In this document: positions 1 to 64,000 of the stretch, one piece after another
How positions within the stretch are numbered: position 1 is the first letter of the stretch
Layout: every line of letters begins with the position of its first letter
Assembly: GCA_001972305.1 (NCBI GenBank)
Contig: BDDD01001500.1
Span: 73,553-137,552, forward strand
DNA: 64,000 nucleotides
DNA from: Cephalotus follicularis
Lineage: Eukaryota; Streptophyta; Magnoliopsida; Oxalidales; Cephalotaceae
Direction of reading: 5' to 3'
Translations under genes and position numbers: made by a program
Notes under the pieces: model-generated
Databases searched by the model: none
What the model saw: the letters and a program-made list of their open reading frames with translations, nothing else
What the model was told of the DNA's origin: nothing

Positions 1-2200
1 AAGCTGATCAAACAACTCATCAATGTGCGATAGAGGGTACTTATTCTTCACTATAACTTTATTGAGTTGTCGATAGTCAATACACATTCGGAGCGATCCA
101 TCTTTCTTCTTGACAAAGAGAATAGGTGCTCCCCAGGGTGAAGCAGTAGGTCTTATGAAACCTTTGTCCAGAAGATTCTATAACTGTATCTTTAACTCTT
201 TCAATTCTATCGGTGCCATTCGTTACGGTGCTCGAGAAATTGGTAAGTTCCTGGTATCAAGTCAATCACAAATTCAACCTCTTTGTCTGGCGATAATGAA
301 GTCAAATCTCGAGGAAAAACATCTCCGAACTCGCAAACCACTAGAATATCTTCTAGTTTCGGCCACCATCTATCTGTATCGAGCACATGTGCCAGAAATC
401 CTTGGCATCCCTATTGTAACAATATATCCGCATGCAAGGCCGAAATCATCAGAACAAACGATGGCTCTAAGGTGCCAAGAAATCAAAAAGGCGGTCGTCC
501 CGGAGGACTAAAAACCACTACTTTTCGATGACAATCCACCTGAGCAAAGATAGCAGACAACCAATCCATGCCCAGAATCACATCTAGGCCATCCATCGGC
601 AAAACAATAAGATCGGCTAACAAGCAATGATCATAAATCTCTACAATACAATCTCTACACACTCGATCGGTGGACGCTGACTCACCGAGAGGTGTGGATA
701 CCTCCATCAGAAAAGCAAGGTACTCATGCCTCAAAAAGACATGGGAGACAAAATGAAATGCAGTGAATGAATGGGATGAACCTGGATCAATATGAACCCG
801 TGTCAAAAGTTGAAAGAGTCGAATAGTACCTCCAATCACGACATCAGACCCTGTTTCAGCACTCGGTTCCATAGAAAAAACTCTAGCCTGAACTGTCAGA
901 GCGGAACCCATAGGCTGTTTCCATCTGGACTACGAAGTCCCACGGGAAGAAGACGGTACACTGGTAGTCGATCCTCGTGGTGGCGGTGACCGCTGTGTCT
1001 GATCCAATCCTCTAGGATGAGAACTCCGAGGACAGTCTCTAGCAATGTGGTCGAAACCACCAAAAACAAAGCCATGGCCCAGAAACCATCTACAATTCTC
1101 AGAAGTATGGTTGGTCTTCTGATAATGCACACAACAAACTGTAGCACTCTAATTACTACTCCTAGAAAATTTGAAGGGTGTGCCTTGAATAGGTGCTGAA
1201 GATCGATCTCCTCGACCTGTGTTCCTTGATCTACCTCTCCTCCGAGAACGGGATAAGTTCCCGCTACCCTGACTGCTATCATGAGAACCAGGAGAGGGGC
1301 TACTATCGATCTTCTATGATGTAGCACTGCCACTGTCACTACCACTCTGCCAAGAAGTAGGAGTAGGCCTGGTGTGGGCTATATCTCTCATCAATTAAGC
1401 CTCAGCTGCAATATCCTCAAGCTGCATAGCTCAGGAAGAAATATATGATATAAAGGTCAATCCCAAGGGAGTCAAGTGCCTCCTCAAATCCAATATTAGT
1501 TCTCGAAGGAACTTCTTTGCTCTATGCTCTTGGCCTTCTACTAAGTATGGGGCAAATCAGGCTAACTGCATGAATCTAACCTCATACTCAGCAACCATCA
1601 TACTTCCCTGAACCAAGTTAGCAAATTCAATCTCTCTTCTGTCTGTCTATACCTGAGGGTAGTACCTTGCATTGAATTCTCTCTTGAACGCATCCCAAGA
1701 GGGGTTGTACCATTCCTTGTCGAAGCTGTGTTCACCATAGCCCACCAGTGCTCGGCTTCTCCTTACAGCATATACACTACCAATACCAATTTCTGTTCAT
1801 CATCACATCCCATGGCCTCAAACATCTTTTTCAATTGAGCTAGCCAAGAGTCAGAAAGAATAGGATCGGGGAGTCCTACAAATGCTGGAGGCTGCAACTT
1901 TAGGAAACGGCCCAACATGTCTTCCCTCCTTCGTCTATGTTCCACTTGAGCATGTTGGCGTCCCATCAGAGTATGAAACTATGCCATAGTGCCACATAAC
2001 TGTCTTCAAACCTTGGGATCAGCCCCAGCTGGTGGAGCATTAGGATCGTACTCTGGAAAAACATTACCGGGTACCAGTTCGTTAACAACAGGAGCAGGGG
2101 TAGGAGCAGGAGCATTCCATCCACCTCGATGGCCACACCTTCCCCTATTGTTTATCGCTATAGAGGACAACAATGGGATGATCAGATACAATCTCTTTCA
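1..2200 (-). pseudogene. Degenerate gag-protease-RT (start) of element I
   Basis: Minus-strand translation gives a gag N-terminus near 2191..2006, a gag core near 1966..1763 (with SWLAQLKKMFEAMGC and an LVVYML segment typical of Gypsy gag), knuckle remnants near 1130..1020 (DHIARDCP is recognisable, but cysteines of the CCHC pattern are replaced), an aspartic protease at 911..483 with IDPGSSHSF at the catalytic position and VILGMDWL downstream, and the first RT blocks at about 240..1 ([17 protein letters not shown], then [13 protein letters not shown]). Gag lies in one frame and protease in another, and several in-frame stops occur, so this copy cannot make a polyprotein. The first codon of gag is not clear. 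In family terms this encodes capsid/nucleocapsid, the maturation protease and the polymerase of a Gypsy element. Confidence 0.85.
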
Positions 2201-2325
2201 ATTCCAATATCCATCTCTTTTCCAATAATTAATAGCATGAATAAGCAAGAACATACATCATGCAAATCCATTCAGTCAATCTCAATCAACGCATTAATAT
2301 ATTTCACTAGCAGGCCAACCAATGT

Positions 2326-2336
2326 CTCTGATACCA
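2326..2336 (-). other. Primer binding site of element I (tRNA-iMet)
   Basis: The minus strand reads TGGTATCAGAG, three bases downstream of the LTR end. This is the standard complement of initiator-methionine tRNA used to prime minus-strand DNA synthesis. Confidence 0.9.
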
Positions 2337-2339
2337 TTC

Positions 2340-3354
2340 TGTAATACCCCGAGCCCGTAGAATGGACACGTGACATTACTCTCAATCCAATATAAAATAC
2401 AGTGGTCGGGACTAGTAATATAAAAATGCGCAAAAACTTAAAACATTTCAATACATGTCATATGCGGAAGATACAGTACAAATATTCATTCATGCGATAC
2501 AATATGGTACAGTACCAGTCATTATAATACAACACTTATTCAGTTACAATACTATGTCAGTCGTTTCATTCCGATACACTTCCATACAACATTAGTCTTC
2601 AGTCTCATCAGTACAATCTATAAGATGGCTCTGTCACATCCAAAACGATCATGCGGTCGCACTGAAACTTCAATTCTTTTGTCCGCTACTACCTGCTACC
2701 CTACCTATGTCACATATAAAAGTACAACACAACCCAACCCTAAGGGATGGGGTTAGCCACAAGGCTAAGCATAAACCCCATGCAACATGTATGCATGTAC
2801 AATGTGCAATATCGGTGACAGTTTATGCAATATAAATGTGCAGTGTACAATATCAATGTATGATATGGAAAATGCATGAATACAGTTGGCGATATACTAT
2901 TCGTATGTCACTGGCCCATAACAAAGCATACGGATAGGATCTAAAACAATCAATCAATTAATACAAGCTGTAGGTAATTCAAGTAAAAAGTCCTACCTAT
3001 AATAGCAGCTTTAACAATTGAACAACGATCGATCAAAGCCAGGGATTCCCAAGAACCCACTCTCTTTTCTTGTTTAATCCGCAAGGAAGAAACTTGCAAA
3101 CGCTATGTGTCATTGGAGCAACAAATCCGGAGCTGCCAGATGAATGATGGAGGCTACCTAGCTAAAAAGAAAGGAGGAGTAAGGTAGAGAGAGGGAGATG
3201 GTGAGGAAAATGAGAGAGAAGGGTGAGAAAATTGACTTATATAGTTAATTCACTATCTCACTGATACTCAGTCTAAAATCCCAACTATACATGCATACGT
3301 TCCATACTATAACCGATAGGCATATATTTATTTCAAGCCGGTACAATACACTAC
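2340..3354 (-). repeat. 5' LTR of element I, inner part
   Basis: Starts TGTAATACCCC on the plus strand beside the PBS and runs to the insertion point of element A. It is rich in loose ATACAGTACA-like repeats, which continue in the outer part at 38305..38417. It lacks the TCGA palindrome arrays seen in the other elements. No gene is visible here. Confidence 0.85.
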
Positions 3355-5995
3355 TGTAACGGCCCGCATTAATTTTGGATAAATTGATGTTTGGGCTTGG
3401 GGGGAATTTTTTTTTCTCCTTGGTGTTGGTTTGAGCTTCTCCTTCTTGGTTAAGTGTTTGTTGGTTTGGGCTTGGTGAAGGCCCAATGGTTGCCTATGGT
3501 TTGTGTATGTGGTTAAGTTATAAGAGAGGTTTAGTTGGTGTTGGGAGATCTACAAGGCTTGTTTAATAAGTTTGGCTGTTGGTTTCGGCAGACATCTTAT
3601 CACACCTGAAGAAGTGTTTTGGGAGAGTGAGCTTTCATCTTTCATCTTTCCTCCTTGTCTTTCTTCTGAAGCTTTGAGCACAGTTTGAGGTTGGAACTTT
3701 CTTTCACATGTCTACGCGTTTAGCAGGTGAGGGTCCTCCTCAATACGTTTGGGTGCGTCTCATGGTTGGTACATGCACAACCTTTGAGGCCAAGGAAGAG
3801 CTTCGCCTTGGATTCCATGGTTGTATGTGGTTCTTGCATAGCTTCAGAGATGTTGTTCTTGGTAGCTAAGCGTTGTTGTGTGTTGGTCTTGCAGAGGAAG
3901 ATCTAGGCACGGAGTCTGGACAACAAGGAAGCTAGCTGAGAAAGCTGTTGATACTAGTGAGTGTGATGTTCTTCTTTCTATCAATTGATAACTGAGAGTT
4001 ATTGTTTATATACCCTTCCATAATATTATCTTTGACTAGGATTTCTTCTCCTGTCATCTTGTTGATATTGCATGTGAATACTGTTGTTTTTGAGCCGATG
4101 GCTCAATGCCTGGGTTGAACTTGTTGTCTTCCCTTTCTGTTTAAGTACTCATGATTTATTTGATATCATGTATTGTTGTCCTTGGATACTGGTTACTGGG
4201 TGCTGGTTCCTTGGTTATGTATGAGATTGTCGGCACGAGATGGTCTAAGTGGTGATACACTTACCCCTGAGCCGAGGTTCTCCTCTATTATCTCGTCAAG
4301 GGTGGAGCTGAACGGTAATTCGCGGGCCCCTTGGACGAGATCAACACTATGTGATTGCCGACGAGGTAGCTTCTCGATCGAGGTTCACCTAGTGTAGTGC
4401 TGAGCTCGTGATTGCCCGCATGGGTGGGCTTGCGTAGCCCCTCAGTCGAGGTTCATGTGGTAAGGCGCGCCAACGTATGAATTGTCGGGGAAGGAGTGCT
4501 TGGGTAGCCCTTATACCGACGTTCATGCGGTGCTCTGGAAGTGGGTATCTATATTGAGTATATGAGGGATGTGTTCAATCCTGTAGCCCATGACCCCGTT
4601 GATAGAACGTCAACGAAGATGTTATTTATGCTGCCGAGGTGGTTCCGGCTATGGAAGTGTGTGAGTCGATTGTGCATGTGCGTGTGTGGAATGTGCTTGT
4701 GATTGATACAGTACCAGTAGTCCCCTTGAGAATTGTTGATCCTTAGAGTTGATCTGTTGTTGATCCTTGGATCCTTGACATGTTCTGACATATAAACTGT
4801 TGTTTATCTTCTTTCCTTGAGGTTAGTCATTGAGTTGGTAGCTCTGAAGTCTCCTCATTCTTTTCTTTGTTATTGATATCCTTGTATATTTTTCACCCAT
4901 GCCTTGTTTTGTTGAGCAATGGTTATGGGTTGTCCTCGGCCCAGTTGGGGCAGGGCACATTCACCTTGACTCTTGGCACCCCGGTGGAAGTGGGTCGCCC
5001 AGGATGTTCTTTGATCTTACTCACTAGTCAGTTGGACTAATCCCATCTCAATTTTATGTGCAGAGTGAGCGGGGCAACAGTGTTCTTGAGATCCACTAAG
5101 GACATCTTACAGAGAGAGGTAGACGCCGGACGCAGCACCTTAGGATGGTTCCTAGGCCAAGGACACCTTCATGCATTTGGGGACATTCATGGGGTTTGGT
5201 TATATCTATGCCTTGTAGAACCTTCTTTGTAAATAGGTGCATAACTCTTGGATGTTGGGCGTCCTCGGCAGTTTGCCCGGGACCGTGTATATAATTCTTT
5301 TCTTCAGTTTTATATACTTTGCTGTTTGTGCTGTTTCCCAGCCCTGGCGCTGTTTTTGCTTAGTGTTTTGGTGTGCAGGGATGACGTGTGAGTTGGGGGG
5401 TTATGGGATCCTGGGTAAGGGAGCCGGTCTTGCCAGCCCTGGTCTTGGTGAAACTGCAGTGTTTCTACCCGGGCCCTTTTGTGCGTGGCAAATCTGCTGA
5501 GATACCGGGGGAGGGTGGCTATGTTGTTGTTTGGTCAAACCCTAGGTTGACTTCACAGCTCGGGTTGGTTAACCCTAAGCTAGAGTCTGGTGGAATCCCC
5601 GGGTGTTGTCCCCGGGCATGCTGTAGGCGTTAAGTGGAGGTAAGCAGTTTTCCTTAGTTTTGCCCGATCTCCCGACCTCGGACCAGCTCGGTCCCTGGAG
5701 ATGTTTTGGTGGGTGAGCCCTGGTGGATTCCTTGGGTACCTGACCGGGGTGAGATTCTATCTCCTTAGTGTAGTTTGAGTGTTGGTGGGACCTCAGGTAG
5801 TTGTTCCATGCGCTTGGCGTTTGTCCCCGGACACTTGTGTTGATCCCAGGCTTAGCCTTTGTTAAGTGTTGTCGTCCAATGAGGACATGCCCGAGGATGG
5901 TTCATCCTGGGAAGGCATGTATTAGGATGAGGCACAGGCCCAGTTGCGGTACATCATGTTGTGTTGGCATCCCTTGCTCGGGACCCCAGGAAAGG
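3355..5995 (+). repeat. 5' LTR of element A, first part
   Basis: Matches the 3' LTR at 35243 onward with a few percent difference by eye. It starts TGTAACGGCC and breaks at AAAGG, the left target duplication of element B. It is less AT-rich than neighbouring elements and contains degenerate tandem repeats near 4310..4530. Short ORFs here are not conserved in frame with the partner LTR and are not genes. Confidence 0.9.
4310..4530 (+). repeat. Degenerate ~70-bp tandem repeats in the LTR of A
   Basis: The word CGAGGTTC (or CGACGTTC) recurs at about 4379, 4447 and 4517, each preceded by a GATTGCC-like word and GTAGC. The spacing is 68-70 bp. The partner LTR has the same arrangement near 36225..36420. 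Confidence 0.7.
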
Positions 5996-6822
5996 TGTAA
6001 CACCCCCAATCCGGAATCGGAAATGTCACACCCCCGATTCGGGATCGGTATGTCACACAAAACTGAACTAATTGAAACATATCAAAACATCTTAGTCTTA
6101 TCTTTACCTATGTCATCAAAACCATAATTAAGTCTCCAATTTCATCTGATAAAAGAAAAATCTCATGTTTAAAATCTAGTTTTGTTTATAATCAATTAAA
6201 TCTCCAAGTTAAAACGTGATGGTCTAAACATATTCATAACATAGTCTGAAAATCATTATCCGATAAACATAACATTACTAAAAGAATTGAACTCTATGAA
6301 TCCTCAAGCCATAGGTGTTCCTCTCATCCCACAATTTCCCCAAAGCTCCAGATAACCTGCCGCATGGAAACAAAAACGAGGCTGAGCAAACCTCAATACG
6401 GATATAGAATCATAAAACAGTTTACGAATGAAACAGTTTACAAATACGAAACAAAACTGTTACGAAACAAAACGGAATAGTATACGAATCAAAACAGTGT
6501 ACAAACCAAAACAGAAAATTTTGCAAAACAATACTGATAAGTCTACGAAAACATGATCACCGATAAAAGCGAAGGTAGTAACTTTTAAACAATTCTTTTC
6601 AACAGCAAACATAAAACATTTTACGAAACAAAGCGAAACGAAACAATTTACGAAAGCAATACAAATCTTTCACAAAAATAGAACAATTTATGAATAATCC
6701 AAACCATGCAATTAAAACGGTATCCATATACATATATAGATTCACAATCAGTATCAAATCATATCAGTTTTCAAACTTTATAAAATCCATGTTTATACTG
6801 AGAGATGCAATATATGTTTTAA

Positions 6823-6842
6823 ATATATATATATATATATAT
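6823..6842. repeat. (AT)n microsatellite in the 3' LTR of B
   Basis: About ten AT units; the partner tract at 11280..11303 is two units longer, so it has changed since insertion. Confidence 0.9.
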
Positions 6843-7902
6843 GCAAGGGGTTTGGAAAGCCCACATGCTCTGACGGAAAGACGTGTACGACACTACACAA
6901 TCAATCCCAAAATCTGTATCTGACAAAAACTAGAATCGATCCATACGCCTCTGTTGGCCATATCCTATCACAAGATATTAAGAGACGCCGTAGACTAATC
7001 ACACTGCTACGGAAGTGTCATATCCCCGTGCCAGGCCTACGACATGCCTATGGTACCTCCATAGGTAGGAAACAAAAGTATTCTCAGTATTTCGAAAATA
7101 ATGATTTCACTGTTTGTTCTAAAACAATTTATAAACATATTTTCTAAACAATTTTTGAAACATTTCTAGAATCAAAATCTTATCTGTATCTGAAAATAAC
7201 ATACTTTCAAGAGTGGAAGCCTTGTCAAACAACATATTCTCGATAGTGAGAACCATGATCGTTTACATATTTTCGATTGTGAAAATCATGTTCAGTTCGT
7301 AAAATCAGTAAGAAAAAATCAACATCCGATAACAAATAAAATCCGTACGTGTAACAAAGCAGAATTTATTTCATAAAATCACCTCAAAACAAATCTCGGT
7401 ACATTATTCACAAGAATGTTTTACTCCAATAAAACCAAGAAGAGTATCAAAGAAAGAGTTATCCGTATTTAAAAATATAATCAGATTCAAATTAAAATCG
7501 AAGGAATAAACCAAGAAAGGAATATCCCTACAGAACATCAAACAAAAAATCATCTCAATTAAAATCAGGAAGATATCCAAGAAAGAAGAATATCCGTCCG
7601 TAATCATTAAACAGTAAAATTAACTTTATTCAAATAAAATGGAATGGAGTATCCAAGAACGAAAGTATCCGTACATTAATCATAAAAGTGAAACCGGGTT
7701 GTTTCAATAAAATCAGATAGCCAAAGAATGATAGAATTCGTACCTTAGCCGCTCAAATCTAAACAATCTCCAAACGAATGAAAATTACACTACTGAATCA
7801 CCTTAACCTCCAACTCAGGAATTATCCAAAACCTAGACAGATCATCCAAACCAAATACACAAATAAACACAAGCTGCCAAAACAAAAATGCCAACACATA
7901 CG

Positions 7903-8265
7903 TCCAAAAGCGTCAACGTTCAAACTATAGCATCGACGTTTAAGACCTTAAGCGTCGCTATGAACAACAAAACACTCGATGCTTAGAACCAATGTAAAAG
8001 TAAGACAGTTATACATGTATGCCAAAGAGTCGACGGTTAAATCAAAAGAGTCGACAGTTAACGTTAAAACATGAAGAAGTGTTTAAGAAAAAGTGTCATT
8101 TTACAAAGGAAAGCGTCGGCGCTTTAAACAAAGCGTTGGCGGTTTTGGCTAAAGTGTCGACAAAAATTTAGAAATACACGACGATTAAACACTTGCAAAG
8201 CGTAAACAAAACAAATTTTCTACACATAAACGTCGACAGTTAAAAAGAAAGAGTCAGCGCTTATA
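7903..8265 (-). repeat. Phased TCGA near-palindrome array 1 in LTR of B
   Basis: Motifs of the type AAGCGTCGGCGCTT, AGAGTCGACAGTT and AGCATCGACGTT recur. Their central four bases begin at 7913, 7933, 7955, 7975, 8002, 8030, 8051, 8095, 8116, 8136, 8157, 8178, 8203, 8233 and 8254. Most steps are 20-22 bp; others are 25-30 or about 44. The array is present again in the other LTR at about 12364..12726. Confidence 0.85.
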
Positions 8266-8824
8266 GGAGAAAACAAGAAAACAGTTGAAGAAAACCCAGT
8301 TGAAAATCACGAACCAATTTAATATTGCTTATCATAATACATCAAAATAGTAGCAGATATATCATAAAACATGATTTCTTTGTTTAAAACTATACAATAA
8401 CATTATTAATGCATAAACATATAAGTTTTCAGATTATTCATGGTAGAAAAATATTTTCAAAACAGGCTACAATATTCATGATCAAAAGCAAGTTACAACA
8501 TGTTTTAATACAATCTAATGATCAAAAACAGTAATATATATTGAAAACTAAAGTTTATGTTCCGAAATTACCTTCAGTTGATGCCAAAACAATGAAGAAC
8601 AAAAGAGAGAAAGTGGCTGTGTTGTTTGAAGAACAATGCAGATGATGGCTTTTAAAACAATGAGAAAACGTGTTGTTTTAATTTATGGAATCATGCAAGA
8701 TTAATGCTTTCCAAATATGCAGAACGCGCACAAACGTAGATGGAAAAACCGGATAAGCAAAAATGGCAAGAATCCTCTTTTCCAAAAACAAACCACCGTC
8801 CAATACAAAAATGGAAAAGATGAC

Positions 8825-8965
8825 TGAAGCGTCGACAGTTAACTCCAAAGCGTCAGCGCTTAAGCCCTTTTTCCTCACATAAAAGTGTCGATGTCTTATA
8901 CTTCAAAAACAAGGAAATTACACACGAAAGCGTCAGCGGTTTGACAAAAGCGTCGGCGCTTTACT
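8825..8965 (-). repeat. Phased TCGA near-palindrome array 2 in LTR of B
   Basis: Centres at 8832, 8853, 8888, 8933 and 8953 with words such as AAGCGTCGACAGTT and AAGCGTCAGCGCTT. The array lies about 170-300 bp from the LTR 5' end in the element's own orientation, probably in U3. Confidence 0.75.
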
Positions 8966-9121
8966 ATAGAAAACATGACAACGTTTAAGGCTCAAGACAT
9001 AAAGACAAAGGATTTATTAGAAGAGTTTTTCATAAAAAAGGTCCAAGGAACATAACGTAAAACATATGAAAAAACATAACATACGACGATTAACATACAG
9101 GCAACGAACCGGGTTATTACA

Positions 9122-9137
9122 TTCTCACCCCCTTAAA
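9122..9137 (-). other. Polypurine tract of element B
   Basis: The minus strand reads AAGGGGGTGAGAA directly before the LTR, the usual primer for plus-strand DNA synthesis. A remnant of the usual pol tail (TTTCGGGACGAAATC) lies just upstream, showing that the internal deletion removed what lay between gag and this tail. Confidence 0.85.
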
Positions 9138-9198
9138 AAGATTTCGTCCCGAAATCTAAACAACCACTAACCCCTAGCATATGGAGTCTGATGATCCT

Positions 9199-10302
9199 CT
9201 ATATAATTACCTTGCCTACTTCACTACACTGCTTAGCATCTCTTCCTCTTCCTTTACGAGGGTCAGTACATTCCTTAACAAAATGACCCAATTGACCACA
9301 CACAAAACAGGGCCAAAAAGTCCTAAAACACAATTGACCCAGATGTTGCTTTGCACAAAACTCACAACTGGCCACAGGAATAAAATTGGAATTACCCCTG
9401 TCTGCCTGTTTGCCACCACGATCCCTATCTTGCTGTCCCAAATTCTGGTCCTGATGATTATTCCTAGTCCGCTTCCTTCCTCTTTTATGTCTTGCCTGCT
9501 GAAGAACCAGCATTTCCATCTCAATATTTTTGGCCGCATTGGCCGCATCTGACACATTTGTAAAACTTTCATTAACCAACTTCCTCCTAAGTCGATCATG
9601 AAGTTTTAGCTTAAACTTCTCCACTTGCTCCGCTACTGTCCCCGCTGCATATCCAGCAAAACCTGCCAATCTAGTAAACCGGTTATAGAACTCCGTAACT
9701 GTCTCTTCATCTCCTTGTCGGGTAGTCACAAACTCCTGGGCATACTCCTCTTTATCAGCAGTTGGGAAGTATTGTCCATAAAAGATTCCACAAAAACTAG
9801 TCCACGATAGACAACTAATGAACTCTCCACTTTGTGTTATCCTCAGAGCCTTCCACCAACGTTTTGCGTCCCCTTCCAACTTGTAAGCAGCCAACCTCAC
9901 CTTTACCATATCGCTACACCTTAGCACCTAAAAAATCTTCTCCATATGAGCTATCCAAATTTCAGCATCTCTAGGGGTCGATGCTGAACTGAAAGCCTAA
10001 GGTTTTTGTTTCTGGAACCTCTCTAACCAGATGTGTACAAAAAGATCAGGCTGATCCTCCACTATATCATCCACACGTTCATTTACCCGTACTACTTCTT
10101 CAGCCACAATCCGTTGTTGCTCCCGATCCGAATTTTGTTGTTGCATTGCTTGAACCACTTGAGTTACCACTTGAGGAACAACTTGTGCGACCACTTGCCT
10201 TACCAACTCCTCCAAGGTCGGCCCATTCCGTGTGCCTTCTTGCGCAGCAACTGACTCAGCGTCCTGATTAACGTTCCTTGATTGCTCACCACTACGCGCC
10301 AT
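9199..10302 (-). pseudogene. Gag of element B with zinc knuckle; two in-frame stops
   Basis: One reading frame starts at ATG 10302 (MARSGEQSRN) and ends at 9199, about 367 codons. It contains a coiled-coil-like VVAQVVPQVVTQVV region, the WLERFQKQ block, the retrotransposon gag core (YKLEGDAKRWWKA, then FYGQYFPTADKEEYAQEF, then FYNRFTRLAGFAGYAAG), and a CCHC knuckle CFVCGQLGHFVKEC near the end, preceded by CEFCAKQHLGQLC. It would build the particle and bind RNA. Two TAG codons, at 9997..9999 and 9928..9930, interrupt the frame; otherwise it is open throughout. The protein stops soon after the knuckle, and no pol sequence follows. Either this copy is dead or the stops are recent. Confidence 0.9.
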
Positions 10303-10448
10303 CTACGAACGAGAACCGGAAAGTGACAAAACAAACAGCAAACGTGTCAAGGATCAACCAAAATGACAACTAAGGAATAACCCTAACCCAATGTCTACCC
10401 ATCTCACAGGTCAAACCTAGGTAGGCTTTCTAAGAAACGAAACCTATT

Positions 10449-10459
10449 CTCTGATACCA
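10449..10459 (-). other. Primer binding site of element B (tRNA-iMet)
   Basis: The minus strand reads TGGTATCAGAG, four bases from the 5' LTR boundary at 10464. Confidence 0.9.
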
Positions 10460-12363
10460 TAACTGTAACACCCCCAATCCGGAATCGGAAATGTCACACC
10501 CCCGATTCGGGATCGGTATGTCACACAAAACCGAACTAATTGAAACATATCAAAACATCTTAGTCTTATCTTTATCTATGTCATCAAAACCATAATTAAG
10601 TCTCCAATTTCATCTGATAAAAGAAAAATCTCATGTTCAAAATCAAGTTTTGTTTATAATCAATTAAATCTCCAAGTTAAAACGTGATGGTCTAAACATA
10701 TTCATAACATAGTCTGAAAATCATTATCCGATAAGCATAACATTACTAAAAGAATTGAACTCTATGAAATCCTCAAGCCATAGGTGTTCCTCTCATCCCA
10801 GAATTTACCCAAAGCTCCAGATAACCTGCCGCATGGAAACAAAAACGTGGCTGATTAAACCTCAGTACGGATATAGAATCATAAAACAGTTTACGAATGA
10901 AACAGTTTACAAATACGAGACAAAACTGTTACGAAACAAAACGGAATAGTATACGAATCAAAATAGTGTACAAACCAAAATAGAACATTTTGCAAAACAA
11001 TACTGATAAGCCTACGAAAACATGATAACCGATAAAAGCGAAGGTAGTAACTTTTAAACAATTCTTTTCAACAGCAAACATAAAACATTTTACGAAACAA
11101 AGCGAAACGAAACAATACAAATCTTTCACAAAAAATAGAACAATTCATGAATAATCCAAACCATGCAATTAAAACGGTATGCATATACATATATAGATTC
11201 ACAATAAGTATCAAATCATATCAGTTTTCAAACTTTCCCAAATCCATGTTTATACTGAGAGATGCAATATATGTTTTAAATATATATATATATATATATA
11301 TATGCAAGGGGTTTGCAAAGCCCACATGCTCTGACGGAAAGACGTGTACGGCACTACACAATCAATCCCAAAATCTGTATCTGACAAAAACTAAAATCGA
11401 TCCATACGCCTCAGTTGGCCATATCCTATCACAAGATATTAAGAGACGCCGTAGACTAATCACACTGCTACGGAAGTGTCATGTCCCCGTGCCAGGCCTA
11501 CGACATGCCTATGGTACCTCCATAGGTAGGAAACAAAAGTATTCTCAGTATTTCAAAAATAATGATTTCACTATTTGTTCTAAAATGATTTATAAACATA
11601 TTTTCTAAACAATTTCTGAAATATTTGTGAAATCCAAATCTTATCTGTATATGAAAATAACATATTTTCAAGAGTGGAAGCCTTGTCAAACAACATATTC
11701 TCGATAGTGAGAACCATGCTCGTTTACATATTTTCGATTGTGAAAATCATGTTCAGTTCGTAAAATCAGTAAGCAAAAATCAACATCCGATAACAAATAA
11801 AATCCGTACGTGGAACAAAGCAGAATTTATTTCATAAAATCACCTCAAAACAAATCTCGGTACATTATTCACAATAATGTTTTACTCCAATAAAACCAAG
11901 AAGAGTATCAAAGAAAGAGTTATCCGTAATTAAAAATATAATCAGATTCAAATTAAAATCGAAGGAATAAACCAAGAAAGGAATATCCCTACAGAACATC
12001 AAACAAAAAATCTTCTCAATTAAAATCAGGAAGATATCCAAGAAAGAAGAATATCCGTACGTAATCATTAAACAGTAAAATTAACTTTATTCAAATAAAA
12101 TCGAATGGAGTATCCAAGAACGAAAGTATCCGTACATTAATCATAAAAGTGAAACCGGGTTGTTTCAATAAAATTAGATAGCCAAAGAATGATAGAATCC
12201 GTACCTTAGCCGCTCAAATCTAAACAATCTCCAAACGAATGAAAATCACACTACTGAATCACCTTAACCTCCAACACAGGAATTATCCAAAACCTTGACA
12301 GATCATCCAAACCAAATACACAAATAAACACAAGATGCCAAAACAAAAATGCCAACACATACG

Positions 12364-12726
12364 TCCAAAAGCGTCAACGTTCAAACTATAGCATCGACGT
12401 TTAAGACCTTAAGCGTTGCTATGAACAACAAAACACTCGATGCTTAGAACCAATGTAAAAGTAAGACAGTTATACATGTATGCCAAAGAGTCGACGGTTA
12501 AATCAAAAGAGTCGACAGTTAACGTTAAAACATGAAGAAGTGTTTAAGAAAACGTGTCATTTTACAAAGGAAAGCGTCGGCGCTTTAAACAAAGCGTTGG
12601 CGGTTTTGGCTAAAGTGTCGACAAGAATTTAGAAATACACGACGCTTAAACACTTGCAAAGCGTAAACAAAACAAATTTTCTACACATAAGCGTCGACAG
12701 TTAAAAAGAAAGTGTCAGCGCTTATA
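12364..12726 (-). repeat. Phased TCGA near-palindrome array 1, second LTR of B
   Basis: Same motifs and spacing as 7903..8265, with point differences but no change in unit number that I can see. Confidence 0.82.
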
Positions 12727-13285
12727 GGCGAAAACACGAAAACAGTTGCAGAAAACCCAGTTGAAAATCACGAACCAATTTAATATTGCTTATCATAATA
12801 CATCAAAATAGTAGCAGATATATCATAAAACATGATTTCTTTGTTTAAAACTATACAATAACATTATTAATGCATAAACATATAAGTTTTCAAATTATTC
12901 ATGGTAGACAAATATTTTCAAAACAGGCTACAATATTCATGATCAAAAGCAAGTTACAACATGTTTTAATACAACCTAATGATCAAAAACAATAATATAT
13001 ATTGAAAACTAAAGTTTATGTTCAGAAATTACCTTCAGTTGATGCCAAAACAATGAAGAACAAAAGAGAGAAAGTGGCTGTGTTGTTTGAAGAACAATGC
13101 AGATGATGGCTTTTAAAATAATGAGAAAACGTGTTGTTTTAATTGATGAAATCATGCAAGATTAATGCTTTCCAAATATGCAGAACGCGCACAAACGTAG
13201 ATGGAAAAACTGGATAAGCAAAAATGGCAAGAATCCTCTTTTCCAAAAACAAACCACCGCCCAATACAAAAATGGAAAAGATGAC

Positions 13286-13427
13286 TAAAGCTTCGACAGT
13301 TATCTCCAAAGCGTCAGCGCTTAAGCCCTTTTTCCTTACATAAAAGCGTCGATGTCTTATACTTCAAAAACAAGGAAATTACACATGAAAGCGTCAGCGG
13401 TTTGGCAAAAGCGTCGGCGCTTTAGTA
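13286..13427 (-). repeat. Phased TCGA near-palindrome array 2, second LTR of B
   Basis: Copy of the 8825..8965 array; the first GCGTCGAC has become GCTTCGAC. Confidence 0.72.
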
Positions 13428-13587
13428 TAGAAAACATGACAACGTTTAAGGCTCAAGACATAAAGACAAAGGATTTATTAGAAGAGTTTTTCATAGAAAA
13501 GGTTCAAGGAACATAACGTAAAACATATGAAAAAACATAACATACGACGATTAACATACAGGCAACGAACCGGGTTATTACACAAGG

Positions 13588-14004
13588 CGTAGTGTTGCGT
13601 TCTCTGCCCTGGCTCCCTTCCCTGGCATGTCCCCTTAGTGGAACGGTGCGTTTAGGAAACGAGTGTGGTGCGCATTCCCTTTAGTTAAACGGTGCGTTTG
13701 CTAAATGGGTGTTGTGCGCATTCTTTTAGTTAAACGGTGAGCTTTGGAGACAGTTTAAGTAAGGTTTCTTTTACGGTTTTACCCTTCCTTCTCTTCACTT
13801 CCCTGCGCGGGCATTTCTCGTTTTATGCCCTGGGTACGTTTGGCCTGGGGAGCGCGGCTCTCCTCGACAGCATGTTTTAATGCTTGCCCTGGCCTTAGCG
13901 TTAGCCTTGGTGTTTGTTGGGTGTTGGTTAGGGATCCAGGTGAGGGATCTTTCCACCTAGCATGGCCGTCCTTGGACAGGGGTGCCCGAGAACGGGGCGT
14001 GTCA
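13588..14004 (+). repeat. 5' LTR of element A, second part
   Basis: Resumes after element B at GCGTAGTGTTGCG, as in the 3' LTR at about 37889, and ends GTGTCA just before the PBS. The five bases before it (CAAGG, 13583..13587) are the right target duplication of B, one mismatch from AAAGG. Confidence 0.85.
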
Positions 14005-14010
14005 GCTTCT

Positions 14011-14021
14011 TGGTATTAGAG
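14011..14021 (+). other. Primer binding site of element A
   Basis: Reads TGGTATTAGAG, one base from the standard TGGTATCAGAG, six bases after the LTR end at 14004. Confidence 0.85.
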
Positions 14022-14132
14022 AAGATCGGTTTAGTTTCCTTGTGTTTTCTTTGTAGACTTTTAGGGGATGCATGCATTGCATTTCATGTAGGACACATGT
14101 TAGTAATGTCCTAACCTTGCATGTGAAGGTAG

Positions 14133-15360
14133 ATGGTGCCTCCGCGTCAGACTAGAGGAAGTGGCATGGGTAGGGGATGAGGGGTCTCCCCTGCTAGAGG
14201 ACGTGGTTAGGGTAGAGGAAGAGAAACCTCCCCACGACACGTGGATCAAGAACTGCCTCATGTTAGGCATGGTGCGCAGGCTAACGTCAGAATGGTTGAA
14301 CAAGAAACTGGATCAGCTGTGGCAGGCGAGGTCCCGACAGCACAGTCAGCAGCGCAGGTACCTCCTCCGATAGGTACAGGTGGTCAATCAGAGTGGATGC
14401 AGTTTGCTACGATGTTAGCACAAGCTTTGAGTAGTTGTCTACCTCAAGCTTTACCAGTTGAATGTCTGCAACGTTTAGGTGCTGCGACTTTTGAGGGAAC
14501 GGATGATCCAGTGAATGCTGAGCCATGGCTGAATCATCTTGAGATGCTTTTTGTACATATGGGAGTTTCTGACGACTCACGTGTTGGGCTTGCTATCTTT
14601 TTGGTAAGGAAGAATGCTCTGCGTTGGCGGGAAGCTCTCCAAGTGAGACACACTGATGTTGCTATGATCACTTGGAATTTTTTCAAGCGAGAGTTTCGTC
14701 GGTACTTATTTCTGTCTACCTTCGTGAAAAGGAAGAGGAGAGAGTTTCTGCATCTACGTCAGGGGAGTATGATTGTGACCCAGTATGTATACCGCTTTAT
14801 GGAGTTGTCTCATTTTGCTTCGGGTTTGGTTGCAGACAAAGAGGAGAGATGTGAGAAGTTCTTGGACGGGTTGAATCCCAAGGTGAGACATACTGTGGTA
14901 GCAACCAACTGGACTGCTTTTGGAGATATGGTGGAATCTGCCAAGAGGGTTGAGCAGAGTATCATGGAATAGAGGAACCGCCAGGAAAGGGGACAAAAGA
15001 GAGATGGACAACAGGCTGCTCAAGGGGAGGGCCACTGTTGAGGACAAGGGAAACGAAGGAAACGGTACTCCAACCAGCAAGTTGATGGTGGGAACTGAGG
15101 ACAGGCTAGGTTTGATGGCCAGGGGACATTTTCTTCACAGCAGGTGAGTCCTCCTATAGCTAGTGGTGCGCAGCAGAGCAGGCACCAGAGTTCATCAGCT
15201 TCTCAACAGCCTCCCAAGTGCCAGAAGTGTGGTCGCTTCAACTTTGGCAACTACAAGACAGACACCTGTGAATGTTTCCAGTGTGGCCAAGTTGGGACAT
15301 TCAAGAGAAACTGTCCACAAGTCCAGCAGACCACGACGACACCTGGATCAGTTGCTTCTA
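14133..15360 (+). pseudogene. Gag of element A with degraded zinc knuckle
   Basis: The frame starts at ATG 14133 (MVPPRQTRGSGMGRG). It carries the gag core from 14241 (WLNHLEMLFVHMGVSDDSRV, then ALRWREAL, then FKREFRRYLFL, then GSMIVTQYVYRFMELSHFA, then EKFLDGLNPKVRH) and a nucleocapsid knuckle at 15273..15314, CFQCGQVGTFKRNC, where the histidine of the CCHC pattern is replaced by threonine. Several stops lie in frame: two near the N-terminus, one at the end of the gag core near 14970, and more before 15144. Frame 3 is kept throughout, so decay here is mainly by point mutation. Its role was capsid formation and RNA packaging. Confidence 0.85.
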
Positions 15361-15469
15361 ATAGAAAACCTGCGGGAGTCAGAGGTGGATCAACGGTTTC
15401 GCAAGCGGGATCATCCCGGATTGCTGGAAGTCGTCAGCAGGGTAGACCAGCAACAACAGCTAGAGTATG

Positions 15470-16974
15470 TGCTCTGAATAGAGAAGATGCTCTTGGATCC
15501 GCGGACGTGGCTATAGGTAAGGATCTTATCTTCGACAGAGATGCCACGATTTTGTTTGACATGGGAGCCACTTTATCTTTTGTTGCCCATGCATTTTGCA
15601 TACATGGATGTGGAGTGTTAAGTTCCTTGGATGAAGAGATTGCTGTATCTGTTCCTACGGGCCAGAGTTATCGTGTAGGATGAGTCTACAGGGGTTGTGA
15701 TGTTGTGATCAAGGGACAGAGTTTTGTGGCCAACCTTGTTCCCTTCAAGATTGAGGACTTTGATGCCATCCTGGGCATGGATTGGCTAGCACGGCACCGA
15801 GCAGTGGTCGATTGTTCGCATAAGGTTGTTTTCTTTTGCTTACTCGATAAGTCAGGCATAGAGCTAGTTTGTGAGCAATGCTCGACACCTCTGAAGTTGA
15901 TCTCAGCTATGGTTGCACGTAAGGCTTTGGATAAAGGTGCGCAAGGATTCTTAGCTCATGTGGTGGATACTCGGATGACTAAGCTAGAGGTAAGGGACAT
16001 ACCCGTGGTTTCTCAGTTTCCCGATGTCTTCCCAGACGAGTTACCAGGTCTTCCTCCATACAGGGAAATAGACTTTGAGATCGAGTTGATCCCTAGTGCG
16101 GCTCCTATATCCCTTGCTCCTTATCGTATGGCACCTGTAGAGTTAAAAGAGCTTAAGGTACAGTTGGACGAACTGTTGGATAAGTGATTTATCAGACCTA
16201 GTAGTTCTCCTTGGGTTGCTCTGGTCCTCTTTTTGAAGAAGAAGGATGGAGCTATGCGCTTGTGTATCGACTATAGACAGCTCAACAAGGTCACTGTATG
16301 TAACAAGTATCCATTCCCAAGGATAGATGACTTGTTTGATCAGTTACGATATGCTTGTGTGTTGTGTTCTCTAAGGTAGATCTTCGGTCCGGATATCACC
16401 AGTTGAAGGTGAAGGAAGAGGATGTTCCAAAGACAGCCTTCAGATCTCGATATGGTCTCTATGAGTTCTCAGTTATGCCGTTTGGTTTAACCAATGCACC
16501 GGTAGTTTTCATGGATTTGATGAATCGTGTGTTCCAACCCTTCTTGGACACCTTTGTGGTGGTGTTCATAGACGACGTGATGGTATACTCGTGGAGTATG
16601 ACTGAGCACGAGGAACACCTGAGGATCGTTTTGCAAACCTTGAGAAACCATGAGTTGTATCCTAAGCTCAGTAAGTGTGAGTTTTGGCTGGACAGTGTTG
16701 TGTTTTTAGGCCATGTGGTCTCGGGCCAAGGTGTTGAAGTGGACCCGAGGAACGTTGAAGCTGTGTTGGCCTGGGAAAGACAAAAGAGCGTACCTGAAGT
16801 GCACAGCTTCCTTGGACTTGCCGGCTATTACCGAAGATTCATGGAGAGATTCTCGGTTATAGCAGCTCCTCGTTCGAAGTTGACAAGGAAGGATGTCAAG
16901 TTTGTTTGGTCAGAGGACTGTGAGAAGAGCTTCCAGACGCTGAAGGATAAGTTGACATCAGCTCCGGTGTTGAC
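15470..16974 (+). pseudogene. Protease and reverse transcriptase of element A, split by element D
   Basis: An aspartic protease is seen near 15550..15850 (ILFDMGATLSF in place of the usual DTGA/DTGS, and AILGMDWLARHRAVVDC). RT follows: FPDVFPDELPGLPP, APYRMAPVELKEL, a stop after LLDK at about 16185, [17 protein letters not shown], then a five-base duplication near 16355 that changes frame, then [16 protein letters not shown] and the catalytic FIDDVMVYS, and the thumb block [13 protein letters not shown]. The frame runs into the insertion of D at APVLTLL. The domain resumes at 33267 with RNase H. FIDD is the expected Gypsy active site. The enzyme is inactive because of stops, frame change and interruption. 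Confidence 0.9.
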
Positions 16975-16987
16975 CCTTCTATCACGC

Positions 16988-18480
16988 TGTAACACCCCCG
17001 GATGGCGGGAGTCGTCACAGGGTCATGTCATACATATCATAACTTAACAAACTCATAAAAGTTTTTGGAAAAAATTCGGATCGATTCGGGGGTCAAACGA
17101 ATCAAAACGGGTGAAAACAGCACATTCCAGGGCATGATAGTCGACTAGAACAGGGGTCCAGTCGACTGGTTTGGCTTGGCAGTCGACTGGATCATATGAA
17201 CAGTCGACTACTCAACCAAAAATGCAGGTAGTCGACTGTGTTCTTCAATCCGGTCGACTACGCAACCATTCCAGTCGACTGTCCACTCAGACAGTCGGCT
17301 GTTCTGGGCAACAGAACATTTGGAAATCCGACGATTTGTTACTGAAATTGGTTCAAATGATTTCTACAATAAACTAGAGACATATGGACAGAAACATATG
17401 ATTATATATGACTTGTAGGTGACTTACAAACACAAATTTGACAAAAAAACGACATTTTAATGATTTAACTTGCAAAAAGGAAGTAAGGAGACATTGCATG
17501 AACATGTCCAATTTCTGTTTCTAATTGATTGCAGATGTTGTAAACTCAGTTTGTGACATATATAGGTGCATAAAACGTGCAGATAACATTACTAACACAA
17601 TAGTAACATGTTTAGGCAAGAATAAAAGACTCCAAGATACCAAGAGCACAAAAACTCAAAGTAAGCCATTGAAACAAAACTATAATTGAAGGAGATGAAT
17701 TCACTGACCTGTAGTGATGTTTAGGAACCCAGAAAACAGTAGGAATAACACTACAACAGAATCAAATTCGGCTATATACCAAACAGGGACCAAAGAATGC
17801 AAAAATAAGAACATGCTAAGACATGCACAACAAACTAAGTGAATTTAACCCAAAAGGAACAACTAAGGATTGAGATTACCTCTTGAACTTTGAAGAAACA
17901 ATTACACAGCAGATTTTTGCACAATAACCAGATGGAATCTGCAGTAGCTTGCAAGAATGATGAAGGCAACATATAAAATAGCCATGACACTCAATAATGA
18001 AGAAAGGGGGAGACAAGATTTGACAAAAGTGGGAAGGTATGATAACTTTTCTGGATTATGAAATGAGAAAGAAGAGATTCTAGCATGTGGAATAGTTGGT
18101 AGGATGAAGGAATCCTGGAAAGAAGAAGAATGGTAGGAAGAAAGTGGGAGAAAAAGAATAAAATAGGGAAAAGAAATAAAAGAATTGATAATAAAATGAA
18201 TTAATAATAAAAAGAATTTGGAATTATAAAAATTAAAAGAATAATAATTGTTTTTAATAAAATAAGTTTTGGATTAAAATAAGAATTTATAAAACCCAAC
18301 ATAGCATAACATACCCAATATCGGACCGGTATCATACCGCACAATTCACATAAACCCGATCATAGGGCAACCGGACTTTTAAAATTTAAACAAAATTTAA
18401 AGTCTGAAAACACATATAAAATCCGTAAAATATATTTACAAATCCGTAAAAATACATTTACGAACGAACAGGGTATTACA
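16988..18480 (-). repeat. 3' LTR of element C
   Basis: It pairs with 21867..23358. It carries the CAGTCGACTG array at 17138..17301. The stretch 18150..18300 is A-rich (AATAAAA-like words), perhaps promoter-proximal. No gene. Confidence 0.93.
17138..17301 (-). repeat. Array of CAGTCGACTG palindromes at 21-bp steps, LTR of C
   Basis: Perfect or near-perfect palindromes at 17138, 17159, 17180, 17201, 17229, 17251, 17272 and 17292. Steps are 21, 21, 21, 28, 22, 21 and 20. The spacer sequences between them are unrelated to each other. Repeated in the other LTR at 22017..22180. Confidence 0.92.
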
Positions 18481-18497
18481 TCCACTCCCCCTAAAAA
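18481..18497 (-). other. Polypurine tract of element C
   Basis: The minus strand reads TTTTTAGGGGGAGTGGA immediately before the 3' LTR; upstream TTTCGGGATGGAATC is the usual end of this clade's pol region. Confidence 0.88.
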
Positions 18498-18540
18498 GAA
18501 GATTCCATCCCGAAATCACAAACACAAACATAAACATACC

Positions 18541-19341
18541 TCAAACAAACAAGTGCGGATATCGCTCCTGAATATGCTCCTCTAGCTCCCAAGCAGCCTC
18601 ACGTTCGGGATGATTCCTCCACAGCACTTTCACAAAAGAAACGGTCTTGCTACGTGTCACCCGTTCCTGTCGATCCAAAATAGCCTCAGCCTCCTCATCA
18701 CAAGATAAATCCTCACGAATGCTATCCAATAGATAGTGAACCACATGTAGGGGATGATACTGATAACCCCTCAACAAAGACACATGGAACACATTATGGA
18801 CATGTGCTAACTGCGGAGGCAAAGCTAACCGATAAGCGACCGCGCCGATCTTCTCCAGAACTTCGAAAGGACCGATAAAATGCGGACTCAACTTTCCTTT
18901 AAGCCCAAAACGTCGGACTCCTTTCCAAGGTGAAACTTTCAAGAACACATGTTCGCCCACCTTGAACTCCAAGTCCCTCCGATGTCTGTCCGCATAACTC
19001 TTTTGTCGAGATTGAGCCGCTTTTAATCTCTCCCTTGCTATTGCCACTTTCTCCGTAGTGATCTGCACTAGCTCGAGTCCCTCGATAACTCGCTCTCCAA
19101 CCTCATCCCAACATGTCGGAGCACGACATTTCCTCCCATACAAAGCTTCAAACGGAGCCATACCAATGCTAGCATGCCAACTGTTATTGTAGGCAAACTC
19201 CACCAAGCTCAAATACTCATCCCAGCTCCCAGTCCAATCCAAAGCACAAGACCTCAACATATCCTCTAAGGTCTGGATGGTTCTCTCAGTCTGCCCATCT
19301 GTTTGTGGATGAAAAGTTGTACTGTAACTGAGCCTAGTACC
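18541..19341 (-). pseudogene. Integrase C-terminal half and chromodomain of element C
   Basis: Same frame as the upstream pol segment, which ends at the stop codon 19342..19344 (TGG changed to TAG). This part shows [16 protein letters not shown] just after the break (with the catalytic glutamate), [21 protein letters not shown], the [19 protein letters not shown] and [12 protein letters not shown] blocks, and the C-terminal chromodomain-like region ([16 protein letters not shown], then [19 protein letters not shown]) ending RYPHLFV. Chromodomains at this place mark Tekay/Del chromoviruses and are thought to steer integration to heterochromatin. Apart from the one stop it is open. Confidence 0.9.
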
Positions 19342-20664
19342 CTAAGCTTTCTGAAACCCTTTCCAAAACCGCGATGTGAAACGAGGATCCCTATCCGAAA
19401 CAATGGATACCGGAGTCCCATGCAGTCTCACAATCTCTCGCTGAAACACCTCAGCCAAACGATCAACCGAAAAGTCTTCTCGGATTGCCAAGAAGTGAGC
19501 CGATTTCGTCAACTGATCCACTACTACCCAGATAGCATCATGCCTTCTGAAAGTTCTCGGCAAACCCGTGACAAAGTCCATCGATATACATTCCCATTTC
19601 CAAACCGGAACCTCCAATGGCTGTAACAAACCACTAGCACGCTGGTGCTCAATCTTTACTTGCTGGCAGATCAAACACTTCCCAACGTACTCCGCAACAT
19701 CCTTTTTCATTCCATTCCACCAGAAATTCTTCTTCAAGTCTCTATACATTTTCGTAGAACCCGGATGTATAGAAAATGGAGAACTGTGTGCCTCTGACAA
19801 AACAGCATCTCTCATAGAAGAATCTGACAGAACACACAACCGATTACCCAGCCATATCACACCATGCTTATCCATACGAAACTCTGATTGCTTACCTTTT
19901 TCAACATTCTGAACTAAGGCCCAAATCTCACCATCGTCACTCTGAGCTGTCTTAATCCGAGATATAAGAGTAGGCTCAACATTTATCGCAGCAATACTAC
20001 CTTCAGAACCCTGAACATAGAGATGCAAATCTATCCGTTCCATATCAGCTATCAACTGCGGCTGAGTAAGCAAAGCCGCAACACTCCCAGAACTCTTCCA
20101 ACTTAGAGCATCAGCTACCACGTTTGCTTTACCAGGATGGTACTGAATGTTCAGATCATAGTCTTTCAGAAGTTCTAACCACCTTCTCTGACGCATGTTC
20201 AACTCTTTCTGCATAAAGATATACTTGAGACTCTTATGATCGGTAAAGACGTCACAAGTTTCTCCGTACAAATAGTGCCTCCGAATCTTCAATGCAAACA
20301 CTACCGCTGCCAACTCGAGATCATGTGTAGGATAGTTCACTTCATAAGGCTTCAGCTGTCTTGAAGCATAAGCTATCATATGACCGTGCTGCATCAGAAC
20401 ACACCCCAAACCCTTCTTAGAAGCATCGCTGTATATCTGGTATCCACCCGACCCGGATGGTAAACGAAGAATTGGTGCTGACACAAGACCATTCTTAAAT
20501 TTCTCAAAGCTTGCTTCTCGCTCCTCATTCCATTCAAACTTCGCTCCCTTCCTCATAAGCTGAGTTAGTGGTAGGGCTATAGAGGAAAAGCCTTCCACGG
20601 ACCGCCTATAATATCCAACCAAACCCAAGAAGCTCCTAACCTCCATCACTGTGGTAGGTCTCGG
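19342..20664 (-). pseudogene. RT thumb, RNase H and integrase N-terminal half of element C
   Basis: Begins abruptly at the deletion junction 20664/20665 with [21 protein letters not shown], the RT thumb block. RNase H follows ([48 protein letters not shown]), then the integrase HHCC finger ([18 protein letters not shown], then CLICQQVK), SMDFVTGL with the first catalytic aspartate and [12 protein letters not shown] with the second. The frame is continuous with the zinc knuckle upstream, so the deletion preserved translation. The segment ends at a TAG stop. RT palm motifs, including the IDD site, are absent. Confidence 0.92.
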
Positions 20665-21690
20665 CCCTTTCTGTCCACACACAAAACAGGCCCCGATAGC
20701 CTTATAGCATACTCCCACTGGATGCTGTCTACCGCACACTTCACATTTGGAAATCTGGACATCCGCAGCTCCCTTAGTCTGCCTCTGGTCATTACTAGGA
20801 TATTGTTGTCCCCGGTAATCATTTCTCTTCCCACGCTTGCCATTCCTGTTCTTATTCTGTCCAGAACCTTGCCCTTGAGAATCACCTCTGTTTCTTTTTC
20901 TGTCAAACTCCTATCGAGCAGCCTGGAAATCTAACCTTTCCAGCTCAATGTTCTTTGCCGCATTAGCCACTTCTGATACATCAGCAAACCTGGTGTTGAT
21001 CAATTTACCCCAGAACTGATAGTGCAACTTCCACTTGAACTTTTCTGCCTGCTCCAATGCTGTTCCTGCAGCAGACCCAGCACAACCAGCAAGCCTAGTG
21101 AATCGGGTCAAGAACTCCGTCACCGACTCTCCATCCTTTTGTCTGGTATTGACAAACTCCCTGGCGTAAGCCTCCTTATCAGTGGTGGGAAAGTACTGCT
21201 GATAAAAGACCTCGCAAAACTCAGACCAGGTCAGAGTCTCCGCATAGTTGCCACCCTTAGCCAAAACCATAGCTTTCCACCATTTCTGAGCATCACCCTC
21301 AAGCTTGTACAAAACTAACTTAATCTTCTGTTCATCACTGTAACCAAGCACATCGAAGATCTTGTCCATATTAGCAATCCAGTGTTCAGCTTCCACCGGA
21401 GTCACGGCTGAGCTGAAAGACAGTGGTCTTTGCTTCTGGAACCGCTCAAGCCAAACATAAGTGGGCGTAACAGTCCTGTTCCCAGCATCTATTCCCAACT
21501 GGACATCAGCTGGAGCATCATTAGCAGCAACCGGCTCCCTACGGTCCTGATTCATATTCTTCTCACTCAACGCGTGCCGTATCTCCTGAGCAACTGCCTA
21601 ACGTACAAGCTCCTCCATAGTAGGCTCATTTCTGACTTCCTGAGCCTTAGCGGGTGCAGTCCTTCGAGCAGCGTTCCTCGTACGTGCCAT
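20665..21690 (-). pseudogene. Gag of element C, fused to pol by an internal deletion
   Basis: Starts at ATG 21690 (MARTRNAARRTAP). One TAG at 21598..21600 and one at 20911..20913 break the frame; both correspond to CAG codons in element F. The core holds YVWLERFQKQRPLSFSS, KLEGDAQKWWKAM, FYQQYFPTTDKEAYAREF and VTEFLTRFTRLAGCAGSAA. The nucleocapsid part has [20 protein letters not shown] followed by GQKG, where the knuckle is cut: HFAKD and the last cysteine are lost at 20664. The truncated knuckle should not bind zinc normally. About 80 percent of residues match the gag of F by eye. Confidence 0.9.
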
Positions 21691-21849
21691 CTACGAAAAG
21701 GTGCTCAAACACAAAACATCACAAGGTACAAAACAGAAAGCAGAAAACAGAAAACATATCAGAAAATCATAACCGAACAGCCTAACCCGGTGTCTACCCA
21801 ATCTCACAGGTCAAACATAGTTAGGTCTTCAAAGGAAACAAAACCTATT

Positions 21850-21860
21850 CTCTGATACCA
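21850..21860 (-). other. Primer binding site of element C (tRNA-iMet)
   Basis: The minus strand reads TGGTATCAGAG, six bases from the 5' LTR. Confidence 0.9.
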
Positions 21861-21866
21861 TATTTC

Positions 21867-23358
21867 TGTAACACCCCCGGACGGTGGGAGTCGTCACAGG
21901 GTCATATCATACATGTCATAACTTAACAAACTCATAAAAGTATTTGGAAAAGATTCGGATCGATTCGGGGGTCAAACGAATCAAAACGGGTGAAAACAGC
22001 ACATTCCAGGGCATGATAGTCGACTAGAACAGGGGTCCAGTCGACTAGTTTGGCTTGGCAGTCGACTGGATCATATGAACAGTTGACTACTCAACCAAAA
22101 ATTCAGGTAGTCGACTGTGTTCTTCAATCCGGTCGACTACGCAACCATTCCAGTCGACTGTCCACTCAGACAGTCGGCTATTCTGGGCAACAGAACATTT
22201 GGAAATCCGACGATTTCTTACTGAATTTGGTTCAAATGATTTCTACAATAAACTAGAGACATATGGACATAAACATATGATTATATATGACTTGTAGGTG
22301 ACTTACAAACACAAATTTGACAAAGAAACGACCTTTTAATGATTTAACTTGCAAAAAGGAAGTAAGGAGACATTGCATGAACATGTCCAATTTCTATTTC
22401 TAATTGATTGCAGATGTTGTAAACTCAGTTTGTGACATATATAGGTGCATAAAACGTGCAGATAACATCACTAACACAATAGTAACATGTTTAGGCAAGA
22501 ATAAAAGACTCCAAGATACCAAGAGCACAAAAACTCAAAGTAAGCCATTGAAACAAAACTATAATTAAAGGAGATGAATTCACTGACCTGTAGTGAGTTT
22601 AGGAACCCAGATAACAGTAGGAATAACACTACAATAGAATCAAATTCGGCTGTATACAAAACAGGAACCAAAGAATGCAAAAATAAGAACATGCTAAGAC
22701 ATGCACAACAAACTAAGTGAATTTAACCCAAAAGGAACAACTAAGGATTGAGATTACCTCTTAAACGTTGAAGAAACAATTACACAGCTGATTTTTGCAC
22801 AATAACAAGATGGAATCTGCAGTAGCTTGCAAGAATGATGAAGGCAACATATAAAATAGCCATGACACTCAATAATGAAGAAAGGGGGAGACAAGATTTG
22901 ACAAAAGTGGGAAGGTATGATAACTTTTCTGGATTATGAAATGAGAAAGAAGAGATTCTAGCATGTGGAATAGTTGGTAGGATGAAGGAATCCTGGAAAG
23001 AAGAAGAATGGTAGGAAGAAAGTGGGAGAAAAAGAATAAAATAGGAAAAAGAAATAAAAGAATTGATAATAAAATGAATTAATAATAAAAAGAATTTGAA
23101 ATTATAAAAATTAAAAGAATAATAATTGTTTCTAATAAAATAAGTTTTGGATTAAAATAAGAATTTATAAAACCCAACATAGCATAACATACCCAATATC
23201 GGACCGGTATCATACCGCACAATTCACATAAACCCGATCATAGGGCAACCGGACTTTTAAAATTTAAACAAAACTAAAAGTCTGAAAACACATATAAAAT
23301 CCGTAAAATATATTTACGAATCCGTAAAAATACATTTACGAACGAACAGGGTATTACA
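21867..23358 (-). repeat. 5' LTR of element C
   Basis: Partner of 16988..18480, differing by scattered substitutions. It includes the palindrome array at 22017..22180. Confidence 0.93.
22017..22180 (-). repeat. CAGTCGACTG array, second LTR of C
   Basis: Same eight units and spacing as 17138..17301; one centre has changed to TTGA. Confidence 0.9.
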
Positions 23359-24552
23359 CACGCCCCCGTTTTTTCCAAGTGGACAACATATAAAGCGGTA
23401 AGGCAATCGACACAACATAATTCAGCTCATGCGATAAAACGTATAAACAAAATCTTCAGTAGCGGAAGCAATAACATAAATAAGCTGAATTTAAATATAC
23501 ATCATGCATCCCATACTACGTGATGCCCAACAAGTTTATACAAAACCCAACATCATAGTCGATCGCCCAAAACGGAGCGTGAAACTACAGTACGAGATAA
23601 AATAAATCACGTTACAATAATCCAATAATCATGACCAATGTTCATTAACTCAGTACAAGAAATAAGAGAAACAACTTAGTCTTCTCCTTAAGTCTTCTTG
23701 CGTGCTCCATATCAAAACCCACTCCATCAATCTGTTACAATAGGGGGTTAGCCTTTGTCCTCACTCGGCTAAGTAGGAAAGTTTATGTATATAGTTCAAG
23801 GTCAAAGGTAATGCGTATCATGAATGAATGCATAGTGATGCAGTATGACATGTAATTTTCACAATAATTATATCTTCGTATATACATATAAAAATATATG
23901 CATGTTCACAGTACAGGTATAACCTTATAAGTTATATCAACACAAGCAGTAAATATGTCCCAAAAGGAACCAGACAAACAAGTCGTCATGACCGTCGCCA
24001 CCTCCTGGCCCCAACGTCATGCACTCTTACCCCATCCCCGTTTGCGAACGGTTTGGAGTAAGTCCTCCGTACAGGTTGCTTAGACAACGGCCAAACAATC
24101 AACAAGTTATTAGCACAACGGCTAATGATAAACAGGACCAAGCATTGCACAGTACAAGTCAAGCAATAAAATATAATTACTTGATCAAATATATTTGTTT
24201 AAAATATATTACTCCGTTCACAAGTTGTGATAAGTTATAAAACTTAAAACAATACATTTGATTGTGTAACCAATCCTTTAAAACATTTCTCCGTCTTTGG
24301 AAATACTTCCCCGGTCATTTCGAAAATATATAAAATCATATGTTGACAAATATACATTTTCGTACAATAATGATTTTAATAATCATGCAAGTTTTCCAAG
24401 ATGGTTAATACATTTTAGAAATCAACCATAATGCAATTCATTGTACAGTAGCAGTTCAAATGCAGGGCAAACATATGCTCAGAATGCACCTAGGGTTGTT
24501 GGTAATTAACCTAGGCCTATCACCTTATCTAAAGATCCCATTTCTGCTATAA

Positions 24553-24790
24553 CAGTCAGTTGTTTTCCTATGGCAGTCGGCTGGATCCTTGAGTCAGCCG
24601 ACTGTTCTTCCCCAACAGTCGGCTTGTTCATCATGAGTAATCAGCAGTCGGCTGTCTTCCTTCGACAGTCGACTGTTCTGGGTAAAAACGCATGCACAGT
24701 CGACTGTTCTTACATGACAGTCGACTGTTCTTACATGATAGTTGACTGGATAATCGAGTAGTCGACTGTTTTACTTAAACAGTCGGCTGT
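24553..24790 (-). repeat. CAGTCGACTG/CAGTCGGCTG array, 3' LTR of D
   Basis: Eleven units with centres starting at 24556, 24577, 24598, 24619, 24648, 24669, 24700, 24721, 24742, 24762 and 24783: steps of 20-21 with two of 29 and 31. The partner LTR has ten units, lacking one 21-bp unit here. Confidence 0.92.
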
Positions 24791-25640
24791 TCTGGGCTGG
24801 ACAGTACCAGTAATTCACTTCTAATCCATTCAACAAACAATTGGAACTTATCCACACATATTCAGACCTCAGAATATCACCAGTAATCATTTCCTGGTCT
24901 AAAACACAACTCAATTCATGCATTATTCTCCGTTTTCATTGTAGTTCAAATGAAATCCAAACATGGTATTGCATGAAAACCAATCCAACACTCCATTCAA
25001 AACTTAGTGTGCATGTCAAGTTATTTATTAACAATAACCACAACATCAATACAGGAATCCACAACCAAACAACTACAACATTCATTTATAACATCATTAC
25101 TCTTAAACTCAAAATGCATGCATAGAATTCTCTACTATTTCCCCTACCTTTTGATTCCAAGTTAGGAATCTGTAAGTCCACCTCTTTGCGTTCCAAAAGA
25201 GATGTTCTAAGCTCCCCAGAAGCTCCAACTCCAAGCCCAGTAGCTCCAAGAACAGCCCAACAGCTCCAACCCGAGCTCCAAGCTTCAACAACGGTGAACA
25301 CTCTCCTTTCCTCTTTTCTTTGTGTTTTTCTCACTACTGTCCTCTTTGGTTCTTGGCCTTTCAGTACCAGGACGAAAGGGATGAGTGAAACATTTTATGC
25401 AGAGGGTTTTCTCTCCCTTTCTCCCTTAGCTCTCCTCACATGGAACTAAATGCCACATTCTCCCATTCACATGCATGCACACACTCACATGTCTAATTTC
25501 TCTTCCCCATGAGGTTTGCATGATTCCCAGGTGTCCCTTACATCCTTTCCTTCGATTTCATGAAGCACAGATGGTATCCACTTCCATCTATCAGCTGTAG
25601 CATGTGATTTCTGCCACATGCAACAAAACAGAGCATGATC

Positions 25641-25791
25641 CAGTCGGCTGCCTACACCCATCAGCCGGCTACTCACCTGGCAGATCGCTACCACGTGGCT
25701 CGACAGTTGGCCAGTCGCTTGGTTCATCCCACCAGTCGACTGCTCCCATAAGCAGCCATCCAGTCGGCTGGTCTTCCATGCCAGTCGACTG
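25641..25791 (-). repeat. Second CAGTCGRCTG array, 3' LTR of D
   Basis: Units at centres 25644, 25665, 25685 (degenerate), 25715, 25736, 25764 and 25785: steps 21, 20, 30, 21, 28 and 21. Located about 180-330 bp from the LTR 5' end in D's orientation. Confidence 0.85.
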
Positions 25792-25966
25792 CCTCCAGTA
25801 AACTTACCAAGTAATCATGCTTCTAAGTACATAATTGATTAAAAATCAACATCATCGTAGTTAGGAAAACATCATCAAATTTGGCAGATCCATCCTTTTA
25901 TTAATTCCCCGAATAAAGTATATTTACATTGTGAAATTACAATACGTGAAAATTACGGGCGTTACA

Positions 25967-25982
25967 TCCACCCCTCCTTCAA
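25967..25982 (-). other. Polypurine tract of element D
   Basis: The minus strand reads GAAGGAGGGGTGGA directly before the LTR, after the TTTCGAGGACGAAATTT tail. Confidence 0.87.
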
Positions 25983-26011
25983 TAAATTTCGTCCTCGAAA
26001 TTTACACCTTA

Positions 26012-27420
26012 CTAAAACAAATGCGGGTAACGCTCTAGGATGTCATCCTCACGTTCCCAGGTCGCTTCATCCGGCCGATGAAATTGCCACTGAACCTTTA
26101 CCATCGGAATGGACCGGTTCCTTAATACTTGTGTCTTCCAATCCAAGATTCTCACGGGTGACTCCTCGCAGGAAAGATCATCCCTCACCGTAACCGAGTC
26201 ATAATCCAAGACATGTGATGGATCTCGGATATAACCTCGTAGCATCGATACATGGAAGACATCATGTACACTTGACAATGTAGGAGGCAAGGCTAGCTGG
26301 TAGGCTACCTCCCCAACCCTCTCCAGAATCTCAAAAGGAGCAATATAGCGTGGCGCTAACTTGCCCTTCTTCCTGAATCTTTGTACCCCTTTCCACAGAG
26401 ATACCTTCAAAAACACATGATCCCCAACATTGAAGGTTAAAGGCCTTCTCTTCACACTATCGGCATAGCTTTTCTGGCGACTCTGTGCTGCTAGCAACTT
26501 TTCTCTGATGAACTTGGCTTTCTCCGAAGTCTCCTCCACCAAATCTGACCCAAGCAATGGTCGTTCACCAACTTCGTCCCAACAGACGGGTGACCTACAC
26601 TTCCTCCCATACAGTGCCTCGTATGGAGCCATACCCATACTCGAGTGATAGCTGTTATTATAAGAAAACTCTATCAGAGGGATATGGTCTTCCCAGGTTC
26701 CGCCAAAATCGATCACGCAAGTCTGAAGCATATCCTCCAAGGTTTGGATGGTACGCTCTGACTGTTCGTCTGTTTGAGGGTTGAAAGCAGTACAGAGATT
26801 CAATCTTGTTCCGAAGGCTGTCTGAAATCTCTTCCAGAAGTTGGAGGTGAAGATCGAATCCCTATCGCAAACGATGCTCACCGGAACACCGTGTAGTCTC
26901 ACAATCTCCTTCACATACAATCGAGCCAACTTGCTCGCAGAATCAGTGACGTGAGTAGGTAAAAAGTGTGCTGATTTGGTGAGTCTATCAACAATAACCC
27001 ACACGGCATTATGAAGATGCCCAGTCAGTGGAAATCCAGAAACAAAGTCTATCGTAATGTGTTCTCATTTCCACTCTGCCACTGGTAATGATTGCAACAG
27101 TCCTACCGGTCTCTGGTGTTCGGCCTTGACCCTCTGACAAGTCAAACACTTTGCGACATATTCTGCAATTTTGCGCTTCATGCCGGGCCACCAGTAGGTC
27201 TTCTTCATATCTTGGTACATCTTGGTGCTACCAGGATGAATATTGTACAGGGATTTATGATCCCTGTGGAGTGACTCATCCTTCAGTCTTGGTTCATTTG
27301 GAAGACACACACGTCCCTGATATCTCAGAATACCATCATCATGTACTCAAAAATCGGATTCCGAATCCAAGTTCTCCCGAATTCGTTGCAACACCGGATC
27401 ATGTGGTTGTGCACCCTTGA
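26012..27420 (-). pseudogene. Integrase and chromodomain of element D
   Basis: The N-terminal finger is at 27310..27065 ([19 protein letters not shown], then CLTCQRVK). After a stop at about 27063 (following VAEWK) the frame reopens at 27004..26012 with [28 protein letters not shown] (second catalytic aspartate), [13 protein letters not shown] (catalytic glutamate), FSYNNSYHSSMGMAPYEALYG, HDVFHVSMLRGY and a chromodomain-like end ILDWKTQVLRNRSIPM to EREDDILERYPHLF. The 330-residue downstream ORF is the longest intact piece of D. Both pieces share a frame, so one or two point changes separate them. Confidence 0.9.
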
Positions 27421-27499
27421 TGTGATCAAGTAACACAAACTATACTCGCATGTCGGCTAGAAAGATCCCCGGTGACTGATTGAACGGAGACCACTCTTG

Positions 27500-28517
27500 G
27501 AAGTCTTCTAACATCTTCCATTACGACGCCATTGTACTGGCAACCATAGATTTGCGGCTCAAGGCATCAGCGACTACATTCGCTTTCCCCGGGTGGTACT
27601 GGATACTGCAGTCATAATAATTAAAGAACTCTACCCACCTGCGCTTGTGTCCTGACAAAACAGGTACCTTAAACTCTTATGATCGGTAAAGATCTCAAGC
27701 TGCGCCCCATAAAGATAGTGTCTCCTCTTCTGAAGGGCGAAGATAATAGCTGCAAGTTCAAGGTCATGAGTCAGGTAGTTTTCTTCATACGGCTTCAGCT
27801 TCCTAGAAGCATAGGCAATCACCTTTCCTCGTTGCATCAGCACGCAGCCCAAGCCCTTACCCGATGCATCACTATAGATAGAAAGCCCTCATTACCCTCA
27901 GGTAATGCCAAGATAGGAGCGGAAACCAACCGATCCTTCAATTCATGGAAACTAGCTTCACAATCTTCATCCTAGACAAACAAGGTCTTCTTCTGGGTCA
28001 GTCTAGTCAAGGGCTCAGCTATTCTCAAAAAGTTCTGGATAAACCTCCTGTAATAGCCTACCAAGCCAAGAAAACTGCGTACCTCCGTCACATTCTTTGG
28101 CTGTGGCCAATCTCGTACCACCTCTATCTTTGACGGATCCACCGCCAAACCTTCTCCAGATACAATGTGTCCAAGAAAGATCACACGGTCAAGCCAAAAT
28201 TCACACTTACTAAATTTGGCATAGAGCTGCTGCTCTCGAAGAATCTGCAGAGCTAGCCTCAGGTGGCAAGTATGCTCTTCCTCACTCTTTGAGTATACAA
28301 GTACGTCGTCAATGAACACAATGACAAACTGGTCCAGGTACGGTCGAAACACATCGTTCATCAATGACATGAACGCAGCCGGTACATTGGTGAAACAAAA
28401 AGGCATCACTAGGAACTCGTAGTGACCGTATCTTGTTCGGAAAGCAGTCTTCTCAATATCTCCATCCCTCACCCTCAACTGGTGATATCCTGACCTCAAA
28501 TCAAGTTTCGAGAACAC
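27500..28517 (-). pseudogene. RT palm/thumb and RNase H of element D
   Basis: 28517..27972 gives [16 protein letters not shown], a mutated [11 protein letters not shown], the catalytic [32 protein letters not shown] and [13 protein letters not shown], ending at a stop after KKTLFV. RNase H appears in another frame at 27852..27631 ([41 protein letters not shown]) and then loses a short segment before the [17 protein letters not shown] block near 27580. At least one frameshift separates RT from RNase H. Confidence 0.88.
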
Positions 28518-28532
28518 TCTCGCCCCTTGAAA

Positions 28533-28892
28533 CTAGTCGAACAAATCCTCGATGTGGGGTAAAGGATACTTGTTCTTGACAGGTTCCTTGTTTAACATTC
28601 TGTAGTCGATGCAGAGCCTCATCGACCCATCCTTCTTTTTGACAAACAGTATAGGTGCACCCCACGGTGAAACACTGGGTCGAATGAAACCCTTATCGAT
28701 CAGGTCCTGTAACTGCAATTTCAGCTCTCTCAATTCTGCAGGAGCCATTCTATACGGTGCTTTAGAAATAGGAGTTGTACCTGGTATAAGATCGATAATA
28801 AACTCCATATTCCTTCTCGGTGGAAAAGATCCCAAGTCATCAGGAAATACATCCAGAAATTCACACACTACTGGGATCTCTTCCGGGCTCAA
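28533..28892 (-). pseudogene. RT N-terminal region of element D
   Basis: 119 residues: [54 protein letters not shown] and [13 protein letters not shown], ending [11 protein letters not shown] at a stop. The next residues in the same frame (FQGARVFS) continue RT at 28517, so only a single stop separates the two parts. Confidence 0.9.
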
Positions 28893-28915
28893 ACTCTTCT
28901 CTTTCCTCCGATCAA

Positions 28916-29740
28916 TTACATAGGCAAGATACCTTTCACATCCTTTCTCGAGATATCTCGACGCACGGATGAAGGATACAATCGGTGTGGAAAACCCCTT
29001 GTCTCCTTAAACTGGAAAGTAGTACCATCGGGCAGACGAAAGTCAACCGTCTTGCTGCAGTAGTCCATGTAAGCATGATGTGCTGACAACCAATCGTTTC
29101 CCAAAATAACATCAAAGTCGCGGATAGGCAATACTATCAAATCCGCATACAAGGAAATGCCTGCCATAGACATCTCACAACCCCTATATACAGTATCTGT
29201 ATACATGGAAACTCCAGCAGGTGTGCTCACATCCAAGGTATATGGCATACAGTCTGGTGTTACATCTAAACATGATGCAAAATGTGATGAAATAAAAGAA
29301 TGTGATGCTCCAGGGTCCATGAATACTCTAGCAGCAAAACCATAAATATATAGTGTACCTCCAACAACCAGGATAGACTCCGGAACCTCTATCTGTGAAA
29401 GGGTAAAAACTCTACCTTTTGCAATGCACTTGCCGGTGTCCCTTCGCTGTGAAGGCCCTGCTATAGCCCCGCTGCTACTAGCTGGTCCAGTCGGTGCTAT
29501 AGCCTGGCTCTTCGGGCAATCTCTCACGGAATGGCCAGATGCCCCATACCTCAAACGCAGTCCGTTCATCCTCCAGCAATCCTTCTGTAAGTGGCCCTTA
29601 CGACCACAGTGATAACAAGCTCTAGTTTCCGCATTACTCCCCTGACTAGAAGTACCCTGTGTGGCAGTCTGCCCATATCTGTTCTTCGATGATTTCGTCG
29701 GAGAACCACCGCCTTGCCATTTTGAAGAAGCTGGTCTTAT
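28916..29740 (-). pseudogene. Zinc knuckles and protease of element D
   Basis: Near 29610 a knuckle CYHCGRKGHLQKDC is intact. A second, in GLRLRYGASGHSVRDCP, has lost a cysteine. Protease follows: VFMDPGASHSFISSHFASC at the active site (DPGA instead of DTGA, seen also in element I) and VILGNDWLSAHHAYMDY. The frame matches gag upstream but differs from RT downstream. Confidence 0.88.
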
Positions 29741-29746
29741 TGGGCT

Positions 29747-30557
29747 CTATTTATTTTGTTGTGCTCGGGCCCTCTTTGATCGGTCCTCACTTGATATGCT
29801 TTCTAGCAGCCTCGCTTTTTGAGTGACGTCCGAAAAAGTACCCAGCTCCATAGGTCTAATCCTCGACAGAAGATCCGGTCGCAAACCCTTCAGAATTCTC
29901 TGTATCTTTTTCACGTCATCGGCTACCAGATAAGGTGAATGTCTGGCTAGCTCCATAAACCTGGCCTGGTACTCAGCCACAGTCATCTCCCCTTGACCTA
30001 ACTCAAGAAGCTCTGTCTCCCTCCGTTCTTGCTCAACCCGGGGTACATAGGAATCGAGGAACTCTGTCTGGAACCTCTCCCATGTAGCATCGAGTCCAAC
30101 TGACTCCCATATCGCTTTGACCATCTCCCATCAGTGAGTGCCCTCTCCCCATAGACGGTACACGACAAACTTTAATTTCTGTTCGTCTGTACAGTCCATT
30201 ACTTCAAATATTTTCTCTAAGTCTTGTAGCCACCTCTCAGCGATGGTAGCATCTAGCTCTCCCCGAAAGCTGGGGGATTTCTGACGCATGAATCTCTCAA
30301 TGTTCCTCCCAAACTGATTACTATCCTCGCCTGGGCACTGGTCAGGAGCCCTGTGTCGTGGTTGTGCTTGCGCATAATTCCAGCGCAATTCCTCCGCATT
30401 AGCCATATTGAAGGCCATCTGCTGTTGAAAGTAATCTGCGATACGAACCATCGAATCTCTCATCCAAGGGAACATTCATTCCTCGCGGCGTATTCGCTTC
30501 CTCAGGGGCATTGGCTCCAACAGGTCTAGCCCTAGTACGCGTTCTCCTTCGGTCCAT
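29747..30557 (-). pseudogene. Gag of element D
   Basis: A probable ATG at 30557 (MDRRRTRTRARPVGAN) runs into a frame change before 30475. The core is at 30475..30131 and 30124..29747: MVRIADYFQQQMAFNMANAE, RWLQDLEKIFEVMDCTDEQK, FVVYRLWGEGTH, a TGA stop, then AIWESVGLDATWERFQTEF, VEQERRETELLELGQGEMTV, YQARFMELARHSPYLVADD and GLRPDLLSRIRPM. Blocks and order are those of Gypsy gag. It stops at AQQNK before the knuckle region. Confidence 0.87.
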
Positions 30558-30653
30558 TTGTTCCTATAAGAAGGATGACGGTTAGTCACGTCTTTAGGAA
30601 AACAATTTATTGATTGCCAAGGAAAGTATCCTAGCTAAGCATATATGGAATAT

Positions 30654-30665
30654 GCTCTGATACCA
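30654..30665 (-). other. Primer binding site of element D (tRNA-iMet)
   Basis: The minus strand reads TGGTATCAGAGC, three bases from the LTR boundary. Confidence 0.9.
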
Positions 30666-31868
30666 CGTTGTCACGCCCCCGGTTTTCCCAAGTGGACAAC
30701 ATATAAAGTGGTAAGGCAATCGACACAACATAATTCAGCTCATGCGATAAAACGTATAAACGAAATCTTTAGTAGCGGAAGCAATAACAGAAATAAGCTG
30801 AATTTAAATATACATCACGCATCCCATACTACGTGATGCCCAACAAGTTTATACAAAACTCAACATCATAGTCGATTGCCCAAACACGAAGCGTGAAAAT
30901 ACAGTACGAGATAAAATAAATCACGTTACAATAATCCAATAATCATGACCAATGTTCATTAACTCAGTACAAGAAATAAGAGAAACAACTTAGTCTTCTC
31001 CTTAAGTCTCCTTGCGTTCTCCATATCAAAACCCACTCCATCAATCTGTTACAGTAGAGGGTTAGCCTTTGTCCTCACTCGGCTAAGTAGAAAAGTTTAT
31101 GTATACAGTTCAAGGTCAAAGGTAATGCGTATCATGAATGAATGCATAGTGATACAGTATGACATGTAATTTTCACAATAATTATATATTCGTATATACA
31201 TATAAAAATATATGCATGTTCACAATACAGGTATAAACTTATAAGTTATATCAACACAAGCAGTAAATATGTCCCAAAAGGAACCAGACAAACAAGTCAT
31301 CATGATCGTCGCCATCTCCTGGCCCCAACGTCATGCACTCTTACCCCATCCCCGTTTGCGAACGGTTTGGAGTAAGTCCTCCATACAGGTTGCTTAGCAT
31401 AACGGCCAAACAATCAACAAGTTATTAGCACAGCGGCTAATAATCAACAGGCACAAGCATTGCACAGTACAAGTCAAGCAATAAAATATAATTACTTGAT
31501 CAAATATATTTGTTTAAAATATATTACTCCGTTCACAAGTTGTGATAAGTTATAAAACTTAAAACAATACATTTGATTGTGTAACCAATCCTTTAAAACA
31601 TTTCTTCATCTTTGGAAATACTTCCCCAGTCATTTCAAAAATATATAAAATCATATGTTGACAAATATATATTTTTTTTACAATAATGATTTTAATAATA
31701 ATGCAAGTTTTCCAAGATGGTTAATACATTTTAGAAATCAACCATAATGCAATTCACAGTACAATAGCAGTTCAAATGCAGGGCAAACATATGCTCAGAA
31801 TGCACCTAGGGTTATCGGTAATTAACCTAGGCCTATCACCTTCTCTAAAGATCCCATTTCTGCTATAA

Positions 31869-32085
31869 CAGTCGGCTGTTTTCCTATGGCAACCGGCTGG
31901 ATCCTTGAGTCAGTCGACTGTTATTCCCCAACCGTTGGCTTGTTCATCACGAGTAATCAGCAGTCGGCTGTCTTCCTTTGACAGTCGACTATTCTGGGTA
32001 AAAAAGCATGCACAGTCGACTGTTCTTACATGACAGTCGACTGGATAATCGAGTAGTCGACTGTTTTACTTAAACAGTCGGCTGT
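31869..32085 (-). repeat. CAGTCGRCTG array, 5' LTR of D
   Basis: Ten units, centres at 31872, 31893, 31914, 31935, 31964, 31985, 32016, 32037, 32057 and 32078. One unit fewer than the partner array at 24553..24790. Confidence 0.92.
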
Positions 32086-32935
32086 TCTGGGATGGACAGT
32101 ACCAGTAATTCACTTCTAATCCATTCAATAAACAATTGGAACTTATCCACACATATTCAGACCTCAGAATATCACCAGTAATCATATCCTGGGCTAAAAC
32201 ACAATTCAATTCATGCATTATTCTCCGTTTTCATCGTAGTTCAAATGAAATCCAAACATGGTATTGCATGAAAACAAATCCAAAACTCCATTCAAAACTC
32301 AGTGTGCATGTCAGGTTATTTATTAACAGTAACCACAACATCAATACAAGAATCCACAGCCAAACAACTACACCATTCATTTATAACATCATTACTCTTA
32401 AACTCAAAATGCATGCATAGAATTCTCTACTATTTCCCCTACCTTTTGATTCCAAGTTAGGAATATGTAAGTCCACCTCTTTGCGTTCCAACAGAGACGT
32501 TCTGAGCTCCCCAGAAGCTCCAACTCCAAGCCCAGTAGCTCCAAGAATAGCCCAACAGCTCCGACCCGAGCTCCAAGCTTCAACAACGGTGAACACTCTC
32601 CTTTCCTCTTTTCTTTGTGTTTTTCTTACTACTATCCTCTTTGGTTCTTAGCCTTTCAGTACCAGGATGAAAGGGATGAGTGAAACATTTTATGCAGAGG
32701 GTTTTCTCTCCCTTTCTCCCTTAGCTCTCCTCACATGACACTAAATGCCATATTCTCTCATTCACATGCATGCACACACTCACAGGTCTAATTTCGCTGC
32801 CCCATGAGGTTTGCATGATTCCCAGGTGTCTCTTACATCCTTTCCTTTGGCTGCATGAAGCATAGATGGCATCCACTTCCATCTGTCTGCTGTAGCATGT
32901 GATTTCTGCCATATGCAACAAAACAGAGCACGATC

Positions 32936-33087
32936 CAGTCAGCTGCCTACACCCATCAGCCGGCTGCTCACCTGGCAGATCGCTACCACATGGCTCGACA
33001 GTTGGCCAGTCGCCTGGTTCAACCCACCAGTCGACTACTCCTATAAGCAGCCATCCAGTCGGCTGGTCTTCCGTGCCAGTCGACTAC
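32936..33087 (-). repeat. Second CAGTCGRCTG array, 5' LTR of D
   Basis: Counterpart of 25641..25791, with substitutions in single units but the same spacing. Confidence 0.82.
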
Positions 33088-33266
33088 CTCCAACAAACTT
33101 ACCAAGTAATCACGCTTCTAAGTACATAATTGATTAAAAATCAACATCATCGTAGTTGGGAAAACATCATCAAATTCGGAAGATCCATCCTTTTATTAAT
33201 TCCACACATAAAGTATATTTACATTGTGAAATTATAATATGTGAAAATTACGGGCGTTACACCTTC

Positions 33267-35215
33267 CTTCTCAAGGGGTTGGTTTTGTGGTTTACAGTGA
33301 TGCTTCTTTGCACGGCCTTGGTTGTGTGTTGATGCAAGAAGGCAAGGTTATTGCCTATGCTTCTCGGCAGTTGAAGGTTCATGAACTCAGTTACCCTACG
33401 CATGACTTGGAGTTGACTGCGGTGGTGTTTGCTTTGCAGATATGGCATCACTATCTGTATGGTGAGGTCTACCATATCTTTACTAACCACCACAGTTTGA
33501 AGTATTTGTCTTCTCAACCGCATTTGAATATGAGGCAGAGGAGATGGATCGAGCTCATCAAGGATTATGACTGTACCATTGCGTATCATCTTGGTAACGC
33601 CAACGTGGTTACTGATGCGTTGAGCAGGAAGTCCTCCGCTTCCTTGGCCCTTGTACGGTTGGTTTACTTGCCAATGTTGGAACAATTGACGTCTTTAAGG
33701 GCATAACTATCTACCGGAGACAGTGGAGCAGTGTTGGCTTCTCTACAAGTGAGATCTGTTTGGGAAGAGCAGATCTGGGGATTGCAAAAGAAGGATTGGA
33801 GGTTGGACAAGTTATTGAAACAAGCGAGAGAGGGTTCTCGGGCTGACTTCCACATCAGGGTTGATGGTGCTCTGATGTTTGGGGAAAGGATATGTGTGCC
33901 ACATGTCGAGATGATCAAGCAGGAGATCCTAGAAGAAGCCCATTGTTCTCCTTGGTCAATGCATCCTGGAAGTACCAAGATGTATCATGACCTAAGGCAA
34001 TGTTTTTGGTGGCAGGGCATGAAGCATGAGATAGCCAGGTTTGTGGCAAAGTGCTTGACATGTCAGCAGGTAAAGGCAGAGCGACAGAAGCCTTCAGGTC
34101 TTCTTCAACCGCTTCCTATTCCAGTGTGGAAGTGGGACAACATATCTATGGACTTTGTCACTGGTTTTCCTACGACAAGGAGTAAGCATGATGCTGTCTG
34201 GGTGATAGTAGATCGTTTGACCTAGTCTGCTCACTTCATACCTATAAGGAAGGACTTCGGTTTGGACAAGTTAGCTCGGTTGTATGTGGACGGTGTGATC
34301 AGGTTACACAGGATCCCCAGTAGCATAGTTTTGGATAGAGACCCGAGGTTCACATCAAGATTCTGGTAGAGCTTGCAGAGGACATTGGGTACAGAGTTAC
34401 GACTCAGTACGGCGTAGCATCCTCAGACCGATGTGCAGTCTGAGCCTGCTATCTAGATTCTTGAGGACATGTTGAGAGCCTACGTCATGGATTTCTAAGG
34501 AAGTTGGGATGACCATTTGACTTTGGTCGAGTTCGCCTACAACAACAGCTACCAGGCGAGCATTGGTATGGCTCCTTATGAGGCGTTGTATGGCAGACGC
34601 TGTCGAACTCCTTTGTGTTGGAACGAGGTGGGAGAACGCCAGTTACTAGGACCGGAGTTGGTACAAGACGCAGCAAAGAAGGTGAAGGTGATTTGAGATG
34701 GTTTATACGCAGCCTAGAGTAGGCAGAAGAGCTATGCAGACAAGTGTCGTAAGGACTTGCAATTCTCTGTAGGTGACAAGGTGTTCCTTAGGTTATCACC
34801 TTACATGGGGATTGTTCGTTTTGGCAAGCGTGGGAAGCTTAGCCCAAGGTACATAGGTCCCTTTGAGGTTTTACAAAGGATCAGACCAGTGGCTTATCGT
34901 TTGGCATTGCCTGAGGGAATGACCAGGGTGCATGATGTGTTTCGTGTATCGGTGCTAAGGAAATACGTTGCTGATCCTTCCCATGTGTTGACTGAGCCAG
35001 TGGTGTTGGCTGAAGAGGATTTACTAGTGTTGGCTTATGAGGAAGCCCCATAGCAGATCTTAGACCGAAGAGAATAGGTTTTGAGGAATAAGACTATTCC
35101 TTTGGTGAAGATCTTATGGAGAAACCATGTAGCAGAAGAGGCTACCTGGGAACGTGAGGACCAGATGTGGGAACGTTACCCTTACTTGTTCCCTGGACTA
35201 GAGCTGGAATTCTGA
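33267..35215 (+). pseudogene. RNase H, integrase and chromodomain of element A
   Basis: Resumes A's pol after D. RNase [53 protein letters not shown]. Integrase: [17 protein letters not shown] with [49 protein letters not shown]; the catalytic glutamate region reads QSEPAI. The C-terminal part holds [31 protein letters not shown] and NHVAEEATWEREDQMWERYP. About nine in-frame stops occur between 34223 and 35080, most of them TAG, while the frame is kept from 33287 to the end. This is far more decay than in C or E, in line with A being older. Confidence 0.9.
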
Positions 35216-35227
35216 GGACAAAATTCC

Positions 35228-35242
35228 TTAAGGGGGAGAGGT
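35228..35242 (+). other. Polypurine tract of element A
   Basis: TTAAGGGGGAGAGGT immediately before the 3' LTR. Confidence 0.88.
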
Positions 35243-38200
35243 TGTAACGGCCTGCATTAATTTTGGATAAATTTGATGTTTGGGCTTGGGGGGAAATTTT
35301 TTTTCTCCTTGGTGTTGGTTTGGGCTTCTTCTTCTTGGTTAAGTGTTTGTTGGTTTGGGCTTGGTGAAGGACCAATGGTTGCCTATCATTTGTGTATATG
35401 GTTAAGTTATAAGAGAGGTTTAGTTGGTGTTGGGAGATGTGCAAGGCTTGCTTAAGAAGTTTGGCTGTTGGTTTCGGTAGACATCTTATCACACCTGAAG
35501 AAGTGTTTTGCGAGAGTGAGCTTTCATCTTTCTTCCTTGTCCTTCTTCTGAAGCTTTGAGCACAGTTTGAGGTTGGAACTTTCTTTCACCCGTCTACGCG
35601 TTTAGCAGGTGAGTGTCCTCCTAAGTACGTTTTGGTGCGTCGCATGGTTGGTGCAGGCACAACCTTTGAGGCTGAGGAAGAGCTCTGCCTTGGTTTTCAT
35701 GGTTGTATATGGTTCTTGCATAGCTTCAGAGATGTTATTCTTTGTAGCTAAGCGTTGTTGTGTGTTGGTCTTGCAGAGGAAGATCTAGGCACAGAGTCCG
35801 CACAGCAAGGAAGCTAGCTGAGAAAGCTGTTGATACTAGTGAGTGGGATGTTCATCTTTCTATCAATTGATAACTGAGAGTTATTGTTTATATACCCTTC
35901 CATGATATTATCTTTGACTAGGATTTCTTCTCCTGTCATCTTGTTGATATTGCATGTGAATACTTCTGTTTTTGAGCCGATGGCTCAATGCCTGGGTTGA
36001 ACTTGTTATCTTCCCTTTCTGTTTAAGTACTCATGCTTTATTTGATATCATGTGTTGTTGTCCTTGGATACTGGTTACTGGGTGCTGGTTGCTTGGTTAT
36101 GTATGAGATTGCCGACATGAGATGGTCTTAGTGGTGATACACTTACCCCTGAGCCGAGGTTCTCCTATGTTATCTCATCAAGGGTGGAGTTGAGCGATGA
36201 TTCGTGGGCCCCTTGGACGATATCAACGCTATGTGATTGCCGACGAGGTAGCTTCTCGATCGAGGTTCACCTAGTGTAGTGCTGAGCTCGTGATTGCCAA
36301 CGGGGGTGGGCTTGCGTAGTCCCTCGTTCGAGGTTCATGTGGTAAGGCGGGCCAACGTATGATTTGCCAGGGGAGGAGTGCTTGCGTAGCCCTTCTACCG
36401 ATGTTCATGTGGTGCTCTGGAAGTTGGTATCTATATTGAGTATATGAGGGATGTGTTCACTCCTGTAGCCCTGACAGCGTTGATAGAATGTCAACGGAGT
36501 TTTTATTTATGCTGGCGAGGTGGTTCCGGCTATGGAAGTGTGTGAGTCGATTGTGCATGTGCGTGTGTGGAATGTGCTTGTGATTGATACAGTACCAGTA
36601 GTCAACTTGAGAATTGTTGATCCTTAGAGTTGATCTTTTGTTGATCCTTGGATCCTCGACATGTTCTGACATATAAACTGCTGTTTATCTTCTTTCCTTG
36701 AGGTTAGTCGTTCAGTTGGTAGCTCTGACGTCTCCTCGGGCATTTGTTTGTTATTGATATCCTTGTATATTTTTCACCCCTGCCTAGTTTTGTTGAGCAG
36801 TGGTTATGGGTTGTCCTCAGCCCCGTTTGGGCAGGGCACGTTCACCTTGACTCTTGGCACCCCGGTGGAAGTGGGTCGCCCAGGATGTTCTTTGATCTTA
36901 CTCACTAGTCAGCTGGACTAATCCCCTCTCAGTTTTATGTGCAGAGGGAGCGGGGCAACAATGTTCTTGAGATCCACTAAGGGCAGCTTGTAGAGAGAGG
37001 TAGACACCGGACGCAGCACCTTAGGATGGTTCCTAGGCCATGGACACCTTCATGCATTTGGGGACATTCATGGGGTTTTTGTATAGTTTGGTTATATCTA
37101 TGCCTTGTAAAACCTTCTTTGTAAACACGTGTATAACTCTTGGATGTTGGGCGTCCTCGGCAGTTTGCCCAGGACAGTGTATATAATTCTTTTCCTCAGT
37201 TTTATATACTTTATTGTTTGTGTTGTTTCCTAGCCCTGGCACCATTTTTGCTTAGTGTTTGGGTGTGCACGGATGACGTGTCAGTTGGGGGGTTGTGGGA
37301 CCCTGGGCAGGGGAGCAAGTCTTCCCAGCCTTGGCCTTGGTGAAACTGTAGTGTTTCTCCCCGGGCCCTTTTGTGCGTGGCACCTCTGCTGAGATGCTGG
37401 GGGAAGGGTGGCTATGTTGTTGTTTGGTCAAACCCTAGGTTGACTTCGTAGCTCAGGTTGGTTAACCCTAAGCTGGAGTCTGGTGGTGTCCCTGGGTGTT
37501 GTCCCCGAGCACGCCGTAGGCATTAAGTGGAGGTAAGTAGTTTTCCTTAGTTTTGCCCGACCTCCCGACCTCGGACCAGCTCGGTCCCTGGAGATGTTTT
37601 GGTGGGTGAGCCCTGGTGGATTCCTTGGGTACCCGACTGGGGTGAGATTCTATCTCCTTAGTGTAGTTTGAGTGTTTATGGGACCTCGGGTAGTTGTCCC
37701 ATGTGCTTGGCATTTGTCCCCGGACCCTTGTGTTGATCCCAGGCTTAGCCTTTGTTAAGTATTGTCGTCCAATGAGGACATGCCCGAGGATGGTTCATCC
37801 TGGGAAGGCATGTCTTAGGATGGGCTGCAGGCCTAGTTATTATACGTCATGTTGTGTTGGAATCCCTTGCCCGAGACCCCAGGCAAGACGTAGTGTTGCG
37901 CTCTCTGCCCTGACTCGCTTCCCTGGCATGTCCCCTTAGTGGAACGGTGCGTTTGGGTAGCGGGTGTGGTGCGCGTTCCCTTTAGTTAAACAGTGCATTT
38001 TCTAAGTGGGTGTTGGGCACGTTCTTTTAGTTAAACGGTGAGCTTTGGGGACAGTCTAAGTAAGGGTTCTTTTGTGGTTTTACCCTTCCTTCTCTTCTCT
38101 TCCCTGCTCTGGCATTTCTCGTTTTATGCCCTGGGTGCATTTGGCCTGGTGAGCGCGGCTCTCCTCTGCTGCGTGTTTTAACGCCTGCCCTGGCCTTAGC

Positions 38201-38304
38201 GTTAGCCTTTGTGTTTGTTGGGTTTCGGTTAGGGATCCAGGTGAGGGATCCTTCCACCAGGCACGGCCGTCCTCGGGCAGGGGTGCCTGGGACAGGGCAT
38301 GTCA
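35243..38304 (+). repeat. 3' LTR of element A
   Basis: 3062 bp, TGTAACGGCC to CATGTCA. It contains the same ~70-bp degenerate repeats near 36225..36420 as the 5' copy. It has no TCGA palindrome array. No gene seen. Confidence 0.92.
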
Positions 38305-38417
38305 AATACAGTCCAGTACAAATCAATACAGTTAATTCGGTTCAATACAATTCAATACGGTATGATACAGTACAAGGTATGCATGAACAGTACAAAAAGG
38401 GAATTCGGGTCGTTACA
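38305..38417 (-). repeat. 5' LTR of element I, outer end
   Basis: Follows the 3' LTR of element A directly. It continues the ATACAGT-rich sequence of 2340..3354 and ends CGTTACA, the expected LTR terminus. The flanks of A are ACTAC (3350..3354) and AATAC (38305..38309), a five-base target duplication with one mismatch. Confidence 0.8.
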
Positions 38418-38528
38418 GCATGTGAACTGGCAACAATGAATCCATTGCTTCTAGTAAAAGAAGATTATGCTCAGGATGATTTTTGTAAGCGATTAAATGC
38501 CTGGCCAGGCTAGCCACGATATCAAGAG
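38418..38528. other. Short unassigned flank between element I and the Copia material
   Basis: Starts GCATG, the expected right target duplication of I (its left copy is outside). A short open frame here (ELATMNPLLLVKEDYAQDDF) vaguely resembles polyprotein sequence, but I cannot assign it. Confidence 0.4.
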
Positions 38529-39549
38529 TGTGATATCATTGGTTGAATATTAGAGGGGCACTTCTAATATTATTTAGGCTAATGAAAGATAGTCACGAGG
38601 CTAAAGATTAAATTATTGGGGTCTGACATAATCCGTACCTTAGATTTAGTTAGAGCATTGTCAATGGAAGGACTATACGTGCATGTACCTGTAAATAGTG
38701 GTTCGTAAACGGTTCATATTACCTGGGGGTCGTTATGCATTGCTAGATGTCGATGTCGACTAGTAGGATGCTCGAGATTAAATTGATAAATTAATCTTGG
38801 AAGAATTAAAAGGGTTTTAATTCGATATATTTAAGAGAATATTTTTTATGAAATAATAAATATTTAATTGGATAAATTGTGAGCGTCACAATTTAATTCT
38901 ACGGCCAGCGTAATAGTGAACCCATAGGGTCAAACACAATACGGGCAGATATTTATAACACGTGATGAGAGAAAAATAATTACGATGTTATTTCCTAATT
39001 ATATTTAATGAGATTAAATATATAAATATGTAAGTATATATAGAATACACCCCCCTTAAGCATGATAGGTTAAGAGTTTGTGTTCTAATATGATTGTCTA
39101 GCAGCAAGTATATATAGAATACACCCTCCTTCCTATTAAGAGTTGTTGTTGTTGGATGTTTTTGTTCTCTCTCTTGGTGTTTTCTCTTCTCTCTCTCATA
39201 TACAATCAATAGTTGAAGGTTTGAGAAGCCTGGTGTTAGAAATTGAAGTTTGGTGTGGATACCTTGGAGGCTTTCTATACTTGGAAGCTAGAACTGTTTA
39301 ATCCATTCAACAAGTAGCTGTGCTGTTGGAAGCAAGAAGACTCATTGGAATAAGGAAGGAGCCGCTCCAATCATGTGCGTAATTCTGCTTGCTCCTCCCT
39401 ATTGTTTTATATCTAACTATATATGTATGGTCAAAAGATCCTAGAAACGAACCATATGGCTTGATATTCATGAGATGATCACACAATAAATGTTTTAGGG
39501 TTTTAAGCATCTGGATATTTTATTGCTTGATCGCCATAAGGTTCCAACA
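38529..39549 (+). repeat. LTR-like segment with a tRNA-iMet PBS downstream (plus-strand Copia material)
   Basis: The right end is well supported: TTCCAACA followed three bases later by TGGTATCAGAGC (39553..39564). The left end is a guess at TGTGATATC. A 74-bp duplication places the word AAGTATATATAGAATACACC at 39032 and again at 39106, giving two TATA-box-like sites. A CT-rich stretch follows at 39170..39200. Confidence 0.6.
39032..39125 (+). promoter_or_regulatory. Duplicated TATA-box-like promoter segment
   Basis: TATATATAG occurs in two identical 20-bp contexts 74 bp apart, upstream of a CT-rich tract and about 430-520 bp before the LTR end. This fits a duplicated U3 core promoter; it is inferred from position and sequence only. 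Confidence 0.5.
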
Positions 39550-39552
39550 AAA

Positions 39553-39564
39553 TGGTATCAGAGC
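39553..39564 (+). other. Primer binding site (tRNA-iMet) of the plus-strand Copia-like material
   Basis: TGGTATCAGAGC, three bases after the LTR-like segment. Confidence 0.85.
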
Positions 39565-39715
39565 CAGATTTGATGCATATATGTAGTTAGAAACATGTTG
39601 TTGATGATATGTTTGAATTGTTTGGGTTAAATCCGTGAGACGGAAGCATGGGATGCAAAATTGCGATTGCATGAAGCGCGAAAGCGTCGACGCTATCGAG
39701 AAAAAATAGGATAAT

Positions 39716-40248
39716 TGTAATACCCTGCTTGTTCGTATGTGTTTTACGGATTTTATGTGTGTTTTCGGGCTTTTTAATTTGGTCAATTTTAAAGTCCAGT
39801 TGCCCTTTGTTTTCGGCCGATGTAAATTGGGCTGACTGATACCAGTCCGAATTTCGGGTATGTTGTGCAATGTTGGGTTTGGGCTTTATTTATTTTATTA
39901 TAATCAAAATTATTTTATTAAAACAATTACTTCCTTTTATTTTAAAATTCTTAATTTCTATTATTCTTTTATTTTATTTCTTTTAATTCTTTTATTTCCT
40001 TCCTTTCCTATTTTCTTCTTCTTTCCTTTCCTTCTTCTCCTTCTCCCGAAGCTCTCTCTCCCCCATTACTTCTACACGTTTTCTATATCTTCTTTCCTTT
40101 CTAATTCCCTAAAGACCGCCACGTTTTTGGCTAATAAAGTAATGTTATGATTAGTTAAAGTTATGTTTATGCTCAGATAAGTCGTGTTATGTTAAGATAG
40201 GTTCTGTGTTATGTCCTGTGACGACTCCCGCCGTCCGGGGGTGTTACA
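39716..40248 (+). repeat. 5' LTR of element F, internally deleted
   Basis: Starts TGTAATACCC and ends GGGTGTTACA. Bases 39716..40110 match the start of the 3' LTR; 40112..40248 match its end from 47691. The missing part holds the palindrome array and the B-like block. Confidence 0.92.
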
Positions 40249-40253
40249 GATTG

Positions 40254-40264
40254 TGGTATCAGAG
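40254..40264 (+). other. Primer binding site of element F (tRNA-iMet)
   Basis: TGGTATCAGAG, five bases after the 5' LTR. Confidence 0.92.
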
Positions 40265-40419
40265 AATTAGGTTTTGTTTCCTTATAAGACCTAACTAGGC
40301 TTGACCTGTGAGATTGGGTAGACACTGGGTTAGGCTGCTTCGTTATGATATTATGATATGTTTTCTGTTTCGGTTTTTGTGCCTTGTGATGTTTTATGTT
40401 TTGGGGTGCCTTTTCATAG

Positions 40420-41523
40420 ATGGCACGTACAAGGAATGCTGCTCGGAGGACTGCACCCGTTGAGGCTCAGGAAGCTAGAAATGAGCCTACTCTGGAGGAA
40501 TTGGTACTTCAGGCAGTCACTCAGGAGGTACGATGCGTGTTGAGTGAGCAGAATCAGAATCAAGATTGTAGGGAGCCGGTTGTGGAGGAGAATGCTCCAG
40601 CTGATGTTCAATTGGGAAGAGAAGCTGGGGACAGGACTGATACGCCCACTTATATCTGGCTAGAGCGTTTCCAAAAGCAGAGACCGCAGTCTTTCAGCTC
40701 AGCCGTGACTCCTATGGAGGCTGAGCACTGGATTGCTCATATGGATAAGATCTTCGATGTGCTTGGTTGCAGTGATGAATAGAAGATTAAGTTAGCTGTG
40801 TACAAGCTTGAGGATGATGCTCAGAAATGGTGGAAACGTGTGGATTTAGCTAAGGGTGGTAGGTATGCAGAGACTTTGACCTGGTCCGAGTTTTGCGAAG
40901 TCTTTTGTCAGAAGTTTTTTCCCACTACTGATAAGGAGGCTTACGCCAGAGAGTTTATCAATACCAGACAGAAGGATGGAGAGTCGGTCACAGAGTTTCT
41001 GACTCGTTTCACGAGGCTTGCTGGTTTTGCTGGGTCCGCGGCGGGGACTGCACTGGAGCAGGCACAAAAGTTCAAGTGGAAGTTGCATTATCAGTTCTGG
41101 TGTAAACTGATCAACACCAGATTTGCTGATGTTTCTGAGGTGGCAAATGCAGCGAAGAACATAGAACTGGAAAGGTTAGATTTCCAGGCAGCTCGTCAGG
41201 AAAGTGACAGAAAGAGAAACAGAGGAGATTCTCAGGGGCAAGGTTCTGGGCAGAATAATAAGAATAGGAATGGTAAGCGAGGGAAGAGGAATGATAACCG
41301 AGGATAGCAACAGCCCGGTAATGACCAGAGGCAGAAACAGGGAGCCGCGAATGTCAAGATTGCCAAGTGTGATGTGTGTGGTAGACAGCATCCGATGGGA
41401 GTGTGCTACAAGGCTATCGGGGCATGTTTTGTGTGTGGATAGAAAGGGCATTTCGCGAAGGATTATCCTGACCCTCGTGCGAAGGAAAGTAAGGGGAACA
41501 ATGCAGATCATGGACAGCGCAAC
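40420..41523 (+). pseudogene. Gag of element F
   Basis: ATG at 40420 (MARTRNAARRTAPVEAQEA). Core blocks: TYIWLERFQKQRPQSFSS, YKLEDDAQKWWKR, FCQKFFPTTDKEAYAREF, VTEFLTRFTRLAGFAGSAA, KLINTRFADVSEVANAAKN. A basic, glycine-rich linker follows, then CDVCGRQHPMGVC and a knuckle CFVCG...[11 protein letters not shown], whose last cysteine is tyrosine and which contains a stop. In-frame TAG codons are at 40780, 41305 and 41440; the first and third correspond to CAG in relative C. The frame is otherwise open and runs directly into protease. Confidence 0.92.
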
Positions 41524-42030
41524 ATGGGAGGACATGTCTTTGCTATCACGACTCAGCAGGCTGCTAATGCACCAGGTACTGTTTTGGACTTTATTTCTGT
41601 TGGTAACCGTAGGGCTTATGTTTTGTATGATACTGGATCGACCCACTCAGTTGTAGCGAGGTCTTTTGTTCGGCATCTTGGGATGTCTTCACAGTTGCTT
41701 GATCCAGCTTTGGTTCTTTCGACCCTTACGGGTTCATCTGTTGTGATTGCTGAGTGTTTTTATGCTTGTCCTCTTGTTTTCAATGATCGGGTTCGTGATG
41801 CGGATCTTTTGCCTATCGATAGGTTTGACTTCGATATGATTTTGGGAATGAACTGGTTGGATCGTCATCGGGCTACGATCGACTGCTATGCTCGGAGGAT
41901 TCTGTTTGGAGATGTGAATAGACCTGATTTTGTTTATCAGGGTTCACAACCGAGAAAAGAAGTGAAAGTAATATCTGCTCTGAAGGTTCAGAAGTTGGTA
42001 GCTAAGGGCGCTGAAGGTTTCTTAACTGTT
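41524..42030 (+). pseudogene. Protease domain of element F
   Basis: This stretch of the polyprotein has no stop. [20 protein letters not shown] carries the intact DTG catalytic triplet, and [19 protein letters not shown] is the conserved second half. It would cleave the polyprotein during particle maturation. It shares the frame of gag and RT, as expected for a single-ORF chromovirus. Confidence 0.93.
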
Positions 42031-43450
42031 GTGAAGGATGTCTCAAAGGTTAAGCCTCGCCTTGAAGACTATCCTGTGGTACGAGAATTTTTTGATGTGT
42101 TTCCAGAGGAGTTACCGGGTTTGCCACCACAACGGGAAGTGGAGTTTACCGTCGAACTCATTCCTGGAGCGGCACCTTTATCTAAGGCACCTTACAGAAT
42201 GGCACCGTTGGAACTGCAAGAGTTGAAGGAACAGTTGCAAGAGCTGTTGGATCGGGGTTTCATTCGGCCTAGTGTTTCGCCGTGGGGTGCTCCGGTTCTT
42301 TTTATGAAAAAGAAGGATGGGTCTATGAGGCTATGCATAGACTACAGAGAGTTGAATCGGATTAGTGTTCGGAATAAATACCCACTACCTAGGATTGATG
42401 ACTTGTTTGATCAACTCCAGGGTGCTCGGTATTTCTCTAAGATCGATTTGAGATCGGGATATCGTCATCTTCGGATAAAGGATGAAGATGTGCCTAAAAC
42501 TGCTTTCCGTACTCGGTATGGGCATTATGAGTTTCTGGTGATGCCTTTCGGACTCACTAATGCACCGGCAGTTTTCATGGATCTGATGAATAGGGTGTTT
42601 CATGAATACTTGGATTAGTTTGTTATTGTGCTCATAGATGACATCCTTGTGTATTCCAAGTTGAAGGAAGAGCATGAAGAGCAGCTTCATATTGTGCTGG
42701 GTATTCTGAGGAAGAATCAGCTATACGCGAAGTTCTCGAAGTGTGAGTTCTGGTTGGAACAGGTGGCGTTTTTGGGTCATGTGGTTACAGGTGAAGGGAT
42801 TAGTGTGGATGCTGCTAAAGTTGAGGCTATTACTAAGTGGCCGAGACCTACCACAGTGACGGAGGTTAAGAGCTTCTTGGGTTTGGCTGGATATTATAGG
42901 CGGTTTGTGGAAGGCTTTTCCTCTATAGCCTTACCACTAACTCAGCTTATGAGGAAAGTAGCTAAGTTTGAATGGAACGAGGAGCGTGAAGCAAGTTTCG
43001 AGAAACTGAAGAATGGTCTTGTGTCAGCACCGATTCTTCGTTTACCATCTCCGTCGGGTGGATACCGAATTTACGGTGATGCTTCTAAGAAAGGTTTGGG
43101 GGTGTATTTTGATGCAGCACGGTCATGTGATAGCGTATGCTTCGAGATAGTTGAAGCCTTATGAAGTGAACTATCCTACACATGATCTTGAGTTGGCAGC
43201 AGTAGTGTTTGCATTGAAGATCTGGAGGCATTACTTGTATGGAGAAACTTGTAACGTCTTTACCGATCATAAGAGTCTCAAGTACATCTTTACGCAGAAA
43301 GAGTTGAACATGCGTCAAAGAAGGTGGTTGTAACTTCTGAAAGACTATGATTTGAATATTCAGTACCATCATGGTAAAGCAAACGTGGTAGCTGATGCTC
43401 TTAGTCGGAAGAGTTCTGGGAGTGTAGCGGCTTTGCTTACTCAGCCATAG
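42031..43450 (+). pseudogene. Reverse transcriptase and RNase H of element F
   Basis: [93 protein letters not shown], then a TAG at 42616 and [18 protein letters not shown], where the usual F of FIDD is L. The thumb block [14 protein letters not shown] is at about 42870. RNase [14 protein letters not shown] (usual S is G), a one-base insertion in a G run near 43098 that shifts the frame, then [31 protein letters not shown] and a TAA at 43331. A TAG at 43448 closes the region. Confidence 0.92.
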
Positions 43451-44965
43451 TTGATCGCTGATATGGAGTGGATGGATTTACATTTGTATGTTCGGGGTTC
43501 TGAAGGTTGTGTTGCTGTAATGAATGTTGAGCCTACTCTTATATCTCGGATTAAGACAGCTCAGAGTGATGATGGTGAACTTTGGGCCTTAGTCCAGAAT
43601 ATTGAAAAGGGTAAGCAATCAGAGTTTCGTATGGATAAGCATTGTGTGATATGGCTGGGTAATCGGTTGTGTGTTCTGTCAGATTCTTCTATTAGAGATG
43701 CTGTTTTGTCAGAGGCACACAGTTCTCCATTTTCTATACATCCGGGTTCTACGAAAATGTATAGAGACATGAAGAAGAACTTCTGGTGGAATGGAATGAA
43801 AAGGGATGTAGCGGAGTACGTTGGGAAGTGTTTGATATGTCAGCAGGTAAAGATTGAGCACCAGCGTGCTAGTGGTTTGTTGCAGCCCTTGGAAGTTCCG
43901 GTGTGGAAATGGGAAAGTATTTCGATGGACTTTGTGACAGGCTTACCGAGAACTTTCAGAAGGAACGATGCTATCTGGGTAGTAGTGGATCGATTGACTA
44001 AATCGGCTCACTTCTTGGCTATCCGAGAAGACTTTTCGGTGGATCGTTTGGCTGAGGTGTTTTAGCAGGAGATAGTGAGACTACATGGGACTCCGGTATC
44101 CATTGTTTCGGATAGGGATCCTCGTTTCACTTCACGGTTTTGGAAAGGGTTCCAGAAGGCTTGGGGTACTAGGCTCAGTTATAGTACAGCTTTTCATCCA
44201 CAGACAGGTGGGCAGACTGAGAGAACCATCCAGACCTTAGAGGATATGTTGAGGTCTTGTGCTTTGGAGTGGACTGGAAACTGGGATGAATATTTGAGCT
44301 TGGTAGAGTTTGCCTACAATAATAGTTGGCATGCTAGTAACGGTATGGCTCCGTTTGAAGCTCTTTACAGGAGGAAGTGTTGAGCTCCGACATGTTGGGA
44401 TGAGGTTGGAGAGAGAGTTATCGAGGGACCCGAGCTAGTGCAGATCACTATGGAAAAAGTGGCAATATCAAGGGAGAGATTGAAAGAAGCTCAGTCTCGA
44501 CAAAAGAGTTATGCGGACAGACATCGGAGGGACTTGGAGTTCAAGGTGGGTGAACATGTGTTCTTGAAAGTTTCACCTTGGAAAGGGGTCCGACGTTTTG
44601 GACTGAAAGGGAAGTTGAGTCCGCGGTTTATCAGGCCTTTTGAAGTTCTGGAGAAGATAGGCGCGGTTGCTTATCATTTAGATTTGCCTCCGCAGTTAGC
44701 ACATGTCCATAATGTGTTCCACGTGTCTTTGCTGAGATGTTATCAGTATCATCCCCTACATGTGGTTCACTATCCGTTGGACAGTATTCAGGAGGATCTA
44801 TCATGTGACGAGGAGGCTGAGGCTATTTTGGATCGACAGGAATGGGTGACACGTAGCATGACCGTTTCTTTTGTGAAAGTGCTGTGGAGGAATCATCCCG
44901 AACGTGAGGCTACTTGGGAGCTTGAGGAGCATATTCGGGAGCGCTATCCGCACTTGTTTGTTTGA
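43451..44965 (+). pseudogene. Integrase and chromodomain of element F
   Basis: HHCC finger [18 protein letters not shown] with CLICQQVK; catalytic region [20 protein letters not shown] and [13 protein letters not shown], so all three acidic residues are present; [20 protein letters not shown]; then [15 protein letters not shown] and [16 protein letters not shown] blocks, and a chromodomain-like end (ILDRQEWVTRSMTVSF, NHPEREATWELEEHI) finishing RYPHLFV. Stops: TAG 44063 (CAG in C) and TGA 44381 (CGA in C). The frame is that set by the shift near 43098. Confidence 0.93.
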
Positions 44966-45000
44966 GGTATGTGTATGTTGTGATTTCGGGATGAAATCTT

Positions 45001-45017
45001 CTTTTTAGGGGGGTGGA
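45001..45017 (+). other. Polypurine tract of element F
   Basis: CTTTTTAGGGGGGTGGA next to the 3' LTR. The LTR's first two bases (TG) seem to be lost; the sequence goes straight to TAATACCC. Confidence 0.85.
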
Positions 45018-46160
45018 TTAATACCCTGCTTGTTCGTATGTGTTTTACGGATTTTATGTGTGTTTTCGGGTCTTTTAATTTGGTCAATTTTAAAGTCCGG
45101 TTGCCCTGTGTTTTGGGCCTATGTGAATAGGGCTGACTGATACCAGTCCGAATTTTGGGTATGTTGTGCAATGTTGGGTTTGGGGTTTATTTATTTTATT
45201 ATAATCAAAATTATTTTATTAAAACAATTACTTCCTTTTATTTTAAAATTCTTAATTTCTATTATTCTTTTCTGTTATTTCTTTTAATTCTTTTATTTCC
45301 TTCCTTTCCTATTTTTTTCTTCTTTCCTTTCCTTCTTCTCCTTCTCCCGAAGCTCTCTCTCCCCCATTACTTCTACACGTTTTCTATATCTTCTTTCCTT
45401 TCTAATTCCCTGAAAATCCTCTCTTCTTCCTTCTTGGTCTGATTTTGTCTCTTCTTTTCCCTTTTGATGATAGATATTGCCATTTTATATGTTACCTCCC
45501 TTTTATGCAAATGTCACTATCGAATTCTGCCTTGTGAGGCTGTGTAATCTGCTGTGTAATCGTTTCAGTAAATTTGAAGAGGTAATCTCAGTCCTTTAGT
45601 TGTTCTTTAGAGTTGAATTCATTTGGTTTGCTAAGCATCTCCTTGTTTTGGTTTTCTTTGGTTCCCTTTTGTCCCTGTGTGCAGCAGATTGTGATTGTAT
45701 TGTAGTGTTCCTACTACTATTTTCTGTGTTTCCAACACCATTACAAGTTAGTTAAATTCATTCCTCACTGTGATGGATTTGCTGCAATGTTATAAATTAA
45801 GTTTTATGTCCTTAAATGTCCTTAGGTTTAATTCCTACGTTTATATGTTTAGCCATGGTATTAGTAGGTATGTTAACACGATTGATATATCTAAAATTGT
45901 CACAAACTGGTTTTATAACATCTGTAAATGATAATGGACAAGAATAAGGAAAAAATTGTAAGCACATGTAAATGATATTTTTGTCTTCTCCTAAAACTAA
46001 GCCACTGTCAAATTGTTTTCATGTCAATTCAGTGTTCCTTTGTCATTTAAATGTCATATATGGTCGTATATTTGTGTCCATGCGTCTCTGGTTTAGTGTT
46101 ACAATCATTTGAACCAATTTCTGTATTGAATTGTCTAGTTTCCTACTGTTCTATCGTCCA

Positions 46161-46372
46161 GAAAAGTCGGCTATTCCTGTGGACAGTCGGCTAGATTGGA
46201 TGAACAGTCGACTGCCATATGAACACAGTCAACTGTCTTGGGTTGAGTAGTCGACTGGATCTATGAACCAGTCGACTATCTACATTATGGTTTGAGTAGT
46301 CGACTGGCCCTTGTGATTAGTCGACTGCCAAGCTTCCCCAGTAGGATGGTGCTATGTAATAGTAGACTGTTT
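46161..46372 (+). repeat. CAGTCGACTG array, 3' LTR of F
   Basis: Centres begin at 46167, 46187, 46208, 46229, 46251, 46272, 46300, 46321, 46342 (degenerate) and 46363. Steps are 20, 21, 21, 22, 21, 28, 21, 21 and 21. The 28-bp step lies at the same place, three to four units from one end, as in C. Confidence 0.92.
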
Positions 46373-46539
46373 TGCCCAGAAATGTACTGTTTTCAACTGT
46401 TTTGATTCGTTTGTTCCTCGAATCGATACGAGTCTTTTCCAAACACTGTTAAGAGTCTATTTAATGTTACTGATGCGATTTAGACTATTATACGTATGGC
46501 TTTGGTGTCTTTTAGATTGATTGTGCCTCAAGTGGAGTT

Positions 46540-47690
46540 TGTTTTAAAACATCTATCCGTAAGTGCATTGTGAACGCATAAGGTACGGATTTCTCTCGTT
46601 TTCCTTGGTTATCTGATATTTCAAACTGAAAAAAGTTTTGCTATGCTTCTTAGTTTATGAAATTGATAATGTTTTATGGTTTTAACATATTTCAAATATG
46701 AAGTTGGTTTGACATTTTAAATAATTCCGACTTTATTTATATGATAAAAAATGATACGATATATTATGATATGTTATGATCACCTCTTTATAGTGAAGTA
46801 TAAATGAGTTGATAATTTGGGTTATGAAATGTATGTTACGATACCGTTGTGAGCGGTTTCCAAATATGTTATGTGAAAACATATTTTATGTAATTTTAAA
46901 TAAATTTAAAAAAAAAAAAATTTTAAAAAAATTAAAAAAAAAAAAATAAAACCAAAAAAAGGGGAGTACCATAGGCACGTCGTAGGCCTGGCACGGGGAC
47001 GTGACAATTAAGTAGCAGTGTGATTAGTCTACGGCGTCTCTGAGTGTTATGAATAAATCCCATGAGGTGGATTTATGGATCCGCTATGTATGATAGAGGC
47101 GTATGAATCGATTCTAGTTTATGATATGTGATCTGAGTGTGGTCAGATATGTGATATGTGAGAATTGACTTGTGTAGTGCCGTACAATTCAAATCTAATG
47201 GGCATGTGGAATTAGCGCCTCCCTTACCAAATTTATGTTATGTGATATGTATGTGGCTCAGTATGATTTGTGAATCGTAAATGATGTTTTGAAATGTTTC
47301 GTAATTGTTCCGAAAGTTATATGGATTTTATGAAAGAACGAATATGATTTTACGAGTATTTAATCGTTTTAATAATTTAAAATTTCTATTATAAATCTTA
47401 CTACTTTTAAATTTATCGTTTACTATTTTTATTTCCCTTATCCGTACTGAGGTTTGCTCAGCCGCATTTTTGTTTCAATGCGGCAGGTTATAAGGAGCAG
47501 CGGGGGAAAGTGTGAACGAGAGATGACTACCCTATATGTTTGGATCCCAAGGAGTGTGATCCCTATGTTATGTCTAGTGGTCATAAACATTGATAATTAT
47601 GTTTTTATGATTTAAATTGGTAACTTAAATATGTTTTAATATGTTTCTGAATACGATTAATTGTTAAGTTTTTAATGTTTCAGTTATGAT
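46540..47690 (+). repeat. Block inside F's 3' LTR related to the LTR of element B
   Basis: Shared landmarks in reverse orientation to B: the GTACCATAGGCACGTCGTAG word, GCCTGGCACGGGGA, GTGTGATTAGTCTACGGCGT, and TCCGTACTGAGGTTTG followed by GCATTTTTGTTTC...GCGGCAGGTTAT. The corresponding part of B is about 6345..7800. C's LTR lacks this block. Confidence 0.85.
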
Positions 47691-47832
47691 AAGACCGCCA
47701 CGTTTTTGGCTAATAAAGTAATGTTATGATTAGTTAAAGTTATGTTTATGCTCAGATAAGTCGTGTTATGTTAAGATAGGTTCTGCTTTATGTCCTGTGA
47801 CAACTCCCGCCGTCCGGGGGTGTTACAATAAT

Positions 47833-48606
47833 AGTTTTCTAATTATAATTAATGAGATTAATTACCTTAATGAGATTAAGGTAAATTAGAATCCTAGAAG
47901 GATTGGAAGACTTCTCCTAGAAGGATTGGAAGACTTCTCCTATAAGGAGTATGAGACTTCTCCTAGAAGAAAAAGAGTTTTTCTATTTACCCAATCAATT
48001 GTCTATATTTTTAGAAATATATCTATCAAATTTATTTGTTGATTCAATGAGATTGAATATGCATGATGGTATGGCTATGGACATGACCTAGTTTGTCTTA
48101 TTTAATTCAAATGTTGAATGTATGGTTTTTATTTTTCATATTTTCGGGTTGTAATAACTTTTGAGACTTTCATGTCTCTCTTCTCTCTCTTAATTTGTAT
48201 CTATAATTCTTCTTCACCTCCTTGTAATTCCTATTGATTTATTTCAAGGTTTCTGTAGTTTATAGTTGGTTTAAGTAATTGAAGAGCGAGCGTCGCAGCG
48301 GAAGCCAGTTGGAGGAGAATGAAGATATTACAAGACCCATGCATGTGTGGGAACGAATGTATGATTGTAATAACATACCTAGGAATGAGACCAGTAGCTT
48401 GTTTGAGAGTCAAACAAGTTACAGTAGTAAAAGTCCATAACCTGCCATTAGTTATTAGTATGTATGCGATGCATGTCTAAATTTTCCCCTTAGAGGTTCC
48501 AACGACCTCTCCATATTATGCCATGTACCTGTAATTTGATTAATAAAAGTTTGGCTAACAATAATAATAATGATGAGATTTATATTATTATTCCTCAATT
48601 ATACCA
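47833..48606 (+). repeat. AT-rich LTR-like segment before the gag of element H
   Basis: Its start (TTTTCTAATTATAATTAATGAGATTAA) resembles 38990..39020 of the upstream LTR-like segment. It has a CT-rich stretch near 48175 and ends TTATACCA, followed by TGATATCAAG, a degraded PBS. I read it as the end of H's own 5' LTR, or a second, diverged LTR of the same family. Its start is not resolved because F is inserted beside it. Confidence 0.5.
47893..47984 (+). repeat. 23-bp tandem repeat with GAAGACTTC palindrome
   Basis: CCTAGAAGGATTGGAAGACT-type units start at 47893, 47916, 47939 and 47962. Each carries a short GAAGACTTC palindrome, degenerate in the third unit and lost in the fourth. Confidence 0.88.
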
Positions 48607-48678
48607 TGATATCAAGTTAAAGCGAAACGGACACAAGAGAATGTTCGGTCGTTGCCTTCTGCCATTGCAACTGATATA

Positions 48679-49020
48679 GATGCTTTTGGAAATTGTAAGT
48701 GTTTTGGCCCCCGTCAAGGCTTGCTTTTTCTATGGACATCTATATGAGTTGAAAATGAGATGTACATACAGATGAATTGTGAAAGTGAATGTTTTGGCCC
48801 CCGTCAAGATTCACATTCATTGATTCATTGTGTGTTGGATGGTAGGTTAAACTTGACTAGAATACATATGACGTTTTGGCCCCCGTCAAGGTCATGTGTA
48901 GACTAGAGGCAAAAGCGATGATCGGGAATCATGTTATTGCATGGTTGGCAAGAGTTTGCCTAACTACAAGATTCAGTATAGCGTTTTGACCCCCGTCAAG
49001 GTTATGCTGAGTATGTTGTA
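48679..49020 (+). other. Four hairpins with one constant loop in the leader of element H
   Basis: The 18-base word GTTTTGGCCCCCGTCAAG occurs at 48701, 48791, 48873 and 48983 (the last with one G to A change). Each copy is flanked by different sequences that pair with each other: 48688..48700 with 48719..48731; 48779..48790 with 48809..48820; 48857..48872 with 48891..48906; 48971..48982 with 49001..49012. Stems have 6-12 consecutive pairs including G-U. Smaller hairpins lie between the third and fourth (ATGAT/ATCAT at 48918; GGCAA/TTGCC at 48943). No frame is open across the region. It lies 220-550 bases before the gag ATG. Packaging, dimerisation or translation control are possible roles. Confidence 0.85.
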
Positions 49021-49233
49021 GGACACTGATCCCCACTCGAAAATGAGATCCACGAGACTTGGATTGTTATTTCTGGTCTCCCATAATATTTGAGGGTTAT
49101 GGGATTCGCGTAAAACAGTGGGAGCCTGAGAGGAAAAACACCTAAAAGATTAAAGACCAAATTTGTATGGTTATAAACATTTAAATTGAATTTAGATGAA
49201 TATTGTCTTTATTTTATATTTGTAGAAATCACA

Positions 49234-50145
49234 ATGACAAACCCCCTCACTGTAATTCTTGAGAAGAATGAGTTGACAGGTTCAAATTATGTGGACTGGC
49301 TACGGAATGTCAGAATAGTTCTAAATTCTGAGGACATAGAGAATGTCCTAGAGGCCCCTATGCCAGCACTGCCTACTGAAGATGCCTCAACCAAATATCG
49401 TGCCATTTATAAGAAATGGGTGGCTGATGAAAAGAAAGTCAGAAGCTGCCTAATGGCATCGATAAGCAATGCCTTACAAGTCCTGCATGAATCGATGCGA
49501 GACTCTAGGGAAATTCTCCTACATCTCCGCGAATTATACGAAGAGACTAGTAGGAATGCTCGGTTCCTGCTCACTCCTGAGCTGTATGGCACTAAAATGG
49601 CTGAAGGATCTTCTGTTAATGATCATGTCCTTAAGATGATCAATGCGATTGAACGTCTTGCTGCTCTTGGCATCATTCAGGATGCTGAATTAAGCACTGA
49701 TCTGATCCTTCACTCGCATCCACCTTCCTTCTCTGGTTTCATCACCAATTTTAACATGAATAGGATATCAGCTACTCTGCTTGATCTTCTAAACATTCTG
49801 AGGGAAGCCAAAGTGAACATGAATAAGGGCAAGGCACCAGTCATGATGGTAGGACAGTACCGTAGGCCCAAGAGGAAGGGCAACTCCAACCTTGAGAAGG
49901 GGAAGACTAAAATTGGGACAATACCACCACGACCGCCATCTTTCAAACTAGAGAAATCCAAACCACATAATCAGACAAACCAGCAAGCTGTTGCTGCGCC
50001 GGACACTGTCGCAAGAGTTGCACCTGCTGAGGAGTCTGCCTCAGGAGATCCTGCTAAGGGACCGTGCTTCCATTATGGGTAGCCAGGACATTGGCAAAGG
50101 AACTGTGTTACATTCCTTAGATCAATTGGAAAATGTATGCCCTGT
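49234..50145 (+). pseudogene. Gag of Copia element H
   Basis: The likely start is ATG 49234 (MTNPLTVILEKNELTGSNYV), although the frame opens at 49186. The product has the Copia gag layout: LTGSNYVDWLRNVRIVL, YKKWVADEKKVRSCLMAS, LRELYEETSRNARFLLTPEL, GSSVNDHVLKMINAIERLAA, then a basic, proline-rich tail. The nucleocapsid knuckle near 50070 reads PCFHYG-stop-PGHWQRNC: the second cysteine is tyrosine and the next codon is TAG. The gag core is open for nearly 290 codons, so decay is moderate. Confidence 0.88.
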
Positions 50146-50169
50146 TTGTCTTATATAGTGGTGAATATG

Positions 50170-50792
50170 AATATTACTGATTCATCTTCCTAGATTTTAG
50201 ACAGCATATGTGGTACCCACATATGTTGTAATTTACAGGCTCTCATGGACCGAAGAAACCTTGAGAAGGGTGAGGGAGATCTACGGCTTGCGGATAGTTC
50301 AATAGTTGAAGCCATAGCCATAGGATCAATTTATATTTTGTTGCCTGTGGGCCAAAGTTTAGAACTCAAACGTTGTGTTTATTCACCCCACATTTTGCAT
50401 AATATTATTTATATTCCAGTATTAGATGCTGGAGGTTTTCATATTATTTTTAAAGACAAGTGTTGTTCTATTTTATTTAATAATATGATTTATGCAAAAT
50501 GTTTCCTTCATGATGGATTATATATATTGAGTAAACATGAGATTGTTTTCAATATGCAAAAGAAAGAGAGATGAAGTTAATCAATCCTACCTATGGCATT
50601 GCATACTCGGTCATATAAGTGAGAAAGGAGTCCGCTGGTTAATCTGGGATGGATATTTTGATTTTTCAACGTATCAACCACTTCCAACTTGTGAATCCTG
50701 CCTTAAAGGTAAAATGACCAAATCTCGCTTCACAGGGAAAGGGGAAACGACCCCAGAACTGCTAGGTCTAGTACATAATGATGTATGTGGAC
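50170..50792 (+). pseudogene. Protease and integrase N-terminal region of element H, cut by element E
   Basis: Protease-like: LDSICGTHICCNLQAL near 50197 (the usual DSG is DSI), then LEKGEGDLRLADSSIVEAIA, LKRCVYSPHILHNIIYIPVL and LDAGGFHIIF. After a one-base frame change near 50565 come the integrase zinc region YLWHCILGHISEKGVRWLI with CESCLKGKM and HNDVCG, which holds the first catalytic aspartate. The frame is broken at 50793 by element E and continues at 58886. A stop sits near 50192. Confidence 0.87.
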
Positions 50793-51965
50793 TAAAATAA
50801 AACACTCTTGCAATATACAAGAGGGGGGTGAGTTGAATATTGAAGTAAATATCTGAAATTTAAAAACTTTAAATGTAAAGAGTCAAGGAAAGAAAAACTT
50901 CTCCAAATTTAGAGTGGTTCGACTAACTCTTGCCTACGTCCACTTTTCCCAAGGGAGCTCCTTGAGTTTCCACTATCTCGAATTGATTAAGGCAGCAATT
51001 CGTTACACCTTACAACTTCGTGATTGACCTCAATCACAAGACCTTGACCTCAAGACCTTAGAGGATTCTCCTCTTTTACAAGTAATAGTGAAAGTGTTTA
51101 CAAGATAACCTCTCAAATGGATTGATATGAATAATACAGCTCTTAATATGAAACACTCAGAAAATCTCAAAGGATAGAGCTTAGAAGCTGTTTAGAACAC
51201 TATGGAGCACTTTGAGCTTTTTACACACTAGTATGCTTGAATTTGATCTCTCTTTTGATGTTGTGTAATTCTTGTTGAATTGATGTAGTTCAGTGTCTTC
51301 TTCTGAGGTTTCAGTCTTCCTTTTATAGGCAGAAAAGATTTGTAGCCGTTTCATAAATCATGGAAGCTTTTGATTTAAAAATTCGTAGTTGCAATCTTTG
51401 AATTTTGTCTTTTGCTGACATAAAGACGTTGATGTCTTTGTAAAGGCGTCGATGTCTTTGTTAGTTGATAGCCGTTGGAAGTGCGCGTACTAGCCGTTCC
51501 ATGTTTCCCGGGTCAAACCATTTTAAAAAGACGTCGATGTCTTTTTAAAGGCGTCGATGTCATTTCTGGGAAATCTCCAGCATTTGAATCTTTGAGCATC
51601 ACATCGACTTCTTCTGTAGGGGTCGATGTCTTTTCTGGGAAGTGCAGGTAGCTCTAGAAAGGCGTCGATGTCTATGGAAAGGCGTCGATGTCTTTTGTAC
51701 GGACGTCGATGTCTTTTCATGTAGGGATCGATGTCTTCATTGAAAATTGACCTGTAACTTCTGTCACTAAAGACGTCGATGTCATTTTGAAAGGGATCGA
51801 TGTCTTTCTGTACGGACGTCGATGTCATTTCTTGAGGGTCGATGTCTTCTTTTGCAGATGAGTTTTGCTTTGGTATTGAACATTGTAATTTCTTGCACAT
51901 CAAGTAAACTTGTTAAATGCAAATATGTTATCATCAAAACAAGGATTGAGACTGAATCGTCAACA
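50793..51965 (-). repeat. 3' LTR of element E
   Basis: In E's orientation it runs from TGTTGACGATTC to ATTTTA; the outer end has one base changed from TTTCA. It holds the GACGTCGATGTC array and has one 20-bp unit more than the other LTR. ORFs through it are shadows of the repeats. Confidence 0.92.
51421..51850 (-). repeat. Array of AAGACGTCGATGTCTT near-palindromes, 3' LTR of E
   Basis: Centres (TCGA) begin at 51429, 51449, 51534, 51554, 51604, 51623, 51665, 51685, 51706, 51728, 51776, 51797, 51819 and 51839. Adjacent steps are 19-22 bp; larger gaps are 42, 48, 50 and 85 bp, near multiples of the step. In E's orientation this is about 125-540 bp into the LTR, probably U3. Confidence 0.9.
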
Positions 51966-52618
51966 ATCTCCCCCTTTTTGATGATGACAAAAATTTGCTC
52001 AAAAGGCATAAATTAAAGTAATACCAATTTAAAACATACAAGCAAATACCAATAGAGATATCTTATAATGTAAACAATGTTAATAGGAAAGTTTCTGTGC
52101 AATATCAATAAGCAATGAGTTATGCTGTTTGAGAGTTCTATCTCCCATATAAATCAAAAAACTCTAGCATAGCATTGAGCCTTTTCTCTTGAGCCATTTC
52201 TCCAAAAAACTAACATTTTGAGCTTTATCATTTTGAGCCATTTCTCCCCCCTTTTTTGTATAGCATCAAAAAGTTCTACAAAAGGCAGAAATCATTAGCT
52301 CCCCCTTAATAAAAGCAAGGGTGAAAAGAATATGATCATAGGCATTATGCACAAAATATCAAAATATCAGCAATGAACATAATTATCGGTAATAATTGAG
52401 AAAACACATTCATTCAACACAATTATATCACAATTCATAAACATATAAAACTGTATAAACATCATCTCATAAACACAATCATAAAAACATATAATTCCAT
52501 TAACAAACTTTGTTCTCACACAAAATTTATAAAAAGAAATTACAAATGAACACTATGGTTCATTACAACAATCAAACATACAAGAAACAAAACAGGTAAA
52601 AATAACAGCAACAAGCAA
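51966..52618 (-). other. Polypurine tract and AT-rich 3' spacer of element E
   Basis: The minus strand reads AAAAAGGGGGAGAT next to the LTR. The rest is AT-rich with a second G-run (GGGGGGAGAAATGGC, near 52240) that might serve as an additional tract. No gene seen. Confidence 0.7.
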
Positions 52619-53932
52619 TCAAGAGGCAGCAGGGGGGGCATCAGAATCAGAGTCATCGCCCGAAGTCTCTTCGCAACCATCAATAGTCTTGGAATCGGCG
52701 AGTTTTCGTTCCATTCTTTTGAGACATCTCCTTACGACTTTTAGATCGTAGTAGATAGTGTCATCGATGTTATCGAAATCGGAGCGAATCGTCGCATGAT
52801 CTTTTTCCAAGCTAGTGAGCCGCGTGTTGACTTGCTCAAATTTCTCTTCAAGCGAGGCTGGCATAGAATCAAATTGAGAACATAAACTCCATCACCCTGT
52901 CAAAATCAGTAGAGGATGAGGTTCCTTGAGCTTGAGCCTGAGTAGGTGCAGATTCTTCGTGTGCTTCCCAAGGAGGATTCTCTTCTTGCTCTTCCCTTGC
53001 AATCCTTTGCACTTGATCAACTTTGGGGCAATAAGTCCTAATGCCTTCTTGCTTTTTCCACCCCATTCTATTCATAGTGCTCTTGTTGTAAGTGTCCTCT
53101 TTCTTCAATTTCGTTGCAATTTCACCTTCTAGCCGAATTTGATGATGTTGGAAGACTTTGGTGAGGATTGAACCGAATGGTAGAACATATTTCTCTTGAG
53201 AGAATGCTCTCACCATAGTCTTGAGCATGAGAAGGGGAAAACAGAATTCAATTTTGGAGAGGATGCACCACATGAGAAAAACTTGCATCCGGGACAACTT
53301 TGCATACCCTCCACCGGTGGGTAGAAATTGATGTACAATGAGATGGTGGAGGAGCCTATGGTCAACTGATAATCTATTGGTGGTTAGTGCCATATTGGGA
53401 TGAATATTTGGATCATTTGGGTAGAGAATGGACAAAATTTGGTTAGGGTGAAAACCCTCAACCTCCGCCCATTTTTTGTGTTCAAAAATGTATAAACCGG
53501 TATGTGGAATGTGTAGAATAGAGGCTAGAATCCTAGCATCTAGATAAATTCTCTGCCCTTTAACAGAAGAGGAGAGTGCAAATTCCTCATTGGGGCTTGA
53601 AACAATCCGAAGGTTCATGTAAAATTCCTTGACCAATTTTATGTAAAAAGGGTCAAAAATTTGTACAAGGGGAATGAGGTGTAAGTCCTCAAGCCAGGAA
53701 ACAAAAGAAAACTCAGAGGAACAGAAATCTAAATCGATATTTCTACCTCCCATAACCCTTTTATCAACAAAAACCACATTTCTCAATGGGACTTGCTCTT
53801 TGGATTTGGAATCCGATTGGAGAGCAGGGTCAGGAGAAGGTTCTCTAATCTCAAGTCTCTGCCTTTTGGAGATTTCTTAGGCTAAGAGGAAGATACAGCC
53901 TTCTTTTTGGTAGCTTGTTTTGACCTAACCAT
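52619..53932 (-). pseudogene. Extra ORF of element E: plant transposon-type protein with C-terminal coiled coil
   Basis: The best start is ATG 53932 (MVRSKQATKKKAV), a basic N-terminus interrupted by a TAG and a frame change. The main open part, 53786..52869, contains VKGQRIYLDARILASILHIP, WAEVEGFHPNQILSILYP, HRLLHHLIVHQFLPTGGGYA and LMWCILSKIEFCFPLLMLKT, the pattern of the 'putative plant transposon protein' domain (Pfam family I recall as Transposase_32; not searched). A frame change near 52870 leads into 52864..52619, a predicted coiled coil (FEQVNTRLTSLEKDHATIRS) with an acidic tail GCEETSGDDSDSDAPPAAS. It lies between RNase H and the 3' LTR, where some Copia families carry an extra gene. 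Its function is unknown; no membrane segment or signal peptide is visible, so I do not call it envelope-like. Confidence 0.8.
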
Positions 53933-54125
53933 TTTTACAAACAGTTGGTGAGCACAATGGAAAGACACAAAGAATGATAAAGACAGACGGATTGGAGGAG
54001 ATGAAATTTTTTTTTGAAGTTGGAGAAAGATTCAGAGGATTGTTTACGACCTACTAGAATGATTTTTCAAAGAAAAAATAAAGAGAGTAGAAATTTTTGA
54101 AAAATCAGAATAGGGTAAAAGTGTA

Positions 54126-54430
54126 TAATGAGCATGAGATCGACGTTTTTATGAAGAAGTCGATTTCTGAGTTAAGGACGTCGACGTGATTAAAAAGAAG
54201 TCGACGCGTTCTTTAAATGAACGGAAGAAATCGATTCAGAAAACGCTGCGTTTTGAAAAGCATCGACGCGTTTTAAAAGAAGTCGACGGGTTTCAGGGAA
54301 ACAAAAAGAGATCGATGTTTTTAAAAGAGATCGACGTGATTTTCATAAGTCATAACGTTTTGCAGAAAAGAAGTCGACGTGTTTTTGTAAAGCATAGAAT
54401 TTCCAGAAAAGAAGTCGACGTTTTTGTAAA
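54126..54430 (-). repeat. Internal array of TCGA near-palindromes between pol and the extra ORF of E
   Basis: AAGTCGACGT/GATCGACGTT-type words with centres at 54140, 54160, 54181, 54201, 54231, 54263, 54283, 54312, 54331, 54350 (TCAT), 54374, 54395 (degenerate) and 54415. Steps are mostly 19-21, with some 24-32. The spacers are A-rich. The array lies directly upstream of the extra ORF in reading direction. Confidence 0.85.
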
Positions 54431-54522
54431 ACAGAACAGAAAATCAAGCAAAAACAGAGCAATCATCAAAAATCAATCATCACATGCATTCAATTAAAAC
54501 AATCATTCAAGCATAATAAACA

Positions 54523-56546
54523 TCATTCAAGCTCACATAAACCTAATTCTCTTCTAAATTTAGAAAAAGAATTTTCATCTAGGGGTTTTGTGAAAATATC
54601 CGCCACTTGTTTTTCGGTGGGAATATACTCTAAAACAATGTCACCACTTTCTACATGTTCTCTTAAGAAATGGTATCTAATATCAATGTGCTTAGTCCTA
54701 GAATGATGAACTGGGTTCTTAGCAATACAAATGCTACTAGTATTATCACATTTAATAGATACATCCTTAACATATATACCATAATCAACCGATTGTTGCT
54801 TTTGCCAAAGAATTTGTGCACAACAACTACCTACTGCAATATATTCAGCTTCGGTGGTAGATAAATCTACTGAATTTTGCTTTTTACTAAACCCAGAGAC
54901 AAGCATGCTCCCTAGGTATTGGCATGAGCCACTAGTGCTCTTGCGGTCAACTTTATAACCACCAAAGTCGGCATCCGAGTAAGAATGTAAATCAAAACTA
55001 GAGTCTCAGGAATACCACAAGCCTAATGTAGGTGTGTATGCAAGATATTTAAAAATACGTTTCACAGCTAATAAATGGGATTCTTTAGGATTGGATTGAA
55101 AACGGGCACACAAGCATACACTAAACAAAATATCGGGTCTACTTGTGGTTAAGTACAGTAAAGATCCTATCATACTTCTATAAAGCTTTTGATCGACATG
55201 TTTACCTTGTTAATCGTTGTCAAGCTTTGTAGAGGTGCTCATAGGAGTCTTGCTTGTTTTAGCATTCTCCATTCCAAACTTCTTCAGAATATCCTTTGTA
55301 TATTTTGTTTGATTGATGAAGATCCCATCTTTGTTTTGTGTGACTTGTCGTCCAAGAAAATAGTTGAGCTCTCCCATTAAACTCATTTCAAATTTAGATT
55401 TCATGGTATTTGAAAAATCCTTGCATAAAGAGTCATTAGTAGATCCAAAGATAATATCATCAACATAAATTTGAACAATAAGTAAATCATTACCTTTAGA
55501 TTTTGTAAAGAGAGTAATATCAACATTAACACGTTTAAAATTGTTTTCAATTAAAAACTTTGTCAACCTCTCATACCAAGCACGAGGGGCTTGTTTGAGT
55601 CCATATAAAGCTTTGTTCAATTTGAAAACATGATTTGGAAAGTGAGGATCCTCAAAACCTTTAGGTTGTTCAACATACACCTCTTCTTTAATAAAACCAT
55701 TTAAAAAGGCGCTTTTCACATCCATTTGATATAACTTGAAATTATTAAAACAAGCAAATGCAAGCAACAAACGAATGGATTCAAGTCTAGCAACCGGTGC
55801 ATATGTCTCATCATAGTCTATTCCTTCTTCTTGTGAATAGCCTTGGGCAACTAGTCTAGCCTTGTTTCTAATGATGATCCCTTGATTATCCATTTTGTTT
55901 CTAAAAACCCATTTAGTTCCTATAACCGAATGGTCCTTTGGTCTAGGTACTAAAAACCAAACTTTGTTTCTTTCGAATTGGTTTAGCTCTTCTTGCATAG
56001 ATACAATCCAATTTTCATCTTTTTCGGCTTCTACAAAGTTCTTGGGTTCTAGGTGAGAAAGGAATGCAACATAGTTACAAGTGTTTGCTCTAGATCTAGT
56101 CCTAATGCCTTGTTGAATGTCACCTATGATAGCCTCCTGTGGGTGGTCTCTAACTACCTTATAAGTCTTATCTATAAGTTCTTTTTGGTAGCTATCCTTA
56201 GGTTCTACATCTATGTCGTCCGATGGTTCATGAAAATCTATACTATCATGCACATGTGAAGAAGAATCATGTAACTCATCGAAAACAACATGCATAGATT
56301 CTTCTACTAATAAAGTACGCTTATTGAAGCATCTATAAGCTTTACTAGTAAGAGAGTAACCAAGAAATATACCTTCATCCGCTTTAGAATCAAACTTACC
56401 AAGTTGATCTTTTCCATTGTTGTGTATGAAGCATTTACATCCGAAGGCACGAAAGTAACTAATGTTAGGCTTTCTCTCCTTCCATAACTCGTATGGAGTC
56501 TTTTTGAGAATTGGCCTTATTGATGTTCTATTTAAAATATAGCATG
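54523..56546 (-). pseudogene. Integrase C-terminus, RT and RNase H of element E
   Basis: The first part (56546..56296) shows the integrase C-terminal blocks YFRAFGCKCFIHNN and DEGIFLGYSLTSKAYR. RT at 56295..55210: WVFRNKMDNQGIIIRNKARL, YAPVARLESIRLLLAFA, QMDVKSAFLNGFIKEEVYVE, LYGLKQAPRAWYERL, catalytic YVDDIIFGS and YFLGRQVTQNKDGIF. Stops TAA at 55210 and TGA at 55006..55008 lie in the same frame. RNase H: YSDADFGGYKVDRKSTSG, STTEAEYIAVGSCCAQILW, TKHIDIRYHFLREHV and ending LGLCELE. All are typical of Copia; gene order IN-RT confirms the superfamily. The upstream part of integrase is missing. Confidence 0.93.
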
Positions 56547-56547
56547 N

Positions 56548-57699
56548 TTTTCAAAACTAAATTTCTCAAGTAGTTCAAGAAGTTCACTTACCTCATTCTC
56601 ATCTTCATCTTCATCTTCATCTTTATCACTATCATTGATTGCCATCAATGCAATTTGTGCTACTTCTTGGTCTTCTTCTTCTTCGGAACTTGATTCATCA
56701 CTATCCGACCAAGTAGCAAGCATAGCTTTCTTCTTTTTGATAGTGTCTTTAGCTTTCTTCAATCTTGGACATTCACTCTTGTAATGTCCGGGTTTGTTTC
56801 CTTTGAAACAAACTATTTCTTCCTTGTTTGTTTTGGATTTTGATGGGAATGTCTTCTTGAAGTGTTTGTTCCCAAACTTTTTCTTTGCTAGATATTTCTT
56901 GAATCTTCTTGTGATCAAAGCCATTTCATCGTCACTATCTTCTTCACTTGAGTCCGTTGTAGAAGACTTGAATGCAATGACTTTCTTCTTCTTTTTATCT
57001 TGTTCTTCATCATCCTCATGGTTTTTGATGGTCATTTCGTGTGTCATGAGTGATCCAAGAAGTTCTTCAAGCAGCAAGGTGTTGAGGTCTTTTGCTTCCT
57101 CTATAGCCGTAACTTTAGGCATCCAACTTTTCGGTAGACACATAAGTATCTTTCTTACCATCTCACTATTAGTGTAGCATTTATTCAAAGATTGTAAGGA
57201 ATTAATAATATTTGTAAATCTAACAAACATACCGGAAATGTTTTCATTTTCCTTCATAGAGAACATTTCGTATTCTCTTACAAGCATATTTATTTTTGCA
57301 TCCTTGACTTGGTTGGTTCCTTCATAGGTAACCTCTAGTCTATCCCACATATCTTTTTGCGGTAGCACAAGATGATACTCTATTGAATTCATTTGAATTT
57401 AAGGCACATATAATAACATGTTTTGCTTTAGCATTTAATTGTACCTTCTTTCAATCATCAAACGTATATGAGCTTCTCGGTTTGAGGGTTTTGATAACTT
57501 CTTGCGAGATGATGTGAGGAAGTTCCGGGCCATCAATAATGATGTCCCATAAGTTGAAGTCAAGAGCTTGAATAAATATAGTCATCTTTGCCTTCCAATG
57601 ACTATAGTTGTTTCCATCGAAAAATGGAGGCTTTGAGATGGACATGCTTTCCTTGTTTGACATATTCAATTCCATAAGGATCTTTGTAATCTCTAACAA
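56548..57699 (-). pseudogene. Gag of element E
   Basis: Starts near 57699 or, more likely, at the internal MSNKESMSISKPPFFDGNNY. The N-terminal part (YSHWKAKMTIFIQALDFNLW) ends at a TGA at 57451; after a one-base insertion in an A-run near 57350 the frame continues from 57392: LEVTYEGTNQVKDAKINMLV, YEMFSMKENENISGMFVRFT, WMPKVTAIEEAKDLNTLLLE, LLGSLMTHEM, lysine-rich linkers, a knuckle CFKGNKPGHYKSEC (one cysteine replaced by glycine), and acidic stretches DEDEDEDENEV. It ends at the N base at 56547. The UBN2-type layout is normal for Copia gag. Confidence 0.88.
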
Positions 57700-57716
57700 T
57701 TAAGAAATAAGATTAA

Positions 57717-57730
57717 CCGCTCTGATACCA
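57717..57730 (-). other. Primer binding site of element E (tRNA-iMet)
   Basis: The minus strand reads TGGTATCAGAGCGG, two bases from the LTR. Confidence 0.92.
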
Positions 57731-57732
57731 AT

Positions 57733-58885
57733 TGAAATAAAACACTCTTGCAATATACAAGAGGGGGCTGAATTGAATATTGAAGTAAATATCAGAAATT
57801 TAAAAACTTTAAATGTAAAGAGTCAAGGAAAGAAAAACTTCTCCGAATTTAGAGTGGTTCAGCTAACTCTTGCCTACGTCCACTTTTCCCAAGGGAGCTC
57901 CTTGAGTTTCCACTATCTCGAATTGATTAAGGCAGCAATTCGATACACCTTACAACTTCGTGATTGACCTCAATCACAAGACCTTGACCTCAAGACCTTA
58001 GAGGATTCTCCTCTTTTACAAGTAATAGTGAAAGTGTTTACAAGATAACCTCTCAAATGGGTTGATATGAATAATATAGCTCTTAATATGAAACACTCAG
58101 AAAATCTCAAAGGATAGAGCTTAGAAGCTGTTTAGAACACTATAGAGCACTTTGAGCTTTTTACACACTAGTATGCTTGAATTTGATCTCTCTTTTGATG
58201 TTGTGTAATTCTTGTTGAATTGATGTAGTTCAGTGTCTTCTTCTGAGGTTTCAATCTTCCTTTTATAGGCAGAAAAGATTTGTAGCCGTTTCATAAATCA
58301 TGGAAGCTTTTGATTTAAAAATGTGTAGTTGCAATCTTTGAATTTTGTCTTCTGCTGAAATAAAGACGTCGATATCTTTGTAAAGGCGTCGATGTCTTTG
58401 TTAGTTGACAGCCGTTGGAAGTGCGTGTACTAGTCGTTCCATGTTTCCTGGGTCAAACCATTCTAAAAAGACGTCGATGTCTTTTTAAAGGCGTCGATGT
58501 CATTTCTGGGAAATCTCTAGCATTTGAATCTTTAAGCATCACATCGACTTCTTCTGTAGGGGTCGATGTCTTTTCTGGGAAATGCAGGTAGCTCTAGAAA
58601 GGCGTCGATGTCTTTTGTACGAACGTCGATGTCTTTTCATGTAGGGATCGATGTCTTCATTGAAAATTGACCTGTAACTTCTGTCACTAAAGACGTCGAT
58701 GTCATTTTGAAAGGGATCGATGTCTTTCTGTACGGACGTCGATGTCATTTTTTGAGGGTCGATGTCTTCTTCTGCAGATGAGTTTTGCTTTGGTATTGAA
58801 CATTGTAATTTCTTGCACATCAAGTAAACTTGTTAAATGCAAATATGTTATCATCAAAACAAGGATTGGGACTGAATCGTCAACA
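57733..58885 (-). repeat. 5' LTR of element E
   Basis: 1153 bp; it matches 50793..51965 closely but lacks one 20-bp repeat unit. The outer bases TGAAATAAAAC are intact here. Confidence 0.93.
58361..58770 (-). repeat. AAGACGTCGATGTCTT array, 5' LTR of E
   Basis: Centres at 58369, 58389, 58474, 58494, 58544, 58563, 58605, 58626, 58648, 58696, 58717, 58739 and 58759. Thirteen clear units against fourteen in the other LTR. Confidence 0.9.
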
Positions 58886-59471
58886 TGGACCAATGACAGT
58901 TGATGCCCGAGGTGGATATTCCTACTTCATAACCTTTATGAATGATCATTCTTGTTTTGGTTATTTGTACCTTATGCGGCACAAATCTGAAGCCTTTGAA
59001 AAGTTCAAAGAATTCAGACATAGAGTAGAGAAACAGACTGGTAAAAGTCTGAAGACTTTTCGATCAGATCGAGGTAGTGAGTATCTCTCCACCGAGTTTT
59101 TTTTAACTTATCTCAGATATAATGGGATTATCTCTCAGTGGACCCCTCCGGGAACACCACAGTATAATGTTGTGTCCGAAAGGAGAAATCGTACCTTGCT
59201 TGACATGGTGTGTAGCATGATAAGCGATGCTAAACTTCCACTGTCTTTCTGGGGTTATGCTTTAGAGACTGATGTTCTCTTATTGAACATGACTCCAACG
59301 AAATCTGCTCCCAAGACCCTATATGAGATATGGAATGGGAAGAAACCCAATCTTAGTTACCTAAGGATATGGGGCTACCCTGCATATGTTAGTAGGCAGT
59401 AGCAGATAAATTGGAATCTAGGTCCATTAAATATAAACTTGTTGGATATCCTAAAGAAATAAGGGGATATT
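58886..59471 (+). pseudogene. Integrase core of element H, continued after E
   Basis: Continues from 50792 at the TGGAC duplication: GPMTVDARGGYSYFITFMND, YLMRHKSEAFEKFKEF, FRSDRGSEYLSTEF (second catalytic aspartate), WTPPGTPQYNVVSERRNRTL (catalytic glutamate), LPLSFWGYALETDVLLLNMT, YEIWNGKKPNLSYLRIWGYP. A stop at 59401 and another near 59460 follow, then element G cuts the sequence. With the first aspartate at 50780 in HNDVCG all three catalytic residues existed before insertion of E. RT and RNase H of H are not in the window. Confidence 0.9.
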
Positions 59472-59868
59472 TGTCACACCCCGTCTTTTCACAACATAAA
59501 AGTGGTAAAGCAATCAACATAAAATAATCTAACTCGTGTCAAAAATACCAATAATGTAAAACCTTCGATAGCGGAAGCAATAACATAACGAGCCGAATAT
59601 AAAAACACATCATGCATCCCATACTACGTGATGCCCGATACTCCAAACACAACTGTTGATCGCTCAAGACGGAGCGTGAAATAATACATCAGTGCGAAAT
59701 AACAAGATACCAATTATTACAAAATCCAAATAACATGGTCAGTGTTCCATAACCAGAATACATAAATAAAGAGATAACAAGCCTTCTTCTTAAATCTCCG
59801 TGCATGCTCCATGTCAAGACCACTCCATCAATCTGTTATAGTAGGGGCTAGCCTTTGTCCTCACTCGG

Positions 59869-61725
59869 CTAAGTGAATAAATCCATAAAATACAGTTCGA
59901 GTCATAAGATAAAGAGTATCATGAATAAATGCATAATGATGAGCCATGACATGTAATTTCTTTCAGTAAAATACCTCCGTGTGTACATATAAAATATGTG
60001 CATGCTCACAATACAAGTATAACTCATAAGTTATATCAATACAGGCAGTACATATGCTCCCAAAAAGGAACCAGACAAACCAGTCGTCGTGACCATCGCC
60101 ACCTCCTGGCCCCAACATCACGCACTCTTGCTTTAACCCAAATGGTTTTGGAGCAAGTCCTCAGTAAGTCGTTTAGCAAGGCGACTAAACCAACAGCAGG
60201 TTACTAGCACAGTGGCTAAGTAATCAACAAGTTATTAGCACGGTGGCTAATAATCAACAGGTTATTTAGCACAATGGCCAATAATCAACAAGCACAAGCA
60301 TTTCACAGAACAAGTCAAGCAATTTCATATAATTACTTGATCAAAATATATTTGTTTAAAATATACTTTTCCGTTCACAAGTTGTAATAAATCAGAAACT
60401 TAAAACAATACCTTTCTCTGTCTTTGGAAATACTTCCCCAATCATTTCGAAAATATATACATTCATAATTTATACATTTCCGCGAATTACATTTGGTTTC
60501 GTAATCAAACCCTTAAATCAGTTCTCTGTCGTTGGAAATACTTCCCCAAACATTTTGAAAATATATAAATTCATATGTTGACAAATATACATTTTCGTAC
60601 CCAAATGATCATAATAAAAATGCAAGCTTTTCAAAATGGTTTAACACTTTTAGGAAAGCAACCATAATGCATATCACAGTAATAATGCAACCATATGCTA
60701 GAAATGCATCTAGGTTCGTCCCTAAAGTTGTTTCGGGTCTAACGGTCCTCATTCATGTGAAATTCTACTGTCCAAGAGGAAAGACGTCGATGTCATTTCT
60801 CAAGGCGTCGATGTCTTTGCCTAAAGCGTCAAACCTATATACAAATATCCCCAGGCTTCTCTGGACCAAAGACATCGATGTCTTTTACAAAGACGTCGAT
60901 GTCTTTTTCATACCATGGGGGTTCAGTTCGCAACCATGATTCTAGAGGGCAAGATCCAACCTTTTAATCCCTCATAACAACAATTACCACTCCATAAACG
61001 TATAAGGTATGCTACTGGTTAATAGGTACACAACCATAACATCAACTTGAAACTAAACAGGCGATCCCTAAATGGCTAGAATGGCCATCTGGAATGAACA
61101 TCACAGTTCATACAATTTCCCAGAAAAGGAGTCGATGTCTTTATAAAAGACATCGATGTCTTTACATCACAGAACGTGTTTTCCACAATTTTAACACACC
61201 AAGCCATCAACAAACCCATCCTTTACACAACAGATTCACGTATTCATGTGATCATACATGCAAGATTAACTCAGTGTATCATAGTAACACTACAACAAGT
61301 CCAGAATCTCAATCCGATCATTAATATGCAATTCACCATGCTATACATTAACTTAAAACTCAAAATGCACATATAAATTCATCACTTTCCCCTACCTTAA
61401 TGTTCCAAGTTAGGAACTGGAAAGTCCACCTCTTTAAGTTCCCACGTTCTGGCTACTAATAGCTCCAAGACCCTTAGCAACTGCTACCCACGAGCTCAAC
61501 CCCAAGCTCCCAGCAACTCAACAATGGCACACACACACACTCACTGTTTCTCTTTCTTCTGGTGTTATAAAATGAGAGAGAGAAGTGGGGAAGGGTATTC
61601 TTATGCAGATGACTCTCACCTAACACTCTTCTTTTGTCATTTAATAGCCACTCCCGAGATCTCTCCCACTTCCAAGTTTTCTGCATATCTTTTTGTTTTC
61701 TAATCTCCCTTTTGCAGGTTGCATG
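59869..61725 (-). repeat. Left arm of the inverted repeat in G
   Basis: Pairs with 62039..64000. It contains GACGTCGATGTC units at centres 60787, 60808, 60829, 60875 and 60896, and 61132 and 61153. No gene. Confidence 0.85.
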
Positions 61726-62038
61726 GTAGAGACGTCGATGCCTATTGGAACCAGGGCACACGTGAATGAAGGGACATGTGCGTCGACATGGAAAGAAGGC
61801 ATCGACACCTTCTTACAAAAGAGAAAAGACATCGACGTCTTTTGGAAAGACGTCGACGCCTTTGTAAGAATGGCCATCACGTTCTTCGTCGGCAGAGTAA
61901 CATGCAAGGGGAATTGTTTAGAGGCTTTACCTAATGCCTTTTCAAGTGCGTTTCGACGTGTTGAGCATGCTGGTGTACTGACCAGCAGCACTAAAACCCA
62001 CCCTCGCATGGAACATGCAAGGAATTATGCCATCCTAA
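61726..62038. repeat. Loop of the inverted repeat in G, with a palindrome array
   Basis: Unpaired 313 bp. It contains TCGA near-palindromes at centres 61735, 61783, 61802, 61832 and 61853 (for example AAGACATCGACGTCTT), the counterpart of D's second array. A 123-residue ORF across it is a shadow. Confidence 0.8.
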
Positions 62039-64000
62039 CATGCAACCTGCAGAAGGAAGATTAGAAAATAAAAAAAAGAAATGCAGAAAACCTGGAAAGT
62101 GGGAGAGATCTCGGGGGTGGCCTGTTAAATGTCAGCATAAGGGTGTTTGGGGGAGCCATCTGCATAGGAATACCCTTCCCCACTTCCCTCTCTCGTTTTA
62201 TAACACCAGAAGAAAGAGAGGGAATAAAACAGTGTGTGTATTCCACCATTGTTAAGTTTGCTTGGAGCTTGGAGCTTGGAACCACTGGTGCAGCTACGGG
62301 ACGGACCTAGAGGGGCTGCTGTGACCTGTTTGGATACTAAAAGAGGTGAACTTTCTGGTTCCTAACTTGGAACATTAAGGTAGGGGAAAGTCATGGATTT
62401 ATATGTGCATTTTGAGTTCTAAGTTAATGTATAGCATGGTGAATTGCATGTTAGTGATTGGATTTAGATTCTAGATTTGTTGTAGTGCTACTGTGATGCA
62501 CTGAGTTAATCAGGCATGCATGGATACATGAATACGTGTGTTGCCTGTGTAAAGGATTGGTTTGGAGATGGCTTGGTGTGTTAAAATCGTGGTAAATACG
62601 TGCTGTATTGTAAAAGACATCGACGTCTTTTATAAAGACATCGACTCCTTTTCTGGGAAAATATAGAACCGTGATGTTCATTTCAGATGGCCATTTTAGC
62701 CACCTGGGATCGCCTGTTTAGTTTCAATTTGATGTTCTTGTTGTGTTCATATTAACCAGTAGCATACCTTACACGTTTATAGAGTGATATTCGTTTACAT
62801 GAGGGATTAATAAGTCGGATTTTACCCTCCCCAAACCAAGACTTGCGAACTGATACCCTCTAGTATGAAAAAGACATCGACGTCTTTGTAAAAGACTTCG
62901 ACGTCTTTGCTTCGAATACGCCTGGAAATATTTGTATACAGGATTGACGCTTTAGGCTAAAAGACATCGACGCCTTAGGGAATGACATCGACGTCTTTCC
63001 TCCTGGACAGTAGAATTTCGCACGAATGAGAACCGTTAGACCCGAAACGACTATAGAAACGAACCTAGATGCATTCTGAGCGTATGTTGGCATCGTTACT
63101 GTGATTTACATTATGGTTGCTTTCCTGAAAGTGTTAAACCATTTTGAAAATCTTGCATGATTGTTATGATCATTTGGGTACGAAAATGTATATTTGTCAT
63201 CATATGAATTTATATATTTTCAAAATGTTTGGGGAAGTATTTCCAATGACAGAGAACTGATTTAAGGGTTTGATTATGAAACCAAATGTAATTTGCGAAA
63301 ATGTATAATTTATGAATTTTCAAATGTTTGGGGAAGTATTTCCAATGACAGAGAACTGATTTAAGGGTTTGATTATGAAACCAAATGTAATTTGCGAAAA
63401 TGTATAATTTATGAACGCATATATTTTCGAAATGATCGGGGAAGTATTTCCAAAGACAGAGAAATGTATTGTTTTAAGTTTATGACTTATTACAATTTGT
63501 GAATGGAAACGTATATTTTAAACAAATATATTTGATCAAGTAATTATATGTAATTGCTTGACTTGTACTGTGAAATGCTTGTGCTTGTTGATTATTGGCC
63601 ATCGTGCTAATAACCTGTTGATTATTAGTCGCCGTACTAATAACTTGTTGATTACTTAGCCACTGTGCTAGTAACTTGCTGTTGGTTTAGCCGTCGTGCT
63701 AAACAACTTATTGTGGACTTGCTCCAAAACCGTTTGGGATGGAGTAAGAGTGTGTGACGTTGGGGCCAGGCGGTGGCGACGGTCATGACGACTGGATTGT
63801 CTGGTTCCTTTTTTGGGGAACATATTTACTGCTTGTGTTGATATAACTTATGAGTTATACCTGTACTGTGAGCATGCATATATTTTTATACAAAAGTATA
63901 CTTATTGAGAAAATACATGTCATGGCTAATCATCATGCATTCATTCATGATACTCTTTATCTTATGACTCGAACTGTATTTTATGGATTTATTCACTTAG
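62039..64000 (+). repeat. Right arm of the inverted repeat in G
   Basis: Reverse complement of the left arm with scattered changes and a local duplication near 63205..63420 (GGGGAAGTATTTCCAA occurs three times). AAGACATCGACGTCTT-type units lie at 62610..62655 and 62870..63000. The outer end lies beyond 64000. Confidence 0.83.

Follow-up and report, generated by a model that had tools for sequence, protein, structure and literature searches.

Repeated activator boxes in the U3 region of Tnt1, Tto1 and ONSEN are stress-responsive enhancers, and the VANDAL elements are Mutator-like DNA transposons. The closest described counterpart of the arrays considered here is the repeated motif (RM) of the Sireviruses, in which eight or more palindromic boxes stand in the upper half of the LTR ahead of the TATA box and further ones precede the env-like gene, the cluster being a CpG island (Bousios et al. 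2010, PMC2829016). The usual core of the RM is CGG-CCG, Tnd-1 being the published exception, and the TCGA-centred motifs in Table 3 of the paper include those of Vitis (CGGTCGACCG) and Tnd-1 (ACAATCGATTGT). The RM is called absent from the classic Ty1/copia elements, the group compared there, and neither a step of about 21 bp nor a rule of doublets is stated for it in the available text of PMC2829016. The same source gives as Sirevirus hallmarks a polypurine tract (PPT) followed by AT/TG, usually with several PPT copies, a CA/ATTGG junction at the PBS and a TATA box, and describes in many Sireviruses an env-like ORF within a long linker, beside the Copia gag and pol genes.

Arrays of short motifs are also described for the VANC proteins of VANDAL elements. 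The VANC21 motif is a 9-mer found in dense arrays of one orientation, and an unrelated TE, AT9TSD1, also contains VANC6 motifs and is hypomethylated in the presence of VANC6 (PMC5735166); in the text of that paper the strings 'palindrom' and 'spacing' occur zero times. In maize, the palindrome CACCGGACNNNGTCCGGTG is reported as the commonest motif in the structured regions of Copia elements and of Helitrons (PMC10760457), and a Sirevirus palindrome cluster as enriched in small RNAs (Bousios 2016, as cited in PMC10760457). Among the papers listed by a literature search, made largely without subscription papers, none described TCGA boxes in Gypsy LTRs or a two-turn step rule, and 'palindrom' and 'tcga' occur zero times in a machine-learning study of plant LTRs (PMC11656987).

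A Sirevirus with two box arrays

The window, that is the whole stretch of 64,000 nucleotides of Cephalotus follicularis DNA analysed here, holds an LTR-to-LTR element, E, with the following features.

50793-58885, minus strand: element E
50788-50792 and 58886-58890: target-site duplication of E, TGGAC
50793..51965, minus strand: 3' LTR of E
51321..51327, minus strand: TATA-box-like sequence TATAAAA, about 95 bp past the LTR array in the sense direction
51421..51850, minus strand: LTR array of 14 boxes
51968..51975, minus strand: terminal PPT AGGGGGAG, then AT/TG (Sirevirus attachment site)
52869..53876, minus strand: env-like extra ORF, 335 codons stop to stop (Pfam PF20167, E 6.7e-21)
54133..54425, minus strand: second (linker) array, 11 TCGA boxes, five of ten steps 19-21 bp, between pol and the env-like ORF
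55210..56550, minus strand: Copia SH3-like integrase part and reverse transcriptase (RVT_2, Pfam)
56532..57398, minus strand: Copia gag (Retrotran_gag_2, Pfam)
57720..57734, minus strand: 5' LTR/PBS junction CA/ATTGG-TATCAGAG, Sirevirus type
57733..58885, minus strand: 5' LTR of E, 95.8% identical to the 3' LTR

E is inserted in an older Copia element (gag at 49177-50082). The matches to RVT_2, Retrotran_gag_2 and PF20167 are each above the Pfam cut-offs, and the Copia type of both gag and reverse transcriptase bears out the assignment of E to Ty1/Copia in the preliminary description. No protease or integrase core was found among the ORFs of E between gag and the SH3-like domain; one N is present at 56532-56550, at the boundary of the two, and a deletion or an assembly gap may explain this absence. 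The PPT (AGGGGGAGATTG at 51975, minus strand) has a second copy with its 5' base at 52306, giving two copies compared with a Sirevirus average of four (PMC2829016). At the other end, the letters CAATTGGTATCAGAG at 57734 and TATCAGAGC at 57727, both on the minus strand, are those of the Sirevirus junction CA/ATTGG-TATCAGAGC. Judging from its PPT, PBS junction, TATA box and env-like ORF, E is a Sirevirus.

PF20167 is the sole Pfam match of the extra ORF at E<=0.01. The ORF has 428 relatives at E<=0.001, the best 120 listed being all from Cephalotus follicularis, with identities of up to 93%. The PF20167 proteins have a C-terminus that by eye is coiled-coil-like, and their lysine-rich N-terminus together with one marginal hydrophobic stretch (19-residue hydropathy peak of 1.8-2.0 in five proteins, the usual threshold being 1.6) suggests that the env-like protein may be either nuclear or an envelope protein. 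A sequence search of the PDB returned three weak matches, the best (E 0.059) on the C-terminal part, and the main domain was without a match to a solved structure.

All fourteen near-palindromic boxes attributed earlier to the LTR of E were located in the 3' LTR, starting at 51422, 51442, 51527, 51547, 51597, 51616, 51658, 51678, 51699, 51721, 51769, 51790, 51812 and 51832. The steps between them are 20, 85, 20, 50, 19, 42, 20, 21, 22, 48, 21, 22 and 20 bp, so that the 19-22 bp first described holds for nine of 13; the larger gaps had been placed near multiples of the step, which is true of 85 and 42 (near multiples of 21) and not of 48 and 50. TCGA is kept in 13 of the 14 boxes, the first reading TTGA, and ten boxes match AAAGACRTCGAYGTCTTT with at most three mismatches, while those at 51597, 51616, 51721 and 51832 have five, four, five and seven, respectively. 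The commonest form on the sense strand is AAAGACATCGACGTCTTT-like, with A before and C after TCGA in nine of 12 scored boxes. The array starts about 115 bp past the PPT/LTR junction, in the upper half of the LTR and upstream of the TATA box. The array recurs in the 5' LTR, where exactly one 20-bp box unit is missing (58592-58615 versus 51655-51695), which indicates that loss or gain of units does occur. The observed/expected ratio of CpG reaches 1.43 in the LTR array and 2.68 in the linker array, against 0.38 and 0.42 nearby, at a GC content of just 0.44 and 0.38.

When E was compared with six relatives, the boxes differed less than the neighbouring LTR sequence in all six comparisons, four of them with Fisher p<0.05. 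These four are L124 (15/252 differences in boxes versus 63/360 in neighbours) and L128 (19/252 versus 62/361), which are separated by 3.3 kb and could be the LTR pair of a single element, L156 (28/236 versus 76/349) and L151 (36/215 versus 55/223); the other two are L158 (40/250 versus 88/429, p 0.16) and L141 (41/250 versus 79/429, p 0.53). In L141 the boxes and the remaining LTR are equally conserved (0.84 and 0.84), and between the two LTRs of E the difference is not significant (5/252 versus 18/442, p 0.19).

Core, step and doublets across the genome

With up to three mismatches, the 18-mer of the E-type box has 41 matches in the window compared with 0.07 expected (largest of 100 shuffles: 2), distributed over the 3' LTR (10), linker (6) and 5' LTR (9) of E, a region F treated below (15) and a single position elsewhere. 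A lone E-type-like box with three mismatches lies at 13342-13359 in the right LTR of element B, where there is no array. Pairs of TCGA at 19-22 bp number eight in the 3' LTR of E versus 0.10 expected, a value reached by none of 300 dinucleotide shuffles. The LTRs of elements A and B have no significant excess of TCGA arrays, and such arrays are thus not universal among the LTRs of the window.

The genome-wide control for chance spacing proposed with the preliminary description was run on 20 stretches of 10 kb, hand-picked blind to content and comprising 196,515 bases without N. In these stretches 142 of 618 TCGA sites are palindromic at five or more of seven pairs, the top fraction among 16 palindromic cores, and 18 adjacent palindromic TCGA sites lie 19-22 bp apart versus 1.2 expected from other spacings, against zero to three for each of the other 15 palindromic 4-mers; a clear excess at 19-22 bp among the 16 is therefore seen for TCGA only. 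Counting all TCGA pairs irrespective of symmetry, 56 occur at 19-22 bp versus 14.7, of which 27 have a step of exactly 21; another 15 have a step of 42. Eleven other 4-mers range from 0.8 to 2.2 times background, ACGT being highest (14 versus 6.5). Replacing the core gave a similar picture, as E-type flanks occur 33 times around TCGA and zero times around each of nine other palindromic cores, and G-type flanks 56 times around TCGA versus 0-10 times around other cores. Chance or composition as the source of the arrays is ruled out by the shuffles, the reversed-motif controls, the core swaps and the off-step counts. A coding repeat is likewise ruled out, since some of the steps of 19-22 bp are divisible by three and others are not, and since by inspection the arrays lie outside ORFs.

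Counts over the window's own assembly (1,577,397,061 bases) are counts of copies and as such inflated by descent. In this sense GACGTCGATGTC occurs 87,434 times compared with 392 for its reversed control. Pairs of GTCGATGTC number 21 at steps of 15-18, 27,813 at 19-22 and 80 at 23-26 bp (reversed controls: 2, 145 and 0), and pairs of AGTCGACT, a pattern that is its own reverse complement and was counted on one strand, number 68 at 15-18 and 108,824 at 19-22 bp (controls: 4 and 341). The third box, GCGTCGACGC, forms 3,321 pairs at 19-22 bp versus four in the reversed control. Three box types recur, with TCGA cores within GAC..GTC (the E-type), CAG..CTG and GCG..CGC. Many of the 80 E-type pairs at 23-26 bp have a common linker, TAACGTTT.TAAAGAC, and a step of 25 (for example C8:413252, C13:326671 and C143:679659), and so appear to belong to a single family that went on spreading after leaving the 21-bp step.

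The conserved part measures about 18 bp in E-type boxes and about 8-12 bp both in the LTR called C (n=7) and in sampled AGTCGACT boxes (n=15, chosen by their inner 8), at an equal step. Positions in the linkers between boxes carry low information, hence the step holds across differing linkers. Once their boxes were masked, 22 arrays fell into ten groups without detectable mutual similarity, several groups being parts of one locus or LTR, so that about five families are judged to be involved.

The linking of boxes into runs was counted in pieces of the window and in loci L129-L158, a sample in which ten of 30 loci were picked for E-type boxes and family copies recur, so that the counts are not independent. 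Here 190 E-type boxes form 39 single, 68 double and five triple runs, where independent linking predicts 66, 27 and 19; as a mutated box splits longer runs, the shortage of triplets may be overstated, and by eye the LTR of E itself contains two runs of four. Boxes of the ACAGTCGACTGT (D) type and the AAAGCGTCGACGCTTT (G) type have 13 and 19 links at 19-22 bp, respectively, and most of their runs in this sample consist of a single box (25 of 35 and 102 of 118), the doublet as a unit thus applying to the E-type only. Steps of 5-18 bp are absent among the 190, 48 and 137 boxes of the three types. A helical phase between doublets was weak on 73 steps of 23-114 bp (p~0.003 for a period of 10.5, p~0.0004 for a period of 10) and disappeared when 40 unique step values were used (p 0.42 and 0.17).

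Boxes in other LTRs, including Gypsy-type LTRs

Further arrays in the window lie in LTRs outside element E.

17136..17283, no strand assigned: LTR C, seven AGTCGACT-like boxes with TCGA steps of 21, 21, 21, 28, 22 and 21 bp
24540..24800, minus strand: Gypsy LTR D, boxes of the second type (ACAGTCGACTGT and TCGG variants) at the place occupied by E-type boxes in the related LTR F
60780..61163, minus strand: Gypsy-type LTR F, left copy, three E-type doublets (60780/60801, 60868/60889, 61125/61146), step exactly 21
61728..61863, no strand assigned: E-type boxes between the F copies, single 61728 and doublet 61825/61846 (step 21)
62613..62998, plus strand: LTR F, inverted second copy, doublets 62613/62634, 62870/62891 and 62960/62981, step 21

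Region F is made up of two LTR copies in head-to-head orientation, separated by about 300 bp (~59475-61729 and 62035-64000 and beyond), with 84-89% identity in their aligned parts and no coding region within the window. All seven of its E-type doublets have a step of exactly 21 bp, and as the three of the left copy have counterparts in the second copy, four distinct doublets are represented. The Gypsy-type assignment of F comes from homology of its LTR to that of Gypsy element D (71-83% in the longer pieces); the protein of D contains the Gypsy-type domain SH3_Tf2-1, and its integrase-core and chromodomain matches fall under the Pfam cut-offs. Between two LTR segments shared by both, D has ACAGTCGACTGT boxes where F has E-type boxes, so that the type of box has changed within a single LTR lineage. 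Outside the window, loci L129 and L155 have E-type arrays upstream of matches to Gypsy gag and protease (27-61% identity to hand-labelled proteins of the window). The arrays of F and D are without CpG excess, and their placement relative to a promoter could not be made.

The occurrence of a matching array in both Copia and Gypsy elements, the central point of the preliminary description, is upheld insofar as F, by its homology to the LTR of D, counts as Gypsy. Outside the boxes, the array regions of E and of the Gypsy-type LTRs have no detectable similarity. In eight arrays of known or inferred sense, the sense strand reads A-TCGA-C in 56 boxes and G-TCGA-T in eight, a count in which the sense of F follows from homology to D, the pairs A|T, G|C and others as well as seven arrays of unknown sense are excluded, and copies are not independent, the agreements by lineage being three or four. 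The linker array of E departs from this polarity (one A-TCGA-C, three G-TCGA-T). A plain dyad would not need a shared polarity, which most of the E-type boxes show in E, F, L129, L141, L151, L155 and L156.

The presence of the same 18-bp box with mostly the same polarity in Copia and Gypsy-type LTRs could be accounted for by transfer as well as by the convergence suggested in the preliminary description. In that case an E-type segment would have passed from one kind of LTR to the other through nested insertion, template switching or recombination before spreading, either with the function proposed below or with none. Such a transfer is possible, if doubtful, as the masked arrays of E and F fall into different similarity groups at E<=1e-3.

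Candidate readers of the boxes and relation to known systems

In our preferred reading, to which we give a probability of roughly 0.55, the boxes are cis-acting sites bound by a dimeric DNA-binding protein, or by several related ones, in the control of the LTRs. Each box would be a dyad around TCGA read by a dimer, and as about 21 bp corresponds to two helical turns, two dimers would be brought to one face of the helix and cooperative binding would be favoured, the E-type doublet appearing as the working unit. The differing flanks (GAC..GTC, CAG..CTG and GCG..CGC) would be expected for related proteins that share a core. The position of one array upstream of the TATA box and of a second upstream of the env-like ORF suggests that in E they most likely control LTR transcription and an internal promoter. 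The preliminary description had invoked a shared factor, and spacing and symmetry do suggest, at the level of sequence, a common DNA-binding factor. We lean, as a matter of judgement and not of result, towards host proteins exploited by many families over a protein encoded by the elements.

An element-encoded reader would make the system VANC-like, in that a protein of the element, for which the PF20167 env-like protein of E is a candidate, would attach to the arrays of that element and lift its silencing, the Gypsy box families being passengers. This is consistent with the location of the arrays in noncoding DNA, one of them ahead of the extra ORF, with box types that differ in the same slot of the related LTRs D and F, much as VANC motifs are family-specific, and with the lysine-rich and coiled-coil-like ends and the numerous relatives of the env-like protein; the VANC6 motifs of the hypomethylated AT9TSD1 offer a parallel for passengers. 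However, the main domain of the extra ORF matches no solved structure and PF20167 has no known function, and we consider such a reader unlikely.

Alternatively, hairpins formed by the palindromes in transcripts may be a source of small RNAs and thereby of silencing, an idea put forward for the maize Sireviruses, in which a palindrome cluster is reported to be enriched in small RNAs. The LTR array and the linker array of E indeed fold better than shuffles (z -2.93, 0/100, and z -2.59, 1/100), but good folding is expected of any array of palindromes. Adjacent boxes are complementary at 13.15 of 18 pairs (se 0.19, n=78) versus 12.86 for distant ones (se 0.07, n=597), and the lack of clear covariation argues against hairpins as the cause of the step. 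Moreover, the common A|C form would place A-C mismatches in a sense RNA hairpin, and the retention of the 21-bp step even by boxes with a short conserved part, and hence a long linker, argues against a loop-length rule. Hairpins as the reason for the arrays therefore appear distinctly improbable. Neutral tandem duplication by replication slippage, with nothing reading the arrays, finds some support in the 20-bp unit absent from the 5' LTR of E, but is very improbable indeed, since slippage copies linkers too and these carry little information, E-type doublets are above and longer runs below independent linking, and core and step are the same in three box types.

More tentatively, we propose a genome-wide 'TCGA box code', in which LTR retrotransposons of both superfamilies in this plant would share dyad boxes two helical turns apart, with at least three flank types that switch within lineages while core and step stay fixed, and in which related host or element proteins reading the boxes would set which families are active, unrelated elements exploiting each other's factor or that of the host. 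No reader of the Sirevirus palindromes was named when they were described in 2010; with a two-turn step that is rigid and found in tens of thousands of copies and in both Copia and Gypsy-type elements, the search for the reader of the boxes becomes a matter for direct tests of binding. Should unrelated transposons prove to rely on a single factor, this factor would act as a switch shared by much of a 1.6-Gb genome.

Among the known systems, the boxes of Tnt1, Tto1 and ONSEN are, like those here, repeated U3 elements, but they are few in copy number and family-specific, and to our knowledge they are not common to several superfamilies in this form. The maize Sirevirus palindrome is a precedent for one palindrome in two TE superfamilies, although it has another core and was read as RNA secondary structure (PMC10760457). 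The VANC arrays resemble those reported here as short, dense, family-specific motifs in noncoding TE DNA that change quickly between related TEs (PMC5735166, PMC10398659), but they evolve as tandem repeats with a binder that is known and tested, whereas the present arrays are dyad boxes at a fixed step whose binder is putative. Furthermore, a VANDAL is a DNA transposon encoding VANC, while E is an LTR retrotransposon whose extra ORF matches PF20167, and the VANC arrays are an analogue of the arrangement and not a family including E.

The nearest relation is to the Sirevirus RM, a match overlooked in the preliminary description, which had correctly recognized a box and a step of about 21 bp common to Copia and Gypsy-type elements. 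The array of E shares with the RM the palindromic LTR boxes upstream of the TATA box, the additional copies upstream of the env-like ORF and, by its observed/expected ratio, a richness in CpG, and differs in its core, which is TCGA within GAC..GTC instead of CGG-CCG. From these traits, and from the TCGA-centred cases in Table 3 of the 2010 description, the array of E corresponds to a motif already described, and the Copia half of the arrangement fits the known kind with a departing core. While the RM is described as Sirevirus-specific, E-type boxes occur here also in LTR F and near Gypsy genes in L129 and L155. Boxes of the Copia class are accordingly already on record; the notable points are the sharing of the box across Copia and Gypsy-type elements and its strict spacing of about 21 bp.
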